A stretch of DNA of 64,000 nt, from contig NZ_QPIE01000007.1 in the NCBI RefSeq assembly GCF_003336205.1, forward strand, positions 124,001-188,000, given 5' to 3'. This document shows, in pieces, positions 1-64,000 of this stretch. Origin of the DNA: Chryseobacterium lacus (GTDB taxonomy: Bacteria > Bacteroidota > Bacteroidia > Flavobacteriales > Weeksellaceae). The notes beneath the pieces are model-generated. The model saw nothing but the letters and a program-made list of their open reading frames with translations. It had not been told where the DNA came from and did no database searches. The stretch's first letter is position 1; each line of letters opens with the position of its first letter. The translations under genes and the position numbers were made by a program.

Positions 1-1359
1 CGCAGCGAATATGTGGAAAGGATGCTGCGTAATTACAGCTACCTCAATCTGGGTTTAAAAATCTATTATAACGGTGAAGTTTTTGAATCTCAAAACGGCC
101 TCAAAGACCTTTTGGAGGAAGAAATAGACAGCGAAATCGTTTATCCGATTATCCATATCAAAGACGAAGATATGGAAATTGCCATTACACATTCCGATAA
201 ATCGCAATCGGAAACCTATTTTTCATTTGTCAACGGACAGTATACTTCGCAGGGAGGAACGCACCTGAACGCCTTCAAAGAAGCCTATGTGAAAACCATC
301 CGCGAATTTTACGGTAAGAATTTTGAAGCGGCAGATATCCGAAAAGCCATTATTGGCGCAGTGTATATCAATATCGGAAATCCTGTTTTTGAATCGCAGA
401 CCAAAACCAAACTCGGTTCCTCCACGATGGGACAGGATAAGAACGGAAACGAACTGGAAACCATCAAAACTTTCATGATCAATTACATGAAAGGTAAGCT
501 TGACAACTATCTTCATAAAAACCCGGAAGTTGCCGAAGCCATTCAGAGAAAAATTCTGATTTCCGAAAGGGAACGTAAGGAACTTTCAGGAATCCAAAAA
601 CTCGCACGGGAAAGAGCAAAGAAAGTATCGCTTCACAATAAGAAACTTCGCGATTGCCGTCAGCATTACAACGATCAGAAAGCTTCCCGAAAAGCCGAAT
701 CTCAAATTTTTATTACTGAGGGCGATTCCGCATCAGGTTCCATCACAAAATCAAGAGATGTTGAGACTCAGGCAGTGTTCTCACTCCGTGGTAAACCGCT
801 GAATTCCTACGGATTAACAAAACGAGTTGTCTATGAAAACGAAGAATTTAATTTATTACAAGCCGCTTTAAATATTGAAGATTCTTTAGAAGATTTACGT
901 TACAACCAAGTGATTATTGCTACTGATGCCGATGTGGACGGAATGCATATTCGCTTGCTGATGATCACATTTTTCCTGCAATTTTTCCCGGATTTAATTA
1001 AAAACGGACACCTTTATATTCTCCAGACACCGCTTTTTAGAGTCAGGAATAAAAAGGAAACGCGGTATTGTTATAGTGATGCAGAAAGAATCAAAGCATT
1101 GAATGAATTGGGAAAAAACCCGGAAATAACCCGATTCAAAGGATTAGGAGAAATTTCGCCGGATGAATTCAAACACTTCATTGGAAAAGATATCCGTCTG
1201 GAGCCTGTTGTTTTGGGAAAAGATCAGACGATTGAACAGCTGCTTGAATTTTACATGGGAAAAAATACTCCCGACCGACAAACTTTTATTCTTCAGAATT
1301 TAGTGGTGGAAAATCTTGATATTGATCAAAAACAAAAACTGGAAGAAGTTGAAGTCTAA
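1..1359 (+). CDS. parE: DNA topoisomerase IV subunit B, C-terminal part (5' end outside window)
   Basis: The reading frame is open from the first base, so the gene starts upstream; the GTG at 13 is only an internal codon. The visible 452 residues hold the end of the GHKL transducer region and the TOPRIM domain: motif EGDSASG (codons near 718-738) and the metal-binding DADVDG (from 925) followed by [10 protein letters not shown]. It ends with the short C-terminal region typical of ParE, without the long GyrB insert. With ParC it would form the A2B2 enzyme that unlinks daughter chromosomes. parC follows 85 bp downstream on the same strand. A second-copy GyrB is the alternative, but the adjacent ParC-type A subunit and short tail favour ParE. 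Confidence 0.9.
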
Positions 1360-1444
1360 ATAGGGACCAAATTTAAATTGAAATCACGGATAATATTTCT
1401 AAAATTAAAGAATAAGAAGCCTGCATAAGATGCAGATTGAATAA

Positions 1445-4021
1445 ATGACAGAAGAACATCTACACGAAGGAGAGAGTTTAAAGAAAGTTTCGGGACTGTA
1501 CAGAGACTGGTTTTTGGATTATGCGTCATACGTTATCCTGGATCGGGCCATACCTTCCGTTTACGACGGTTTCAAGCCGGTGCAGCGCAGAATCATGCAT
1601 TCCATGCGGGAACTGGAAGACGGGCGTTACAATAAAGTGGCCAATATTGTCGGGAATACCATGAAGTACCATCCACATGGTGATGCGTCTATTACAGACG
1701 CCATGGTTCAGATTGGCCAAAAGGAACTTTTGATTGATGCTCAGGGAAACTGGGGAAATATTTATACCGGCGATTCTGCTGCTGCAGCACGTTACATCGA
1801 AGCGCGATTGACGCCTTTCGCTTTGGAAGTGGTTTTCAATCCGAAAACTACCGATTGGGTAAAATCTTACGACGGTAGAAATAACGAACCGATTGATTTA
1901 CCCGTGAAGTTTCCGCTGCTCCTCGCACAAGGTGTGGAAGGAATTGGGGTAGGTCTTTCAACCAAAATTCTTCCGCATAATTTCAATGAACTGATTCACG
2001 CCTCCATTTTACATTTGAAAGGAAAGAAATTTCAGGTGTTTCCGGATTTTATTACGGGCGGAATGTTGGATGTTGCTGAATACAACGACGGCGAGCGCGG
2101 CGGCAGAGTTCGTGCCAGAGCCAGAATTATTCAGAAAGATAAAAATACGCTAGTAATTACCGAACTGCCTTACTCCAAAAACACCGGTGAAATCATCGAC
2201 AGTATTGTAAAAGCAACGGAAAGAGGAAAGATCAAAATCAAGAAAATAGAAGACAACACTTCCGATAAAGTTGAAATCCTGATTCATCTTCATAACGATG
2301 TATCGCCCGATAAAACGATAGATGCCTTATATGCATTCACCGATTGCCAGGTTTCTATTTCGCCGAATGCGTGTGTGATTGTGGGCAACAAGCCGATGTT
2401 CCTTTCGGTTTCGGAAATTCTGAGAATGAATACGGATCATACCGTTTCTCTACTTAAAAAAGAACTTGAAATTGAACTTCACGAGCTTCAGGAAAGCTGG
2501 CATTTTGCTTCTCTGGAACGTATTTTTATCGAAAACAGAATTTATCACGATATCGAAGAAGTAAAATCTTGGGAAGAAGTACTTACTACCATCGATGAAG
2601 GTTTAAAACCGCACACCACACATCTTTTGAGAGCAGTAACGGAGGAAGATATCGTGAAATTGACAGAAATCCGCATCAAAAGAATTTCGCGCTTCGATCT
2701 TGATAAATTCAAAGAAACGATTGCTTCGCTGGAAGACCGCATTGCCAAATGCAAATACAATCTGGAACATCTTATTCCTTACGCTATCGATTATTACACG
2801 AATATTCAGAAAAAATACGGCAAGGATAAAGAAAGAAAAACTGAAATCAGAATTTTTGACAACATCGATGCGACCAAAGTAGCTGTTGCCAACGAAAAAT
2901 TCTACGTGAACCGCGAAGAAGGCTTCATCGGAACTTCCCTGAAAAAAGATGAATATCTTTTCGACTGTTCTGATATTGATGATATCATTATTTTCCGCAA
3001 AGACGGTACGATGAAGGTAGTAAAAGTGGAAGCCAAAACCTTTATCGGGAAAGATATTCTGCACGTAGCCATTTGGAAAAAGGGCGATTCGCGAACTGTT
3101 TATAACATGATTTACCGTGAAGGAAAAGACGGGCCGTATTACATGAAAAGATTCTCCGTGACCGCCGTTACCAGAAATACAGATTATCCTTTAGCTTCAG
3201 ATAAAAAAGGTTCGGAAGTACTTTATTTTTCGGCCAACCCCAACGGTGAAGCCGAACTGGTGAGTGTTTTACTGAAACAAAATGCCAGAATTCGGAAGCC
3301 AAGAATTGACATTGATTTTTCTGACCTGGCCATCAAAGGGCGGAATTCCCGGGGAAATCTTGTCACAAAATATGCAGTGAAAAAAGTTGATTTGAAAGAG
3401 CAGGGCGTTTCCACTTTGGCTCCAAGAAAAATCTGGTTCGATGAAACGGTTCGCCGATTGAATGTGGATGCACGCGGAACTTTTCTTGGGAATTTTAAAG
3501 GAGACGATAAAATATTGACCATCAATGCGAACGGTGAAGCAAAACTGGTTTCTTTCGATTTGATGAACCGTTTCGATGACGAATATTTAATCCTCGAAAA
3601 ATGGAATCCCGAACAGTCTGTTACCTGTATTTATTTCGATGGAGAGAAGGAAATTTATTACATCAAACGTTTCCTGTTGGAAGCCACGAATAATGTGCAG
3701 ATTTTCATGCCTTCAGAACACCCGAAATCATTTATAGAGTTGGTTTTAACTGCAGATCAGGCAACTGCTGAACTAATTTTTGCCAAAGAAAAAGGAAAAG
3801 AAAAGGATCCGGAAATTATCAATATTGATGAATTTATTTCCATAAAAGGCATCAAAGCGATCGGAAATCAGCTGACAAAAAATAAGGTGAAAACCATTAA
3901 TATCACCGTTCCGGAACCTGAAGAAGAAGAGATTTCTGAAGAGGAAGAATCACCCGAACTGACCAATTCTACAGACGAAATCTCGGAAGAAGGAACCATA
4001 GGAAGCCTTTTTGATGAATAA
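1445..4021 (+). CDS. parC: DNA topoisomerase IV subunit A
   Basis: 858 residues. Type IIA topoisomerase A subunit: N-terminal winged-helix/tower domain with the catalytic pair Arg116-Tyr117 in AAARYIEARLT, and a long beta-propeller C-terminal domain of divergent repeats ending in an acidic Glu/Ser tail. No GyrA box (QRRGGKG) is visible, which together with the partner gene favours ParC over GyrA. In the quinolone-determining segment HPHGDASITDA (76-86), the position matching E. coli Ser80 is Ala81 and that matching Glu84 is Asp85. It probably forms an operon with the upstream subunit B. ATG at 1445 fits the family's N-terminus. Confidence 0.9.
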   Translation: MTEEHLHEGESLKKVSGLYRDWFLDYASYVILDRAIPSVYDGFKPVQRRIMHSMRELEDGRYNKVANIVGNTMKYHPHGDASITDAMVQIGQKELLIDAQGNWGNIYTGDSAAAARYIEARLTPFALEVVFNPKTTDWVKSYDGRNNEPIDLPVKFPLLLAQGVEGIGVGLSTKILPHNFNELIHASILHLKGKKFQVFPDFITGGMLDVAEYNDGERGGRVRARARIIQKDKNTLVITELPYSKNTGEIIDSIVKATERGKIKIKKIEDNTSDKVEILIHLHNDVSPDKTIDALYAFTDCQVSISPNACVIVGNKPMFLSVSEILRMNTDHTVSLLKKELEIELHELQESWHFASLERIFIENRIYHDIEEVKSWEEVLTTIDEGLKPHTTHLLRAVTEEDIVKLTEIRIKRISRFDLDKFKETIASLEDRIAKCKYNLEHLIPYAIDYYTNIQKKYGKDKERKTEIRIFDNIDATKVAVANEKFYVNREEGFIGTSLKKDEYLFDCSDIDDIIIFRKDGTMKVVKVEAKTFIGKDILHVAIWKKGDSRTVYNMIYREGKDGPYYMKRFSVTAVTRNTDYPLASDKKGSEVLYFSANPNGEAELVSVLLKQNARIRKPRIDIDFSDLAIKGRNSRGNLVTKYAVKKVDLKEQGVSTLAPRKIWFDETVRRLNVDARGTFLGNFKGDDKILTINANGEAKLVSFDLMNRFDDEYLILEKWNPEQSVTCIYFDGEKEIYYIKRFLLEATNNVQIFMPSEHPKSFIELVLTADQATAELIFAKEKGKEKDPEIINIDEFISIKGIKAIGNQLTKNKVKTINITVPEPEEEEISEEEESPELTNSTDEISEEGTIGSLFDE

Positions 4022-4066
4022 ATTTTGTCAAATTTCTTCTATTATTTAAACATTAAAAAACAATAA

Positions 4067-4723
4067 ATGAATTTTATATTGCTCATCGTTATCGCCGCCA
4101 CTGCTCTAATTAGTTATGTTGCTTTCCAGAATATTTCGGTTTTTGAAAAGTACAAATTCAATGTTGGCGCGATTAAAAACAGAAAGGAATATATCCGCCT
4201 CGTTTCTGCGGGTTTTCTTCACGGAGATTGGATGCATTTACTTTTCAATATGATGACGCTGTATTTCTTCGGGCCTATCGTAGTACAGGTTTTCGGAGAA
4301 ATCGGATTTCTTGTGGTGTATTTTGGTTCTATAATTCTGGGAAATCTATTCTCTCTTTATCTCTATCAGAATCAGTCCTGGTATTCAGCCATAGGAGCGA
4401 GTGGAGGAGTATCGGGAATTTTGTTTACTTCCATTGCTATGATTCCGGATTTGGGAATATATTTCTTTTTTATTCCCATTCCTATTCCCGGATATATTTT
4501 CGGAGTTTTATATTTTTCCTATTCGGTGTACAGTATGCTGAATCCGCGACAAGGCGATAATATCGGACATGCTGCGCATTTGGGTGGAGCTTTTTTCGGG
4601 TTGGTTTTTGCGGTTGCATTACAGCCGGAAAGAGCGATTGAGAATGCACTTTATCTCGGTATCATGGCGCTTCCGTTGTTGTATATGGCTTATATGGTTT
4701 TTGTGAAAAAGAGAATGGGATAG
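4067..4723 (+). CDS. Rhomboid family intramembrane serine protease
   Basis: 218 residues, with about six hydrophobic segments. It has the rhomboid signatures in order: HGDWMHLLFNM (residues 52-62, helix 2 after the L1 loop), GASGG with nucleophile Ser112, and AAHLGGAFFG with catalytic His171. These give the Ser-His dyad that cleaves transmembrane substrates within the inner membrane. The substrate cannot be inferred. It is 46 bp downstream of parC and may be read through from it. It converges on prmC, whose stop lies 3 bp away, with no visible terminator between them. Confidence 0.9.
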   Translation: MNFILLIVIAATALISYVAFQNISVFEKYKFNVGAIKNRKEYIRLVSAGFLHGDWMHLLFNMMTLYFFGPIVVQVFGEIGFLVVYFGSIILGNLFSLYLYQNQSWYSAIGASGGVSGILFTSIAMIPDLGIYFFFIPIPIPGYIFGVLYFSYSVYSMLNPRQGDNIGHAAHLGGAFFGLVFAVALQPERAIENALYLGIMALPLLYMAYMVFVKKRMG

Positions 4724-4726
4724 CGG

Positions 4727-5575
4727 TTATTTGGAAACATAAACAAACCTATCGTTTCCGGATAAGTCTTTTATTAATCGTCTATCAGTGAATTTTTTAA
4801 AAAGATCCAGCGTTTCTTGTCCCAGTTTCTGATTGATTTCCAGAAAGATCATTCCGTTTTCTGAGAGATGATGTTGAGCGTCTTCAGCAATTTTACGATA
4901 AAAAATCAAAGCATCAGAAGTCGGAGAAAAAAGTGCCAGTTTCGGTTCAAAATCCATTACTGAAATTTCAATTTGGTCTTGCTCATCGATTCCGATATAA
5001 GGTGGATTTGAAATAATGATGTCGTATTGCTGATTCAGGTTTTCTTCAAGATAATTTTGATGAAAAAAATGAATGTCAGTCTGATGAATTACGGCATTTC
5101 TTCTGGCCACTTCCAGTGCTTTTTCAGAATAATCAATCGCCGAAATTTCTGCTTCGGGAAAATGTTTCTTCAGCACAATGGGAATAATTCCGCTTCCGGT
5201 TCCGATATCTAAAATCCTTACATTCTGATCTTTAAGATTCGATTTTTTAATTTCCTGAATGGCAAATTCCAATAATTCCTCCGTTTCCGGGCGCGGAATG
5301 AGCACCTGTTCATTTACAAAAAACTGAAGTCTGAAAAATTCGGTTTTTCCCAGAATCTGTTGATAGGGTTTTCCTGTTCTTAATGCAGAAATGATTTCTG
5401 AAAACTGGCTTTCTTCGCTTTCCGACAATCTCTGATCCGCAAATTTCCTTTGATCATACGGTTCAAAACCCATCGTTTCCTGAACAAAAACAGAACACAA
5501 AAAAACACTTTCACTTTCAGAATATAAACCGGAAAGTTCTTCACGGAAATGCTTTTTTAATTCTGACAATGTCAT
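4727..5575 (-). CDS. prmC: Peptide chain release factor N5-glutamine methyltransferase
   Basis: 282 residues, normal for the family. SAM-binding motif LDIGTGSG at 122-129, substrate-glutamine motif NPPY at 190-193, and the upstream VLIPRPETE segment (91-99) that marks PrmC/HemK. It methylates the GGQ glutamine of release factors RF1/RF2, raising termination efficiency. Its ATG overlaps the stop of yaaA by 4 bases (ATGA), so the two are translationally coupled. It is the last gene of a leftward Sua5-yaaA-prmC operon. Confidence 0.93.
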   Translation of the reverse strand: MTLSELKKHFREELSGLYSESESVFLCSVFVQETMGFEPYDQRKFADQRLSESEESQFSEIISALRTGKPYQQILGKTEFFRLQFFVNEQVLIPRPETEELLEFAIQEIKKSNLKDQNVRILDIGTGSGIIPIVLKKHFPEAEISAIDYSEKALEVARRNAVIHQTDIHFFHQNYLEENLNQQYDIIISNPPYIGIDEQDQIEISVMDFEPKLALFSPTSDALIFYRKIAEDAQHHLSENGMIFLEINQKLGQETLDLFKKFTDRRLIKDLSGNDRFVYVSK

Positions 5576-6330
5576 CTTGTGAAGACCAGTCTTTGAGGTG
5601 TGGACATTTCTTCATTAATGCGATATCCTTCCAGATTGAATGCTTTCACATCATCTAAAGTTGTTGCATTATTTTCTGCACAAAATCGTACCATCAGGCC
5701 TCTTGCGTGTTTGGTGTACACTACAATGGTTTTGGGTTTTCCGCTTTTCATTTCGTAGAAATCGAAGTTGATGATCGGAGCTTTTAGTTTTTTCTTGTCC
5801 AGAACTTTGATGTATTCTGCGCTGGCAAGATTCAGGATGATTTCTTTAGATTTCAATTCACTGTTCAGTTGTTTGGTGATTTTATCTTTCCAAAATTCAT
5901 AAAGATTCCAATACTGCTGGATTTTAAATTTTCTGCCCATCTCCAGACGGTAGAGCATAATTTTATCAGAAGGTTTCAGCAATCCGTAAAGGCCGGATAA
6001 AATTCTGTAGTTTTTCTGAAGATAGGAGACGGCATCTTCCGAAAGCGTTTGGGCATCCAACCCGCGATAGACTTCACCTGTAAAGGCATACAAAGCAGGA
6101 GAGGAGTGCTTAGCTGTAGGATTTGGTTTCCAGTCTTGGTTGCGTTGCCAGTTTTCATCGGCAAGTTTTGGAGAAATTTCCATCATTTCTGACAGGAATT
6201 CCGGTGTTTTTTCCTTTAAGTGAGATTGAATAAGTTCTGCTTCTTTGATGAATTTTGGAGTTGTGGTCCTCGGGAATTTAGCAGTACTGGTAATGTCCAT
6301 TAATTTTGCTGGCGAAGTAATAATTTTCAT
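5572..6330 (-). CDS. yaaA: Peroxide stress protein YaaA (DUF328/UPF0246)
   Basis: 252 residues, full length. It begins MKIITSPAKLMD, the diagnostic N-terminus of the family, with the conserved SGLYGLLKPSD and FYEMKSGKPKTIVVYTKHARG segments later. In E. coli this DNA-binding protein limits intracellular iron and so protects DNA during hydrogen peroxide stress. It is a middle gene of a three-gene leftward operon, starting 14 bp after the Sua5-like gene and overlapping prmC by 4 bp. Confidence 0.92.
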   Translation of the reverse strand: MKIITSPAKLMDITSTAKFPRTTTPKFIKEAELIQSHLKEKTPEFLSEMMEISPKLADENWQRNQDWKPNPTAKHSSPALYAFTGEVYRGLDAQTLSEDAVSYLQKNYRILSGLYGLLKPSDKIMLYRLEMGRKFKIQQYWNLYEFWKDKITKQLNSELKSKEIILNLASAEYIKVLDKKKLKAPIINFDFYEMKSGKPKTIVVYTKHARGLMVRFCAENNATTLDDVKAFNLEGYRINEEMSTPQRLVFTR

Positions 6331-6344
6331 AAAAATGTTTTTGA

Positions 6345-6956
6345 TTAAAGCACTCCTTTTCCTTCCCGAAGAACTTCCGGCTCACCACTTGTGAGGTCAA
6401 CAATAGTAGAAGCCATATTATCACCATATCCCGAATCGATCACGATATCAACTAAATGATCATACTTCTCTGCAATTAATTCAGGATCTGTGGAATACTC
6501 CAGAATTTCGTCGTCATCTTTTATGGAAGTAGAAGCGATGGGATGTCCGAGTTTTTGTACTATCAATTGAGGAACAGGATGATCAGGAACCCGGATTCCG
6601 ATGGTTTTTTTTCCTTTGTAAGCCAAGGGAAGATTTTTATTTGCTTCCAGAATAAAAGTAAACGGGCCGGGAACATTATTTTTTAAAATCCTGAACACCG
6701 CCGTGTCGATAGGTCTTGTAAAATCTGACAGATGGCTCAAATCGTTGCAGATAATAGAGAACTGTGCTTTGTCAAGTTTCATTTTTTTGATGTGTGCCAG
6801 CTTTTCCATCGCTTTGATGTTGTTTATATCACAGCCTAATGCGTATACAGTATCTGAAGGATAGATGATGATACCTCCTTTTTGCAATGTCTTAACTACC
6901 TCAACGATAAAACTTTCCTGAGGATTATCCGGATATATTTTGAGAATTTTTGCCAT
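6345..6956 (-). CDS. Sua5/YciO/YrdC-family protein, putative L-threonylcarbamoyladenylate synthase
   Basis: 203 residues, a single YrdC-type domain. Nucleotide/tRNA-modification signature YPSDTVYALGCD near the N-terminus, then SIICNDLSHLSDF and IGIRVPDHP. Members make threonylcarbamoyl-AMP from threonine, bicarbonate and ATP for t6A37 on ANN-decoding tRNAs. The YciO paralogue has unclear function and cannot be excluded from sequence alone. There is no C-terminal Sua5 domain. First gene of the leftward operon; a TAACTTTG -7 box lies just upstream, so the message may be almost leaderless. Confidence 0.85.
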   Translation of the reverse strand: MAKILKIYPDNPQESFIVEVVKTLQKGGIIIYPSDTVYALGCDINNIKAMEKLAHIKKMKLDKAQFSIICNDLSHLSDFTRPIDTAVFRILKNNVPGPFTFILEANKNLPLAYKGKKTIGIRVPDHPVPQLIVQKLGHPIASTSIKDDDEILEYSTDPELIAEKYDHLVDIVIDSGYGDNMASTIVDLTSGEPEVLREGKGVL

Positions 6957-6960
6957 GACA

Positions 6961-6968
6961 CAAAGTTA
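6961..6968 (-). promoter_or_regulatory. -7 promoter box of the Sua5-yaaA-prmC operon
   Basis: On the minus strand the bases read TAACTTTG, an exact match to the Bacteroidota -7 consensus TAnnTTTG. It ends only 4 bases before the ATG at 6956, so transcription would begin at or very near the start codon. No convincing -33 TTTG was found, so this is a moderate call. Confidence 0.4.
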
Positions 6969-7004
6969 TGAAATTACGATGAATAAAAGATTTCTATGAA
7001 TAAA

Positions 7005-7035
7005 TTTGGAGAAAGACAATTTTGTTGTATATTTG
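7005..7035 (+). promoter_or_regulatory. Promoter of the initiator tRNA gene
   Basis: TTTG (7005-7008), a 19-base spacer, then TATATTTG (7028-7035): both boxes and the spacing match the Bacteroidota housekeeping sigma consensus. The tRNA begins 12 bases after the -7 box. Confidence 0.7.
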
Positions 7036-7046
7036 CATCACAATAC

Positions 7047-7102
<56 letters not shown>

Positions 7103-7119
<17 letters not shown>

Positions 7120-7153
7120 CTAAGCAAAGAGAATCATTTTGGTTCTCTTTTTT
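7103..7153 (+). repeat. attL: 51-bp direct repeat at the tRNA 3' end
   Basis: This 51-bp segment covers the tRNA T-loop to discriminator base, then the trailer and the tRNA's terminator hairpin. It is repeated without a mismatch at 29944-29994. The flanking bases differ (C before the left copy, A before the right), so the repeat has clear edges. A tyrosine integrase gene begins 150 bp inside. This is the classic arrangement for site-specific integration into a tRNA 3' end. Confidence 0.92.
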
Positions 7154-7155
7154 TT
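7126..7155 (+). terminator. Rho-independent terminator of tRNA-fMet
   Basis: Stem AAAGAGAA/TTCTCTTT (7126-7133 with 7143-7150), extended inward by T.G and C-G pairs around an ATTTT loop, followed by an uninterrupted T run to 7155. It lies inside the att repeat, so a second copy sits at the right junction. Confidence 0.85.
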
Positions 7156-7241
7156 ATTGCGTAAATTACTTATTTATAGCGGTTTAGCATATTCTGAAAT
7201 TTTCTCATCTATTCATTTATACGTTATCTTGGATAATTTTG

Positions 7242-7283
7242 AGGCAACCATTTAGGTTACCATAATTTATCCGAGGTTACCAT
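7242..7283 (+). repeat. Three decamer repeats upstream of the integrase gene
   Basis: AGGCAACCAT (7242-7251), AGGTTACCAT (7254-7263) and AGGTTACCAT (7274-7283) lie between attL and the integrase start; the two identical copies are exactly 20 bp apart (two helical turns). Position and spacing suit arm-type integrase sites or operators. This is inference only. Confidence 0.4.
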
Positions 7284-7303
7284 CCTAAAGCCCCATTAAA
7301 CCT

Positions 7304-8497
7304 ATGAATTTATCTATATTATTTCTTTTAAGAAGGAACAGAACTAACGAAAAAGGGTTTTGTCCTATTGAGTGTAGAATTACATTTCATAAACTGAGAA
7401 AACCATTTTCTACAGGTTTATTTATAAATCCTGATCATTGGAATTCTAAAAAGCAAAAAGCACATGCACTCTCTCCAGAAAATGAAGTGTTAAATAACCA
7501 ACTAAGCCTGATAAGACAAAAAGTTAATCAGGCTTTTTTAATACTCAAAATTCAGAAGGATACTTTTGATGTTGAGGATATTTATCTGCAATACAAAGGT
7601 GAGAATATCAGAACTGAAAAATCTCTGTTAGAAGCTTATAATCTACATAATGTAAGGATGAAAAAGCTCATTGGTATAGAATATTCTGAATCTACCTACA
7701 AGAAATTTGAGGAATCCAAGAATCATATTAAATCTTTTATGAAGCATAAAATTGGTAGCTCTAATATTCTCTTAAAAGATTTAAATATGAAGTTTCTACA
7801 TGATTTTGACTACTATATGAAGGTGGAAAAGAAGCTAAAACAGGTAACCATCAACAAGCATATTGAGAGATTGAGAAAGATCATTAAGCTAGCATTAGCA
7901 GAAGGGTTTCTCGAGAGAGATCCTTTTTTACTTTTCAGTCCTAAAAAGATAATTACAGAAGTAATATATCTTAATACAGAAGAGTTAAAGTTAATGGAGA
8001 AATATAGCTTCAGTCAGGAAAGATTACAGAAGGTTGCAGATATGTTTATTTTCTGCTGCTATACAGGCTTGCCCTATCAGGAGATGGCATCTTTAAAACA
8101 TGAGAATATTATTCAGGGATTTGATGGTAAAAAGTGGATCCAAATCTACAGACAGAAGACCAAGAAAACTCTTACCATTCCATTGCTCAGGAAAGCAGAG
8201 GATATTCTCTTAAAGTATGAACAGAATATTGAGATTCTACCAGTTATTTCCAATCAGCACTTTAATTCATTCCTGAAAGAAATTGCTGAGATACTGGGGA
8301 TCAAAAAAAGAATTACTCATCATACGGCAAGAAAGACTTTTGCTTCAACTGTATTGCTGTATAATGATATTTCCATGGAAATAGTCTCAGAGCTTTTAGG
8401 GCATTCTAATATTAGAGTGACTCAGAAGCACTATGCAAAGGTAGTGCAGAGAAAGGTAAGTGAACAGATGATAAACTTGGATAAAAAATTAAATTAG
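7304..8497 (+). CDS. Tyrosine-type site-specific recombinase (integrase) of the element
   Basis: 397 residues. An N-terminal arm-binding region of the Bacteroidota type (INPDHWNSKKQKA near 41-53), a SAM-like core-binding domain (about 105-205) and a C-terminal catalytic domain. Visible catalytic residues: Lys285 region (RQKTKKTLTIPL), His340-x-x-Arg343 (HHTARKTF), His367 (LLGHSNI) and nucleophile Tyr377 (QKHYAK). The first conserved Arg is replaced by Pro257 in TGLPYQEMASL; loss of this Arg is also known in the CTnDOT integrase IntDOT. It lies 150 bp inside attL and is transcribed away from the tRNA, as expected for the enzyme that integrates this element. CpG is scarce in the gene. Confidence 0.93.
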   Translation: MNLSILFLLRRNRTNEKGFCPIECRITFHKLRKPFSTGLFINPDHWNSKKQKAHALSPENEVLNNQLSLIRQKVNQAFLILKIQKDTFDVEDIYLQYKGENIRTEKSLLEAYNLHNVRMKKLIGIEYSESTYKKFEESKNHIKSFMKHKIGSSNILLKDLNMKFLHDFDYYMKVEKKLKQVTINKHIERLRKIIKLALAEGFLERDPFLLFSPKKIITEVIYLNTEELKLMEKYSFSQERLQKVADMFIFCCYTGLPYQEMASLKHENIIQGFDGKKWIQIYRQKTKKTLTIPLLRKAEDILLKYEQNIEILPVISNQHFNSFLKEIAEILGIKKRITHHTARKTFASTVLLYNDISMEIVSELLGHSNIRVTQKHYAKVVQRKVSEQMINLDKKLN

Positions 8498-8524
8498 ATT
8501 TTCATAAAAACGAAAAGTGGGAGC

Positions 8525-9949
8525 TTATTCCCACTTTTCAATTTTAAGAGTTGGTTCTTTGCCAATATACTTCCGAGTGTATTTATTAATAAAATTTCTA
8601 ACAGTTTCAATATATGGCTCTGTAGTTATTATTGAGTCATGAATGGTAAAAAGAGGGATTTGCGGATAGGTTTTATTAATTTTCTTGCAAATCACCCTTA
8701 GCATCAAATCAGATTCAATTTTTTGTAATAACAAAGGAAATCTATTATGTTTTCCTTTCCCAGTTTTTGTCAGCTTAAACATTTCATATACTGTAGGAAA
8801 TGCATCTGCAAAAATTCTGATTGTAGGGTTGAAGCCAATGTGCTCATTTGGACTGTAAATAGAGGAAAAAGTAATGTCCTTGGCTCTTTTTCTCAGCTCT
8901 TGGGCTGGTAGTAAAGGATCTAAACTTCCATTATCCACCAGTAACTTCCCAAAATCTTCATAAAAATTACCTTCAGAAATACTTTTTAAATACATTTTAG
9001 TATCTGTCTCCAATCTTGCTTCCCTAACCATTTTTAATATCATAATAGGGATTGAAGATGCAGGTGGCACCCCATTAAACAACTTATCCATAACCTTATT
9101 AATAATAAAGTTATTTTCAAAGAAAAGAGCCCTGGTTAGAAAGGGTTGAGAATTAACCACGTCTATTGAAAACAGGCTTTCCCCTTTGTAAGTGACATGC
9201 TTTCTTAATTCAGATTTTAACCTTGTCAAGGGTGTGTGAAGCCTTCCTCCACTGGTATCAACTCCAAAAGCAAAACTTTTGTGGTGTAGTTCCAGAATTG
9301 GATGCAACCTACAGTTTAACCTTTCATGAGCATAGCAGTTTCCTTCCTCACTTTCTTTCCTAGCCATTTCACTTAAATCCCTGATAGCCCCTTCCACATC
9401 AATAGTCAAATCATCAAAATTCCTCTTTAGAAATGAAAGCTCCTCTGTCCGAGGCATATCTACCTTCTTCCTTACTCCTGTAATACTTTTCAGTAGCGTC
9501 GGTTTTGTAATTTCCACTGCTTTTAGTGGACTCAGGTATTCTTGTGTGAACTTTACACCCTTGGATTTAAAACCAGGGATATACTGCGCACTTTCTTCCA
9601 AAATTCCTTGAGAAATTAGATAGTCCAAGCACTTTCTGTATTTATAAATTGTCTTTTGTAAGACTTTACGGTTAATAGACGTATAACCGTTGCTGTCTAG
9701 AAATTTTAAATTTTTAGAAGGGATTGATGATATTAAACTCAAAATATAATTTAATTCATCTTTGTGCACAGGAAAATCTGGCGCATTTTCTGCCAAAATT
9801 TCATCAATGTCTACCTTTTCGGGTACGTACAAAAACATAGAACTTCTACTCTCACAGCGACTTATACCATTCAACCTTGCATCTAGGTTGGCGCTGTTAT
9901 ATCCGTGGTGGTTTTCAGATGCATTTCCACCATTAGTGATTGTATCCAT
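8525..9949 (-). CDS. Compact family-A-like nucleic acid polymerase (divergent, no exonuclease domain)
   Basis: 474 residues, not recognised as a named family, but the C-terminal half follows the Pol I/T7 RNA polymerase core in order. GGRLHTP (234-240) matches the Pol I GRLSS region; motif A is SIDVVNSQPFL with Asp263; motif B is RKRAKDITFSSIY with Arg353, Lys357, Phe361 and Tyr365 at Pol I spacing. Then follow a FPTVYEMF segment (384-391), LLQKIESDL with Gln409 (Pol I Gln849 position), and motif C TIHDS with His437-Asp438. Residues about 85-140 resemble a winged helix; no 3'-5' exonuclease motifs are seen. It is much shorter than Pol I. Divergent from the ATPase/DUF3871 pair, it may be the element's replicative or primer-making enzyme (inference). 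Confidence 0.65.
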   Translation of the reverse strand: MDTITNGGNASENHHGYNSANLDARLNGISRCESRSSMFLYVPEKVDIDEILAENAPDFPVHKDELNYILSLISSIPSKNLKFLDSNGYTSINRKVLQKTIYKYRKCLDYLISQGILEESAQYIPGFKSKGVKFTQEYLSPLKAVEITKPTLLKSITGVRKKVDMPRTEELSFLKRNFDDLTIDVEGAIRDLSEMARKESEEGNCYAHERLNCRLHPILELHHKSFAFGVDTSGGRLHTPLTRLKSELRKHVTYKGESLFSIDVVNSQPFLTRALFFENNFIINKVMDKLFNGVPPASSIPIMILKMVREARLETDTKMYLKSISEGNFYEDFGKLLVDNGSLDPLLPAQELRKRAKDITFSSIYSPNEHIGFNPTIRIFADAFPTVYEMFKLTKTGKGKHNRFPLLLQKIESDLMLRVICKKINKTYPQIPLFTIHDSIITTEPYIETVRNFINKYTRKYIGKEPTLKIEKWE

Positions 9950-9951
9950 TA

Positions 9952-9965
9952 CACTCCGAGGAGTG
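9952..9965. promoter_or_regulatory. Dyad (6-2-6) just upstream of the polymerase-like gene
   Basis: CACTCC-GA-GGAGTG lies 2 bases upstream of the ATG at 9949 (minus strand). The two-base centre is too tight for a stable hairpin, so a protein-binding operator in the divergent 9950-10071 region is more likely. No known operator was matched. Confidence 0.35.
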
Positions 9966-10071
9966 CTTTTATCCTCTGGAATCTTCCAGTAGGTGCCTTT
10001 TCAAAGTCAAGTGGATGTTACGAATCCTACAACATTTATACCAATAACATTATTACCAAAAACTTAAAATT

Positions 10072-11043
10072 ATGAATTTAAGACAATCAGAAAGAAAACA
10101 GGCCAAGATAAAAATGGCCTTACAGGGAAGTGCTGGATCAGGGAAGACTTATTCTTCTCTCTTACTGGCCAAGGGCCTTACAGGTGACTTCTCTAAAGTT
10201 GCTGTGATAGACACAGAGAATGGCAGTGCTGATCTTTATGCACACTTAGGAGGATATGGAGTGATTACTCTTACACCTCCATTTACACCTCAGAAATATG
10301 TGGAAGCCATTACGCTTTGTGAGAAAGCAGGGATTGAGGTAATTATTATGGACAGTATTTCCCACTGTTGGGATTACCTTCTGGACTATCATAGTTCACT
10401 GGCAGGGAATTCTTTTACAAACTGGGCTAAAATCAAGCCTCTAGAGAAGATATTTCTGGAGAAGATTCTACATTCACCCTGTCACATTATTGCTACCATG
10501 AGAACCAAACAGGACTATGTTCTGAACCAGAAGGATGGTAAAATGGTGCCTGAGAAAGTAGGTCTTAAGTCTGTGCAGAGAGATGGACTGGACTATGAAT
10601 TTACCTTAGTATTTGATGTGGATATTAAGCATTTTGCAGTCTCTTCAAAGGACAGAACTGGCCTATTTATGGGACAACCTGAATTTATTATCTCTGAAGA
10701 GACTGGAAAGATGATATTAGATTGGTGTAAGTCTGGATCTCACAGCCCTCTTCATGAGGTAAAAGGAGGAAATAAGTCTCTACCTGCAGTACAGCCTGAA
10801 GAGGCATTTGAATTCTCTCTTCAGGAGGATAAAAGATCTGTACTGTCTGAGAATGCAAGTGAAAAGGAAGTCTATGAGGCTATTCAGTGCTGTAATACAG
10901 TTCCTGAACTGGTAGCTCTGTACAAGCAGTTCCCAAGGTATCAGCAGACTTTAAGAGTGGATTTTGATGCCAAGAAATCATTAATAAAACATTTATCTAA
11001 CCCTGATAATTTTAGTAACAATGGAAAATCCAGAATACAATAG
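10072..11043 (+). CDS. RecA-fold AAA-family ATPase (phage/mobile-element type)
   Basis: 323 residues. Walker A GSAGSGKT (19-26) close to the N-terminus after the short MNLRQSERKQAKIKMALQ lead; a DTENGSADL segment follows; Walker B is VIIMDSIS; then a TMRTKQDY segment. This is the AAA_24/Sak4-like layout found in phages and integrative elements, where such proteins assist replication or single-strand annealing recombination. About 90 C-terminal residues have no recognised domain. It overlaps the next gene by 23 bp, implying coupled expression. Almost CpG-free (one CG in the gene, at 10313). Confidence 0.8.
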   Translation: MNLRQSERKQAKIKMALQGSAGSGKTYSSLLLAKGLTGDFSKVAVIDTENGSADLYAHLGGYGVITLTPPFTPQKYVEAITLCEKAGIEVIIMDSISHCWDYLLDYHSSLAGNSFTNWAKIKPLEKIFLEKILHSPCHIIATMRTKQDYVLNQKDGKMVPEKVGLKSVQRDGLDYEFTLVFDVDIKHFAVSSKDRTGLFMGQPEFIISEETGKMILDWCKSGSHSPLHEVKGGNKSLPAVQPEEAFEFSLQEDKRSVLSENASEKEVYEAIQCCNTVPELVALYKQFPRYQQTLRVDFDAKKSLIKHLSNPDNFSNNGKSRIQ

Positions 11044-12193
11044 TTATACTCCTTCAGAGAATGGACAAGCCTTATATAACCCTGGGGAATTCAAACCAAA
11101 GAGGAGCATCAGAGACTTCTTTCTTGAAGAGGATGAGGATGAAATACCAGAAGCTGAGATATTATATCCCAGTTCAATGAATCAAGATAATCAGGCTGAA
11201 TCCAATGTGGTTCAGCCTGTTTCTTTAGAAAAAAATGATGCTCCTTCCATTCTCTTTAAGAGTAAAGATGAGGTTAATCAACTGCCCTTTATTGTTGCCA
11301 ATACTTCAGAAATTTCTTTACAACATTTAAGTCAGGATTGTATCATCCCTGTGTTCAGTAAGGACAATGAGAAAACCATAGCACATCAGGAATTTATTGA
11401 GGTAATATTGGAAGCTGTAACAAAGATATTCCCTCAACATAGTATAGCAGATCCAGAAATAAGAGTATCTCATCAGATCAAAGGAAGAACTCCTACAGCT
11501 GTTCATAAAGCTGCTAAAGACCTTCTTGAAGAAGATAAAACCATCTACTATGAAAGAATGGCTTTTATGGTGAAAATCCCCTCTATTACTGAAGAGATCA
11601 ATGGCAACAAGCTTTCTTTGTGTGTAGGTGGAATTAGAAGCTACAATCAAGAAAACCTCTACTCAAAAAAGTCTTTAGAGAAATTCAAATTCTTTATTGG
11701 CTTTCAGAATTGGATTTGTATGAATATGTGTATTTCCACAGATGGATTTCTTGAAAATCTGCGTGTTTCTAATGCTAATGAATTAGGATTAAAAGCTCTA
11801 GAGGTAATGCAGAACTACAATGCAGAGCTACATCTGATGGAAATGAAGGAACTGACTCAGGATTATTTATCAGAACACCAGTTTGCACAGCTTATTGGTA
11901 AATCCAGATTGTATCAGCATTTGCCTAAATCTGAAAGGCAGAGAATCCCTGAACTTAATTTTAATGACAGCCATATTAATACAATGGCTAAGGATTATTA
12001 TGAAGATCAGAATTTCTCCAGAATGGAAGATGGAAGGATTAATTTATGGAATGTGTTCAATCTCTTTACACAAGCTAATAAGAGCAGTTATATAGACACT
12101 TTCCTGGACAGGAATCTGAATGCCTTTGACTTTTCAAAAGGTCTTCAGAAAACTCTCAATGGTGATTCTAATTATCATTGGTTTTTGAGTTAG
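11021..12193 (+). CDS. DUF3871-like mobile-element protein
   Basis: 390 residues. No enzyme motif was recognised. The general form, an acidic low-complexity N-terminus (EDEDEIPEAE) followed by a globular part with EIRVSHQIKGR, LCVGGIRSYN and FKFFIGFQNWICMNMC, fits the DUF3871/DUF932-type proteins of Bacteroidota elements that sit beside a RecA-like ATPase. It starts 23 bp before the ATPase gene ends and is followed at once by a strong terminator. A role in element DNA metabolism is inferred from position only. One CpG in the whole gene (11762). Confidence 0.6.
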   Translation: MENPEYNSYTPSENGQALYNPGEFKPKRSIRDFFLEEDEDEIPEAEILYPSSMNQDNQAESNVVQPVSLEKNDAPSILFKSKDEVNQLPFIVANTSEISLQHLSQDCIIPVFSKDNEKTIAHQEFIEVILEAVTKIFPQHSIADPEIRVSHQIKGRTPTAVHKAAKDLLEEDKTIYYERMAFMVKIPSITEEINGNKLSLCVGGIRSYNQENLYSKKSLEKFKFFIGFQNWICMNMCISTDGFLENLRVSNANELGLKALEVMQNYNAELHLMEMKELTQDYLSEHQFAQLIGKSRLYQHLPKSERQRIPELNFNDSHINTMAKDYYEDQNFSRMEDGRINLWNVFNLFTQANKSSYIDTFLDRNLNAFDFSKGLQKTLNGDSNYHWFLS

Positions 12194-12197
12194 TCAG

Positions 12198-12225
12198 ACC
12201 ACCTCACTTTTGTGGGGTGGTTTTT
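12198..12225 (+). terminator. Rho-independent terminator after the DUF3871-like gene
   Basis: ACCACCTCAC, loop TTT(T), GTGGGGTGGT with one G.T pair, then a T tract. It also overlaps the stop codon of the convergent NACHT gene and separates the two transcription units. Confidence 0.85.
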
Positions 12226-14659
12226 ATTTGTATATGTCAATATTTGAGGTAATTATTTTTGTGTCTTGGTATGATTTTCCAGTTATTACACATTGGGAAA
12301 AGTTATTTATATGATGCTTATCTAATATACTCTGAATAGTTGTACTATTATATTCTGTAAGCTGATGTAAATCTTTTTCAAGATTTTTAATAATTATACT
12401 ATCAGTGATATGATATAAATCACATAAATATTTGAAGTAATCTTTTAATTTCTTCATCTTCATAATAAGCTCTATATCAAAAATAAGATCAGAACGACTA
12501 GGTGTTTGTTCATATTTGTATTTTTCAAAAATCCTGAACTGATTATCTAATATTTTAGTAGAATTTAGTAGAGGAAGCAGATACTCCTTGCTGATTTGGG
12601 CAAAACAATTAGTAAAGATATTTTCATCAATCGATTTTTTATTGTTGGTAACGATGCTAAGGATAAATTGCTTTAATTCTTTTTCTTCTAATTCGACAAT
12701 TGCAGGGTTTATTTCTCTACTTTTTACATAAGTAAGATAATGATATATGTAGTCATTATCTCTCAGAACATCATCATATCTTACACTGCCTTTGCTATAA
12801 AATAAAAGGGAAATGAAAGTAGATCTATTATAATTGGAGGAAATAATTTTCTCCAATAAGAAATTGTAGTAGGCCTCAGTAAAGTTTAGTGATTCATAAA
12901 GTTTTTGTGAAATATAAAAATGATTACTTTGTGGGGATAATTTTTGAATTTCTTTTTGAATTTCTATTACAATTAAATTTGCAAAATGCTGCTCTTCTAA
13001 ACAGTATTCATATAAAAAAGTACAAATATGTTTTGATTGCTCTAAAGAATAAAGTTTTTGAACTAGTAATGAAATGAAGTCAGTTTTATTATCTATTTTT
13101 TTAAAGTACTCATAACCAAGTTCAAAACTTTCACCTTTTATAAGTTCCTTAGTTATATAATTAGTGTCCTGCTGATCAATAATAAATTGAACACCTAATA
13201 TTTCTTTAAACTTTCTATGTGGGAAATCATATTGATCAATATCATCAACTATTCCGATATAGCTAAAAATACCATTATTTATTATCTCATCTACAATGTT
13301 GTTCTTTTTGCCATCACGCAAGTTTTCTAAAACCTCATTATCGTCAAAAAAGTAATTAATTGCAGCCTGTTTTAATTGATCTATTGTAAAAGTATTTAAA
13401 TCTGCGTCAAAGTTTTTAAACGCGAAATATTTAATAAATGCAAGTTTCTTTTCGGTGTAGTTATTTCTTCTCCTTAAGTAAGCATTTTTTTTACCAATTG
13501 TATGATTCTTAACCTTTTCTTCATCGAGCTCAATTAAAAGCAATTCTATAAATTTATTTATTAAACTATAATAATCTGAAAGGAATTTAATCTTGGTATC
13601 TTTTGTGTTCTTTACATCATTAATATATATATAACACATAACTGTCAGAAATAAGGGAACTTTCGATAATGAAATAAGTTCCTTATCGCGAGAATTATCT
13701 ATTTCATAAATAAAAAATTCACCATCTAGTAAAGCTTTAAGTTCATTATTATTATTAAAGTATTTGGAAAAAAGTATATTAACTAATTTAAGTCTTTCAT
13801 CATCAACACCTTCCAGAGCTACTCCTGCAATATTCTCTTTGTATTTTACCATATGCTGTGTTGGTATAGGTAAATTGGACTTATAAAATTCTTTGCGCGA
13901 GGTTAACCAAACTTTTGACAAGTACATAGCATTATATATACTTGCATACTTGTCATCATACCTAAAATTTAAAGTGTTTGTTCCAGAACCAAAAATAAGT
14001 ATCAATTCCTCTCGTAGGTAATTCCTGTTTGCAACTGTGGATACCTCATCATAACCATCTAGGAAAAGGAATACATTCCTATTTCTTAAGTCACGTTCTA
14101 ATTTTTCTTCATTATTTTTGTAATATGAATTATTATTTAAAATATATTTTAAGACAGGATTCCTCGTTGAATTATCAATGATTTTTAGTGGAACATAGAT
14201 AGGTATAACTTTTTTAAGTTCTTTTGCTTCGTAGTTAAGTATTTTATATTTTTTATTAATAATTTTTAAAATAATATTTCTGGTAAAAGTAGTTTTACCA
14301 ATACCTGCATTACCAAGAATTAAAACAAAAGGTTTTATTTCATATTCTTGATATACAATTCGTCTTTCCTCAACTTTTAAGGATTCTATATCAATTTTAT
14401 TATCGAGAACTTCCACATAATTCCCCTCAATATCCAGTTCAAAATCATGTAAAACGAAAGGCATTTTAGATAATTCAGCATAAAGATTTTTGAAATAATT
14501 TTTCTTAGTACTTACTTTATCTATATACTTTTCTAAGATCCCATATTTATCAATATAAGGTTTGAGATTTGCAGAAATAACATTCCTAAAGATTAAGACC
14601 AACAAGCTAACTATAGCCAATAAATAAAAAGGAGTGCCACTAGGTAAAATTTCAGCCAT
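12224..14659 (-). CDS. Membrane-anchored NACHT-type STAND NTPase, putative defence protein
   Basis: 811 residues. One hydrophobic segment near the N-terminus (about 10-27), then a NACHT core: Walker A GNAGIGKTTF (116-125), extended Walker B VFLFLDGYDEV (196-206) with the small residue and DE pair typical of NACHT, and sensor VWLTSRKEF (250-258). A winged-helix-like FPHRKFKEILG motif follows; the remaining roughly 300 residues are helical, Asn/Lys/Ile rich, with no catalytic effector motif seen. NACHT proteins of bacteria act as phage sensors. It is the last gene of the leftward restriction operon (78 bp after hsdR). It is visibly more AT-rich than hsdR and contains about 30 CpGs by rough count, unlike its neighbours, suggesting separate acquisition. 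Confidence 0.78.
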   Translation of the reverse strand: MAEILPSGTPFYLLAIVSLLVLIFRNVISANLKPYIDKYGILEKYIDKVSTKKNYFKNLYAELSKMPFVLHDFELDIEGNYVEVLDNKIDIESLKVEERRIVYQEYEIKPFVLILGNAGIGKTTFTRNIILKIINKKYKILNYEAKELKKVIPIYVPLKIIDNSTRNPVLKYILNNNSYYKNNEEKLERDLRNRNVFLFLDGYDEVSTVANRNYLREELILIFGSGTNTLNFRYDDKYASIYNAMYLSKVWLTSRKEFYKSNLPIPTQHMVKYKENIAGVALEGVDDERLKLVNILFSKYFNNNNELKALLDGEFFIYEIDNSRDKELISLSKVPLFLTVMCYIYINDVKNTKDTKIKFLSDYYSLINKFIELLLIELDEEKVKNHTIGKKNAYLRRRNNYTEKKLAFIKYFAFKNFDADLNTFTIDQLKQAAINYFFDDNEVLENLRDGKKNNIVDEIINNGIFSYIGIVDDIDQYDFPHRKFKEILGVQFIIDQQDTNYITKELIKGESFELGYEYFKKIDNKTDFISLLVQKLYSLEQSKHICTFLYEYCLEEQHFANLIVIEIQKEIQKLSPQSNHFYISQKLYESLNFTEAYYNFLLEKIISSNYNRSTFISLLFYSKGSVRYDDVLRDNDYIYHYLTYVKSREINPAIVELEEKELKQFILSIVTNNKKSIDENIFTNCFAQISKEYLLPLLNSTKILDNQFRIFEKYKYEQTPSRSDLIFDIELIMKMKKLKDYFKYLCDLYHITDSIIIKNLEKDLHQLTEYNSTTIQSILDKHHINNFSQCVITGKSYQDTKIITSNIDIYK

Positions 14660-14737
14660 TATATTCTAATATGAGTCAATTATTTAATCTACTTTAATAT
14701 TCTAAGTGTTTTCTATCCACCTTTTTCTAATAAACTA

Positions 14738-17617
14738 TTACCCCCTAAACCCACTCACAAAAGTATCTACATAGCTTGCTATCTTATGCATGATTCTTTC
14801 ACTGCGGGGTTTTCTTTCCAGCAGGGTGGGTTTAGCTCCTACTATAAGACCTAAGAGTTCATCTCTTAAAGGCTTTTTCTCTGCAAAAAGATAATTCTCT
14901 ATTACTACCTCTGTTTTTTCATGGGATAGACTTTCTGTGGTAATGATCTTATTGAAAGCTGCTTTCTGTTCTACATCCCAGTACTTTTCAAACTCCTCTG
15001 TTACATCATCTTCCTCACCAAGTCTTGGCAGGTTCTCATTGATGAACTTTTCAATAAGCTCTCTCTTGCTTCTCAGGTTAACTTCAGATCCCAGGAGGGC
15101 TAAGATCTGTTTTTTAGTTTCCTCTTGCTTACTGGCTTTCTGGCCTTTCAGTTTTATCACTAGCTGCAAGATGTAAGTTACATTGATTTCATCTCTGTGG
15201 ATGAGGTCCAGTTCAAAGTCTATATCCTCCAAAATGGAGACCTTCTCCTTTACCTGAGTGGTTTTATCATACAGGTCAAGGTATTTACTCTTGTAGTCCT
15301 CAAATTCCTGCTCATACATCTTCAGATCTTTCCATTCAAAATCTGAGAAGGTGATAAGTACATTCCGAGTCCTCATCAATTCCCTGAAGGCCTGTACAAA
15401 CTTAAGTTCATCCTCCTCACTTTCCAGATCATTCACTGAATCTATAGTTGGAACTATCTTAAGCAGATCTTCAAATTGTTGGTTGAATTTTGCCACATAG
15501 TCCTCATATGGCTTTACAATGATCTCTTCAATAGCTTCTTTGTTGCTGAAGAGGGTTATAGCTTCATCAGTAGCTGCTTTTAGGTTTCTGAAAACTACAA
15601 TATTCCCCTGGGACTTCTTATCATTAAGTATTCTGTTAGTCCTGGAGAAAGCTTGAATTAAACCATGATGCTTGAGATTTTTATCTACATAGAGAGTATT
15701 CACCTTCTTGGCATCAAAACCGGTAAGGAACATATTAACTACCAGTAGAATGTCAATCCTGTTATCAGGATTCTCCGGGTCTTTTTCTCTGTCCTTTAAC
15801 TTCTTGGAAAGGTCATTATAATACAGGTAGAATTTCTCACTGTCCTTGGTGGTAAAGTCTGTATTGAAGGTTTTGTTATAATCCTGGATGTAAGATTCCA
15901 GTTTATCCCTGCTGTGGGTATCAACAGCATAGGCTGTCTGTCCTTCAGCAACTACAGGTACCTCATCATTCTCCAAAAGACCATTAGCTTCTGCATCATC
16001 TTCATTGACACCATAGGAGAATATAGTAGCTATGTTCAGGTTGTGCTCACCCTGTTCTTTTTTTCTCTTCAGGATATCATAATACTTGATCAGTGACTTA
16101 ACACTGCTCACACAGAACATGGCTGAAAAATCTTTGTTGTGTGTTTTCCTGTTATGGTTCTGAATGATATAATCTGAGATCTTCTCCAATCTCATGGAAG
16201 AGTCCATGATTTCCTGAACATCAATATTCTCCACCTCAATATCCACTTCAGTCCTGGATTCTTCTTTTTCTCTGTACCTGCCAATGTATTCTACAGCAAA
16301 CTTCAGTACATTTTCATCCCTGATGGCATCTGTAATTACATACTTATGCAGACAGTCACCAAAGAGCTCCTTTGTAGTTCTTTTGCCTAGAGCATTTTTT
16401 ACAGCATTATCTTTGAAAATAGGAGTTCCTGTAAAGCCAAAAAGCTGGATATTATTGAAGAACTTTTTTATCCTGCCATGGGTTTCTCCAAACTGGGATC
16501 TGTGGCATTCATCAAAGATGAAGACCATTTTTTCATCCTTCAGCTTTTCCATTTTGTCTGAATAATGCTTCTTGGAGATGGCTGTATTCAGTTTCTGAAT
16601 GGTAGTTACTATCAGCTTAGTATCATCTTCAAACTGTTTAACCAGGGCTCGGGTGTTATCTGTACCATCAATACTTCCTTTGCTGAAGGAATTAAATTCT
16701 TTCGTAGTCTGATAATCCAGATCCTTCCTGTCAACAACAAAGACCACCTTCTTTATCTCTGGAATCTTGGTAAGGATCTGACTTGCTTTAAAGGAGGTTA
16801 GGGTCTTTCCTGAACCAGTGGTGTACCATACATAACCATTCTTATTGGTTTCTTTTACCAACTGAACCAATGCTTCTACTGCATAAAATTGGTAAGGTCT
16901 TAAAACCATAAGCACTTTATGGGTTTCATTCAATACAATGTACTTGCAAATAAGCTTGCTAAGGTTGCAGGGTTCCAGAAACTCTTCAGAAAAACCATTA
17001 AGAATATTGGTTATCCTTTTATTCTCCTTATCAGTCCAGTAGAAGGTTTGGTTGAAACTCTGTTTCCTGTTATTTGCGTAGTATTTGGTATTAACTCCAT
17101 TGCTGATTACAAATACCTGCACATACTGAAATAAAGCTGAATTTGAGGCATAGGAATGCCTGTGATACCTATTTATTTGGTTGAAAGCCTCTTTCAGCTC
17201 TAAGCCTCTTCTCTTTAATTCTATCTGGCAGAGTGGAAGACCATTAATGAGTATGGTGACATCATACCTGGTCTTGTAGGTTCCTTCAATGGTAATCTGA
17301 TTAGTGACTTGGAACTGATTTTGGCACCAGGATTCTGTATCCAAAAATTCAAAGTAGAGATTCTCACCATTATCACGAATGATGTGTTGCTTCTCCCTGA
17401 GAGTTTTAGCTTTCTCAAAGACAGAACCTTTGTTCAGGATATTAAGTACTTTATCAAACTCATGGGGGGTGAATTCAATTTTATTGTGCTTTTCCAGTTG
17501 GATTTTTAAATTGGCAAGAAGGTCCTTTTCATCTCTAATAGTTACAGGCTTATAACCCAGCTTCTGTAACCGTGCGATAACCTGTTCTTCAAGGACTTGT
17601 TCTGATTGTTTGGACAT
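14738..17617 (-). CDS. hsdR: Type I restriction enzyme, R (endonuclease/translocase) subunit
   Basis: 959 residues, usual length. The N-terminal PD-(D/E)xK nuclease is visible as RYDV (Asp119) and QIELKRR (Glu133, Lys135). The SF2 motor has Walker A TTGSGKT (266-272), DECHRS box (369-374), GFTGTP (motif III) and QAFSRTNR (motif VI); the helical C-terminus binds the methylase. It cleaves unmodified DNA at a distance from the site after ATP-driven translocation, together with HsdM and HsdS. Here hsdR is separated from hsdS by two accessory genes. CpG is rare. Confidence 0.95.
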   Translation of the reverse strand: MSKQSEQVLEEQVIARLQKLGYKPVTIRDEKDLLANLKIQLEKHNKIEFTPHEFDKVLNILNKGSVFEKAKTLREKQHIIRDNGENLYFEFLDTESWCQNQFQVTNQITIEGTYKTRYDVTILINGLPLCQIELKRRGLELKEAFNQINRYHRHSYASNSALFQYVQVFVISNGVNTKYYANNRKQSFNQTFYWTDKENKRITNILNGFSEEFLEPCNLSKLICKYIVLNETHKVLMVLRPYQFYAVEALVQLVKETNKNGYVWYTTGSGKTLTSFKASQILTKIPEIKKVVFVVDRKDLDYQTTKEFNSFSKGSIDGTDNTRALVKQFEDDTKLIVTTIQKLNTAISKKHYSDKMEKLKDEKMVFIFDECHRSQFGETHGRIKKFFNNIQLFGFTGTPIFKDNAVKNALGKRTTKELFGDCLHKYVITDAIRDENVLKFAVEYIGRYREKEESRTEVDIEVENIDVQEIMDSSMRLEKISDYIIQNHNRKTHNKDFSAMFCVSSVKSLIKYYDILKRKKEQGEHNLNIATIFSYGVNEDDAEANGLLENDEVPVVAEGQTAYAVDTHSRDKLESYIQDYNKTFNTDFTTKDSEKFYLYYNDLSKKLKDREKDPENPDNRIDILLVVNMFLTGFDAKKVNTLYVDKNLKHHGLIQAFSRTNRILNDKKSQGNIVVFRNLKAATDEAITLFSNKEAIEEIIVKPYEDYVAKFNQQFEDLLKIVPTIDSVNDLESEEDELKFVQAFRELMRTRNVLITFSDFEWKDLKMYEQEFEDYKSKYLDLYDKTTQVKEKVSILEDIDFELDLIHRDEINVTYILQLVIKLKGQKASKQEETKKQILALLGSEVNLRSKRELIEKFINENLPRLGEEDDVTEEFEKYWDVEQKAAFNKIITTESLSHEKTEVVIENYLFAEKKPLRDELLGLIVGAKPTLLERKPRSERIMHKIASYVDTFVSGFRG

Positions 17618-17619
17618 AC

Positions 17620-18135
17620 TTAAAAATAACCAAATTGAGTTTCGTAATCTTTATTTTCCACAATAAACAGATGCCAGGAAGCTAAATCGTTACCAAATCT
17701 ATTTCTACTCTTTGTTGTGGTAAACTCAAATGTGGTAGTAGCTCCCGCATAAATTTTTATCAGATTTCCATTTTCAACTTTTGTATTTATTGGAGATGGT
17801 GCAAATCGCTTTACAGCTTCCAAATATTCAGTAGCCTTCTGGCTTTTCCCTATTTGAATATCAATTCTATTCTCCCCATAAACTGGGTAGTAGAAAGTGA
17901 GAAAACTTTCTGCATAATCAAAATCTCCACCTGTGCCATATACAAATTGTGCCTTTCCCAATTTTCCTTCCTCTGGAGATTCACCAGTTTTATAATGCCA
18001 ACCTTTCTTAGTTAAAAAAGATTCTACCTGATCCAAATCCATTTTTCTTAAAGCTATTAACTCATTTAGAGATAGGTTTTGGGCTGATAATCCAATGCAC
18101 ACAAATAATAAAGCAAATAATAAGATTTTTTTCAT
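17620..18135 (-). CDS. Secreted hypothetical protein inside the restriction operon
   Basis: 171 residues, family not recognised. It starts MKKILLFALLFVCIGLSAQ, a Sec signal peptide with likely cleavage after SAQ, so the product would be periplasmic or exported. The mature part has LNELIALRKMDLDQVESFL, a pattern also seen in other small flavobacterial secreted proteins, then a beta-rich body. The gene is tightly packed: 18 bp after the DUF4268 gene and 2 bp before hsdR. An exported protein in a restriction operon is unexpected, and no role can be deduced. Confidence 0.75.
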   Translation of the reverse strand: MKKILLFALLFVCIGLSAQNLSLNELIALRKMDLDQVESFLTKKGWHYKTGESPEEGKLGKAQFVYGTGGDFDYAESFLTFYYPVYGENRIDIQIGKSQKATEYLEAVKRFAPSPINTKVENGNLIKIYAGATTTFEFTTTKSRNRFGNDLASWHLFIVENKDYETQFGYF

Positions 18136-18153
18136 GATGTGAATATTAAATTG

Positions 18154-19272
18154 TTAATATACTTGTTTCTGCACTTTCTCCCAATAGGGGTAAAGGACTT
18201 TGTAAAATTCTTTCATTGTTGTTGTATACCACGTAGTGATCTCATCCCAGGATCTTTCTTCACTGAACTTTCCTGGTAGGGCTTTATACTTCTCCAAAGG
18301 CATTTCATACTTAATCCTGGAAGCTTTCTTTCCTTCCAGTCTTTCCCATTCCAGACCGGGAAATCTGGCTTGTAACTGCTCATTAAAGGTGAACATAGAA
18401 TCTATGTACTTCTTATCTGCATCATCCTGAAAATATAGTTCTACCCTGTAATTATTTTTCCCAATACAAAATGCAAACTTGCCTCTGCCTTTCCAGAATC
18501 CTGTACTGTAAAATGGTTGGGCACTTGTCCTGTCCAGATAATCCAGTCTCTCCTCTGTGAGTTTATTTTTTAATAAAGACCAGAATTGGATAAGTCTGGC
18601 TTCAGATTCTTCCAGATTTTTGCTTTTTGCCTGCTCTTCCTTTTCTTTTTCTTTTGCATCTATCATAAATTCCTTCGTCTCTGGTAGTGGTATAATTTGT
18701 TCTACCTGAAGGAATACTTCATCTCCCATGGAGTAGGGAGTAGCTCTGAAACATTGAACCTGGATGTCATGATTGAGCAGCCATAGAACTGTGGATGTAA
18801 CCTCTTTTCTGTAATTATTGGCTACAAAAATAATACGCTGATCTTTTCTGTTAAGGAGAAGTTCTTCCTCTGATCTTTCAATAAAATCAAGCAGATTCTG
18901 TTTAGCATTTTCTCCATTGTGCCACCTGTCTAAGTATTGTTGGTAGATCTTAACTATCTGACTGGTGGTTAGGGTAGAGCAATAAGAAGCATACTTTAAA
19001 GCCTGCCATACTACATTTCTTCCTGTATCATCCAGCTTATTCTCAATAATAACCAAGCCACCATCTTTATCTATGGCCAGAAGGTCCAGTCTTTCCTGAG
19101 TGTCATTAAAACCATCAAATTCTTTTTGAATTATCAGGAGGTCCTCACCAAGCATCTCTGGATTTTTGGCTATCCATTCCTGCAGGTGCTCTCTTTCTTT
19201 TATAGCTAACTGCTTAAAGAGTCTCTCCTCAAGCTTAACTACATTATTGGTGCTTTTATCTATTTTATACAT
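18154..19272 (-). CDS. DUF4268 protein with PD-(D/E)xK-like N-terminal domain
   Basis: 372 residues. The N-terminal part shows a restriction-nuclease-like pattern: ERLDLLAID (Asp63) followed by GLVIIENKL (Glu77, Lys79) and a helix QALKYASYCS, as in NucS/RecB-type folds. After a charged linker (about 205-222) the C-terminal half resembles DUF4268 (WSLLKNKL, FWKGRGKFAFCIG, RVELYFQ). Such proteins are often found in restriction-modification loci; whether this one cuts DNA or protects the host is unknown. It sits 11 bp after hsdS in the operon. Confidence 0.75.
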   Translation of the reverse strand: MYKIDKSTNNVVKLEERLFKQLAIKEREHLQEWIAKNPEMLGEDLLIIQKEFDGFNDTQERLDLLAIDKDGGLVIIENKLDDTGRNVVWQALKYASYCSTLTTSQIVKIYQQYLDRWHNGENAKQNLLDFIERSEEELLLNRKDQRIIFVANNYRKEVTSTVLWLLNHDIQVQCFRATPYSMGDEVFLQVEQIIPLPETKEFMIDAKEKEKEEQAKSKNLEESEARLIQFWSLLKNKLTEERLDYLDRTSAQPFYSTGFWKGRGKFAFCIGKNNYRVELYFQDDADKKYIDSMFTFNEQLQARFPGLEWERLEGKKASRIKYEMPLEKYKALPGKFSEERSWDEITTWYTTTMKEFYKVLYPYWEKVQKQVY

Positions 19273-19283
19273 CCTAAGTTATT

Positions 19284-20495
19284 TTACACAAACATCTGCT
19301 GCAACAGCCCTTTTTTCCAAAGTTCTGTTTTGTTTATTTGCTGCTCAACTAAAGCTATTTTATCATCTAAGGCAGTTAGGAAATCTGCTATTTTCTCCTG
19401 TTCTTTTATAGAAGGTAAAGGTATTTTTATTTGTGAAAAATTCTCATAAAACAAATATTGCCTTACGCCTCCCTCAGCAATTCTTAACACCTGGTTGTTG
19501 AAGTTGTAAGATTTCAAGAATTTTAATAGAAACTCATCGTATAAGTTTTCAGATGTTTGAAAGCATACATATAAGGAACTAATAATGACTTCAGAGTTTC
19601 CTTTGTATAAACCAACAGATCCTACGTTAATTCTAGCCGGGTTGTATGCAAAGGTATTTTTGCCTACTATTTTATACATAGAAACATCGTATCCCTTTTC
19701 ATTTGAATCTAATCCTTCGAATTGTTCTGATTGAGGTAGAAACCCTTCAACATTATTTACGGAATAAATCGGCAAATTAAGTCTATTTCTATTTTTTTTA
19801 TCTGTCTTAAACGTCACATCCTTTAGAGTTTTTGCTTCCCACTCAGGAAAATCCTTACCTTCTTCATCTTTGAACCTCAGTTCCTGAGAAAAGATTTTCT
19901 GCGTCACTCCTTTTTTGTACTGCTCCAGGAGTTCCTTTTTCTTTTTTAGGAGGCTAATTTTTTCATCTACTGAAGTAAAGAAGTCTGCTATTTTTTGTTG
20001 TTCATTTTTATCAGAATGAATCGTGATGCTGCCTGATAATAAGAATTCACTTTCAGCAGTAATATATCTATCCCCAACTAACACTAATCCTCTCAAAAAA
20101 TTATTGGTCCTGTTTAAATGTGAGAAATAGGAATCCAGATAATCAGCTGAAACATTATCAGCTACCTTGAAAGTGTAATATAGGGTGGAAAGGAGACCGT
20201 CTTTGCAGTTGTTCACTTTAAACAAGCCAAAAGGGTAACTTGCACTGATGCTCTTTCCATAGACAAAATCTTTATATCTACATTTCTTATAGGCTAGATG
20301 ATTAACTTTATCATATGTGTCATTTAATAATCCCTTCCTGTCAACTATACCATGAATAGAGGATAATGAAAGAATATCATCTCTATTAAATTCTGCATCA
20401 AGATTAGATTCCGAATACCGCTTTAATATTTGATTGAGTTTTAATTTGATGAAATTGGAAGTAGAATCCTTAAACCTGATTTTTGGGATAGTCAT
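19284..20495 (-). CDS. hsdS: Type I restriction-modification specificity subunit
   Basis: 403 residues with the standard two-fold layout: target recognition domain 1 (about 1-160), central conserved helix (KIADFFTSVDEKISLLKKK, then KGVTQKIFSQELRF), recognition domain 2 (about 215-365) and a C-terminal conserved helix (EQEKIADFLTALDDKIALVEQ). It selects the bipartite DNA site for HsdM and HsdR. The target cannot be read from sequence. Recognition domain 2 (about 19441-19812) contains nine CpGs, while the conserved parts either side have almost none, suggesting domain exchange. It abuts hsdM by 1 bp. Confidence 0.92.
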   Translation of the reverse strand: MTIPKIRFKDSTSNFIKLKLNQILKRYSESNLDAEFNRDDILSLSSIHGIVDRKGLLNDTYDKVNHLAYKKCRYKDFVYGKSISASYPFGLFKVNNCKDGLLSTLYYTFKVADNVSADYLDSYFSHLNRTNNFLRGLVLVGDRYITAESEFLLSGSITIHSDKNEQQKIADFFTSVDEKISLLKKKKELLEQYKKGVTQKIFSQELRFKDEEGKDFPEWEAKTLKDVTFKTDKKNRNRLNLPIYSVNNVEGFLPQSEQFEGLDSNEKGYDVSMYKIVGKNTFAYNPARINVGSVGLYKGNSEVIISSLYVCFQTSENLYDEFLLKFLKSYNFNNQVLRIAEGGVRQYLFYENFSQIKIPLPSIKEQEKIADFLTALDDKIALVEQQINKTELWKKGLLQQMFV

Positions 20496-20496
20496 A

Positions 20497-22068
20497 TTAA
20501 AAAGGTTTAGGGATTTCTAATTCAGCACAGAAGCCTGCAACTTTTTTATCTACAACTGACATTTCCTTTTCCAGAGAGCTTAAATCACCTGCAATACTAT
20601 TTATGTCTATATCCTCTTCTGATTCAAAGGTATCTACATACCTTGGAATATTCAGGTTATAATCATTCTCCTTTATTTCCTCAAGAGAAACATTCCTGCT
20701 GTATTTCTCAATTTCAGTTCTTGCTTTAAAAGTGTCATAGATTTTCTGGATATGCTCATCCTGAAGATAGTTCTGGGTTTTTATCTTCTCAAAATCATTA
20801 CTGGCATCTATAAAGAGAATTGATTCCGGAGTTTCTCTGCACTTCTTAAATACTAGGATTGCAGTTGGAATACTGGTGCCATAAAACAGGTTTCCTGGCA
20901 GTCCAATTACAGCATCAAGGTAATTGCGGGTTTCTATTAGAAACTTCCTGATATGGCCTTCTGCACCTCCTCTGAAGAGTACTCCATGCGGTAATACAAT
21001 AGCCATGGTACCATTCTCTGCCAGATGATAAATCATGTGCTGTACAAAGGCAAAATCTGCCTTACTGGAGGGGGCCAATCTTCCATAAGGTGCAAACCTT
21101 TCATCTGTACTCAGGATAGGGTTGGCAGACCATTTAGAAGAGAAGGGAGGATTGGCCACAATAGCTTCAAACTCCTGTCCCATATGCTGTGGGTGCTCCA
21201 GGGTATCTTCCTGTTTAATGTCAAACTTCCTGAAATGAACCCCATGCAGGATCATGTTCATCCGGGCTAAGTTATAGGTGGTTCTGTTGAGCTCCTGCCC
21301 ATAAAAATCTCCAACCTGATCTTTTACTTCCCGGGCCACCCTGAGGAGTAGGGAACCACTTCCACAGGTAGGATCATAAACCGTTTTAAGTTTTGATTTT
21401 CCTGTAGTGACTATTTTAGCCAACAGCTTACTTACCTGTTGTGGCGTGTAAAATTCTCCAGCTTTTTTACCTGCCCCTGAAGCAAACTGACCTATCAGAT
21501 ATTCATAGGCATCACCCAGAACATCAAGCTCTGTTTCTTCCAGTTTAAAATCAATCTGATCTAAATGGAAAAGCACTTTTGAGATCAGTTCATTTCTCTG
21601 TGTAGGGGTTTTGCCCAGTTTGGAGTTGTTGAGGTCCATATCCTCAAACAGGTTATCAAAATCCTCTTCAGATTCTGTACCCATAGTGCTGAGCTGAATG
21701 TTGTTTAAAATCTTCTGGATCTCTTCTAAGATAAAAGTATCTCCACCCTTATCAGAGTTTCCTTTTTTAGTCACCTCACTGAACAGTTCAGAAGGTTTCA
21801 GGTAATAACCCAGGGCCTCAAGTGCTTCCTCTCTGATGGCTTCAAGATATTCCTTACCATCCTCACTGTTCTCATCAATGGATTTGTAGGAGATCTTATC
21901 TTCCTTCAGGATACTGGAGGCAAAGATGTCCATCTTCTCAGACAGGTATTTATAAAATATGAATCCCAGGATATAATCCCTGAACTCATCTGCATTCATT
22001 TTCCCTCTTAAAGTATTAGCGATATTCCAGAGCTGCTGCTCCAGTTGTTTCTTGTGTTCTTCTGACAT
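20497..22068 (-). CDS. hsdM: Type I restriction-modification DNA methyltransferase subunit
   Basis: 523 residues. N-terminal HsdM helical domain (KQLEQQLWNIANTLRGKM, FIFYKYLSEKM), then the N6-adenine methylase core: motif I DPTCGSGSLL (232-241) and motif IV NPPF (306-309), preceded by GEFYTPQQVS. It methylates adenine in the HsdS-defined site, protecting host DNA. First enzyme gene of the operon, 25 bp after the lipoprotein gene. Confidence 0.95.
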   Translation of the reverse strand: MSEEHKKQLEQQLWNIANTLRGKMNADEFRDYILGFIFYKYLSEKMDIFASSILKEDKISYKSIDENSEDGKEYLEAIREEALEALGYYLKPSELFSEVTKKGNSDKGGDTFILEEIQKILNNIQLSTMGTESEEDFDNLFEDMDLNNSKLGKTPTQRNELISKVLFHLDQIDFKLEETELDVLGDAYEYLIGQFASGAGKKAGEFYTPQQVSKLLAKIVTTGKSKLKTVYDPTCGSGSLLLRVAREVKDQVGDFYGQELNRTTYNLARMNMILHGVHFRKFDIKQEDTLEHPQHMGQEFEAIVANPPFSSKWSANPILSTDERFAPYGRLAPSSKADFAFVQHMIYHLAENGTMAIVLPHGVLFRGGAEGHIRKFLIETRNYLDAVIGLPGNLFYGTSIPTAILVFKKCRETPESILFIDASNDFEKIKTQNYLQDEHIQKIYDTFKARTEIEKYSRNVSLEEIKENDYNLNIPRYVDTFESEEDIDINSIAGDLSSLEKEMSVVDKKVAGFCAELEIPKPF

Positions 22069-22093
22069 TAAGGTTTAAATTATTCTATGATTA

Positions 22094-22576
22094 TTATTGC
22101 TGATCTTCATGTTGCCAACAGTAACCACTGGAGTTATCTGTTAATCTTTTGCATTGTGTCCCTTTTTTGGTAGTGCCATTACATCTTTCCGCCATTACAA
22201 CATCATCAAAGCAGTCACCTGTATCCCCTGTGATTTCCACAGTATATTCAGTTCCATTATCTAAAGTAAAAGAGGCCTCTCCAGAGGAGTTTAAAGACCC
22301 ATCAGTAATCTCATCATCAAGATAACCTCCCCCAGGGAAGTTAATTTCGACTACTTCATTGTCCTGTACCTGCACGGTAAGCGTATAGGTAGATTCTTTT
22401 CCTGTATTAGGGTTGTAGTATCCAACCTCTGCACAGTATTTACCATTTGAGTAACCATCACCTGAATCTAGGGAACTGCTGATTCCCAGGACAGAAATAT
22501 TGCTCCCACTACCTTCAGACTTAGAACATGAGTAAAAAAGGGTAAGAGTAAAAACTAAGAGGAGAATTCTTTGCAT
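22094..22576 (-). CDS. Small lipoprotein with C-terminal Cys/His motif
   Basis: 160 residues. Signal peptide with lipobox LFYSC (13-17), giving a lipidated Cys17. The middle is Gly/Ser/Asp rich and beta-like. The last about 30 residues, RCNGTTKKGTQCKRL followed by GYCWQH, place three Cys and one His in a small zinc-ribbon-like pattern that resembles the DUF5763 tail of Bacteroidota proteins (from memory, hedged). It precedes hsdM by 25 bp and may head the defence operon. Function unknown. Confidence 0.72.
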   Translation of the reverse strand: MQRILLLVFTLTLFYSCSKSEGSGSNISVLGISSSLDSGDGYSNGKYCAEVGYYNPNTGKESTYTLTVQVQDNEVVEINFPGGGYLDDEITDGSLNSSGEASFTLDNGTEYTVEITGDTGDCFDDVVMAERCNGTTKKGTQCKRLTDNSSGYCWQHEDQQ

Positions 22577-22601
22577 TTCATCTTGGAACTTGTGTTTCCC
22601 A

Positions 22602-22609
22602 AATATAGC
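22602..22609 (-). promoter_or_regulatory. -7 box for the lipoprotein-hsdMS-hsdR operon
   Basis: Minus strand TATATTTG, a full match to the TAnnTTTG consensus, 25 bases upstream of the lipoprotein ATG at 22576. No clear -33 box. It lies in the 144-bp divergent region shared with the HNH gene. Confidence 0.45.
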
Positions 22610-22720
22610 AAAATTTTGGATTTAGTTTGTGTGTAACTTTATGATTCTTTAACTTTAGGAATTCAACTTAATTGCAGGTTAATTAAAACTGTTGATATTT
22701 CCACTTAATTCCACCATATT

Positions 22721-23764
22721 TTGAATCTACCTTACAGCTCAGCAGTACCCATTAATCTTTTAGCCTCCTGCTTTAACAGCACATCTGCCACTTATAAGTT
22801 TTACTGGTTACTGGCTATTCTTGATGCTGCAGAAGAGGGTAAGAGGGAGGTAAGTAAGAAGGAACTTTTTGCCAGGATGCTCTCTACATCATGGTATACA
22901 GTGAATTATTTTAATATCTCCTTTGGATTTCAGGATTTAATCCAAAAAGCAGTACAGGAGATAAAAGAACTGGAGGATATCAGGATAGATGCAGACAGAA
23001 GTCTGATCTTTCAGAAACTGAGTAATCCAACCTCTGCTAAAACTGAAGTTCTACTAAAGCACTTTGATAAGAATGTGCCTCACTGGTTTCTGAGTCCATG
23101 GTATCCAGGTAGAAACAAGCAAGACATCTATATCTTATCCCAGGAGAACTCCCATTCTCCTTTATATGCCCTCTACAGAGATAAAATAATAATAAATTCA
23201 GACTGGGTTGAATATCTTCAGAAGAACAGCAGGATCATCAGGGATTTTATATACTGGAATTTAGCCATGTTTTTACAGATCAGAAACCCCAATGTGCCTG
23301 ATATTCCCAATAAACTCATTAAGCCAGCCACAAGAAGTACATTGCTTAACCAAAGGAAATTCTGGGATATGATCCTGGATGAGGTAGGTTCACTGGAGTG
23401 CATTTACACAGGAAAAAAGCTGACTAAGGGTAATTATCATGTGGAGCACTTTGTACCCTACAGCTTTGTATCTCATAACCAGATATGGAACCTCATTCCT
23501 GGAGACATCTGTTTTAACCTTTCAAAGAGTAACAAACTTCCTGTGATGGATAGGTACTTTGAGGGTTTCTTTAATCTCCAGAAACTGGCTCTGGATGTTT
23601 ACCTGGATAAGAAGCCCCAGGAAAAACTGCTGCAGGAATATTTTTATATAGATAAGAACTTTGCAGAGGGTATAGACAGGGATAAGTTCTTTCAGGTCAT
23701 TAATCCCCTGATTACCATAGCAAGTAACAATGGCTTTAACTTCTATACAGAAAAACCATGCTAG
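22721..23764 (+). CDS. HNH endonuclease-domain protein
   Basis: 347 residues. The first about 220 residues are helical with no named domain. The C-terminal part has an HNH (beta-beta-alpha metal) motif: CIYTGKKL (227-234), HVEHF with His240 and His243, WNLIP (Asn257) and NLSKSNKLP (266-274). The best start is TTG at 22721, since the frame is closed by a stop at 22706 and no ATG lies near it. The gene contains no CpG at all across its 1,044 bases. It overlaps the HIT gene by 7 bp, so the two are co-translated. A nucleic acid nuclease is likely; its target is unknown. Confidence 0.8.
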   Translation: MNLPYSSAVPINLLASCFNSTSATYKFYWLLAILDAAEEGKREVSKKELFARMLSTSWYTVNYFNISFGFQDLIQKAVQEIKELEDIRIDADRSLIFQKLSNPTSAKTEVLLKHFDKNVPHWFLSPWYPGRNKQDIYILSQENSHSPLYALYRDKIIINSDWVEYLQKNSRIIRDFIYWNLAMFLQIRNPNVPDIPNKLIKPATRSTLLNQRKFWDMILDEVGSLECIYTGKKLTKGNYHVEHFVPYSFVSHNQIWNLIPGDICFNLSKSNKLPVMDRYFEGFFNLQKLALDVYLDKKPQEKLLQEYFYIDKNFAEGIDRDKFFQVINPLITIASNNGFNFYTEKPC

Positions 23765-24135
23765 ATCACTGTCCTTTCTGTCTTGATCATCTGGATAGAA
23801 CCATTATTCTGGAAAATGAAAACTGTTATGCCATTTATGATGGGTTTCCCGTGAGCAAAGGGCATGTACTTATAATTTCCAAGAGACATACAGCCAACTT
23901 TTTTGAACTTTCATCTTTGGAGCAGCAGGACTGTTTAGGCCTGCTTAATGAGGCTAAAAAGCTTGTTGACAGGGAATATTCCCCTGATGGGTATAATGTA
24001 GGAATAAACATTAGCAGGGAAGCAGGACAGACCATTTGGCATGTGCATGTACATTTAATACCAAGATATGAAGGGGATGTGATTAATGCACGTGGGGGAG
24101 TGAGGGGAGTGATTCCCCATAAAAAAGAATACTGA
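23758..24135 (+). CDS. HIT-family nucleotide hydrolase/transferase
   Basis: 125 residues, full HIT domain. N-terminal CPFC (5-8), a GHVLIISKRH segment and the histidine triad in GQTIWHVHVHLIPR (His95, His97, His99). The C-terminus RGGVRGVIPHKKEY is typical of bacterial Ap4A-hydrolase-like HIT proteins. Members hydrolyse dinucleoside polyphosphates or nucleotidyl adducts. Its ATG overlaps the end of the HNH nuclease gene, implying a functional pair. Confidence 0.9.
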   Translation: MLDHCPFCLDHLDRTIILENENCYAIYDGFPVSKGHVLIISKRHTANFFELSSLEQQDCLGLLNEAKKLVDREYSPDGYNVGINISREAGQTIWHVHVHLIPRYEGDVINARGGVRGVIPHKKEY

Positions 24136-24190
24136 TGAATATCAGTTCTATAGGTGACTAATTTTTCTCTAACTTTATAAAAAAACAAAG

Positions 24191-24541
24191 ATGAAAAAAT
24201 TTATGATCTGTGCTGCACTTTTCTTTGCAGCAGTTTTTCAGGCTCAAACATGTAGTGAACTGGTTCAGTATGCCAAGTCAGAAGACCCTTACCCTGACAG
24301 AGTAACTCCAGTTGGTTCTTCAATGCTGGCCAAAGCTGAATTTTATGAGGTAGATGGAGGAGGAGGATTAGTAATAGCCTATATTAAACAGAATGATTAT
24401 GACTTCAGTGGAAAGCCATATATCTTTTGTGGAATAAGTTCCCAAAGATGGTCCAAATTCAAATCTGAGGGGCTGTATGGTGGCAGTTATGGTAAGGCAT
24501 TTCATGCTTATATTATGGACTATACCTGTAACTGCAGATAA
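24191..24541 (+). CDS. Secreted small protein with KTSC-like domain
   Basis: 116 residues. Signal peptide MKKFMICAALFFAAVFQAQ. The mature part follows the KTSC pattern: a Ser-Ser pair with hydrophobic strand (GSSMLAKAEFYEV), a hydrophobic strand (LVIAYI), a YIFCGIS strand where KTSC proteins carry the Y.Y.gVp motif, a Trp/Phe helix (QRWSKFKSE) and GKAFHAYI. The KTSC function is unknown. It lies 55 bp after the HIT gene. The assignment is tentative. Confidence 0.6.
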   Translation: MKKFMICAALFFAAVFQAQTCSELVQYAKSEDPYPDRVTPVGSSMLAKAEFYEVDGGGGLVIAYIKQNDYDFSGKPYIFCGISSQRWSKFKSEGLYGGSYGKAFHAYIMDYTCNCR

Positions 24542-24677
24542 GTCCTCGCTAATTATAAGGAGTAGAATGGAAAATGTGCTATGATTTGTAGCAGCTTTTA
24601 TTCTTTCTTTTTATCTGAAATATCTCAACTTTACTGCATGAAACTTATAGCAGTAATACAGGAGGGTATTCTCCCTG

Positions 24678-24911
24678 ATGGATGACTTTATCATTGTGAA
24701 ATTCAGAGCAGACAAAAATTCCCAGCATTTCCAGGTATTTCTTGAAAATCCCTATGGGAAACGTATCAGGAAGTTTGAGGAATGGCTGCTGGATATAAAG
24801 TTCAGAAGTGTAGTTATGAAGGATCTGGAAGGTAATAAGACCTATGATACACAGCTTTTTTCTGAAATAGCTGTGGGAGTGTCAGAGATGATGAAGAAAA
24901 GTTATAAGTAG
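24678..24911 (+). CDS. Small hypothetical protein
   Basis: 77 residues, no recognised family and no signal peptide. Charged, with a beta-like start (DDFIIVKFRA) and a Lys-rich end (MMKKSYK). The codon pattern and near-absence of CpG match the neighbouring element genes, which supports a real gene. It converges on the 118-residue gene with one base between stops. Confidence 0.5.
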   Translation: MDDFIIVKFRADKNSQHFQVFLENPYGKRIRKFEEWLLDIKFRSVVMKDLEGNKTYDTQLFSEIAVGVSEMMKKSYK

Positions 24912-24912
24912 G

Positions 24913-25269
24913 CTAAAACCTGGTTCCACCTTTAATTAATTCATCTACCACCCCCTTAACATGCAGCTCAGTGAGTTCAGGAAGGGAAGCAACCTGGTAT
25001 GCATCCTTAAGGTGAATCATGATCTCCTCATCATAGAGTGCGGACAGGTATACATAGAGTTTTCTCCTCTCTTCATCATCAAAATAATATTCATTAAAAT
25101 TAAAGATGGTACCCGCAGCATCTTCCCATTTTTCCTTGAAGTAGCCATCAAATTCTATCCCTTTGTCTATTGCTTCAGACTGGATAAGACCAACGGCATC
25201 TCTCCAGTAGGATTCCATATCAGTAGGGTCATCAATCAAGTGATTCACTAAAATATCCTTGATGCTCAT
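24913..25269 (-). CDS. Small acidic hypothetical protein coupled to SRAP
   Basis: 118 residues, acidic and helical, no recognised family. Its ATG overlaps the stop of the SRAP gene by 4 bases (25266-25269), so it is translated with it. A partner or regulator of SRAP is a reasonable guess but unsupported by motifs. Confidence 0.6.
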   Translation of the reverse strand: MSIKDILVNHLIDDPTDMESYWRDAVGLIQSEAIDKGIEFDGYFKEKWEDAAGTIFNFNEYYFDDEERRKLYVYLSALYDEEIMIHLKDAYQVASLPELTELHVKGVVDELIKGGTRF

Positions 25270-25901
25270 GTGAATAGTGTTTGAGGCAGTTTATCAGGTT
25301 CAAGGTTCACTGCTACAAGCTGTGGATCATAATTTGGGAAGGTAAACTCTTCAATAGGTTCATCATTTAGGAATCTGTCAGCCATGGTAGAATTCAGGCA
25401 TACAGGCATTCTCAGCTTGGAATTATGGATAATGGACATCAGTTCATTTGAACCTGTTGTTACCAGTCCAAAACCTATCTCCTTGTTATCCCAGACATCA
25501 AAGAAACCTGCTATATAGAACTGGTTTTCATCCTTCCATTGCATCCTGTGCTTGACCTTTATTGGGGTCTTTTTACCTGGATTGGTGACGTGCATCCAGT
25601 CATAAAACCCACTTACAGGGATTACACACCTGTTATGTTCCACAGTTCTGTAGAAGGTATGGGTTTTCTCTGCAGTCAGGTTAATTCCCTGAGCAGGTTT
25701 ATCCTTGGGAATCTCTTTTTTAAGCCCCCAGGTTCCATGCGTAATCTTCCTGCCCTGATAATCCAGTACAATGGGAATAGCAGGTCTCTGAAAAGCATTA
25801 ATCTCTTTTGCAAACTGATAATTATTTTCCACTATTTCAGCTCTTAATCTCTCTGCAGCTTCCTCAATTGAGATTCCTTCATTATCCACTCTGTTACACA
25901 T
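25266..25901 (-). CDS. SOS response-associated peptidase (SRAP, YedK/HMCES family)
   Basis: 211 residues, normal length. It starts MCNR, so Cys2 becomes N-terminal and can crosslink to abasic sites in single-stranded DNA. Other family landmarks: NLTAEK (74-79, usually NARAE), RCVIPVSGFYDW (91-102) and HNSKLRMPV (His159). The catalytic Glu usually found in GFYEW is Asp101 here. SRAP proteins shield abasic sites during replication; copies on mobile elements are common. It is upstream of, and coupled to, a small acidic gene. Confidence 0.88.
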   Translation of the reverse strand: MCNRVDNEGISIEEAAERLRAEIVENNYQFAKEINAFQRPAIPIVLDYQGRKITHGTWGLKKEIPKDKPAQGINLTAEKTHTFYRTVEHNRCVIPVSGFYDWMHVTNPGKKTPIKVKHRMQWKDENQFYIAGFFDVWDNKEIGFGLVTTGSNELMSIIHNSKLRMPVCLNSTMADRFLNDEPIEEFTFPNYDPQLVAVNLEPDKLPQTLFT

Positions 25902-26114
25902 TTTTTAAATTTTGAACAAATATGAAAAATTTATTCCACTATAGATACAACTGGTAATCTCTCTTCATGGCTATTAAGTAGATTAAGAAATAAAATCTGG
26001 TTTCTTAGTAATTTGAAGGTATTTATTTATAATTTAGTACACACTTCAGAGAGCTTGTAATCTCTCTTCATGAGTAATATAATATTTCTGAACTATTTTT
26101 TTAAAAACCACACA

Positions 26115-27008
26115 ATGGAGAACTGTGAAACTATAAGACTGGAATTCTATACAGAAAGTCATTCTGCACACTTTGAAGTACCAGAGAACTTCAATACCCA
26201 CACAGATGTTTTCAGGAAGATGGCTCAGTTTATTGGAGATGATCACCATTTTGTGAAGAATCTTCCAGATACCCACCTTACTACTCTTGAAAAGCTGGAG
26301 ATTCTGTGTAAGGTAGCAAGAGAACATATATTTGAGCAGTCTGAATATGAAGAGGACTATAAGGAGGTTAAGGTATTCAGTAAGAATGAAAAGGTGACCT
26401 TTGGAGAAGCTTCTTTTAACACCACCTTGTATGATGAAATTAGGTTTTTTTCTAATCAGTTTTTCAAAGTTAGGAATGGTCTTAAATACGGACTTTTGGA
26501 CTCCAATTCTCAAGAGATATTACCTTTGGAACAGGATGACATCTTTAAAATAAGTAAAAATTATATCTGTTGCAGGAGAGAAGGACTCTCCTATATTTAC
26601 ACATTGGAGGGAGTGGAAGTGATGGGAAATCTAGATGGAGTGACAGAGACTACCTGTGGTCCTCTTGAGCCAGGGCCAGATTACTTCTGGGTTAAAAAAG
26701 AAGGGAAATGGGGACTAATAGACCAGCATCTTAATTTTATCATCCCCTGCAGATTGGATTATGATACCTGTAACCTGGTGTCAAACTTTGGAAGTAATTT
26801 TTATGTAAAAGTGGAAAAGGATGGAAAAGCTGGGATGATCAATGGGCTTCTTAATATTGACATCATTCCTCTTGATGAGGATATAGAAGATATTATGTAT
26901 GTCCGTGGCCAGAAATACCTCATTACTAAAAAGGGTGATCTTCCTGATTTTTCTTTACACATTCTGGAGGCACATAAAATAGAAAAACAGATTAGAGATC
27001 AGAACTGA
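26115..27008 (+). CDS. WG-repeat-containing protein
   Basis: About 297 residues from the ATG at 26115; an in-frame ATG at 26070 would add 15 residues (NIIFLNYFF) that look like translated AT-rich spacer. The first about 90 residues have no known domain. Then three WG-type beta repeats: VRNGLKYGLLDSNSQEILP, VKKEGKWGLIDQHLNFIIP and VEKDGKAGMINGLLNIDIIP. Such repeats are probably protein-binding. It stands alone in the element. Only two CpGs were noticed in the gene. Confidence 0.7.
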   Translation: MENCETIRLEFYTESHSAHFEVPENFNTHTDVFRKMAQFIGDDHHFVKNLPDTHLTTLEKLEILCKVAREHIFEQSEYEEDYKEVKVFSKNEKVTFGEASFNTTLYDEIRFFSNQFFKVRNGLKYGLLDSNSQEILPLEQDDIFKISKNYICCRREGLSYIYTLEGVEVMGNLDGVTETTCGPLEPGPDYFWVKKEGKWGLIDQHLNFIIPCRLDYDTCNLVSNFGSNFYVKVEKDGKAGMINGLLNIDIIPLDEDIEDIMYVRGQKYLITKKGDLPDFSLHILEAHKIEKQIRDQN

Positions 27009-27368
27009 TTTTTTTAAAAAATTTTTTGAACTGGGGAAATGATACAGATGCAGATCAATCTCAAAATACCCCCACCCCTTTTTTAAAAAGTAAAAATCCC
27101 CCCCTCCTGAAGGGAAATTCTTTAGGTTTTCAAGCCTGATAATTATATCATATTCACCACATGTTCTTTTCCATTCAGTAGGGAGATCCAAGTCCTTACA
27201 GAATCTCCTTTGCACCTCATCTTCTCTTCAGCACTTAAATCCTGTAATCATTTTTCATCCCTTGAGAGAGCCTTGAGGGTTCTCATTTCTGTCCTTAGTG
27301 CTTCGCACTAACACCACAAATTCCCACCAACCCTCACCATTTTTTAGTAACTCAAAAATTTATTTATT
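27009..27368. other. 360-bp gene-free stretch with two hairpins and homopolymer tracts
   Basis: No gene is seen. Around 27070-27110 there are C runs (CCCCCACCCC, CCCCCCCTCC) separated by A/T runs. Two hairpins follow: GAGAGCC/GGTTCTC around TTGAG (27266-27284) and TTAGTGC/GCACTAA around TTC (27295-27311). They precede the 27369 gene by about 60 bp. This could be a structured leader, or an origin/transfer site of the element; neither is shown. Confidence 0.4.
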
Positions 27369-27743
27369 ATGAAAAAACATTTTAAGGGATTTGTAGCTAA
27401 AGTAGAGCTATTAAAATCTCAAAGAGCAACAGAAGACATCAATGGACTGATGCCAGTCATCTTGTTGGGTATTGGAGGTGAAATGCCATCCAGAAATGTC
27501 ATTAGTGGAACAGTAGCAGAGAGTATGAATTTAGAACCTGGAGCTGTTTATCTGTTCAATGCTAAAGAGCAGGATTCAGACCCTGTGTATGGGAGAAGAT
27601 TCAGATTTATGACTTTATCTCAAGAATTAGGACCTGTAGAGACTTTACAGGCTTGTCAGTTTGTAGGGGATCTTAAGATTGTAGATGTAGAATCTCCAAT
27701 GGTTCCTGAAGAAGACTTTGATGAAGTCCTCACAGAAAAATAG
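27369..27743 (+). CDS. Hypothetical mobile-element protein
   Basis: 124 residues, no named family. N-terminal Lys-rich (MKKHFKGFVAKVELL), a hydrophobic Gly-containing strand (LMPVILLGIGGEMPSRN), VYLFNAKE, and an acidic tail (PEEDFDEVL). The beta-rich layout with an acidic C-terminus is reminiscent of single-strand DNA-binding proteins, but there is no motif to confirm this. It has its own leader with hairpins and its own terminator. Confidence 0.6.
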   Translation: MKKHFKGFVAKVELLKSQRATEDINGLMPVILLGIGGEMPSRNVISGTVAESMNLEPGAVYLFNAKEQDSDPVYGRRFRFMTLSQELGPVETLQACQFVGDLKIVDVESPMVPEEDFDEVLTEK

Positions 27744-27749
27744 TGTATT

Positions 27750-27776
27750 GTCTCCCAGAAATGGGGGACTTTTTTT
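27750..27776 (+). terminator. Rho-independent terminator after the 27369 gene
   Basis: GTCTCCC, loop AGAAAT, GGGGGAC (one T.G pair), then seven T. Confidence 0.85.
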
Positions 27777-27851
27777 ATCTCAAACCAACCCGTTTTTTTC
27801 CAAAGCTATATATAGTTTTTGGAGAAAACCAGGCTAAAGAACTTTTGTAAA

Positions 27852-28292
27852 ATGAATCAGACATTAAATGAAATTCAGGTGTCCTATAGTACACCTCAGA
27901 CTACAAAGCCACAAATCAAATCTTCTCTTCAGGTCTATGAAATGGTTAAGAAGCATTGGAATCCAAACCATCTTGAACTCCATGAGGAATTCAAAGTTAT
28001 TTTTCTCAATCAAGGTAATAGGGTTTTAGGGATTTATGACCTGGCAAAAGGTGGAATTAGTCAGTGTACAGTAGATGTACGACTAATCTTTAGTATTGCA
28101 TTAAAAGTAAACTCTTCAGGAATTATGTTAGTTCATAATCATCCCAGTGGAAACCTTACTCCAAGTGCACCAGATACTGCTATTACGAAAAACATTAGGG
28201 AAATTGGGGTCTTAATGAACATTAAATTATTAGATCACCTGATAATAACCAAAGAAAATTATTATAGTTTTGCTGATCACGGTGATCTGTAA
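27852..28292 (+). CDS. RadC-like JAB/JAMM-domain protein
   Basis: 146 residues from ATG 27852; the longer frame opens with a TTG at 27819 that is less likely. The metal site is HNHPSGNLTPSAPD, with upstream glutamate in the HEEFKVIFL strand, as in the RadC/MPN JAB domain. The N-terminal helix-hairpin-helix of chromosomal RadC is absent, giving the short form common on mobile elements. The molecular role is unknown; an isopeptidase or nucleotide-related activity has been suggested for JAB folds. Confidence 0.88.
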   Translation: MNQTLNEIQVSYSTPQTTKPQIKSSLQVYEMVKKHWNPNHLELHEEFKVIFLNQGNRVLGIYDLAKGGISQCTVDVRLIFSIALKVNSSGIMLVHNHPSGNLTPSAPDTAITKNIREIGVLMNIKLLDHLIITKENYYSFADHGDL

Positions 28293-28364
28293 GCAGATGA
28301 AAACCCCAAGATTTATTAAATTTACCTGTCAGTCATATATGGCAGATATTTTAAAATAGCTTTT

Positions 28365-28562
28365 ATGGATTACACTAAATTTATTGATGATGCCCTTATT
28401 GCGAGGGGAGACATGTATTTTAACATGAAGAGTTATAGTATGGCCAAGAGTTGTTATGAACAGGCCCTAGCTAAATTAAGGAGATATAATGGAGACAGAA
28501 GTCATCCTGCTCACACAGCTCAGTATTTACAGAAAAGAATTAGGGAGTGCAGTGGGAGATAA
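28365..28562 (+). CDS. Small helical (TPR-like) hypothetical protein
   Basis: 65 residues. YFNMKSYSMAKSCYEQALAKLRRY reads like the second helix of a TPR unit, with conserved-type Tyr/Ala positions. No other domain. It follows the RadC-like gene by 72 bp on the same strand. Confidence 0.45.
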   Translation: MDYTKFIDDALIARGDMYFNMKSYSMAKSCYEQALAKLRRYNGDRSHPAHTAQYLQKRIRECSGR

Positions 28563-28584
28563 TGAATACCTCATTCTATAGCTC

Positions 28585-28710
28585 TAGAGAGAGCTCTTCC
28601 ACATTAAAAAAATACTCACAGGAACTTCTAAAGCTTCTGCAAGTCTGTACATGTTGAAAATATTGGTAGGGTCTATCTCACCAGCCATTGTTCCTACTAA
28701 ATCACAGTTT
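28585..28710 (-). pseudogene. Remnant of an XRE-type helix-turn-helix regulator
   Basis: On the minus strand, about 41 codons encode DLVGTMAGEIDPTNIFNMY followed by RLAEALEVPVSIFL, which matches the last part of a Cro/C1 HTH domain. An in-frame TGA closes the frame upstream and TAG ends it at 28585. The DNA-recognition helix is missing, so this is a fragment. It may be the former element regulator. Confidence 0.5.
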
Positions 28711-28777
28711 CACTTAGAGTATAACATATGAGAACATTTACTCCATAATTAAATAAACAAAATTCAACACAATTATT

Positions 28778-29281
28778 ATGAAAAAATTTATCACATTTAT
28801 TACGCTTTTGGCTGTGACCCTAGCCTATAGTCAAACTCTGAATCAACTTAATATTAAATATGGAGTCAGTAAGTTCAAACTTGAATCTAGTAAATCCCTC
28901 TATCTTTCAGATTTGTTATACAAATTTGGAGATAATGTACAATACTATTCCTATATTAAAGGAGATATTAAGGAGATTTTAGGATATGACGTAAAAGACA
29001 TACATTTAGGTTACTACAATAATAAATTATATTATATAGGTTTTGTTTTTGAAGAAAATTTTCATCACACTGACATTGTGTATAATAAACTAAAAAATTT
29101 GTACGGACCCGAAACCTCATATGATTCAAATTATAAAAGTGGACCACTTGATATGAAATGGTCCTACCAGTGGCACTCAGCAAAAGTTACCTTAAGCTAT
29201 GAAGAAAGGTCCGATGGAACCATAACAGTATGGATGATATCTAATATATTAGAAAAAATGATTCATGAATCAGAGTTTTAG
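28778..29281 (+). CDS. Secreted hypothetical protein
   Basis: 167 residues. Signal peptide MKKFITFITLLAVTLAYSQ. The mature part is Tyr-rich and beta-like (GYYNNKLYYIGFVFEE) with a helix NKLKNLYGPE and a terminal WSYQWHSAKVTLSYEE strand pair. The family is not recognised. Composition is AT-rich and CpG is less depleted than in the genes to its left. Confidence 0.65.
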   Translation: MKKFITFITLLAVTLAYSQTLNQLNIKYGVSKFKLESSKSLYLSDLLYKFGDNVQYYSYIKGDIKEILGYDVKDIHLGYYNNKLYYIGFVFEENFHHTDIVYNKLKNLYGPETSYDSNYKSGPLDMKWSYQWHSAKVTLSYEERSDGTITVWMISNILEKMIHESEF

Positions 29282-29401
29282 AATTAAATAATCATGAATC
29301 TAAGTTGTTGTCTATAACAACAATAATACTTTTTAATAGCTTAACCACTAACAACAAAGTGGATTTTAATACCTCTACTCATTTTGAGAAACAGCTTATA
29401 A

Positions 29402-29845
29402 CCTTTCCAGCTTGGAGAGCAATATGAAAATTGGGAGTTTAATCTGGAATATTTAACTGATGAACGAATAGAAGGTTTTGACAGTTATTATTACCTATCT
29501 AAAGTCCAATTTCTTTCTATAGTTCCCACAAAAGTTGAACTGATCTTTTCCTTAGATATTTTGGAAATAGTTATTATGACTATGCAATTTCATTCACGGA
29601 GAGAAAAAAAGTGCTTCATAAAAACTCTAAAAAAAGACTTTGAAAGCAAAAACCAAATAGAAAAAGAAGGAAAAGTAATTGAAGTATTTTATCTTGATGA
29701 GAATACAGAAATTTGGATGATCCAATATAACACAACCAATATGATAGAAATATCATATGGACCGATTAAATATATAAGAAAAAAAAAAATAATCATTATA
29801 AATTTCCCTATTATGATAGTAAATTTTCTTATACTTGTTGTATAA
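29402..29845 (+). pseudogene. Degenerate hypothetical gene without a start
   Basis: The frame is open from 29402 to 29845 but has no ATG before 29576; a TTG at 29561 would give 94 residues. The upstream open frame reads plausible protein (YYYLSKVQFLSIVP, then KVELIFSLDILEIVI), so the true N-terminus is probably lost or frameshifted. The C-terminus is a poly-Lys then hydrophobic stretch. Resembles small immunity- or hypothetical-type proteins of flavobacteria only in general shape. Confidence 0.4.
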
Positions 29846-29943
29846 GTGGACATTATTTAAAATAAAAGGCACACTTTTAGGCATACGTTCTTACATGTTA
29901 TCAGATAAAACATTAATTATTAACCTCTTAAGAGAGTGGGTGA

Positions 29944-29994
29944 GAGTCGTGTCCCCGCTACTAAGCAAAGAGAATCATTTTGGTTCTCTTTTTT
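29944..29994 (+). repeat. attR: second copy of the 51-bp direct repeat
   Basis: Identical over 51 bases to 7103-7153. It contains only the T-loop-to-discriminator end of the tRNA plus its terminator hairpin, with no 5' tRNA half, so it is a duplicated attachment core, not a second tRNA. A perfect palindrome CTCTTAAGAG lies just inside at 29925-29934. Confidence 0.92.
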
Positions 29995-30028
29995 GTTTTT
30001 ATTAAATTTTCGGCATTATTTTATTTCT

Positions 30029-30718
30029 ATGGCAGATCTTCCGGGTAAAGCGATTCATGATTTTTATTTTCAAGAGAATAAAAAAAGGCTTTTTGTTCAT
30101 GACCGTTTCGGGCCGAAAGTGGAAATGCCGGTTTCAACATATTTTCGCAATGCTACCAGAATGCCTCAGTTGGAGCGTATCGCGCTCGACAGGTGTTCAG
30201 GAAATATTTTGGACATTGGTGCCGGAGCCGGAACACATTCGCTGGAACTTCAGAATCGTGGTTTTCAAGGTACTGCGCTGGAAATTTCTCCAAAAGCTTG
30301 TGAAGTCATCGCCGCCAAGGGAGTTGAAAATGTGGTTTGTGAAGATTTTTTTAAATTCGAAGAAAAGCAGTTTGATACACTGCTTTTACTGATGAACGGT
30401 ATCGGAATTTGCGCTACTGTAGAGGGCTTTAGCACTTTTCTGAAGAAAGCAAAATCACTGCTGAAACCGGACGGAAAAATCGTATTCGATTCCTGCGATG
30501 TCGCTTATATGTATGAAGATATTCCTTTTCCCGAACAATATTACGGCGAAGTGGAATGCCGCTACGAATATCAGGGCGAATTTACAGACTGGTTCGGATG
30601 GCTTTATATTGATCAACACACCATGAAATCTGTTGCTGAGGAAGAAGGTTGGATTTCAGAAATTGTTTTCGAGGACGACCGAAATCAATATTTAGCAGAA
30701 CTTTATTTGGGTAAATAA
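30029..30718 (+). CDS. Class I SAM-dependent methyltransferase
   Basis: 229 residues from ATG 30029; the longer open frame reads into attR and is not coding. SAM site NILDIGAGAGTHSLEL, acidic residue after strand 2 (TALEISPKA), VVCEDFFKF, and LLLLMNGIG as the post-motif II strand. Substrate unknown; the form suits a small-molecule methyltransferase. Its CpG content is that of the host core, and it would directly follow tRNA-fMet in a chromosome lacking the element. Confidence 0.85.
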   Translation: MADLPGKAIHDFYFQENKKRLFVHDRFGPKVEMPVSTYFRNATRMPQLERIALDRCSGNILDIGAGAGTHSLELQNRGFQGTALEISPKACEVIAAKGVENVVCEDFFKFEEKQFDTLLLLMNGIGICATVEGFSTFLKKAKSLLKPDGKIVFDSCDVAYMYEDIPFPEQYYGEVECRYEYQGEFTDWFGWLYIDQHTMKSVAEEEGWISEIVFEDDRNQYLAELYLGK

Positions 30719-31019
30719 TTTAAACACTGATTACCAAATAATTGCGCATTATAGCTAATATCCCTATAAAAGTAGTTGTCTAATTCAAAATAATAATTAC
30801 ATTTGTATCACTATTAGATAAACGCATTTCTTTATATTGGTTGATAACATAAGAAATATGAGATAAACAATTGCTGATCTTCAAAATCTTTAAGTTTCCC
30901 AAAATCTGAATTATGGCTTTTTCTGAAATACATGTTTCCTTTCTGAAACCGAGTTTTTTGACGAAAATCCGTACAAAACTTCTTCCGTTTTTATCTTTTC
31001 TAGTAATTCGCGGTCTTGC
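30719..31019. other. Gene-free spacer, 301 bp
   Basis: AT-rich with no open frame of note. TACATTTG near 30797 (within AATAATTACATTTGTAT) matches the -7 promoter consensus, and a very similar segment occurs near 37960, so it may be part of a dispersed repeat and not a working promoter. Confidence 0.4.
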
Positions 31020-31718
31020 CTAGAAATGTGACGAGATCGTTGGAATTAAATTACCAAAATCAGCAAAAGTCCGATATTGTCTGTGAAAAGCAAGAATAAG
31101 ATGCTGTTTCTCATCCTGCTGTTTCTTTGCTTGATCCCAGTACTTTTGCCACTCAACCTGCTTCCCATTGGGGTCAATAAACTTAATTGGATTCTGATAC
31201 GGATTAAGATTTCCCCAAAAGTATACTCCACCATTATGTTGTCCGTCTCCATAGAACTCGGTTTCCATGACAGGATTCCATATCGCCAGCGAATCTACCC
31301 CATACCAAATACTTAACCTCGGGTTGTAATACCGTGCTCCGTAGTAATATAAATCTGTTTCAACGTCTAATTCCTTAGCATTAAACTTATACGGGTTCTC
31401 ATACTCACCGGGCAGGTTCTGCTCCGCCATGGTCTCCCCGAACGGTAAATTTAAGAAAAATTGCGATGTGTCTCCATTAGAATTGGTAACATACTTGGCC
31501 GTGCCCAAATGATCGGTATGCAGATAATACAGGCCGGGAGAAACCGGAGCTTTCGCAAACTCTTTTTCTACCTTTTCCGTAAGCCCGGCCTTTTCCAGAT
31601 AGCGTTTCAGGTCGGCCTTGGGATCAACAATGGTATTTTTGCCGGCCTTCTGCGGCCTTGAGGTTTGGTCGAAGATACTTGGATCTGCTTCCAGCCAGCT
31701 GGCAAAGCGGGTGATGGC
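31020..31718 (-). pseudogene. Orphan C-terminal fragment of an RHS-repeat protein
   Basis: About 232 codons, open after an in-frame stop at 31719-31721. It contains YYLHTDHLGTAKYVT and YKFNAKELDVETDLYYYGARYYNPRLS (shortened reading), the hallmark end of an RHS core, followed by a variable tip (from about NPIKFIDPNGKQ to the stop) with no known toxin motif. The thousands of upstream residues of an RHS protein are absent, so this is a displaced tip module or remnant. Confidence 0.7.
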
Positions 31719-31739
31719 TCAAAGTCGGGAGACTTTGAG
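31718..31739. repeat. Perfect inverted repeat
   Basis: CTCAAAGTC GGGA GACTTTGAG: 9-bp perfect arms around a 4-base loop at the boundary of the RHS fragment. No T tract follows, so it is probably a dispersed palindromic repeat instead of a terminator. Confidence 0.5.
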
Positions 31740-31756
31740 CTACTCCCGCACCTCCA

Positions 31757-31833
31757 GATTAACCAGCGATCAGCAAATTTGTATATAAGCGAATTCGCAA
31801 ATCAACCATTACTAAACAATTAACTGATTAACC
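31757..31833 (+). repeat. Dispersed repeat, copy 1 (flanks the XRE-S24 gene)
   Basis: Begins GATTAACCAGCGATCAGCAA and ends ACTAAACAATTAACTGATTA; an imperfect copy lies at 32887-32961 on the other side of the XRE-S24 gene. The pair could recombine and remove or invert nothing but the repressor gene between them. Confidence 0.55.
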
Positions 31834-31847
31834 AGAAATCCGCTGTA

Positions 31848-32615
31848 TCACCCTTTCTCTCCTCCCTTCATCTCCCTCAATTCCCTTTTCAGCTCCATGA
31901 ACATTTCCCGGATATTTTGTTCAGCAAATTCCTCCGCTTCATACTCCGTAGTGCTGATGCTGCAGGCAAACTCCCATATTTCATAAATATCAGACAAGGG
32001 AATCTGGTAAGGTTCGTAGAAACGGTTGTCCGACTGTACGCAGACGGCCTCGCCTTCATGAAACTGAAACCGCTTATAGACGATGCCATCGGTAGTGATG
32101 AAGACATAGGTTTTGCCCGTTTTCAGATCGGAAAGATGCTCCACGAACCTCCCTACAATGTAAGTACCGTCTTTATATGGAGGCATGGAATCGCCTTTCG
32201 CCGGAAAAGCCCTGTATTTCCCGTTCCGTAAAAAAGGGAGAGAGAGGGTCTGAAGGCTTTCAATATACTCCGGACTGGCATAGCCGGAGAGATACCCCAT
32301 AAAGGTTTTTTCCGGAATAATCTCGATCTTATTGTCTCCGTCGGCATTCACAGCCACGGGCAGAAGGATGCGGTTGTCAGCGACTTTCATCATCTTTTCC
32401 GGAGCATATTTGCGGACGTCCACACTTACCAGAACATCAATGCTCAGATGAAAATATTGGGACATTCTGATCAGCAGATCAATAGGCGGCTCGGAAGTGC
32501 CATCTTCATATTTTACATACCGGCTTCTGGTGATATTCAGGTCATCCGCCAGTTTCTGTTGAGAGATGTTTTTACGGGCTCTCAAAACCCTGATGTTATC
32601 GGAGAAAATTGACAT
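31848..32615 (-). CDS. XRE-family repressor with S24 (LexA-like) peptidase domain
   Basis: 255 residues. N-terminal helix-turn-helix (ISQQKLADDLNITRSRYVKYE, about 17-37, quoted in part) and C-terminal S24 domain with Ser143 in KGDSMPP and Lys181 in IVYKRF, 38 residues apart as in LexA (Ser119/Lys156). No clear Ala-Gly or Cys-Gly self-cleavage site was found between the domains. It is divergent from dinB-dnaE2 and is the natural candidate for their damage-responsive repressor (inference). A palindrome overlaps its own start. Confidence 0.85.
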   Translation of the reverse strand: MSIFSDNIRVLRARKNISQQKLADDLNITRSRYVKYEDGTSEPPIDLLIRMSQYFHLSIDVLVSVDVRKYAPEKMMKVADNRILLPVAVNADGDNKIEIIPEKTFMGYLSGYASPEYIESLQTLSLPFLRNGKYRAFPAKGDSMPPYKDGTYIVGRFVEHLSDLKTGKTYVFITTDGIVYKRFQFHEGEAVCVQSDNRFYEPYQIPLSDIYEIWEFACSISTTEYEAEEFAEQNIREMFMELKRELREMKGGEKG

Positions 32616-32633
32616 TGTTACAAATTAGAACAA
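32615..32633. promoter_or_regulatory. Candidate operator at the start of the XRE-S24 gene
   Basis: TTGTT-N9-AACAA, 19 bp with 7 of 9 positions paired by symmetry, overlapping the first base of the start codon. Suits autoregulation by the XRE-S24 protein; not matched to a known box. Confidence 0.35.
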
Positions 32634-32973
32634 CAAATATACGTTAAATTGTTTCAAATCGTACTAAGTTTGTGCATTAACAAAAGTGAGTGAATGAGTG
32701 AATAAGTGAGCAGCTAACAGCAAATCCGTAATCAGCCATCAGCCACAGCCATGAGCAAATTTATCTGCAAAAACCACCCCGTCATCCTCCTTCGTCGGAC
32801 GCCACCCCTCCAGAGGAGGGGAATATTTCGGTCGCCTTTGTGCACCAGGGAAACATTTATTCTTTCAAACGATTAACCAATTAACCGATTAACCAGCGAT
32901 CAGCAAATTCGCAAATCAGCAAATTCGCACATTCACTAAACAATTAACCAATAACCGATTAAACATCAACCCA
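32634..32973. repeat. Repeat-rich divergent region upstream of dinB
   Basis: No gene. Contains copy 2 of the dispersed repeat (32887-32961), short iterations of ATTAACC and GCAAATTCGCAAATCAGC, and a palindromic CCCCTCCAGAGGAGGGG (32813-32829 region). Promoter boxes for dinB are not clear. Confidence 0.5.
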
Positions 32974-34113
32974 ATGAACCGTGCCATCGTACATATGGAT
33001 TTAGATACTTTTTTCGTTTCGTGCGAAAGAGTCCGGCATTCAGAACTCATCGGCAAACCCGTCATAATCGGCGGAGGTGACCGTGGGGTAGTGGCTTCAT
33101 GCTCTTATGAAACCCGGTATTTCGGGGTACGCTCTGCCATGCCCATGAAAATGGCACTCAGGCTGTGCCCTGAAGCACGGGTCATTCGCGGAGATATGGA
33201 TTGGTACACCAAAATGTCACATGAAGTAACGGAAATCATTCAGGAAAAAGTTCCCGTCATGGAAAAAGCCAGTGTAGATGAGTTTTATCTGGACTTATCG
33301 GGGATGGATCAGTTTTTTGGTTGCTACCAATGGACCCGGGAAATTGCTCGCTCAGTGATGAAAAATACGGGGCTGCCCATCAGTTTTGCCCTCTCTGGAA
33401 ATAAAACAGTGTCTAAGATCGGAACGGGTGAAGCCAAACCTGTAGGACAGCTCGAGATCAGGGAAGACCTCGTGCAGCCTTTTCTCAATCCGTTATCCGT
33501 ACGAAAAATTCCTATGGTGGGGAATGCCACGTTTCAATTGCTTTCGCGCATCGGCGTGCGAAAAATTCAGACGCTTTCCGAAATGCCGGTAGAGGTCTTG
33601 CAGAAGCTGATCGGAAAAAACGGAACCGAACTTTGGAAGAAAGCCAATGGAATAGACGATTCGCCGGTGACGCAATATGCAGAAAGAAAATCCATTTCCA
33701 CCGAGCACACGTTTTCAGAAGATACCATGGATGTGGAAAATATGCAGAGCCTTCTTTCCGGAATGGTAGAGCAGTTGTGTTTCCAGCTGAGAAAAGAAAA
33801 ATGGCTCGCCTCCGTCGTCACCGTGAAAATCCGTTACGCCAATTTTGATACCGAAACAAAACAGATGAAAATTCCCTATACTGCCGTTGACCATACCATT
33901 TCAAGGTATGTACAGGAATTATTTAAAAAACTCTATACCCGCAGAATGCGCCTTAGGATGGTAGGAGTGAAATGCTCCGGATTAGTGCATGGCCAGCACC
34001 AGATGAATCTTTTTGAAGATACAGAAGAACTCATCAGCCTCTATCAGGCGATGGACAGAATGAAAATGCGCTTCGGAAAAGACGCCGTGAGAAGAGCCGG
34101 CGGAATTCCCTAA
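32974..34113 (+). CDS. dinB: Y-family DNA polymerase (Pol IV / ImuB-like)
   Basis: 379 residues. Catalytic acidic residues Asp9 (HMDLDTFF) and Asp102-Glu103 (ASVDEFYLDLSG), steric-gate Phe in DTFF, YETRYFGVRSAMP finger motif, then thumb and little-finger domains. A clamp-binding QMNLF motif sits near the C-terminus. All catalytic residues are present, so it should be an active translesion polymerase, unlike ImuB which lacks them. It is followed by a dnaE2-type gene in a presumed mutagenesis operon. Confidence 0.9.
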   Translation: MNRAIVHMDLDTFFVSCERVRHSELIGKPVIIGGGDRGVVASCSYETRYFGVRSAMPMKMALRLCPEARVIRGDMDWYTKMSHEVTEIIQEKVPVMEKASVDEFYLDLSGMDQFFGCYQWTREIARSVMKNTGLPISFALSGNKTVSKIGTGEAKPVGQLEIREDLVQPFLNPLSVRKIPMVGNATFQLLSRIGVRKIQTLSEMPVEVLQKLIGKNGTELWKKANGIDDSPVTQYAERKSISTEHTFSEDTMDVENMQSLLSGMVEQLCFQLRKEKWLASVVTVKIRYANFDTETKQMKIPYTAVDHTISRYVQELFKKLYTRRMRLRMVGVKCSGLVHGQHQMNLFEDTEELISLYQAMDRMKMRFGKDAVRRAGGIP

Positions 34114-34194
34114 AAATCCGCACATCTATGGCTCTGTCTCCTGCCTCTTGCCTATCATCTCAAATCTCCAAATCTCCAAGTCTCAAATCTCATT

Positions 34195-37100
34195 ATGTAC
34201 CTCAACTGCCACACCTATCACAGCCTGCGTTACGGCACCATTTCCATAGAGGATTTGGTACACCAGGCGGTGAAGCACCGGGCCACGACGCTCGCCTTAA
34301 CAGACATTAATACCATCACCGGAATCTATGAATTTTATAAACTGTGTAAAGTCCATCAGATAAAACCCATCGTAGGCATGGATATTCGGGTGCAGCACGA
34401 ACAGTACTACATTGCTCTGGCGAAGAATAAAGAAGGCATAGCAGAAATCAACCGGTTGATCACCTCTTTCAACTGTGATGATGTTTCATTGCCAAAACAG
34501 CACCCTGACGTTAATAACACCATCCTGATTTATCCGATAAACAATGTTCCGGATGTGTTGGGGGAACATGAATTCATTGGCATACGGCCTGAGGAAATCA
34601 GTCTCCTGATTCAGAAAAACTGGAAAGCCTTGCTCCATAAAATGGTGGTGCTCTCGCCCGTGACCTTCACCACAAAGAAGGAATACAACCTGCACCGTAT
34701 TTTGAGAGCTATTGACAACAATACGCTGTTGTCCAAAATAGACAGCATACAGGTGGCCCCGCCCTTTGAAGTCATGAAGCCGGTATCCGAAATTCTGAAA
34801 GCGTATCAGCATTACCCTCAGATCATCGAAAATACCGAAAATATCTTCCGAAACTGTCATTTTGATTTTGATTTTTCGACCCCGAAAAACAAAAAGCATT
34901 TCACCGAAAGCAGGGAAGAAGATAAAAAACTCCTTCGTCAACTGGCCTATGAAGGGTTGAAGAAAAGATACCCTGTAGAAAATGAAGCGGCGCAGAAGAG
35001 AGTAGAACGGGAACTTCAGGTGATTGATGAACTCCGTTTCAGTGGCTATTTTCTTATTACTTGGGATATTGTACGCTATAGTAAGAGCAGGGGGCTCATG
35101 CATGTGGGAAGGGGAAGCGGAGCCAATTCCATCGTGAGTTACTGTCTTGGAATTACAGACATCTGTCCGCTGGAACTGGACCTGTATTTTGAAAGATTCC
35201 TCAATCTGAACAGGAAAACACCTCCTGATTTTGACATCGACTGGAGCTGGCAGGATCGGGACGACATTCTGTTTTACCTATTTGAAAAGTACGGAAGAGA
35301 CCACGTGGCATTCTGCGGTACGAATGTAGAATTCAAGTACCGCTCTATTTTCCGCGAAGTAGGAAAGGCCTTTGGTTTGCCCAAAGAAGATCTGGACGAA
35401 CTGGCCAAAAATCCCATGGCACTGCACGATGACCATGCCGTAATAAAACTGGTACAGAAATACGGCATGCTGCTGGAGAAATTCCCCAATCAGCGGAGCA
35501 TGCACGCCTGCGGAATCTTGATTTCTGAGGAACCCATCACCCATTACACAGCGCTGGAAATGCCGCCCAAAGGATTTCCTGTGGTACAGTTCGATATGCA
35601 CGTAGCCGAGGAAATAGGTTTTGAGAAATTTGACATCCTTTCTCAAAGAGGATTGGGTACCCTCAGCGATGCTGTAAAACTCATAGAGCGCAACAGGGGC
35701 ATTACCGTAGACATCAGGGATACGTCTGTTTCAAAGAATGAGGCCACTGCTAACGAATACCTGAGCCAGGGAAGAACTTTGGGTTGTTTTTATATTGAAA
35801 GCCCTGCCATGAGAGGCCTTCTTCGCCGGTTGAAATGTGATAACTACAAAACTTTGGTGGCGGCTTCATCCATCATCCGCCCGGGAGTGGCGCAAAGCGG
35901 TATGATGCGTGAATACATTTTCCGGCACAACAATCCGGGCCAGTTTGAATACTTTCATAAAGTATTTGAGGAACAATTGGGCGAAACCTACGGCATCATG
36001 GTATATCAGGAAGATGTAATCAAAATTGCCCTCCATTATGGCGGTGTCTCAGCGGAAGATGGCGATATCCTGAGAAGGGCCATGAGTGGAAAAGGCAGAA
36101 GCCTTGCTGCCCTGCAGAAGGTGAAGGATCATTTCTTCGAATCCTGCCATAAACTCGGACATCCGGAAAAACTCTCGGCGGAAGTGTACCGGCAGATCGA
36201 ATCTTTTGCGGGATATTCTTTCTGTAAGGCCCATTCTGCTTCCTATGCAGTGGAAAGTTATCAGAGCTTGTATCTCAAGGTGCATTTCCCGATAGAATTC
36301 ATGGTGGCAGCCATCAACAATGGCGGTGGGTTCTACCGCACCGAAGTGTATGTTCACGAATGCAGGATGAGCGGCGGGAAAATTCAGGTTCCCTGCATCA
36401 ATAAAAGCCTGTACGAAACCACGGTGTATGGCGAGGAGGTATTCTTGGGATTTATGCACATCGAAAAGATAGCCTCTAAAATCGCCCGCTATATTCTTCA
36501 GGAACGGGGAAAGAACGGGGAGTTTACCTCTTTGGGTGATTTTGTTAAACGCATTCCGGTAGGCATAGAAACATTGCAGACCTTGATTTTTGTGGGAGCT
36601 TTTCGCTGTATGGGCAAGCCCAAAAATGAACTGCTGATTGAAGCACGGATGCTGTTGGTAAGCTTCCGTCCGGAATACCGGAACCCATCATTCTTTGAAG
36701 AACCGCCGCAGCAATATGCGCTCCCTCAACTCAAAAGAAATCCCCTGGAAGATGCCTTTGACGAGATTGAAATATTGGGTTTTCCGGTATCATGCAGTCC
36801 TTTCGACCTCCTGCAGACCCGTTACCGGGGCCATGTGATGGCGCGGGAACTGCTTCAATACCATAAAAAGCAGGTGAAAATGCTGGCTTACCTTATTGCC
36901 AGAAAGCATGTGCCCACTAAGAAAGGAACGATGTTTTTCGGAACCTGGATTGATGCGGAAGGAGCGTACTTTGACACCGCTCACTTCCCGGACAACCTTA
37001 CAGAATATCCCTTTCAGGGTGGCGGCTGTTATTTGCTGTTGGGCAGGGTAGAAGTAGATTTTCATTTTCCTACCATCACCATTCAAAAAATGGCCAAAAT

Positions 37101-37245
37101 GCCCTTCATTCCCGATCCCCGTTATGCCGAAGATCAGGAAAAACAATTTGAAATCCACCGCAAAATCAACGAAGACGTCAGCATGACCTGGCGCGCCCCC
37201 TATCCCCAGGATCACGAAATCGGCCTCCCCCGAAAACAGATGTAA
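34195..37245 (+). CDS. dnaE2: Error-prone DNA polymerase III alpha subunit (DnaE2 type)
   Basis: 1,016 residues, the short DnaE2 length. N-terminal PHP domain with altered metal residues (NCHTYHS where active PHP has His-x-His), polymerase core with VGRGSGANS (304-312) and catalytic PDFDID (344-349), then helix-hairpin-helix and OB regions. C-family polymerases of this type extend past DNA lesions and act with a Y-family partner. It is 81 bp after dinB; the spacer has a CAAATCTC tandem repeat (about 34160-34193). No imuA-like gene is present. Confidence 0.88.
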   Translation: MYLNCHTYHSLRYGTISIEDLVHQAVKHRATTLALTDINTITGIYEFYKLCKVHQIKPIVGMDIRVQHEQYYIALAKNKEGIAEINRLITSFNCDDVSLPKQHPDVNNTILIYPINNVPDVLGEHEFIGIRPEEISLLIQKNWKALLHKMVVLSPVTFTTKKEYNLHRILRAIDNNTLLSKIDSIQVAPPFEVMKPVSEILKAYQHYPQIIENTENIFRNCHFDFDFSTPKNKKHFTESREEDKKLLRQLAYEGLKKRYPVENEAAQKRVERELQVIDELRFSGYFLITWDIVRYSKSRGLMHVGRGSGANSIVSYCLGITDICPLELDLYFERFLNLNRKTPPDFDIDWSWQDRDDILFYLFEKYGRDHVAFCGTNVEFKYRSIFREVGKAFGLPKEDLDELAKNPMALHDDHAVIKLVQKYGMLLEKFPNQRSMHACGILISEEPITHYTALEMPPKGFPVVQFDMHVAEEIGFEKFDILSQRGLGTLSDAVKLIERNRGITVDIRDTSVSKNEATANEYLSQGRTLGCFYIESPAMRGLLRRLKCDNYKTLVAASSIIRPGVAQSGMMREYIFRHNNPGQFEYFHKVFEEQLGETYGIMVYQEDVIKIALHYGGVSAEDGDILRRAMSGKGRSLAALQKVKDHFFESCHKLGHPEKLSAEVYRQIESFAGYSFCKAHSASYAVESYQSLYLKVHFPIEFMVAAINNGGGFYRTEVYVHECRMSGGKIQVPCINKSLYETTVYGEEVFLGFMHIEKIASKIARYILQERGKNGEFTSLGDFVKRIPVGIETLQTLIFVGAFRCMGKPKNELLIEARMLLVSFRPEYRNPSFFEEPPQQYALPQLKRNPLEDAFDEIEILGFPVSCSPFDLLQTRYRGHVMARELLQYHKKQVKMLAYLIARKHVPTKKGTMFFGTWIDAEGAYFDTAHFPDNLTEYPFQGGGCYLLLGRVEVDFHFPTITIQKMAKMPFIPDPRYAEDQEKQFEIHRKINEDVSMTWRAPYPQDHEIGLPRKQM

Positions 37246-38431
37246 CAAATCACCCGCCGGTGCCTAAATGCAATACAGGCAGCAAAAGTTCGCACCAAAC
37301 TTAACGCAGTGCCCCGTCTTAGTCAACCTCTACTGAACACGTGGTGCCCCTGTTTAGAACTTTGGCAAAGTTTTCCCCTTCATTACCTGTTTGGTTCCTT
37401 CACCTGATGTATCATTGTGGGTCGACAAGCTCAGGGATCTCAAATTCGCTTGCTTTTCCTTTGCGTTAATCAAATATCAGGGTGATCGTCTCATTAGACC
37501 ATTGTCAGGCTGAGCTCGCTGAAGTCTCCGATCTTTCTAGGCCAGGTTAAAAGAAAACTGTTCCTATACAATCGCCCCTACGCAAATTTACAAATTCGCA
37601 AATACTCAAAAACTCAAACACGCGACTTCGCAGAAAAAATCCCACTGTCAGGTTGAGCCCGCCGAAGCCTAACTCCTCCTCACAGTCATTGTCATGCTGT
37701 AAGCATCACAGCAATCAGCAATTAGCAATCTGCAAGTAGTTACTTTCTCCTGACATCCGCATTCATTGTCATGCTGTAAGCATCTAAACGATACCATTCC
37801 GATGGCCATTAACCGCTGAGATTCCTACGGAATGACAAGTGTTGTTTTTTTTCACTATGGTGCTTCAGTAACCAATTTGTCTGTGGTGGCTTCGAGAGCC
37901 TCAGCCACCGTTCCCGAACCTACCCAATAAACAATTAACCGTTTAATCACCAAATCAAAAATAATAACTACATTTGTATTCACAGGCTTCGAAATCAACT
38001 GCATTTTCACCGTTTTCCCGCTACATTGCGATTTTGTCTGTAGCTTTTCTCCCGAAACGCCCATCAGCAAAGATTCCCAGAGGTTCACCCATAGTTCTAC
38101 CGTAGCTCCCGGTACGCTCCCGACTATCTAAGGCTATTACAGAGCTTTATTCTATAAACGACCTTCAATTCGTCAGGTGGTTAGTGAACAACAAATTCTC
38201 AACAATGACAGTACAGTAAAATTGAGGACATTTTGCCGAGCATACGATTTGGGTGAAATCAAAGTTTAAATAGACCGCTTAAAATAATTCTGTTGAGATG
38301 CTTACAGCATGACAAAAGCAACGCAATCATCTGTGCCCATCTGTGAAATCTGTGCGAAAAATAATCCCCAGTTTAGAACCACACGAACTCCCCTCTCCTT
38401 CATAGAGGGACCGAGGGTGAGGAATTTTGCC
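37246..38431. repeat. 1.2-kb gene-free block of dispersed palindromic repeats
   Basis: No credible gene. CATTGTCATGCTGTAAGCATC occurs at 37687-37707 and 37764-37784, and its inverse at 38297-38314. A second family, TGTCAGGCTGAGCTCGCTGAAG and variants, is near 37503 and 37646, with GGTCGACAAGCTCAGGG in reverse near 37421. AACTTTGGCAAAGTT (37359-37373) is a perfect palindrome. These resemble intergenic REP-type repeats of Bacteroidota. Confidence 0.65.
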
Positions 38432-39067
38432 TTACTTAAAAAACGCAATCAGATCGAGATAATTCTTTTGATTCACTCCATGCCCAATCATGTATTCCCT
38501 AAACGTAAAATAACAACCCAGATCATACAGCAAATCTGCTGCTTTACGGCCCCATTCCAAAGGTATAATAGCGTCATCTGTGCCGTGGGAAATAAAAAAA
38601 CGAAGCCGTTCTAATTTCTTTTTGTCTTTCACGATCGGGTGCAGGATTTTCTCTTCAGGATAGGAACTCATACACGCAATTTTGCTGAAAAGCTCCGGAA
38701 GCCGCAAGGCCAGTGCATAAGCAAGGATCCCTCCCTGGCTGAAGCCGCAAAGATGAGTCGGGTTCTGGGTGAGGCCATAATGATTTGAAATTTTCAGAAT
38801 ATGATCCAAAAGAGCATTCAGGGATTCGTGTGCCTGTGCAGTATCGACATATTTTTCAGGATCCGTAAAATCAATCTCATACCAGCTGTAACCGCCATAA
38901 GGAACCGGCAGGGGGGCGCGGAAACTTACGATAAGCCAGTCTTCAGGCAAATCGGGAACGAAAGAAAAAAGATCGTTCTCATTACTCCCATAACCGTGAA
39001 TCATGAACAGGGCAGGAGTAGTAGGAAGAATTTCCATTGGTTCGCGGATGAGGTACTGCAGATCCAT
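38432..39067 (-). CDS. Alpha/beta hydrolase (phospholipase/carboxylesterase type)
   Basis: 211 residues. Nucleophile elbow GFSQGG, acid in GTDDAIIP, catalytic His in IGHGVNQ, and an N-terminal oxyanion HGYGSNENDLF. This is the small esterase (YpfH/EstB) family hydrolysing short acyl esters. It is a single gene with no operon partner in view. Confidence 0.88.
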   Translation of the reverse strand: MDLQYLIREPMEILPTTPALFMIHGYGSNENDLFSFVPDLPEDWLIVSFRAPLPVPYGGYSWYEIDFTDPEKYVDTAQAHESLNALLDHILKISNHYGLTQNPTHLCGFSQGGILAYALALRLPELFSKIACMSSYPEEKILHPIVKDKKKLERLRFFISHGTDDAIIPLEWGRKAADLLYDLGCYFTFREYMIGHGVNQKNYLDLIAFFK

Positions 39068-39231
39068 AAATTTTTTTTAAACATATATTCAATTTTTTGA
39101 CCAAAACGAAAGGGATGACAGATTGGCTGAGGATCACCTTACAGTTTTCATTTTCAGTATTTTTTATATTCGTGTGAAAATATTGTTTCAATTTTACTTA
39201 TATTTGGCTGATTAAACATTTTTTAGATTGT

Positions 39232-39648
39232 ATGAAAAGAATCAATACTTCCGCAAAAAAAGTCCGGATAGGGCTCCTGCTGATGCTCACCGCCGCTGTC
39301 GGAGTGTGGTCATCCTGCAAGGAGCGTGACGAAGATCCGAACGAAAGCGTCAGCGTGTTATTTAATGTGACAGGATCACCGGGTGTACAGCTGAAAGCAG
39401 TGGTAACCCAAATAGGCACCGTGCAGGGAACTGTTTATAATTTTACTCCCCCCGGCAATACGTGGTCCAGCCAACCCCAAATTATCGATACTTCTGTAGG
39501 TGCAGTGCATCTTTCCATGACGGGTCAGGGAGCATCGGCAGATTCCAGAGCTGTTCTCAGTATCTGGATCAATGGCGAAAAAAAGACCTCCGATACCGTA
39601 AAAGGCATCAACCTGATGGGCAAATCGGTAGTGAGCTTTTTGAAATAG
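39232..39648 (+). CDS. Hypothetical lipoprotein
   Basis: 138 residues. Basic start, hydrophobic stretch and lipobox VWSSC giving lipidated Cys29. The mature part is beta-rich, Ser/Thr rich (about 110 residues), with no named domain. Monocistronic, closed by a strong terminator. Confidence 0.7.
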   Translation: MKRINTSAKKVRIGLLLMLTAAVGVWSSCKERDEDPNESVSVLFNVTGSPGVQLKAVVTQIGTVQGTVYNFTPPGNTWSSQPQIIDTSVGAVHLSMTGQGASADSRAVLSIWINGEKKTSDTVKGINLMGKSVVSFLK

Positions 39649-39667
39649 GTTCGGTGTAAAGAAAATA

Positions 39668-39706
39668 AAAATCCTGAGCAAAGGTTCCAGCCTGCTCAGG
39701 ATTTTT
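39668..39706 (+). terminator. Rho-independent terminator of the lipoprotein gene
   Basis: AAATCCTGAGCA, 12-base loop, TGCTCAGGATTTTT: long perfect stem followed by T residues. Confidence 0.85.
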
Positions 39707-39792
39707 AGTATAAAGTTTTGGAAGAATAAAACGGAGGTTTCAGAGAACGAAGCGCGTCGACCCCTTTCGCGGGTCAGTCACTTTTTGAACTT

Positions 39793-41088
39793 CTATACTG
39801 CTTTAATAATGAAATAATTCTTTTTCCCTTTCTGAAGAAGCAGAAATTTTCCGTCGATCAGGTCGTTCTCACTGGCGGTAAAATCTGTATCCACTTTTAC
39901 TTTATTTACGGAAATGGATTTCCCCTTCAGTTCACGCTGGGCTTCACTTTTAGATTTCAGAAATCCGCTTTTCTCGCTCAGCAGTTCAATTATCGGGCTT
40001 CCGATAACTTCTGTTCTAGAAATCTCTTTTTGAGGAACGCCATCGAAAATATCGAGAAAAAGCGCTTCTTCCAACTGGATCAAATCCTCTGCAGTAGTTT
40101 TCCCGAACAGAATTTGTGAGGCTTTCAGTGCTTTCTCATATTCGTCCCGGTTGTGAACCCATACCGTGACTTCCTCAGCGAGTTTTTTCTGGAGTTTCCG
40201 TTCATGGGGTGCCTTTTGGTGTTCTGCAATCAGCTGTTCTATTTCCTCTTTTCCCAAGAAAGTGTAATATTTAATAAAACGTTTCGCATCGGCATCCGTA
40301 GCATTCAGCCAGAACTGGTAGAACCGGTAAGGAGACGTTTTTTTGGGATCTAACCAATAATTCTCTCCGCTTTCTGATTTCCCGAACTTCGAACCGTCCG
40401 CTTTGGTAATAAGCGGAACCGTCAGTGCAAAAGCTTCACCCTGTACTTTCCTGCGAATCAGTTCGGTGCCGGTAGTGATATTGCCCCACTGATCAGTTCC
40501 GCCCATCTGAAGTTTTACACCTTTCTCGCGGTACAGATGCAGAAAATCATAACCCTGAAGCAGCTGATAGGTGAATTCCGTAAAACTCATGCCTTCATAT
40601 CCGTCTTCACCCGTAAGGCGCTTGCGCACGGACTCCTTAGCCAGCATATAATTAACAGTAATGTTTTTACCGATTTCCTTGATGAAATCCAGAAAACTGA
40701 ACTTCTTCATCCATTCGTAATTGTTCACCAGTTCCGCACCATTGGCTTCGGTGCTGTCAAAATTCAGGAAATGGGAGAGCTGCTTCGTAATGCAGTGCAC
40801 ATAATGGTTCAGCGTGTCTTCATCCAGGGCATTCCGTTCGGTAGATTTCCCTGACGGATCGCCAATCATGCCCGTGGCGCCACCAACCAAAGCAATAGGT
40901 TTATGGCCGTGTTGCTGAAAATGAGCCAGGATTTTTATCTGAATCAGGCTTCCGATATGCAGGGAATCTGCGGTAGGATCGAATCCAATATATCCGGTGG
41001 TGAGTTCTTTATTCAGTTGTGCTTCGGTACCGGGCATCATGTCGGCAAACAAGCCGCGCCATTGTAATTCTTCGATGAATGGGTTCAT
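39793..41088 (-). CDS. tyrS: Tyrosyl-tRNA synthetase
   Basis: 431 residues from ATG at 41088 (begins [12 protein letters not shown]); an ATG 21 bases upstream is rejected because it lies at the predicted transcription start. HIGH-type motif [13 protein letters not shown]-type KFGKS, tyrosine-binding [11 protein letters not shown] and GGTDQWGN, C-terminal S4-like domain ([17 protein letters not shown]). It charges tRNA-Tyr with tyrosine. A -7 box lies 18 bases upstream. Confidence 0.95.
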
Positions 41089-41106
41089 GCAGGAGTTTAT
41101 TTTGCG

Positions 41107-41114
41107 CAAAGATA
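41107..41114 (-). promoter_or_regulatory. -7 box of tyrS
   Basis: Minus strand TATCTTTG (consensus TAnnTTTG), placing transcription start near 41100 and so favouring the ATG at 41088. No clear -33 box. Confidence 0.5.
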
Positions 41115-41157
41115 CGCATTCTCTCTCCTTGGTAAAAATCTGATGAGGCTGAAAAGA

Positions 41158-41976
41158 TCACGCTTCATCCGAAAGTTTTGCTTTTTCCAGACGACGGTAA
41201 GTCCGGTGGCTGAGGCCGATGCTGAATTCAAAAAGAAGCAGAAGCGGCACTGCGGCAATCATCATACTCACCACATCTGCAGGGGTAATGACGGCAGCGA
41301 TCACCATAATCAGGACAATAGCATGGCGGCGGTATGTTTTTAGAAACTGGGGTGTCAGAATTCCGATGGTGGTCAGGAAATAAACGATGACGGGAAACAG
41401 AAATACAGCACCCATCCCCAGCACGATCTGGAAAAACAGCGCAGTATAATCCGAAAGGTCGTACAGCGGTTGAATAATATCTGATATTTTAAATAGAACA
41501 GCGAAATTGATAGCGAAAGGAAGAATAAGAAAATATCCAACCATAATTCCGGTGAGGAAAAGAATCCACACAGAATTGATAAGAACCATGGAGTTTTTCT
41601 TCTCCCGCGGATGCAACGCAGGCGATACGAAACGCCACAATTCCCATACGATATAAGGAAACGCCAGCACCATGCCGCCCAGAAAAGAGACCGACATCAT
41701 GACATTGAACTGCTGATACAGCTTCTGAACCCGCACAGGGAAATCATCGGGAAGTTCAATAGCATTATCACCGGTGAAGTAGCGCGAAAGACTATTCACT
41801 ACCCTGAAAGTAGGGAAATCATTGCGTACCGGCCCGAAGAAAATATGGTCGATAATCCAGTTGATGTTAAATCCTACAATGAGTCCGCATGCGATGATGG
41901 CAATAATGCACCGGATCAGATGCCCTCTCAGTTCCCCGATGTGCCCCATAAAGGACATGTCTTTTTCTTCGATCAC
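41158..41976 (-). CDS. tatC: Sec-independent twin-arginine translocase subunit TatC
   Basis: 272 residues with six transmembrane segments. N-terminal MSFMGHIGELRGHLIRC is the TatC signature, with FxxPxLxPxEKK-like FVSPALHPREKK in the first periplasmic loop. It binds twin-arginine signal peptides and forms the Tat pore with TatA. Downstream of kdsD on the same strand (66 bp). Confidence 0.93.
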   Translation of the reverse strand: MIEEKDMSFMGHIGELRGHLIRCIIAIIACGLIVGFNINWIIDHIFFGPVRNDFPTFRVVNSLSRYFTGDNAIELPDDFPVRVQKLYQQFNVMMSVSFLGGMVLAFPYIVWELWRFVSPALHPREKKNSMVLINSVWILFLTGIMVGYFLILPFAINFAVLFKISDIIQPLYDLSDYTALFFQIVLGMGAVFLFPVIVYFLTTIGILTPQFLKTYRRHAIVLIMVIAAVITPADVVSMMIAAVPLLLLFEFSIGLSHRTYRRLEKAKLSDEA

Positions 41977-42042
41977 AAAAATTCAGTTTGAAGTTGCGAA
42001 ATTACAGAAAATATCCGGCTTTGCCGACAAACTAATGGCCTA

Positions 42043-43002
42043 TCAGCTGATGCCTTCATCCAAAAGACGGTGAAGGTCAATAATTCCGGTATAATGGCCT
42101 TGATGGGTTACAATGAGCTGCCCGATATTCTTTTCTTTCAGAATCTTCATCGCATCTTTTGCCAAAGCTTCTTGTTCAATACTCTTTGGATTTTTACTCA
42201 TAATGTCCGCAGCCGTGATGCCGGAAAGATCATCATGATCCATCAGCATTCTGCGAATATCACCATCCGTAATCACTCCTTTGATTTCATCCTGATCGGT
42301 CACCACTGTGACGCCATGCTTGGAGCTGCTCACCGAAATAATGACTTCCTTGACGGATGATTGTTCGGAAACTTCCGGTTTCTGGGAAGAGAGAAATTGC
42401 GATACACGCGCGGTAAGGTTTTTCCCCAGACTGCCGCCCGGATGAAACCGCGCAAAATCACGGTCACGAAAATTGTTGATTTCCATAAGGCAAACCGCTA
42501 ACGCATCGCCCAATGCCATTTGTACCGTTGTCGAACTGGTAGGAGCCAGCGAAATAGGGCAGGCTTCCTGTTGTACATGGGTGTCCAGTACTACATCGCA
42601 GTGGGCCGCCAGCTTGCTTTCCGCGTTGCCCGTCATCCCGATCAGTGCCGAAGCATAGGATTTCAGATAGGGAACCAGAGTGACGATTTCCGGAGAGTTG
42701 CCGGAATTGGAAATACACAGCACCACATCCTGCTTTTGAATAACGCCCAGATCGCCGTGGATCGCTTCGGCAGCATGCAGGAACTGCGCCGGAGTGCCCG
42801 TAGAATTCAGGGTAGCCACCATCTTATTCCCTACATGGGCAGATTTACCGATGCCCACCACAATAAGTTTACCCGTAGCAGCGTTGATAAGGTCCACCGC
42901 TTTCACAAAGCTTCCGTCCAGTCGGTTTTTGAGATGTTCCAGTTCGGAAATTTCAATTTCCAGAGATCTTTTTGCCAGTTGTAATAGAGCAGCCTGTTCC
43001 AA
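42043..43002 (-). CDS. kdsD: Arabinose-5-phosphate isomerase (KpsF/GutQ family)
   Basis: 319 residues. N-terminal SIS domain (IVVGIGKSAHVGNKM, ISNSGNSPE, LAPTSST, FARFHPGGSLG) followed by two CBS domains (about 205-319). It converts ribulose 5-phosphate to arabinose 5-phosphate, the first step to KDO of lipopolysaccharide. Divergent from recQ; a TACATTTG -7 box lies 73 bases upstream. Confidence 0.92.
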   Translation of the reverse strand: MEQAALLQLAKRSLEIEISELEHLKNRLDGSFVKAVDLINAATGKLIVVGIGKSAHVGNKMVATLNSTGTPAQFLHAAEAIHGDLGVIQKQDVVLCISNSGNSPEIVTLVPYLKSYASALIGMTGNAESKLAAHCDVVLDTHVQQEACPISLAPTSSTTVQMALGDALAVCLMEINNFRDRDFARFHPGGSLGKNLTARVSQFLSSQKPEVSEQSSVKEVIISVSSSKHGVTVVTDQDEIKGVITDGDIRRMLMDHDDLSGITAADIMSKNPKSIEQEALAKDAMKILKEKNIGQLIVTHQGHYTGIIDLHRLLDEGIS

Positions 43003-43058
43003 TGAGGTTGAATTTAAAGATTTAAATGAATTAAATTGACTGGTAACAAATTATTTGT

Positions 43059-43083
43059 TATTTTTGGATGTGCTGCAAATGTA
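43059..43083. promoter_or_regulatory. Divergent promoter pair for recQ and kdsD
   Basis: Plus strand TATTTTTG (43059-43066) faces recQ, with an ATTG about 20 bases upstream. Minus strand TACATTTG (43076-43083) faces kdsD. Both match TAnnTTTG. Confidence 0.5.
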
Positions 43084-43109
43084 GCAAACTTAATTAGATG
43101 ATTTTATAA

Positions 43110-45314
43110 ATGAAGAAACAAAACACCGATTTATCGAAGGAATTAAAGAAATATTTCGGTTTTACAACTTTCAAAGGACACCAGAAAGAGATCATTGAAA
43201 CCCTGCTTGCCGGGAACGATGTTTTTGTCCTGATGCCCACAGGCGGTGGAAAATCTTTATGTTATCAGCTTCCGGCGCTGATCTCGGAAGGTACGGCTAT
43301 TGTGGTTTCTCCCCTTATTGCTTTGATGAAGAATCAGGTAGATGCGGTGAACAACCTGTCCTCAGGGAACAATGTCGCTCACGTCTTGAATTCTTCCCTC
43401 AATAAAACCCAGACCAATCAGGTGTTTACCGATATCAGAAGCGGAAAAACCAAGCTCCTGTATGTCGCCCCGGAATCCCTGATTAAAGAAGAATATCTTG
43501 AGTTTTTTAAGAACGTTAAAATTTCGTTCGTGGCTATTGATGAGGCGCATTGTATATCCGAATGGGGGCACGATTTCCGCCCGGAATACCGAAACCTGAA
43601 ATTGATTATTGATAAAATTGCCAATGTACCGGTAATTGCCCTTACAGCGACGGCCACTCCCAAAGTGCAGGATGATATCCAGAAAACCCTGGGGATGAAT
43701 AATGCTGAGGTGTTTAAATCCAGTTTCAACCGGCCGAACCTCTTCTACGAAGTACGCCCGAAAATAAATATTGACCGCGAAATCGTTCGTTTTATAAATG
43801 AAAGAAAAGGGAAATCCGGTATTATTTATTGCCTCAGCCGGAGGAAAGTGGAAGAGTTTTCCCAGTTGCTGCAGGTGAACGGTATTGATGCCCTTCCGTA
43901 TCATGCTGGATTGGATCAGAAAACAAGAGTCGCCAATCAGGATAAATTTCTGATGGAAGAATGTGATATTATCGTCGCTACAATTGCCTTCGGAATGGGG
44001 ATCGACAAGCCGGATGTGCGTTTCGTGATCCACTATGATTTCCCCAAGTCTTTGGAAAGTTACTATCAGGAAACAGGCCGTGCCGGGCGTGACGGTGGCG
44101 AAGGATATTGTCTGGCATTTTATGATCCGAGAGATATTGAAAAACTGGAGAAATTTCTGGCGCAAAAACCCGTTTCGGAGCGGGAAATTGGCCTTCAACT
44201 GTTGAATGAAGTAGTAGGATATGCCGAAACTTCTATGAGCCGAAGACAATATCTGCTGTATTATTTTGGTGAATCTTTCGATCCTGTGCATGGAGACGGG
44301 GCCAATATGGATGATAATGCCTTGAATCCGCCCAAATTGATAGATGCTACAGAAGACATGAAAATGGTAATGAACATGGTGAAAATCCTGGGCGAGAAAT
44401 TTAGAACCAAAGATCTCATCAGTGTGCTGGCAGGAAAAGAAAACTCTGTGACGAAATCCTATAAACTGGAAACTACCGAATTCTTTGGAACAGGGAAGGG
44501 GAAAAGCGATAATTACTGGAAATCCATTATACGCCAGGCTACCGTGCAGGAATTTCTTACTAAGGATATCGAAACCTACGGTATTCTGAAGATTTCTGAG
44601 AAAGGACATTTGCTGTTGGATGGAATTTACAATGAACCCTTCCTCATCGCAGAAGACCGAGAGTACGATTTGGAACTTATGAAATCCCTTTTGGAAAAAA
44701 CGGAAACCAAAAGTTCCGGCGGAATGGATGAAACCCTCTTCAAACACCTGAAAGAACTGACCAAGAAAGTGGGAAAAAAGCACGGGGTGCCTTCTTTCGC
44801 TGTTTTCATGGATCCAAGCTTGGAAGATATGACCGTTCAATACCCGACCACCATTGAGGAAATGGCCAAGATTTACGGTGTCGGAGAAGGAAAAGCGAAG
44901 AAATTCGGAAAAGAGTTTGCTGAATATATCGCACAATATGTCGCTGAAAATGACATACAGCGAACCCGCGATATGGTGATGAAGCAGGTGGCCAATAAAT
45001 CTTCACACAAAGTATTTATCATCCAGAGTACCGATAAAAAAATTGATTTGGAAGATATCGCCAGAGCCAAAAATCTAACCATGACCGAACTGCTGAAGGA
45101 AATGGAAGCGATCGTGTATCAGGGAACCAAACTGAACATCAACTATTATATAGAGGAATATTTCGACGAAGATATTGTGGAAGAATTCATGGAGTTTATG
45201 AATGAAAGCGACAGCGACAGCATGAAGGTACTGACTTCCGAATTTGGAGACGAACTGAGTGATGAAGAACTGCGCATGCTGCGGATTAAATTCATTAGTG
45301 ATGTAGCCAATTGA
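43110..45314 (+). CDS. recQ: ATP-dependent DNA helicase RecQ
   Basis: 734 residues. Walker A PTGGGKS (43-49), DEAH (144-147) within [23 protein letters not shown] motif VI, RQC winged helix and HRDC-like C-terminus ([13 protein letters not shown]). A 3'-5' helicase for recombination repair. The zinc-binding cysteines of canonical RecQ (CRR..LL.YFGE.....C..CDNC) are absent: here [14 protein letters not shown] (about 375-388) is followed by [10 protein letters not shown]. Divergent from kdsD. Confidence 0.93.
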
Positions 45315-45339
45315 TATTCAATCAAATTAAAATAATTGC

Positions 45340-45366
45340 CGCACTTTTAAAAAGTGTGGTTTTTTG
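45340..45366 (+). terminator. Rho-independent terminator of recQ
   Basis: CCGCACTTTT/AAAAGTGTGG stem (one G.T pair) followed by six T. Confidence 0.85.
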
Positions 45367-45383
45367 TTTATAGGAATAAAAAA

Positions 45384-45451
45384 ACCCAGCCGAAGCTGGG
45401 TAAAAACTAATAACCATGAAAACTCAAATTAAACATGAGAATCGTAATTAA
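45384..45451 (+). other. GNRA-like hairpin followed by an 11-codon open frame
   Basis: Hairpin ACCCAGC-CGAA-GCTGGGT (45384-45401); its minus-strand side is followed by a T run, so it could also end leftward transcription. Fourteen bases later ATG opens MKTQIKHENRN then stop (45416-45451). It lies between recQ and ndk. A leader peptide or small RNA is possible; neither is demonstrated. Confidence 0.35.
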
Positions 45452-45527
45452 AGATACAAATACTGTGCCAAGAATTACGCTAACATTCTTTGTCAGAATT
45501 TTCGGTACAAATGTACGAAAGATTTTG

Positions 45528-45535
45528 TACTTTCG
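45528..45535 (+). promoter_or_regulatory. -7 box of ndk
   Basis: TACTTTCG, one mismatch from TAnnTTTG, 20 bases upstream of the ndk ATG. -33 box not clear. Confidence 0.4.
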
Positions 45536-45555
45536 CACACGAAAAAAAATAATTT

Positions 45556-45975
45556 ATGTTAAATAATATCACTTTTACGATGATTAAGCCAGATGCAGTT
45601 GCAGACGGGCATATTGGAGCAATCCTGAACAAAATTTCTGAAGCAGGATTCAGGATTTCGGCCATGAAATTGACACAGTTGACCGTTGATGATGCCAAAA
45701 AATTCTACGAAATTCACAGCGAAAGACCTTTCTATGGCGAGCTGGTGACGTTCATGAGTTCCGGGCCTATCGTAGCAGCAGTTTTGGAAAAAGAAAATGC
45801 AGTAGCTGATTTCAGAACCCTGATCGGAGCGACCAATCCCGCTGAAGCTGAAGAAGGAACCATCAGAAAAATGTTTGCCAGAAGCGTAGGCGAAAATGCG
45901 GTACACGGTTCAGATTCCGATGAAAATGCCCTAATAGAAGCACGTTTTCATTTCTCAGGAAGAGAAATATTCTAA
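45556..45975 (+). CDS. ndk: Nucleoside diphosphate kinase
   Basis: 139 residues, full length. [13 protein letters not shown] at the N-terminus, [13 protein letters not shown], and catalytic His117 in [10 protein letters not shown]. It equilibrates NTP pools through a phosphohistidine. Monocistronic, own promoter and terminator. Confidence 0.97.
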
Positions 45976-45996
45976 TCTCGGTATACAGTCTAAAAA

Positions 45997-46024
45997 AAAC
46001 CCGGACAATGTTTCGGGTTTCTTT
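45997..46024 (+). terminator. Rho-independent terminator of ndk
   Basis: AAACCCG (45997-46003) pairs with CGGGTTT (46014-46020), followed by CTTT. It converges on the small membrane protein gene. Confidence 0.75.
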
Positions 46025-46028
46025 ATGT

Positions 46029-46235
46029 TTATTTTTTTTCTTTCTTTTGCGAAACCCTCACAGCCCGGAGAATTCCCAACAGCAACCCTAAAATGGTACA
46101 ACTTGCAAACAGGATATTGCCCGTGGAAGTGCCTTCAAAATAATTGTAAAATCCATATCCGGCGATGACTCCAACAGCAAGCGGAATCAGCACCACCCGG
46201 AAAAAAGAAGAAAATTCAAATGCGTTTTTAGACAT
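46029..46235 (-). CDS. Small membrane protein with two transmembrane helices
   Basis: 68 residues: helix about 13-31 and helix about 40-58, Lys-rich end (SQKKEKK). No named family, although the size and topology recall AtpZ/AtpI-like proteins. 53 bp downstream of rpe on the same strand. Confidence 0.6.
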   Translation of the reverse strand: MSKNAFEFSSFFRVVLIPLAVGVIAGYGFYNYFEGTSTGNILFASCTILGLLLGILRAVRVSQKKEKK

Positions 46236-46288
46236 AAGCGGAATTTAAAGAATTAAAAATAAGAAATTCAGCGGAGTAAGTAGTTGTG

Positions 46289-46939
46289 CTAAATTTTTAA
46301 TAGTTCTATCGTACGTTCCGGGTCTTCACTACTGAAAACTGCGTTTCCTGCTACCAAAACATCAGCACCTGCATCAAATAACCGAGAAGCATTTTCAAGA
46401 TTCACGCCACCATCCACTTCTATCAAAGCAGTAGCATTATTGCTTAAAATTAAATCTTTGGTTTCGGCAATTTTGCGATAGGTATTTTCAATAAATTTCT
46501 GTCCCCCAAATCCGGGATTCACACTCATCAACAATACGAGATCGATTTCCGAAATAATATCTTCCAGCAGAAGAACAGGAGTGGAAGGATTGAGCACCAC
46601 ACCGGCTTTGGCACCTTTTTCCTGAATCAATTTGACGGTTCTGTGCAAATGAATGCAGGCTTCATAATGCACCGAAACAAGATCGGCTCCGTGTTGGATA
46701 AATTCTTCTACATAACGTTCGGGTTCTACAATCATCAGGTGGACATCCACAAATTTCTTGGCGTGTTGCCGCACGGTATTCATCACCGGAAATCCAAAAG
46801 AAATATTGGGAACGAACCTTCCGTCCATTACATCAATATGAAACCAGTCGGCCTGGCTTCGGTTGATCATTTCAATGTCACGGGAAAGATGGCCAAAATC
46901 GGCAGACAATAGGGAAGGTGCGATAAGTTTTGTTTTCAT
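46289..46939 (-). CDS. rpe: Ribulose-phosphate 3-epimerase
   Basis: 216 residues, TIM barrel. Landmarks: APSLLSADFGHL, WFHIDVMDGRFVPN (metal His/Asp), VDVHLMI, MSVNPGFGGQKFI and the closing EVDGGVN and AGNAVF. It interconverts ribulose 5-phosphate and xylulose 5-phosphate in the pentose phosphate pathway. Confidence 0.96.
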   Translation of the reverse strand: MKTKLIAPSLLSADFGHLSRDIEMINRSQADWFHIDVMDGRFVPNISFGFPVMNTVRQHAKKFVDVHLMIVEPERYVEEFIQHGADLVSVHYEACIHLHRTVKLIQEKGAKAGVVLNPSTPVLLLEDIISEIDLVLLMSVNPGFGGQKFIENTYRKIAETKDLILSNNATALIEVDGGVNLENASRLFDAGADVLVAGNAVFSSEDPERTIELLKI

Positions 46940-46970
46940 GAAGAAATATTTTTTATAACAAAGTCAGATT

Positions 46971-48047
46971 TTAATGATATTTTAAAGTCATCTCAGGGGA
47001 AATCTTCAGCATGGTCTCATAAATTAACTGAATGACATTTCCCACATCTTCTTTGGAAACCATTTCTACCGTGGTGTGCATATACCGAAGCGGCAGCGAT
47101 ATGAGCGCGCTGGGAACACCGCCGTTGGAATGGGCAAAAGCATCGGTATCAGTTCCGGTACTTCGGCTGGCTGCAGCCCGCTGAAAAGGAATTTCCTTCG
47201 CCCTCGCAGTTTCCACAATAAGTTCACGGATGGTGTGATGCACGCTGGGCGCATAGAAAATCACCGGTCCTTTACCACACTGTTGTTCTCCTTCTTTTTT
47301 CTTTTCAATCATCGGCGTAGTGGTATCATGAGTTACATCCGTTACAATCGCAATATTGGGTTTGATGGTTTCGGCAATCATGGTCGCGCCGTATAAGCCC
47401 ACTTCTTCCTGAACCGAATTGGTAATATACAGACCGAAAGGAAGTTTCTTTTTGTTTTCTTTTAAAAGTCTGGCCACTTCTGCAATCATAAATCCCCCCA
47501 TTCTGTTGTCCAACGCGCGACCTACAAAATACTGTTGGTTGAGTTCAAAAAAAGTGTCCGGATACGTAATCATGCAACCTACATAAATCCCAAGGTCTTC
47601 TACTTCTTTTTTAGAGGAAGCTCCGCAATCGATAAAAATATTTTCAATTTTAGGAATCGGTTCTTTCGAGTTTAATCCTCTTGTATGAATAGCTGGCCAT
47701 CCGAAAACTCCTTTGATGGTTCCTTTTTCACCATGAATATCAACTACTTTGGAAGGCGCAATCATTTGATCTGAACCGCCGTTACGAATCACATAAATCA
47801 TGCCTTCTTCCGTAATATAATTCACATACCAGGAAATTTCGTCGGCGTGTGCTTCGATAACTACTTTAAATTTTGCCTCCGGATTAATGATGCCATAACA
47901 GGTTCCGTAGTGATCCACCTCAATCGTATCTACAAAAGGACGAATGTATTCCATCCAGAGCTTTTGGCCGCGGTGTTCATAACCGGTTGGTGATGAAGTG
48001 TTTATATAATTTTCTAAAAACTTTATAGATTTGGTGGTAAATTTCAT
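46971..48047 (-). CDS. M42 family metallopeptidase (glutamyl aminopeptidase type)
   Basis: 358 residues. Metal ligands in EAHADEI, GRALDNRMGG, NSVQEEVG (catalytic Glu), VTDVTHD and RYMHTTVE, in the M42 order. These form large tetrahedral cytosolic aminopeptidases. The next gene is DUF4294 on the opposite strand, a frequent pairing in flavobacteria. Confidence 0.93.
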   Translation of the reverse strand: MKFTTKSIKFLENYINTSSPTGYEHRGQKLWMEYIRPFVDTIEVDHYGTCYGIINPEAKFKVVIEAHADEISWYVNYITEEGMIYVIRNGGSDQMIAPSKVVDIHGEKGTIKGVFGWPAIHTRGLNSKEPIPKIENIFIDCGASSKKEVEDLGIYVGCMITYPDTFFELNQQYFVGRALDNRMGGFMIAEVARLLKENKKKLPFGLYITNSVQEEVGLYGATMIAETIKPNIAIVTDVTHDTTTPMIEKKKEGEQQCGKGPVIFYAPSVHHTIRELIVETARAKEIPFQRAAASRSTGTDTDAFAHSNGGVPSALISLPLRYMHTTVEMVSKEDVGNVIQLIYETMLKISPEMTLKYH

Positions 48048-48098
48048 TGAAAAGGAATGCTTTTTGGTTGATGAGAGTTTAATTTACGGGTAAAAATA

Positions 48099-48800
48099 AT
48101 GAAAATATACCAAATACTACTTATCGTACTGCTGTTGGGGAGCAGCGTTCTGAAAGCTCAGGACTCTGTAATGGTTAAATCGCTGAGTCAGTATCCAAAT
48201 GAATCTTTGCGCACTGATGAATTTGGACAGAAATACTATTACGATGAACGTCAGAAAGCGAAAATATATGAAATCAACGGAGAATCTGTCGTCGTGATGG
48301 ATGAATTGGTTTTGATGAAAAACCCCAGATTCAACAATCAGCTTGACCGGAATTATTATTATTTTCTTAATAAAAAACTGAACCGGGTATATCCTTTATT
48401 TCTTACTGCTTTAGAACAATACACAGATATTCAGAACGATTTGAAAAACCTCGATAAAAACAACCAGCGGAAATACATTAAAAAACGCCAGCAGGATTTG
48501 GCAACACAGTATGAAGCTCAGCTTCGGGATCTTACCACCAGTGAAGGAAGAGTGTTTGCAAAACTGATGAACCGGGCTACTGGAAAAACGGTGTATGAAA
48601 TTATTAAAGAACTTCGTGGCGGATGGAGTGCATTCTGGTGGAATGTAAAAGGCAATATCGCCGATGTAGATATTAAGGAACCCTACGATCCTCATAAAAA
48701 CAGAACCGATCTTTTCGTGGAATCTCTATTACAAACCAACTGGAATTTCGGATACCTTCAGCCTTATCCCGGCGCTGAAAACTTCAGAATAAAAAAATAA
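48099..48800 (+). CDS. DUF4294 secreted protein
   Basis: 233 residues. Signal peptide ending SSVLKAQ. Then a short beta region, a helical coiled-coil-like part (NRVYPLFLTALEQY, LDKNNQRKYIKKRQQDL) and GRVFAKLMNRATGKTVYEIIKELRGG (split motif) with a WSAFWWN end, all typical of DUF4294, a Bacteroidota family of unknown function. Divergent from the M42 peptidase by 51 bp. Confidence 0.88.
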   Translation: MKIYQILLIVLLLGSSVLKAQDSVMVKSLSQYPNESLRTDEFGQKYYYDERQKAKIYEINGESVVVMDELVLMKNPRFNNQLDRNYYYFLNKKLNRVYPLFLTALEQYTDIQNDLKNLDKNNQRKYIKKRQQDLATQYEAQLRDLTTSEGRVFAKLMNRATGKTVYEIIKELRGGWSAFWWNVKGNIADVDIKEPYDPHKNRTDLFVESLLQTNWNFGYLQPYPGAENFRIKK

Positions 48801-48804
48801 TACT

Positions 48805-49233
48805 TTAACGGTACTTTTCCTTCAGTTTCTGAAAAGCAATTTGATCCACCGGTAACGGAAACGGATTTTCTGTGGTTTGTAAATCAATCCACTCGATACT
48901 TTCGATGCAGGGATCCAAAATCAGCAATTCGTGCTCGTCCTGCAATTCAGCGGTATAATAAATAGTGAGAAGTTGCTCATGATCTTTGAATCGGGAAACC
49001 ACAAATTCTTCCTGAGTATAAAGGTGTGAAATGTTGTGAATTTTCGCATTGAGTTCTTCCTCAAATTCACGGTGAAGGCAATCCAGAACGCCTTCTCCGT
49101 ATTCCAAACCACCGCCGGGAAGTTTTAGAAGTTGTTCGCCGGCGTACTCTTCGTGCAAAGCCATAACGTGTCTATTTCGAAGAATGCAGGCATACACACG
49201 GATATTAATCCGGTTGATGTTAGGATGTATCAT
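48805..49233 (-). CDS. NUDIX hydrolase
   Basis: 142 residues. The Nudix box GGLEYGEGVLDCLHREFEEEL matches GX5EX7REUXEEXGU except that the final small residue is altered. It should hydrolyse a nucleoside diphosphate linked to another group; the substrate is unknown. Stop lies 4 bp from the DUF4294 stop (convergent). Confidence 0.87.
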   Translation of the reverse strand: MIHPNINRINIRVYACILRNRHVMALHEEYAGEQLLKLPGGGLEYGEGVLDCLHREFEEELNAKIHNISHLYTQEEFVVSRFKDHEQLLTIYYTAELQDEHELLILDPCIESIEWIDLQTTENPFPLPVDQIAFQKLKEKYR

Positions 49234-49265
49234 AAGCTAAAGATAATGATAAATTTTAATGCGCA

Positions 49266-49952
49266 TTATAAAGAAAGCGTTTTTTTCCAAGCATTGATCA
49301 TTTCACGCTTTCCGGGCGGCCCTTGTTTTTTTTCAACATTAAAGTTCAGTTCTTCCAATATTCTTCTCACACTGCCTTTGGAGGAATAGGTCGTCAGCAA
49401 TCCGCCGACTTTCATTTTGTCCGCTGTCATGGTAAAAAGAGGTTTCTCCCAAAGATCCGGTTGTACACGGGCTCCAAAACAGTCGTAATACACCAAATGT
49501 ATTTCGGGCAAAGAAAGTTGTGGTAGTTGGGTGAAATCGCACTGGAATTTAGTAAGCTCGAAACCCGGAGCCAGCTCTGATGGCATTTCCCATGGAAGCT
49601 CATGTATTTTCTGAAAAGAGTTTTTGGTTCTTTCATCCAAAAAAAGATCGCTATAATCCAATGCTGAAACTTCTTCGGAAGAAATCGGGTATTTTTCCAG
49701 GGTAAAATATCGGATTTTGAGATATTTTCCTTTTCGTAAAAACTCATCAAAAGTGACTAAAACATTTAATCCTGTACCGAAACCCAATTCTAAAATATTA
49801 ATTTCCCAAATATCAAGCTGGTTTAATCCGTTATCAATAAATACATGCTTCGCCTCTTGAAGTGCGCCGTGATGGGAGTGGTAATTCTCATTCAATTCAT
49901 TGATGAATAAGGTTTTGCTGCCGTCAGCGGTGGATTTTATGGTTCTTTTCAC
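49266..49952 (-). CDS. mnmD: tRNA (5-methylaminomethyl-2-thiouridine) methyltransferase MnmD
   Basis: 228 residues, equal to the N-terminal half of MnmC with no oxidase domain. Landmarks: STADGSKTLFINELNENYHS, ILELGFGTGLNVL (SAM motif I), VYYDCFGARVQPDLW and TYSSKGSVRR. It would complete mnm5s2U34 on tRNAs for Lys, Glu and Gln. NUDIX gene follows on the same strand. Confidence 0.9.
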   Translation of the reverse strand: MKRTIKSTADGSKTLFINELNENYHSHHGALQEAKHVFIDNGLNQLDIWEINILELGFGTGLNVLVTFDEFLRKGKYLKIRYFTLEKYPISSEEVSALDYSDLFLDERTKNSFQKIHELPWEMPSELAPGFELTKFQCDFTQLPQLSLPEIHLVYYDCFGARVQPDLWEKPLFTMTADKMKVGGLLTTYSSKGSVRRILEELNFNVEKKQGPPGKREMINAWKKTLSL

Positions 49953-50033
49953 TTAATTTTTGTTCAAATTTAATGGAAAATTACTATATTTATAAAATTA
50001 AATTATTTGTCAAAATCGATTAAATTTTAAGAT

Positions 50034-51107
50034 ATGATAATTCAAAAAACTTCCAGTTCAAGACTCGAATCTTTTGATCAGGAGAATTATTCTTTTGGCG
50101 ATCATTTTATTGATCACATGATCATCTGTGAATACGATAACGGAAAATGGGGAGAGGCAAAACTGATGCCGTACGGGCCGTTGTCTTTTTCTCCTGCCAA
50201 CATGACTTTCAATTACGGACAAGCGTGCTTCGAAGGAATGAAAGCCTATAAAGATAAGGACGGGCAGGTGTTCCTTTTCAGGCCGCGTAAGAATTTTGAA
50301 CGCATCAATAAATCCGCAAAACGCCTGGCAATGCCGGAAGTTCCGGAAGAAGTATTCATGAAAGGACTGAAGGTGCTGATGGATGTCGACAGAGCCTGGA
50401 TTCCTTACGGTGAAGGAAGGTCACTTTATATTCGGCCGCTTATTTTTGCCACTGAAGAAGGACTGAAAGCCAGAGTTGCTCACAAATATATGTTCGCGAT
50501 CGTTGCTTCTCCTGCGAAAAGCTATTATACAGCACCGGTATCGGTAAAAATTTCAGATTATTATTCCCGTTCCGCTTCCGGAGGAGTAGGTTTTGCAAAA
50601 GCAGCGGGAAATTATGCAGCCGCTTTCTATCCTACACAAATGGCGATCGAAGAAGGATATGACCAGATTATCTGGACAGATGATGCGACCCACGAGTATT
50701 TTGAAGAAAGTGGTACGATGAATGTTTTCGTTAGAATTAATGACACCATTTATACACCACCGACTTCCGAAAAAATTCTGGATGGGATTACCCGCGATAG
50801 TTTTATTCAATTGGCAAAACACAAAGGGCTCGATATCCGTGTGGAACCGGTTGCTGTGAAAACCGTCTTGGAAGCACAGAAAAACGGAACTCTGAAAGAA
50901 ATTTGGGGTGTAGGTACTGCGGTGGTAACTTCCGTATTCAAAGCTTTTGGATATAAAGATCAGCGTTTTGAACTTCCGGTTTTGGCCGACGAAGATAGCT
51001 ATGCGCTCACGCTCAAAAAAGCATTAGTGGATATTCAGACCAATCAGGCAGAAGACCCTTTTGGATGGAGAGAACTGGTGGAAAGAAATATTTTGGAAAC
51101 GGTATAA
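50034..51107 (+). CDS. ilvE: Branched-chain amino acid aminotransferase
   Basis: 357 residues, fold-type IV PLP enzyme. GQACFEGMKAYKDKDG, SGGVGFAKAAGNYAA (PLP-lysine region), EESGTMNVFV and ILDGITRDSF motifs. It transaminates branched-chain 2-oxo acids with glutamate. Followed by a terminator. Confidence 0.95.
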   Translation: MIIQKTSSSRLESFDQENYSFGDHFIDHMIICEYDNGKWGEAKLMPYGPLSFSPANMTFNYGQACFEGMKAYKDKDGQVFLFRPRKNFERINKSAKRLAMPEVPEEVFMKGLKVLMDVDRAWIPYGEGRSLYIRPLIFATEEGLKARVAHKYMFAIVASPAKSYYTAPVSVKISDYYSRSASGGVGFAKAAGNYAAAFYPTQMAIEEGYDQIIWTDDATHEYFEESGTMNVFVRINDTIYTPPTSEKILDGITRDSFIQLAKHKGLDIRVEPVAVKTVLEAQKNGTLKEIWGVGTAVVTSVFKAFGYKDQRFELPVLADEDSYALTLKKALVDIQTNQAEDPFGWRELVERNILETV

Positions 51108-51128
51108 AAGCCATTCATCCTTATTGAT

Positions 51129-51157
51129 AAAACCGGGATCATGTTCCGGTTTTTTTT
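51129..51157 (+). terminator. Rho-independent terminator of ilvE
   Basis: AAAACCGG, 9-base loop, CCGGTTTT continuing into a T run. Confidence 0.85.
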
Positions 51158-51193
51158 GTTTTAATATCTGAACCTAATTCCTTATTTTCGCAA

Positions 51194-51718
51194 ATGCTTA
51201 TGAAAAAAATAATTCTTTTTTCAACTTTTTTAGCGTTGGCAGGTTGCCAGCAGAAGCAGGAGGTTTATGCTCCGGTAAGTGGCAGCTCAGTAAAGCAAAA
51301 AGCTGCTGTATCGCAGGAAAGAGCAAAGAATCTTAATAAGCTGGAACGGGAACAGATTGAAGACTGGATTGCCGGACAGAAAGAGAAATTTTACCCCACA
51401 TCCATGAATTATTGGGTGAACCGGGAAAACTTTAGCGAAAGAGAAAAAAGCCCTGAAGAGACCGTGGTTTCCTATGGATATTATATTTCAGATTTTTCCG
51501 GAATACAACTGTATGACCAGCCGAAAGGATACCGGGATGTTCCATTAAGTAAGTTTCCTACAGAACTGACAGCTGTAGAAGATGCTTTAAAATATATGAA
51601 TCCCGGCGAAGAAGTGACCCTTCTTGTTCCGTCTGTGCTGGCGTACGGAACCTATGGGGACGGAGAAAAAATCACGAACGATATTCCGCTGATAATAACA
51701 TTAAAACGAATAAAATAA
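51194..51718 (+). CDS. gldI: Gliding-associated FKBP-type prolyl isomerase lipoprotein
   Basis: 174 residues from ATG 51194, or 172 from ATG 51200 (MKKIILF), which is equally plausible. Lipobox LALAGC gives lipidated Cys. FKBP domain in the C-terminal half, ending PGEEVTLLVPSVLAYGTYG and a KITNDIPLI strand, close to GldI of Flavobacterium. In gliding species it helps fold the gliding/T9SS apparatus; many non-gliding relatives keep it. Its stop overlaps the next ATG by 1 base. Confidence 0.82.
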   Translation: MLMKKIILFSTFLALAGCQQKQEVYAPVSGSSVKQKAAVSQERAKNLNKLEREQIEDWIAGQKEKFYPTSMNYWVNRENFSEREKSPEETVVSYGYYISDFSGIQLYDQPKGYRDVPLSKFPTELTAVEDALKYMNPGEEVTLLVPSVLAYGTYGDGEKITNDIPLIITLKRIK

Positions 51719-52827
51719 TGCAAAAAGCTAAAATAATGTTGGCCGTAGCGACGCTGTCGCTGCTCAGCTGCACACCAATTTATAAAAAGATGAATGTAGA
51801 CAAGCAAACCTATGAAGGCCTGCAGGAAGGCCTTTATGCAAACCTTCAAACTACGAAGGGAAACATGATTGTAAAACTGGAAGATCAGAAATCTCCGGTT
51901 ACCGTAGCCAATTTTGTTGGACTGGCGGAAGGAAAAATAGACAACAAATCAAAAGCGAAAGGAGTCCCTTTTTATGATGGGACTATCTTCCACAGAGTAA
52001 TTGAAAACTTTATGATTCAGGGCGGTGATCCGCAAGGAACAGGAATGGGCGATCCTGGTTATAAATTCGAGGACGAGAAAAATGATCTGAAACACGATGG
52101 AAAGGGAGTTCTTTCCATGGCGAATTCCGGTGCTAATACCAACGGTTCCCAGTTTTTTATTACTCAGGTTCCTACACCATGGTTAGATGGAAAACATACT
52201 ATTTTCGGCAAAGTGGTGAACGGAATCGAAGTAATTGATACGATTGCTGCGGTAGAAAAAGGCGCACAAGACAAACCTAAAACGGATATCGTTCTGGAGA
52301 AAGTTTCTATTTTCGGAAAAGGTGATGCTTATAAAGAATATGATGCCGCGAAGATATTTACCGAAGGAAAAGCGAAAATTGCAGAAAATAATAAATCCTT
52401 CTTAGCAAAAGCAGAAGCTGAAAAGAAAAAAAAGGAAGAGGAGTTTAAAGCAAATCAGGAAAAAATGGTGAATGACAAAAAAGCCGATATGGAATCAACC
52501 CCTTCCGGACTGTACTATAAAATTACCAAAACTACGGCCGGTAAATCACCAAAATCAGGAGATATGGTTTCTGTACATTACGCCGGAACACTGGTGGACG
52601 GTACGGAGTTCGACAATTCTTTCAAAAGAGGAAATCCCATTGAATTTCCTGTGGGAATGGGCCGCGTCATTAAAGGCTGGGATGAAGGAATCATGATGCT
52701 GAAAGAAGGCGAAACCGCTACTTTTCTGATTCCGGCATCGCTTGGTTATGGAGCAAACGGAGCAGGGGGCGTTATTCCGCCAAATGCATGGCTGGTATTT
52801 GATGTGGAACTTGTGAAAGTTCATTAA
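51718..52827 (+). CDS. Cyclophilin-FKBP dual prolyl isomerase lipoprotein
   Basis: 369 residues. Lipobox LLSC near residue 18, a cyclophilin domain (about 36-200: FHRVIENFMIQGGDPQGTG, SQFFITQVPTPWLDGKHTIFG (split)), a charged coiled-coil linker (about 210-260, AEKKKKEEEFKANQEK) and an FKBP domain (about 262-369: VSVHYAGTLVDGTEFDNSF, GMGRVIKGWDEGI, IPASLGYG). Both isomerase folds are intact. Dual-family immunophilins are known in Flavobacterium johnsoniae. Coupled to gldI. Confidence 0.92.
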   Translation: MQKAKIMLAVATLSLLSCTPIYKKMNVDKQTYEGLQEGLYANLQTTKGNMIVKLEDQKSPVTVANFVGLAEGKIDNKSKAKGVPFYDGTIFHRVIENFMIQGGDPQGTGMGDPGYKFEDEKNDLKHDGKGVLSMANSGANTNGSQFFITQVPTPWLDGKHTIFGKVVNGIEVIDTIAAVEKGAQDKPKTDIVLEKVSIFGKGDAYKEYDAAKIFTEGKAKIAENNKSFLAKAEAEKKKKEEEFKANQEKMVNDKKADMESTPSGLYYKITKTTAGKSPKSGDMVSVHYAGTLVDGTEFDNSFKRGNPIEFPVGMGRVIKGWDEGIMMLKEGETATFLIPASLGYGANGAGGVIPPNAWLVFDVELVKVH

Positions 52828-52855
52828 TCGTCTTTAAAATACAAATTTATATAGA

Positions 52856-52884
52856 AGACTGTCCTTGCCGGCAGTCTTTTTTTT
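52856..52884 (+). terminator. Rho-independent terminator after the prolyl isomerases
   Basis: AGACTG (52856-52861) pairs with CAGTCT (52872-52877), with additional inner pairs, then T run. Confidence 0.8.
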
Positions 52885-53025
52885 GTTCTTATGATTATTG
52901 ATATTAACAATGAAAGACAAAAAAAATTAGAAACTATAATAAATAAAAAACTGAGTGTTTATGCGGGATACATCGGATATTGATTAAAAGTAAATAAAAT
53001 TTTTGAAACTTTTTTCCTGTTTGGG

Positions 53026-53143
53026 GTGCAACTTTTTCACATTTCTACATCTTATAACTAAAGACGCCAAAATAATTTCTTCATAGACACTTTTTTACTT
53101 ATGACTTATGGTCTGTTAAAACGCGGGAAACTGCGTTTTTTTT
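53026..53143 (+). ncRNA. Candidate small RNA unit, copy 1 (ECF-like promoter to terminator)
   Basis: A unit conserved with 53243-53362. The upstream block TGCAACTTTTT, 17 bases after AAC, then TCTTATAA resembles an ECF-sigma promoter. A predicted transcript of about 82 nt (start near 53062) follows. It contains a 31-base run identical in both copies (53067-53097), a small GAC..GTC hairpin (53103-53113), and terminator stem AACGCGG-GAAA-CTGCGTT (53120-53137) with a T run. No open frame explains the conservation. Confidence 0.55.
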
Positions 53144-53242
53144 GTAAGTAAATATGAAGGTGTTCTGCGGAGTCTAATTTTTAAATCGGTATCATTCAGA
53201 AATTATAGAAAAAATAAAATTTAAAAATTTTTTCTTTTCCAA

Positions 53243-53362
53243 GTGCAACTTTTTTATGTTTTTGCATCTTATAATTAAAGGCACCAAAATAATTTCTTCA
53301 TAGACACTTTTTTATGTTATGACCTTAGGTCTGTTTTTAGCGCGGGAAACCGCGCTTTTTTT
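53243..53362 (+). ncRNA. Candidate small RNA unit, copy 2
   Basis: Same layout as copy 1, offset 217 bp. TGCAAC and TCTTATAA have the same 17-base spacing; the shared 31-base run is at 53284-53314; the internal hairpin is GACC-TTA-GGTC (53321-53331). Terminator stem is AGCGCGG-GAAA-CCGCGCT (53339-53356). Against copy 1 the stem changes A-T to G-C and G.T to G-C, so pairing is kept by compensating changes. It runs into the RES fragment. Confidence 0.55.
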
Positions 53363-53367
53363 ATGAA

Positions 53368-53595
53368 TCCAAAAAACTGCCTTCCGACTGGCAGCTATTT
53401 CCGCATTCTGATTCTACCCAGCAATTGGGCGATGCTTTTCTGAAAAACAAAAAGTTTTTGGTGATAAAAGTGCCTTCAGCTGTGGTTCAGGGCGATTTTA
53501 ATTATCTTATTAATCCTCAACATCCGGATTTTAAAAAGGTTAAAATCATTAAAAAAGAAAAATTCAGTTTTGATCAGCGGTTGTTTGTCCGTTAA
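53368..53595 (+). pseudogene. C-terminal fragment of a RES-domain toxin
   Basis: About 75 codons in frame ending at 53595: LPSDWQLFPHSDSTQQLG, VIKVPSAVVQGDFNYLINP and QHPDF, then FSFDQRLFVR, the diagnostic end of RES proteins (NAD-degrading toxins paired with Xre/MbcA-type antitoxins). There is no start and the N-terminal two thirds and the antitoxin are missing; the frame begins right after the terminator of small-RNA copy 2. Confidence 0.7.
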
Positions 53596-53597
53596 AA

Positions 53598-54980
53598 TTA
53601 CCAACTGTTATCAATCAGATAGACCATTTGAGCAAGCGCAACCGCACCAAGATTGAGTTCCCGGCGGTTGATTTTATCAAATGTATCTTCGCTGGTGTGA
53701 TGGATATCAAAGTAACGTTGCATATCAGGAACCAGTTCCGCCAACGGAATACCCAGTTTTTTAAGAGGCAAAATATCCTGAGCTGCCGTTTCCTGACTGA
53801 AATCATAAACACCGTATGGTAAAAATAATTGTTTCGAAGCCAGAATCTGTCTTCTACGCTGCGGAATCATGTCTAAAGAAATGCCCCGTGGTGAATAACC
53901 ACCAGCGTCACTTTCAATTGCAAAAAGATGCTTTTCTCCGGATTTTTTTACTTGTGCTGCATACGTTTCGCCACCGTGAACGCCATTTTCTTCATTGGCA
54001 AAAAGAACAAATCGTAACGTATGTTGGTTCTGAATCTCTAATTTTTTAAAAATCCGCAACACTTCCAGTACCTGTACCACTCCGGCACCATTGTCGTGAG
54101 CGCCTTCCGAGATATCCCAGGAATCAAGATGCGCTCCGATCAGAATAATACTTTTAGAACGGTTTCCGGGAATTTCAGCGATCACATTATGAACTACCGT
54201 TTCACCTTTGGTTCCGGAAGTAGTATTGAGTTTTCCGGTCACCGATTGTTTTTTTAGCAATATTTCCAACTCGTCTGCGCTTTTCGCACCAATGGTGAGC
54301 GCCGGGATTTTTCTTTTATCATCGCTGTCGTAATACATGCTTCCGGTGTGCGGAACATCGTTAAAAGCGGACGTTGCGGAACGGGTAATAATGGCTTTTG
54401 CGCTTTTGCGGCTGGCTAATGATGGGGCAGACCAGCGGTATCTTCCTGCATCGAGATAGGCTTCGGCAGGGTTGATGAGCGTCTGATCAAATGCATAATT
54501 GAAAAATACAATTTTATCACGCACTTCTGCGGTGGTAAGTTTGTTGAAGGCCACGAGATCCGGAACATAGAGAATTTCACCGGTAATATCTTTGCCGGAA
54601 GTTCCTTCGGATCCTCCCATTGACAGTGCTTTGATGTTCTTCCATTTGCCTTGTCGGCTACTGATCTGAAACTGTTCCCGGCCTCTTTCCCAAACCGGAA
54701 TTTTAACATTTTGTTTCCGTATAGCACTTCCTCCGTTTTCTTCAAATTTCTTTTCTGCCCATTCCACAGCACGATCGTAAGACGGTGTTCCGCTGAAACG
54801 GGCACCAATATTCTGGGTGAGATCACGCAAGTTCTCGTAGGCGGTACTGTTCAGCATGATTTCGTCGGATATTTTTTTAAAATCTGTACGGAAATCAATT
54901 TTTGGCTTTTGAGCCGGTCTTTTCTGGGAAAATAAAATTCCACCCAGAAAGAGTGGAATAAGAAGGAGGGTTTTATTCAT
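53598..54980 (-). CDS. Secreted M28 family zinc aminopeptidase
   Basis: 460 residues. Signal peptide (MNKTLLLIPLFLGGILFS). A PA-type inserted region at about 120-230, then the M28 catalytic domain: GAHLDSWDISEGAHDNGAG (two metal ligands and Asp), NEENGVHGG (catalytic Glu and ligand), AIESDAGG and YFDIHHTSEDTFD (final His). It degrades peptides in the periplasm or outside. Single gene. Confidence 0.92.
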   Translation of the reverse strand: MNKTLLLIPLFLGGILFSQKRPAQKPKIDFRTDFKKISDEIMLNSTAYENLRDLTQNIGARFSGTPSYDRAVEWAEKKFEENGGSAIRKQNVKIPVWERGREQFQISSRQGKWKNIKALSMGGSEGTSGKDITGEILYVPDLVAFNKLTTAEVRDKIVFFNYAFDQTLINPAEAYLDAGRYRWSAPSLASRKSAKAIITRSATSAFNDVPHTGSMYYDSDDKRKIPALTIGAKSADELEILLKKQSVTGKLNTTSGTKGETVVHNVIAEIPGNRSKSIILIGAHLDSWDISEGAHDNGAGVVQVLEVLRIFKKLEIQNQHTLRFVLFANEENGVHGGETYAAQVKKSGEKHLFAIESDAGGYSPRGISLDMIPQRRRQILASKQLFLPYGVYDFSQETAAQDILPLKKLGIPLAELVPDMQRYFDIHHTSEDTFDKINRRELNLGAVALAQMVYLIDNSW

Positions 54981-55014
54981 CGATACCTTTCTTTGCGAGA
55001 CTAAAATAAGAAAA

Positions 55015-56256
55015 TTATTTCATGTCGTACATAATGAGTGCACTGATGAGTTTAGGCTCGATGTAGGTACATTTGGGAGGCATGCTTATTTTGTTGTCTG
55101 AAATTCTAAGCATTTCATTAAAACTCACCGGATAAATTCCGAATCCAACAGCACCGTGGCCGTCATCTATTTTTTCTTTCAGTTTTAAAATACCTTCTAC
55201 GGAAGAGTTGCCTTTCAGGTATTTGATCCGGTCGGAACTGTCAGTATTTTCAATCCCGAAAATATCTTTCAAAATATATTGATCCAACAAATGATGATCC
55301 AAATGATGAAGAGAAGCCTCATTGCTTCGGAGTTCGTGTTTCACATGCAGCGAATAAAATAAACCGTCGAGATACATGGAAATATGGAATTTCTGTGAAG
55401 GAAAATAAGGAGTACTTCCTTTTTCATAGATCGTGAATGACTTTTGGAGTTTTTCCAGAATCTCATCGGGTTTCATTCCGCCCAGATCCGTCAGATAACG
55501 GTTGTAATCATGTATTTTAATGGACTGATTGGAAACGATGAAGCTGAAAATAAAATTATATCCTTCTGTGCCGTTGTGTTTTTTATTTTTCTCCTTTTGC
55601 AGTTTGGCATTTAGTGCTGTGGAACCAATTCTGTGATGTCCGTCTGCAATGTAGAATGAATCCACCTGATCCAACACTTCCTTGTATTGAAGCATTTTCA
55701 GTCGGTTGTCTATTTTCCATATCTTATGTCGAATACCTTGGCTATCTACAATATTTACTGTCGGAACATTTTTTTCTTCATAATTCATCAAAAGTTCCAC
55801 CTTGGAATTGGCAGGGTAGGTAAGCAATACCGGGTCTGCCTGTAGATTTACTTTTTCGAGATAATAAGCGAGGTTTTCTTTTTTTTGCGGAATGGTACTT
55901 TCATGTCTTTTAATTTTTCCAGCCCAGAAATCTTCCACACTCACCAATCCCAGAAGCCCTCTGAATATAGATTTATTCGGGTGAATCTGTTCGTATAAGT
56001 AATAACATGAGGCATCCTGAACCAGCTTATTACTGTCCAGCATTTCTTCAAAATTAGTCCGGATCTTTCTCAGGTTGCGGTCTACATCTTTGGATTTGCT
56101 GCAGACAAAAGGTTTGATCATCTGAATGTAAGAAGAATCTTCCTGAGCTTTTCGATTCAGTTCTTCCTGAGTATAATTGTCGATAGGATGGCTCGGGAAC
56201 CGCTCGAGATAATCTTCGTGAGGACGGATGCCACGGAATGGTTTGAAAATAGGCAT
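55015..56256 (-). CDS. DUF1015 protein
   Basis: 413 residues. Begins FKPFRGIRP, with YIADGHHRIGST and GFGIYPVSFNEML, all typical of DUF1015. Its function is unknown; the family often lies beside serC-serA in Bacteroidota, as here (11 bp after serA), so a link to serine or phosphohydroxy acid metabolism is guessed. Confidence 0.9.
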   Translation of the reverse strand: MPIFKPFRGIRPHEDYLERFPSHPIDNYTQEELNRKAQEDSSYIQMIKPFVCSKSKDVDRNLRKIRTNFEEMLDSNKLVQDASCYYLYEQIHPNKSIFRGLLGLVSVEDFWAGKIKRHESTIPQKKENLAYYLEKVNLQADPVLLTYPANSKVELLMNYEEKNVPTVNIVDSQGIRHKIWKIDNRLKMLQYKEVLDQVDSFYIADGHHRIGSTALNAKLQKEKNKKHNGTEGYNFIFSFIVSNQSIKIHDYNRYLTDLGGMKPDEILEKLQKSFTIYEKGSTPYFPSQKFHISMYLDGLFYSLHVKHELRSNEASLHHLDHHLLDQYILKDIFGIENTDSSDRIKYLKGNSSVEGILKLKEKIDDGHGAVGFGIYPVSFNEMLRISDNKISMPPKCTYIEPKLISALIMYDMK

Positions 56257-56267
56257 ATTTCGGTGAA

Positions 56268-57224
56268 TTAGTTTTTGAAAAATTGAATGATTTGCGCCGC
56301 GAGTTCGGTTCCTATTTTTTCCTGCGCATCTATCGTGTTTCCGCCGAGGTGTGGCGAGAGCGATAATTGAGGATGCATCAACAGGGCAAGTTCGGGGCGT
56401 GGTTCGTTTTCAAAAACATCCAAGGCCGCTCCGGCTACTTTTCCAGACTCTATGGCATCCAACAAGGCGACTTCATTGATGACGCCACCTCTAGCAGTAT
56501 TGGCGATGAAAACACCGTCTTTCATCTGCTCAAATTGATTATGATCAATAATATAACCTTCAGATTTTGGAGTATGAAGACTTATAAAATCTTTATTACT
56601 AAGAAACGCCTGCAAATCCTGAGTGGTGCTGATTTCAAAATGAACCGCCTGTCCGTCCATGAAATTCAGAGTCAGAGTTTCGGTTCTCGGTGTTCTGGTG
56701 AAGATCTCAATGTTCATGCCCAGTGCAATTCCCATTTTGGCAACTTCTTTACCGATGCTTCCAAATCCGATAATTCCCAGGTTTTTACCCTGAAGTTCTA
56801 CAGCTTTGGAATATGATTTTTTCAGTTCGGAGAATTTCAGTTCGCCTTCCAGCGGCATGGTTCTGTTGGATTCATGCAGGAAACGGGCGAGAGAAAAGAA
56901 ATGTGCAAATACAATTTCTGCTACCGACCGGGACGAAGCAGTAGGAGTATTTATCACGAGTATCCCTTTTGCACGGGCATATTCCACATCAATATTGTCC
57001 ATACCGATACCACCGCGGCCTATAATTTTCAGGCTTGGACAGGCATCAATCAGTTCTTTTCTTACCTGGGTTGCACTGCGTACCAGCAAAACATCGACCT
57101 GATGCTCATTAATGAAAGGAGCTAGCTGTTCCTGAGCAACTTTGTGTTCAAGGAGTTGGAGTCCGGCTTCTTTCAGTGCGTTTTTACCGGCTTGGGAAAT
57201 TCCGTCGTTGGCTAAAATTTTCAT
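56268..57224 (-). CDS. serA: D-3-phosphoglycerate dehydrogenase
   Basis: 318 residues, D-2-hydroxyacid dehydrogenase fold. NAD site LGIIGFGSIGKEVAKMG, Arg in NTARGGVINE, Glu in NEPRPE, His in SPHLGGNT. The short form with no ACT regulatory domain. With SerC it makes the serine precursor from 3-phosphoglycerate. 26 bp downstream of serC. Confidence 0.92.
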   Translation of the reverse strand: MKILANDGISQAGKNALKEAGLQLLEHKVAQEQLAPFINEHQVDVLLVRSATQVRKELIDACPSLKIIGRGGIGMDNIDVEYARAKGILVINTPTASSRSVAEIVFAHFFSLARFLHESNRTMPLEGELKFSELKKSYSKAVELQGKNLGIIGFGSIGKEVAKMGIALGMNIEIFTRTPRTETLTLNFMDGQAVHFEISTTQDLQAFLSNKDFISLHTPKSEGYIIDHNQFEQMKDGVFIANTARGGVINEVALLDAIESGKVAGAALDVFENEPRPELALLMHPQLSLSPHLGGNTIDAQEKIGTELAAQIIQFFKN

Positions 57225-57250
57225 ACTTGTAAGTGTTATCAGTTTTTTGG

Positions 57251-58309
57251 TTATAGAGATTTCATAACGTCGATGAGTATTTTTACGCTTTCCAAAGGAA
57301 GAGCGTTGTACAGGCTGGCGCGATAGCCGCCTACACTTCGATGTCCGTTCAGCCCGTTGATTCCGGCAGCTTTCCAGGCAGCATCGAATGCTTCTTTGCG
57401 GGTTTCGTCCGTAATTTTGAAACAGACATTCATCAGCGAACGGTCTTCTTCTGCACAGAAACCTTCAAACAGGGGATTGCGGTCGATTTCTCTATACAAT
57501 AGTGCAGCTTTGGCCATATTTTTTTCTTCTGCAGCAGCGATACCGCCATTTTTTTCAAGATGCTGAAGGGTCAGCAAGCTGGCATACACCGGAAATACCG
57601 GAGGCGTATTGAGCATGGAATCTTTGGAAATATGAAGTGAATAATCCAGATAGGAAGGAATATTTCTGCCGGTTTTACCGAGAATTTCTTTTTTTACTAC
57701 CACGAGGGTTACACCTGCAGGCCCCATGTTTTTCTGGGCTCCGGCATAGATGAGATCAAATTGTGAAAAATCCATTTCTCTTGAAAAAATATCCGAACTC
57801 ATGTCGCATACCATGAGGGTATCTACCTTCGGAAAAGTTTTCATTTGAGTCCCGTAAATGGTGTTATTGGAAGTGCAGTGGAAATAATCATATTCCGGAC
57901 CTGCGGTATAATTTTTAGGAATATAAGTATATCCTTCGGCTTTGGAAGACCCGATAATATTAACTTTTCCCAGTTTTTCAGCTTCTTTGATGGCGCCTGA
58001 AGCCCAAACTCCAGTATCCAGATACGCAGCATGGCCACCGTTCTGTTTCATCAGGTTGAAGGGAACCATGGCAAATTGCAAACTTGCTCCGCCGCCCAAA
58101 TACAGGACTTCGTATTCATCACCAAGTTTCATCAGTCTTTTTACAATGGCTCTGGCTTCTTCCATTACAGGAACAAAATCTTTGCTCCGGTGTGAGATTT
58201 CCAAAAGTGACAGTCCGGAACCGTTGAAATCCAGAATGGCTGCGGCGGATTGTTCAAAGACTTCCTGAGGCAAAATGCAGGGACCTGCGCTGAAATTGTG
58301 TTTTTTCAT
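57251..58309 (-). CDS. serC: Phosphoserine aminotransferase
   Basis: 352 residues, fold-type I PLP enzyme. Begins NFSAGPCILP; PLP-binding Lys in YAGAQKNMGPAG; GHRSVGGYRAS near the C-terminus. It converts 3-phosphohydroxypyruvate to phosphoserine, and the equivalent step of pyridoxal synthesis. Middle gene of the ferredoxin-serC-serA-DUF1015 operon. Confidence 0.96.
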   Translation of the reverse strand: MKKHNFSAGPCILPQEVFEQSAAAILDFNGSGLSLLEISHRSKDFVPVMEEARAIVKRLMKLGDEYEVLYLGGGASLQFAMVPFNLMKQNGGHAAYLDTGVWASGAIKEAEKLGKVNIIGSSKAEGYTYIPKNYTAGPEYDYFHCTSNNTIYGTQMKTFPKVDTLMVCDMSSDIFSREMDFSQFDLIYAGAQKNMGPAGVTLVVVKKEILGKTGRNIPSYLDYSLHISKDSMLNTPPVFPVYASLLTLQHLEKNGGIAAAEEKNMAKAALLYREIDRNPLFEGFCAEEDRSLMNVCFKITDETRKEAFDAAWKAAGINGLNGHRSVGGYRASLYNALPLESVKILIDVMKSL

Positions 58310-58344
58310 ATAATTGAGAGTGTTTTGTGTTTAGTTTTAGGTTT

Positions 58345-58379
58345 AGAAAAGGAAATAGCCCACAGTTACCGGGGCTATT
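58345..58379 (-). terminator. Hairpin between the ferredoxin gene and serC
   Basis: On the minus strand AATAGCCC...GGGCTATTT followed by CCTTTTCT. It follows the ferredoxin stop, so it may attenuate or end its transcript before serC. Confidence 0.55.
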
Positions 58380-58381
58380 AT

Positions 58382-58732
58382 TTATTCTCCATGCAAAAAA
58401 GCTTTTTTGATGAGCAAGCTTTCTTCGCTTTCCACATGATCTTCGTCAGGGATGCAACAGTCTACCGGGCAAACAGCCGCGCACTGTGGTTCTTCATGGA
58501 AGCCTATGCACTCAGTACATTTATCGGTCACTATAAAGTAGACATCGTCACTCACCGGTTCCTGTGGAGCATCGGCATCAATGGTTAATCCGGACTTCAT
58601 CGTTACCATCCCTTTCAGCGCCGTACCGTCGGATGCTTTCCAGTCTACAGCACCTTCATAAATTGCGTTGTTTGGGCATTCCGGCTCACATGCCCCGCAA
58701 TTGATACATTCATCTGTTATTCTAATCGCCAT
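58382..58732 (-). CDS. 4Fe-4S dicluster ferredoxin
   Basis: 116 residues. Cluster motifs CINCGACEPECP and CTECIGFHEEPQCAAVCPVDCC, the second with the 8-residue insert of alvin-type ferredoxins. A low-potential electron carrier in the cytoplasm. Confidence 0.93.
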   Translation of the reverse strand: MAIRITDECINCGACEPECPNNAIYEGAVDWKASDGTALKGMVTMKSGLTIDADAPQEPVSDDVYFIVTDKCTECIGFHEEPQCAAVCPVDCCIPDEDHVESEESLLIKKAFLHGE

Positions 58733-58763
58733 TGCTGATCTTTATTTTTTATGAAATTTGCTG

Positions 58764-58771
58764 CAAATATA
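58764..58771 (-). promoter_or_regulatory. -7 box of the ferredoxin gene
   Basis: Minus strand TATATTTG, full match to TAnnTTTG, 31 bases before the ATG at 58732. Confidence 0.55.
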
Positions 58772-58903
58772 CGAAGAATTCTCCGGACCCTCAGCAACGT
58801 ACCAGTCAATTCGACTTCATTACAGCTTAAAAATTCCACAATAAATTCTAAAAAACAGAAGGATAAAGCAAATATAGAATGAGCAAGTTGAACTTATTAA
58901 AAG

Positions 58904-58925
58904 CTGCCGAAGATGACAACGGCAG
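58904..58925 (-). terminator. Terminator of the DoxD-DoxA gene
   Basis: CTGCCG/CGGCAG 6-bp stem with a 10-base loop just after the stop of the leftward gene at 58938, followed on the minus strand by a CTTTT run. Confidence 0.65.
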
Positions 58926-58937
58926 ATTTTAAAAGAA

Positions 58938-59948
58938 CTAAGGTAGTTCCGCTGTCCATTCTATTCCGCTGATGTCCGTCAGTCTCAGCAGATAGTTTTT
59001 TTTAATTTGAGTTTCTTCTAAATCAAGAGTTATATCTGCTTTGGCACCAAGCGGCAAGACCAAGCTGTGTTTTCCGGGTTTAATTTTTGCCACATAGTGA
59101 TTGTGAATTTTATCGGTGGGAAATTCCGCAAGTTGTTGATGAAAAAGAGACTTCACAATATTTTTATTTTCGTCCAGAATTTCGATTCCGATCAGAAATG
59201 AACCGTAAACATCGGCACCTTCGACCCTGAATAATTCAAAAGTCAGCAAAGAACCCTGATGTTGAATATTAGAAATCTCCACTTTCGGCTTTACTGATTT
59301 ATTATGAAGGGTTCCAAAAACACCACCGTGAAAATATTGATTCGTAAACAAAGTAAGTCCAAAAATAACTGAGGACATCACCAGCACTTTCACGCGCAGA
59401 TTTCTGAGAGGAAGCACTCCTGAACCTAGAAATGAAAACCATTTTTTGTGAGTGAATGCGTAGTTTTTGTTCATGAAATACTGATCCAGAGAATATGACC
59501 CGCTTCCGGTAAGTAAGAGGACAAATCCGCTGGATACGCCTAAAACACCAATCTGCCATTCATCCAGACATGTGGTTCCAATCCATCCGGAACCCAGTAA
59601 TATTCCCATAGCAAGGAAAAATATTCCCACGCTCATCAGTCTTGTAAACAGGCCTAAAATGATGCACAATCCAACGATGGCTTCTACAATCGTGAAAATA
59701 ACCATCGAAAGATGTAACGCTTCCGGATGAGTGACCAGATATTCAATAATAGGGCGAATACCTAAAGCGTTGGGAAGGAAATGATTGAATTTTTCGCCGA
59801 TGTAACCTGCTTCTTCCGGAATTAGCTTATTGTCTAAAATCAGACGTCTCCAAAATGCTGAAAAATAAGTCCAGCCGATAACCCATCGAAGGGATAATGT
59901 AAAAAGTCCGGCATTGGTGTACGCAGTATTGTCAATAGTATGTTTCAT
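58938..59948 (-). CDS. DoxD-DoxA fusion, thiosulfate:quinone oxidoreductase-like membrane protein
   Basis: 336 residues. N-terminal DoxX/DoxD part with four to five transmembrane helices (LRWVIGWTYFSAFWRR, GLCIILGLFTRLMSVGIFFL) and a fifth helix, then a soluble DoxA-like domain from about residue 220 (KPKVEISNI, YVAKIKPGKHSLVLPLGAKA). In archaea DoxD and DoxA are separate subunits. A quinone-linked role is inferred by homology only; physiology in this host unknown. Confidence 0.82.
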   Translation of the reverse strand: MKHTIDNTAYTNAGLFTLSLRWVIGWTYFSAFWRRLILDNKLIPEEAGYIGEKFNHFLPNALGIRPIIEYLVTHPEALHLSMVIFTIVEAIVGLCIILGLFTRLMSVGIFFLAMGILLGSGWIGTTCLDEWQIGVLGVSSGFVLLLTGSGSYSLDQYFMNKNYAFTHKKWFSFLGSGVLPLRNLRVKVLVMSSVIFGLTLFTNQYFHGGVFGTLHNKSVKPKVEISNIQHQGSLLTFELFRVEGADVYGSFLIGIEILDENKNIVKSLFHQQLAEFPTDKIHNHYVAKIKPGKHSLVLPLGAKADITLDLEETQIKKNYLLRLTDISGIEWTAELP

Positions 59949-60004
59949 TGATTTATATATTTGTTTAACGTGAAAAGTTTGTGATGATCGCGGGATTTAC
60001 AAAA

Positions 60005-60379
60005 TCACGCAACAGCTATTTTCAGTCTTTTAAACAAAATATATTTGGGAGGATTATTCCCCGAGAATCCTTCTGAAAAAGTGCTTTTTGCTTTATCAAA
60101 ATTAATTTCAAAAAACGGATATTCTGAGAAATAAAAATGTTCAGTTTGATGCTTGATTTTCGTCTTTTGGTCGGCCGAAATCTGAAGGCTTTCACGTTGA
60201 AAATACGCACAAATATTTATCGTATTTGTGGTCTTCGTTTTATTGAATGGTCGGGTGTATTCTATCTCTGCAGAGCCAAACATGGCTTCTTTTACGATGC
60301 ATGGACTTAATGCAAATGCACCAAGACACAGAATTAAGAAGTGTTTAAAGATGAGGATATGTCGTAAAGTAATACGCAT
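60005..60379 (-). CDS. Hypothetical exported protein
   Basis: 124 residues. N-terminal hydrophobic signal (ILIFKHFLILCLGAFALSPC), then a Lys/Thr-rich mature part with KTKTTNTINIC. Family not recognised. It lies 56 bp before the DoxD-DoxA gene on the same strand, so co-transcription is likely. Confidence 0.6.
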   Translation of the reverse strand: MRITLRHILIFKHFLILCLGAFALSPCIVKEAMFGSAEIEYTRPFNKTKTTNTINICAYFQRESLQISADQKTKIKHQTEHFYFSEYPFFEINFDKAKSTFSEGFSGNNPPKYILFKRLKIAVA

Positions 60380-60571
60380 TGTGGCAAAGATAGGTTTTTT
60401 TTTGGTGATGAATATGGTTGATTACATTGTCAATTTAATCATCCGGTAAAAAATATTTAGAATCTTCACTCATTGTAAAATGACCCGATGTGGCCGGATT
60501 TTTGAAAACTAACCGTATTGTTAGGTTTATAAATTTTCCGAAATCAAAACGGAAGGGAAGATTGATATTAG

Positions 60572-61591
60572 ATGAAATTAATTGAATTTACGAACAAAGG
60601 AATATATTGTCCACCGGGAAATTTTTATGTTGACCCGTGGTATCCCGTGGATTTTGCAGTCATCACCCATGCTCATGCCGACCATGCGCGATGGGGAATG
60701 AAAAAATATCTTTGCCATCACGATACCAAGCCTATTCTGAAACTTCGAATCGCAGAAGATATATCCGTGCAAAGTGTAGGATATGGCGAAACTATCAACA
60801 AAAATAATGTAGAAATTACTTTTTTTCCGGCCGGTCATGTTATTGGGTCGGCACAAATCAAACTGGAATATAAAGGTTTCGTGGCTGTGGTTTCCGGTGA
60901 TTACAAACTGCAGGACGATGGCCTTTCTGTACCGTTTCATCCGGTGAAATGCCATGAATTTGTTACAGAATCTACTTTTGGATTGCCCATTTATCATTGG
61001 GATGAGGTGCCGGTAATGACCCGAAAACTTCAGGATTGGGTGTCTCAGAATCGGGAGAATGGCAAAACTTCAGTGTTGGTAGGCTACTCTTTAGGCAAAG
61101 CGCAACGGATTCTGAAGGCGTTGGAAAGTAATGACAACATTCTGGTGCATCATTCGATCGCCAAGTTAAATTCTGCATTTGAGGAATCGGGAATAGAATT
61201 GCCGTCGTACAGTGTTATCGATTTTACACACAAAAGCGAAATGCAGGGCGCCACCGTCATCGTTCCGCCGGCTTTATTAGACAGTAATGTCATCAAAAAA
61301 ATTCCGAATGCTGCGCTGGCTATTTGCAGCGGGTGGATGCAGGTTAGAGGATCCCGAAGGTGGCGAAGCGCGGATGCCGGATTTGCCATCAGTGATCACG
61401 CCGATTGGGACGGACTTTTGCAGGCAGTAAAGGAAACGGAAGCGGAGAAAGTATACGTCACTCACGGTTTTACAGATGTTTTTTCAAAATACCTGAATGA
61501 AATCGGAATTGAGGCAGAAGCAATTTCTACCCGCTTCGGAGGTGAAGAACCGGATGAAGTACCAACGGATTCTCCGGAAAATAAAAATTAA
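60572..61591 (+). CDS. Ligase-associated DNA exonuclease (metallo-beta-lactamase fold)
   Basis: 339 residues. Metal motif THAHADHARWG (His33, His35, Asp37, His38), GHVIGSAQI, VSGDYK and final His in ISDHADWDGL, plus the VTHGFTDVF segment. This is the MBL-family nuclease always found next to an ATP-dependent ligase. It heads a repair cluster with the ligase 32 bp downstream. Confidence 0.9.
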   Translation: MKLIEFTNKGIYCPPGNFYVDPWYPVDFAVITHAHADHARWGMKKYLCHHDTKPILKLRIAEDISVQSVGYGETINKNNVEITFFPAGHVIGSAQIKLEYKGFVAVVSGDYKLQDDGLSVPFHPVKCHEFVTESTFGLPIYHWDEVPVMTRKLQDWVSQNRENGKTSVLVGYSLGKAQRILKALESNDNILVHHSIAKLNSAFEESGIELPSYSVIDFTHKSEMQGATVIVPPALLDSNVIKKIPNAALAICSGWMQVRGSRRWRSADAGFAISDHADWDGLLQAVKETEAEKVYVTHGFTDVFSKYLNEIGIEAEAISTRFGGEEPDEVPTDSPENKN

Positions 61592-61623
61592 AAAAATGTC
61601 TCCATTACTAACCCAAAGTTTGA

Positions 61624-63207
61624 ATGAAAGATTTTGCCGAACTAATAAAACGACTGGAAAGCACCAATAAAACGAATGCAAAACTGGAAGCCATCATCAG
61701 TTATCTGGAAACGGCTGCAGATGATGATAAGTTGTGGTTCATCGCTCTTTTCACAGGAAAAAGGCCGAAAAGAACGGTGGCGACTAATCTACTGAAGGAA
61801 TGGACTTTGGAAATCACCGGGCTTCCGTATTGGTTGTTTGTGGAAAGTTACAGCGCAGTAGGAGATTTGGGAGAAACCATTTCGCTGCTGCTTCCTCCGC
61901 CAAGGTTCCAGATTGTGAAATCTCTATCGCAATGGATGTCCGAAATCATAGAATTGAAAAATAAAACAGAAGCTGAAAAAAAGGAATTTATTCTTCACAC
62001 TTGGGACGGACTGGAAGTCACAGAAAGATTTATTTTCAACAAATTAATTGGCGGAAGTTTTAGAATCGGCGTGTCGCATAAAACTTTGGTGAATGCTTTG
62101 GCCAAATTTACTGAGCAGGAACCTGCGGCGCTCATGCACTCCATTATGGGAAAGTGGGATCCTGTGAATTATTCTTTTTCAGAACTGATACAGGGTGATA
62201 TTGACAATCCGGACGACTCCAAACCGTATCCTTTTTGTCTGGCGTATCCCCTCGAAAAAGAAACGGACGAACTGGGAGATCCGGAAGACTGGCAGATTGA
62301 ATACAAATGGGACGGAATACGCGGGCAACTCATTAAAAGAAATGATCAAATTTTTATCTGGTCACGTGGTGAAGAACTGGTGACGGATCAGTTTCCGGAA
62401 TTGGTGGAATCTCTGAAAAAGTGTGAAGGAAATTTTGTGATTGACGGGGAAATTATTGCTTGGAAAGAGGATAAGATTTTGAATTTCAGCGAACTTCAGA
62501 AGAGGCTGAACCGAAAAACGATTTCAAAAAAAATGTTGGAAGAAATTCCTGTGAAATGTATCGTGTACGATCTGCTGGAGTTGGAATATGAAGATCTCCG
62601 ACAGAAACCCCTTCAGGAAAGAAGAAAAAAATTAGAAAACTGGCTCGAACTGAACTTGCCTTCACATATTATTTTATCACAAAAAATAACTTCTGAAAGT
62701 TGGGAAACTATGGATGAAATCCGGAATAATGCGAGAGAAATAAATGCAGAAGGGCTGATGCTGAAACATCACAATTCAGTGTACCATGCAGGCCGGAAAA
62801 GAGGCGACTGGTGGAAATGGAAAATAAATCCTTATACCATAGATGCAGTCTTGATTTATGCACAAAAAGGAAGCGGCAGAAGAAGCGGATATTATACCGA
62901 TTATACCTTTGCGGTGAAAGATGAAGATCGTTTGGTAACGATTGCCAAAGCCTATTCGGGATTGACTGACAAGGAAATAATGGAAGTAAGCCGGTTCGTA
63001 AACAAAAATGCGCTGGAGAAATTCGGGCCTGTAAGAACGGTGAAGCCGGAGCTCGTTTTTGAAATTGCTTTTGAAGGAATAAGCTACAGTAAACGACATA
63101 AAAGCGGTGTGGCATTGAGGTTTCCCCGGATTGTACGATGGCGGAAAGATAAAACTGCCGAAGAAATAGATCATCTGGACGATCTTAAAAAATTAATTAC
63201 CGATTGA
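61624..63207 (+). CDS. ATP-dependent DNA ligase
   Basis: 527 residues. DNA-binding N-terminal domain, then adenylation motif EYKWDGIRGQ with Lys228, motif III FVIDGEIIAW, motif IV EGLMLKHHNS, motif V WWKWKINPY, and OB-fold C-terminus. A second ligase beside the essential NAD-dependent one, acting in nick or break repair with the exonuclease and helicase of the cluster. Confidence 0.93.
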   Translation: MKDFAELIKRLESTNKTNAKLEAIISYLETAADDDKLWFIALFTGKRPKRTVATNLLKEWTLEITGLPYWLFVESYSAVGDLGETISLLLPPPRFQIVKSLSQWMSEIIELKNKTEAEKKEFILHTWDGLEVTERFIFNKLIGGSFRIGVSHKTLVNALAKFTEQEPAALMHSIMGKWDPVNYSFSELIQGDIDNPDDSKPYPFCLAYPLEKETDELGDPEDWQIEYKWDGIRGQLIKRNDQIFIWSRGEELVTDQFPELVESLKKCEGNFVIDGEIIAWKEDKILNFSELQKRLNRKTISKKMLEEIPVKCIVYDLLELEYEDLRQKPLQERRKKLENWLELNLPSHIILSQKITSESWETMDEIRNNAREINAEGLMLKHHNSVYHAGRKRGDWWKWKINPYTIDAVLIYAQKGSGRRSGYYTDYTFAVKDEDRLVTIAKAYSGLTDKEIMEVSRFVNKNALEKFGPVRTVKPELVFEIAFEGISYSKRHKSGVALRFPRIVRWRKDKTAEEIDHLDDLKKLITD

Positions 63208-63225
63208 TTTTAGAACTTCTGATTC

Positions 63226-64000
63226 ATGAAAAACAAATTTGAGACAACAGAAGGATACCGGATCGTCCGCAACTGGATGAAGGAAAAAGGAAACAGCCCG
63301 TTTGGTTTCCAGCATAAAACCTGGGAAAAATTTGGAAATGGGTACAGCGGAATGGTGATTGCGCCCACAGGATTCGGAAAAACCTACTCCGTTTTTCTGG
63401 CGCAGGTCATCCATTTTCTGAATCATCCTGAACAATATTCTAAAGGATTAAAATTATTGTGGATCACACCTTTGCGGTCCCTCGCAAAAGATATTGCCAA
63501 AGCGATTAACGAAGCCATCAATGAAATCGGCCTCGACTGGACCGTGGGTGTTAGAAACGGCGATACCGACATTAAAATCCGTCAGCAACAAACCCGGAAT
63601 ATGCCGGATATTCTTTTGGTAACTCCGGAAAGTTTGCATCTTCTTTTGGCTCAGAAAAACAATTCCAATTTCTTTAAAAACCTTTCCTGTATCGCCGTTG
63701 ATGAATGGCATGAACTGTTGGGAAACAAACGGGGCGTAATGACGGAGCTGGCGCTGAGTTACCTTAAAAATCAACTTCCGAAACTGAAAATCTGGGGAAT
63801 AACAGCAACCATTGGAAACCTGGATGAAGCGATGGAAGTGCTGCTGCCATTTCCGGGAAAGAAAGCCAAAGTTATTGCTAAAGAAAAGAAAAAAACCGAC
63901 ATTATTTCCGTGTTTCCAGATGAGGTGGAAGTACTTCCCTGGGCCGGACATCTCGGAGCGAAAATGGCAGAAAAAGTAATTCCGGTGATCGAACAGTCAA
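63226..64000 (+). CDS. Ligase-associated Lhr-like DEXH helicase (3' end outside window)
   Basis: 258 codons are visible, still open at the window end. ATG at 63226 is 18 bp after the ligase stop. Walker A APTGFGKT (46-53), LLWITPLRSLAKDI, LLVTPESLHLLL and the characteristic DEWHEL box (159-164), then GITATIGN. This is the Lhr-core helicase, a 3'-5' motor of the exonuclease-ligase-helicase cluster; a phosphoesterase gene often follows in such clusters. Confidence 0.92.
   Translation, partial: MKNKFETTEGYRIVRNWMKEKGNSPFGFQHKTWEKFGNGYSGMVIAPTGFGKTYSVFLAQVIHFLNHPEQYSKGLKLLWITPLRSLAKDIAKAINEAINEIGLDWTVGVRNGDTDIKIRQQQTRNMPDILLVTPESLHLLLAQKNNSNFFKNLSCIAVDEWHELLGNKRGVMTELALSYLKNQLPKLKIWGITATIGNLDEAMEVLLPFPGKKAKVIAKEKKKTDIISVFPDEVEVLPWAGHLGAKMAEKVIPVIEQS

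Follow-up and report, generated by a model that had tools for sequence, protein, structure and literature searches.

A tRNA-Met-integrated element and its genes

The window (the whole 64,000-nucleotide stretch of the Chryseobacterium lacus contig that was analysed) contains an integrative element bounded by two identical repeats at a tRNA-Met gene (Table 1). The element between the repeats measures 22,841 bp and has a GC content of 35%, compared with 39-42% outside. When joined, its flanks match a contiguous 659-bp stretch with 95% identity in a genome of the same genus (G001), which represents the empty site. Just inside the left border lies an integrase gene, followed on the opposite strand by the gene for a small polymerase and, across a divergent intergenic region, by genes for a RecA-like ATPase and a DUF3871 protein. 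Repeats were looked for in this intergenic region and none were found, so we propose no origin there. Two copies of AGGTTACCAT, 20 bp apart at positions 7254-7283 (+), are situated between the tRNA-Met and integrase genes and are possible integrase arm sites; two matches to this 9-mer were reached in 3 of 100 shuffles. The original prediction had assigned the polymerase to a mobile element and placed RecA-like and DUF3871-like genes next to it, a claim that is supported by the Pfam matches, the attachment repeats, the empty site and the recurring neighbours described below.

Table 1. Features of the integrated element, in window coordinates.
Feature	Position	Strand	Basis
tRNA-Met (CAT), integration site	7047..7120	+	ARAGORN
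Left attachment repeat, 51 bp (tRNA-Met 3' end and terminator)	7103..7153	+	Exact direct repeat
Tyrosine recombinase (integrase)	7304..8497	+	Pfam Phage_int_SAM_5, Phage_integrase
Minimal family-A polymerase, 474 aa	8525..9949	-	ORF from ATG; 74-sequence alignment; AF2 and Foldseek; hhalign
H437-D438, motif C in beta-hairpin (434-436 / 439-443)	8636..8641	-	74/74; model
Q409 of LLQxxE (Pol I Q849 position)	8723..8725	-	73/74; TV-Pol also has LLQxxE
R353-x3-K357, fingers motif B	8879..8893	-	R 68/74, K 74/74; predicted helix 349-365
D263, motif A catalytic Asp (IDxxNSQP)	9161..9163	-	74/74; ends predicted strand 257-264
R236, conserved beta-hairpin Arg (Pol I R668 equivalent)	9242..9244	-	74/74; aligned to Pol I GRLHT/GRLSS
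N-terminal winged-helix-like domain, residues 38-147	9509..9838	-	Helix/strand order in model; hhalign A3/TV match begins here
Divergent intergenic region, polymerase vs ATPase-DUF3871 genes, 122 bp	9950..10071	.	ORF map
RecA-like ATPase (AAA_24, Sak4-like)	10072..11043	+	PF13479 2.9e-18; PHROG 1366 4e-74; PHROG 124 Sak4-like 4e-8
DUF3871 protein	11021..12193	+	PF12987 1.1e-143; 23-base overlap with ATPase gene
Cargo: STAND/NACHT-like NTPase, type I restriction-modification genes, PDC-S11 candidate	12224..22068	-	Pfam; PADLOC PDC-S11 1.9e-133
STAND/NACHT-like NTPase, 811 aa, likely defence protein	12224-14659	-	nSTAND3 3e-6, NACHT 1e-5
Close homologue of defence candidate PDC-S11, between type I R-M HsdR and HsdS genes	18154-19272	-	PADLOC 1.9e-133
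Right attachment repeat, identical 51 bp	29944..29994	+	Exact direct repeat

Among the restriction-modification genes of the cargo, HsdS and HsdM were assigned from sequence and homologues only. RadC and SRAP genes are also present in the island. An HNH_4 protein with weak PtuB similarity, followed immediately by a HIT-like protein recognised only from its sequence, is encoded at 22721-24135 (+), and the two may form a defence pair. A short uncharacterised protein that is common to islands L039 and L049 is encoded at 27369-27743 (+).

The predicted model of the DUF3871 protein (pLDDT 76) consists of long antiparallel strands followed by helices, and a fold search with it gave no significant match to solved folds. 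An assignment as an OB-fold single-stranded DNA-binding protein is unsupported by the model, and the RAD52 entries that appeared had E-values of 0.4-0.6 only, which we do not take as evidence. DUF3871 is scarcely mentioned in the literature searched; its sequence is better conserved (47-74% identity) than that of the adjoining polymerase (20-46%).

A minimal family-A polymerase

To define the polymerase family, a narrower alignment (A2) was scanned against GTDB genomes and IMG/VR, which yielded 99 relatives; the family alignment has 74 members. Further relatives were found as whole-genome matches, on a Hymenobacter plasmid and in huge uncultured phages (L009-L012, 595-735 kb), so that the family is a large one, present in mobile elements of Bacteroidota and in phages. 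Since the homologues were drawn from collections of both whole genomes and viruses and can be aligned over their full length, a chance open reading frame is excluded. Family members are 396-580 amino acids long.

The open reading frame and every residue named in the original prediction (D263 of motif A; R353, K357, F361 and Y365 of motif B; Q409; H437 and D438 of motif C) are present at the expected positions and conserved in the 74 homologues. Residues R236, D263, Q268, Y330, K357, E412, T435, H437 and D438 are invariant in all 74, and R353, R249, N266-S267, P269 and Q409 nearly so. Position 353 is a Lys in five of the sequences that do not carry the Arg, and F361 is kept in 56 of the 74. Position 365, a Tyr in the window's polymerase and in 15/74, is a Phe in 58/74. 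Two of the invariant residues, R236 and Q268, had not been listed in the prediction and form part of the same active site. The R-x3-K-x3-F-x3-Y spacing of motif B is identical in the host DNA polymerase I (L141; R705, K709, F713, Y717), and the order of the motifs is the same; however, the minimal polymerase lacks both the 5'-3' and the 3'-5' exonuclease, and the distance from the motif B Lys to the Gln is 52 residues, compared with 91 in the host enzyme. Within the family R236 and D263 are separated by 24-29 residues and Q409 and D438 by 27-30, narrow ranges indicating that the spacing is constrained there, whereas the D263-R353 stretch is variable (51-171 residues). A conserved Asp in the fingers is described for the TV-Pol group discussed below; between residues 264 and 437 there is no invariant Asp in the 74-sequence alignment, nor is there one in three TV-Pol yardsticks.

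We predicted the structure with AlphaFold2 using the family alignment (pLDDT 90.4, pTM 0.88), and only residues 1-31 were modelled poorly. When the model was compared with the PDB using Foldseek, the 50 best matches were all Pol I-type DNA polymerases (Klenow, Taq, Bst, apicoplast Pol and Pol theta). The best was the Klenow structure 1kfd with an E-value of 1.9e-5, and TM-scores across the matches were low at 0.27-0.43, which marks the polymerase as a distant, minimal version of the Pol I fold. Long helices (residues 150-222) make up the thumb, and helical fingers carry R353 and K357. The predicted strand 257-264 finishes at D263, helix 403-427 holds Q409 and E412, and hairpin 434-443 holds H437-D438. 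The adjacency of the two Asp residues expected of a palm is thus indicated only by the topology of the model, with D263 at a strand end and D438 in a hairpin. N-terminal to the thumb, the model has a winged-helix-like set (helices 63-79, 94-100 and 104-113; strands 117-119 and 131-134). In the BFVD collection, the best match was an unnamed 409-amino acid protein (E 3e-23). Next came a protein from an uncultured marine phage annotated as "Putative DNA polymerase I", and proteins of Barba and Aeromonas phages ranked further down. The fold search therefore sustains the proposal of a compact family-A core, the exonuclease domain is indeed absent, and the probable winged helix is recovered as a winged-helix-like N-terminus from the predicted order of helices and strands. 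The Pol I fold matches, the missing exonuclease and the winged-helix-like N-terminus together define a minimal family-A polymerase core made up of thumb, palm and fingers.

Relationship to known polymerase groups

The polymerase family falls outside all Pfam and NCBIfam models, and searching Pfam, NCBIfam, PHROGs and the PDB sequences with the single sequence returned nothing useful. The designed-PPR matches of the single-sequence search are repeat artefacts, and a Pfam HTH_56 (Cch) match in one family member (0.0065) did not recur. PHROG 4756, the function of which is not annotated, matched 18 of the 74 relatives weakly (best 1.7e-7).

Profile-profile comparison with hhalign joined the family to two described groups. 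The first is TV-Pol, the transposon-virus polymerase of Iyer, Abhiman and Aravind (2008; PMC2579912). Our yardsticks for this group were a Microcystis phage Ma-LMM01 ORF, Polaromonas and Calothrix plasmid relatives, and IMG/VR and Bacteroidota relatives; the Ma-LMM01 ORF (MAP_030) was picked by its motifs and a neighbouring transposase, as PMC2579912 names the phage and not this ORF. Against nine TV-Pol sequences the family gave Prob 93.5 and P 2.3e-7 over 330 collinear columns, which include the N-terminus, so that the winged-helix-like domain aligns with the TV-Pol N-terminal region. The best P among 25 column-permuted alignments was 0.29, and leaving out one yardstick at a time gave P 3.6e-8 to 6.8e-5. 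One member of the TV-Pol set (L144) is probably spurious, and the match was better without it. With just three TV-Pols the match was weak (Prob 13). A second alignment, of 26 members mostly sampled from whole-genome matches, matched TV-Pol with P 1.2e-9.

The other group is divPolA2, phage (Caudoviricetes) polymerases described in 2024 (PMC11348598). Five divPolA2 proteins gave the strongest core match (Prob 97.1, P 5.2e-11, 182 core columns; best permuted control 0.24). This alignment begins at residue 226, and the N-termini did not align. The TV-Pol and divPolA2 profiles barely match each other (P 0.02), and the family, by matching both, bridges the two groups. TV-Pol in turn matches Pol I (P 2.3e-5), whereas the family does so only weakly (P 0.056), in an alignment that superposes RxxxK and pairs HDS with HDE. 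No direct match to the DNA_pol_A profile was found in Pfam, so the link to Pol I is indirect, through TV-Pol; given the weak profile match and the low TM-scores, the family-A assignment rests on motifs, fold and intermediates.

The family shares with TV-Pol a nuclease-free family-A core with a beta-hairpin Arg, two Asp residues, a fingers Lys and LLQxxE, and an N-terminal domain. The beta-hairpin Arg, absolutely conserved in TV-Pol, corresponds to the invariant R236. TV-Pols also occur in integrase- or resolvase-linked mobile elements near restriction-modification genes, and have Bacteroidetes members. As in TV-Pol, sequence scans and neighbourhood clusters revealed neither a nuclease fusion nor a conserved nuclease neighbour, the HNH and HsdR genes being cargo. 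In contrast, motif A reads IDxxNSQP in the family, compared with YDxxxCH in the yardsticks, motif C is HDS rather than HDG, and the partners are AAA_24 and DUF3871, whereas a subset of TV-Pols is linked or fused to a D5-like helicase. The window proteins scanned included no recognisable helicase, whether D5-like or of another type, and no conserved D5-like cluster was recognised beside the relatives among the clusters scanned. The divPolA2 proteins are likewise short (~430-500 amino acids), lack an exonuclease, have an active palm and an unusual N-terminal domain, and similar folds are found in BFVD. They differ in their FDE motif C and in their occurrence in lytic phages with variable neighbourhoods, beside a PolB; the profile match spans the core and leaves out the N-terminal domain.

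The original prediction that the family had not been described is therefore too strong, as it is a relative of TV-Pol and divPolA2, and Bacteroidetes TV-Pols (Cytophaga, Polaribacter, Psychroflexus and a Flavobacteriales bacterium) were already listed in PMC2579912. For the Bacteroidota subfamily and its integrase-polymerase-AAA_24-DUF3871 module we found no Pfam or NCBIfam model, named PHROG or description in the literature searched. The polymerase is thus of a known kind. What is new, as far as we checked, is the subfamily with its module and its bridging position, although the Bacteroidetes entries of 2008 may already belong to this subfamily.

A recurring gene neighbourhood

An integrase homologue is present in 59 of the 99 polymerase loci, usually adjoining the polymerase gene, and such pairs recur across Bacteroidota, usually at tRNA genes. 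The AAA_24 ATPase occurs in 23 loci and DUF3871 in 25; these counts are not fully independent, because two of the loci on viral contigs may be duplicates of loci from genomes (e.g. L121, L102). Of the 19 loci that have the gene order of the window, 18 have a tRNA gene (Met, Val, Asn, Arg, Asp or Pro) immediately past the integrase. The AAA_24/DUF3871 context is strongly clustered on the tree (7 changes vs 20.5 when shuffled), with 20 of 24 such loci in one supported 24-row clade. The integrase-polymerase pair also persists in loci without the ATPase and DUF3871. Among other polymerase loci, an HTH_17 gene is nearby in 21 and a serine resolvase in 6.

Proposed role

That the protein has polymerase chemistry is well supported by its fold and active-site residues. 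Together with the element borders and the conserved neighbourhood, these suggest, with a probability of about 0.7, that a minimal DNA polymerase of the TV-Pol kind serves the 22.8-kb element by copying its DNA after excision, most likely as the element's own replicase or primase-polymerase. The 51-bp repeats and the empty site suggest that the integrase would excise the element from tRNA-Met; on the element thus excised, or on its transferred form, the polymerase would then make DNA. The divergently encoded Sak4-like ATPase and DUF3871 may assist on single-stranded DNA in those loci that have them.

It is also possible that the polymerase synthesises its own primers, perhaps aided by a partner that binds DNA. 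What makes priming plausible is that TV-Pols have been predicted, from gene context, to prime and to replicate their elements (PMC2579912), and that CCPol primes together with MP, polymerase and primase activity having been shown for CCPol-MP of SCCmec (PMC7581432). CCPol-MP and the PolA-SSB pairs (PMC10061031) are likewise element-encoded family-A polymerases in recombinase-carrying islands and serve as functional models. However, CCPol is much nearer to housekeeping Pol I, and its operon includes genes for an OB-fold partner and a helicase, neither of which was recognised here; no small gene that could encode an OB-fold partner adjoins the polymerase within the window.

A repair or gap-filling polymerase, which would complete the complementary strand after single-stranded entry of the element and not replicate it, is an unlikely reading. 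The Sak4-like ATPase, of the ssDNA-annealing/recombination type, the RadC and SRAP genes and the lack of a recognised helicase are consistent with it, but no relaxase was recognised among the part of the island proteins scanned, and the integrase-polymerase pair is kept in loci that lack the ATPase and DUF3871.

We consider it still less probable that the enzyme makes RNA, as a DNA-dependent RNA polymerase or a pure primase. In favour of this reading, the HDS form of motif C is also that of T7 RNA polymerase. RNA synthesis is one option suggested for divPolA2 (PMC11348598), the strongest profile match of the family, but no RNA polymerase is among the 50 best PDB fold matches, and on these matches we rejected RNA synthesis as the primary reading. 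The residue that would select the nucleotide also argues against it. In Pol I the steric gate is a Glu (E710), five positions after the motif A Asp. The minimal polymerase has at this position the invariant Gln268, a bulky and not a small residue, so dNTPs are expected as its substrate. The STAND NTPase, type I restriction-modification and PDC-S11 genes could indicate that the polymerase belongs to the defence function of the island and not to its mobility; this is highly improbable, since in the set of 99 loci it is the integrase, and not the defence genes, that accompanies the polymerase (HSDR 6, HSDM 4, HSDS 4). As the polymerase is also found in huge phages and viral contigs, the proposed replicative role may not hold in every setting.

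Implications

Bacteroidota commonly carry defence islands at their tRNA genes. The conserved integrase-polymerase pair provides a marker for finding such islands and a testable replication module. More tentatively, tRNA-integrated elements of Bacteroidota might constitute a large unnamed class that replicates by its own minimal primase-polymerase with a family-A core, in which the Sak4-like ATPase and DUF3871 replace helicase and SSB, and the polymerase family might be the connecting link through which TV-Pol and divPolA2 merge into one minimal family-A clade. By joining two separately described groups, the family helps to define the smallest working version of the fold of Pol I and T7 RNA polymerase, and compact polymerases or primases might be obtained from it.
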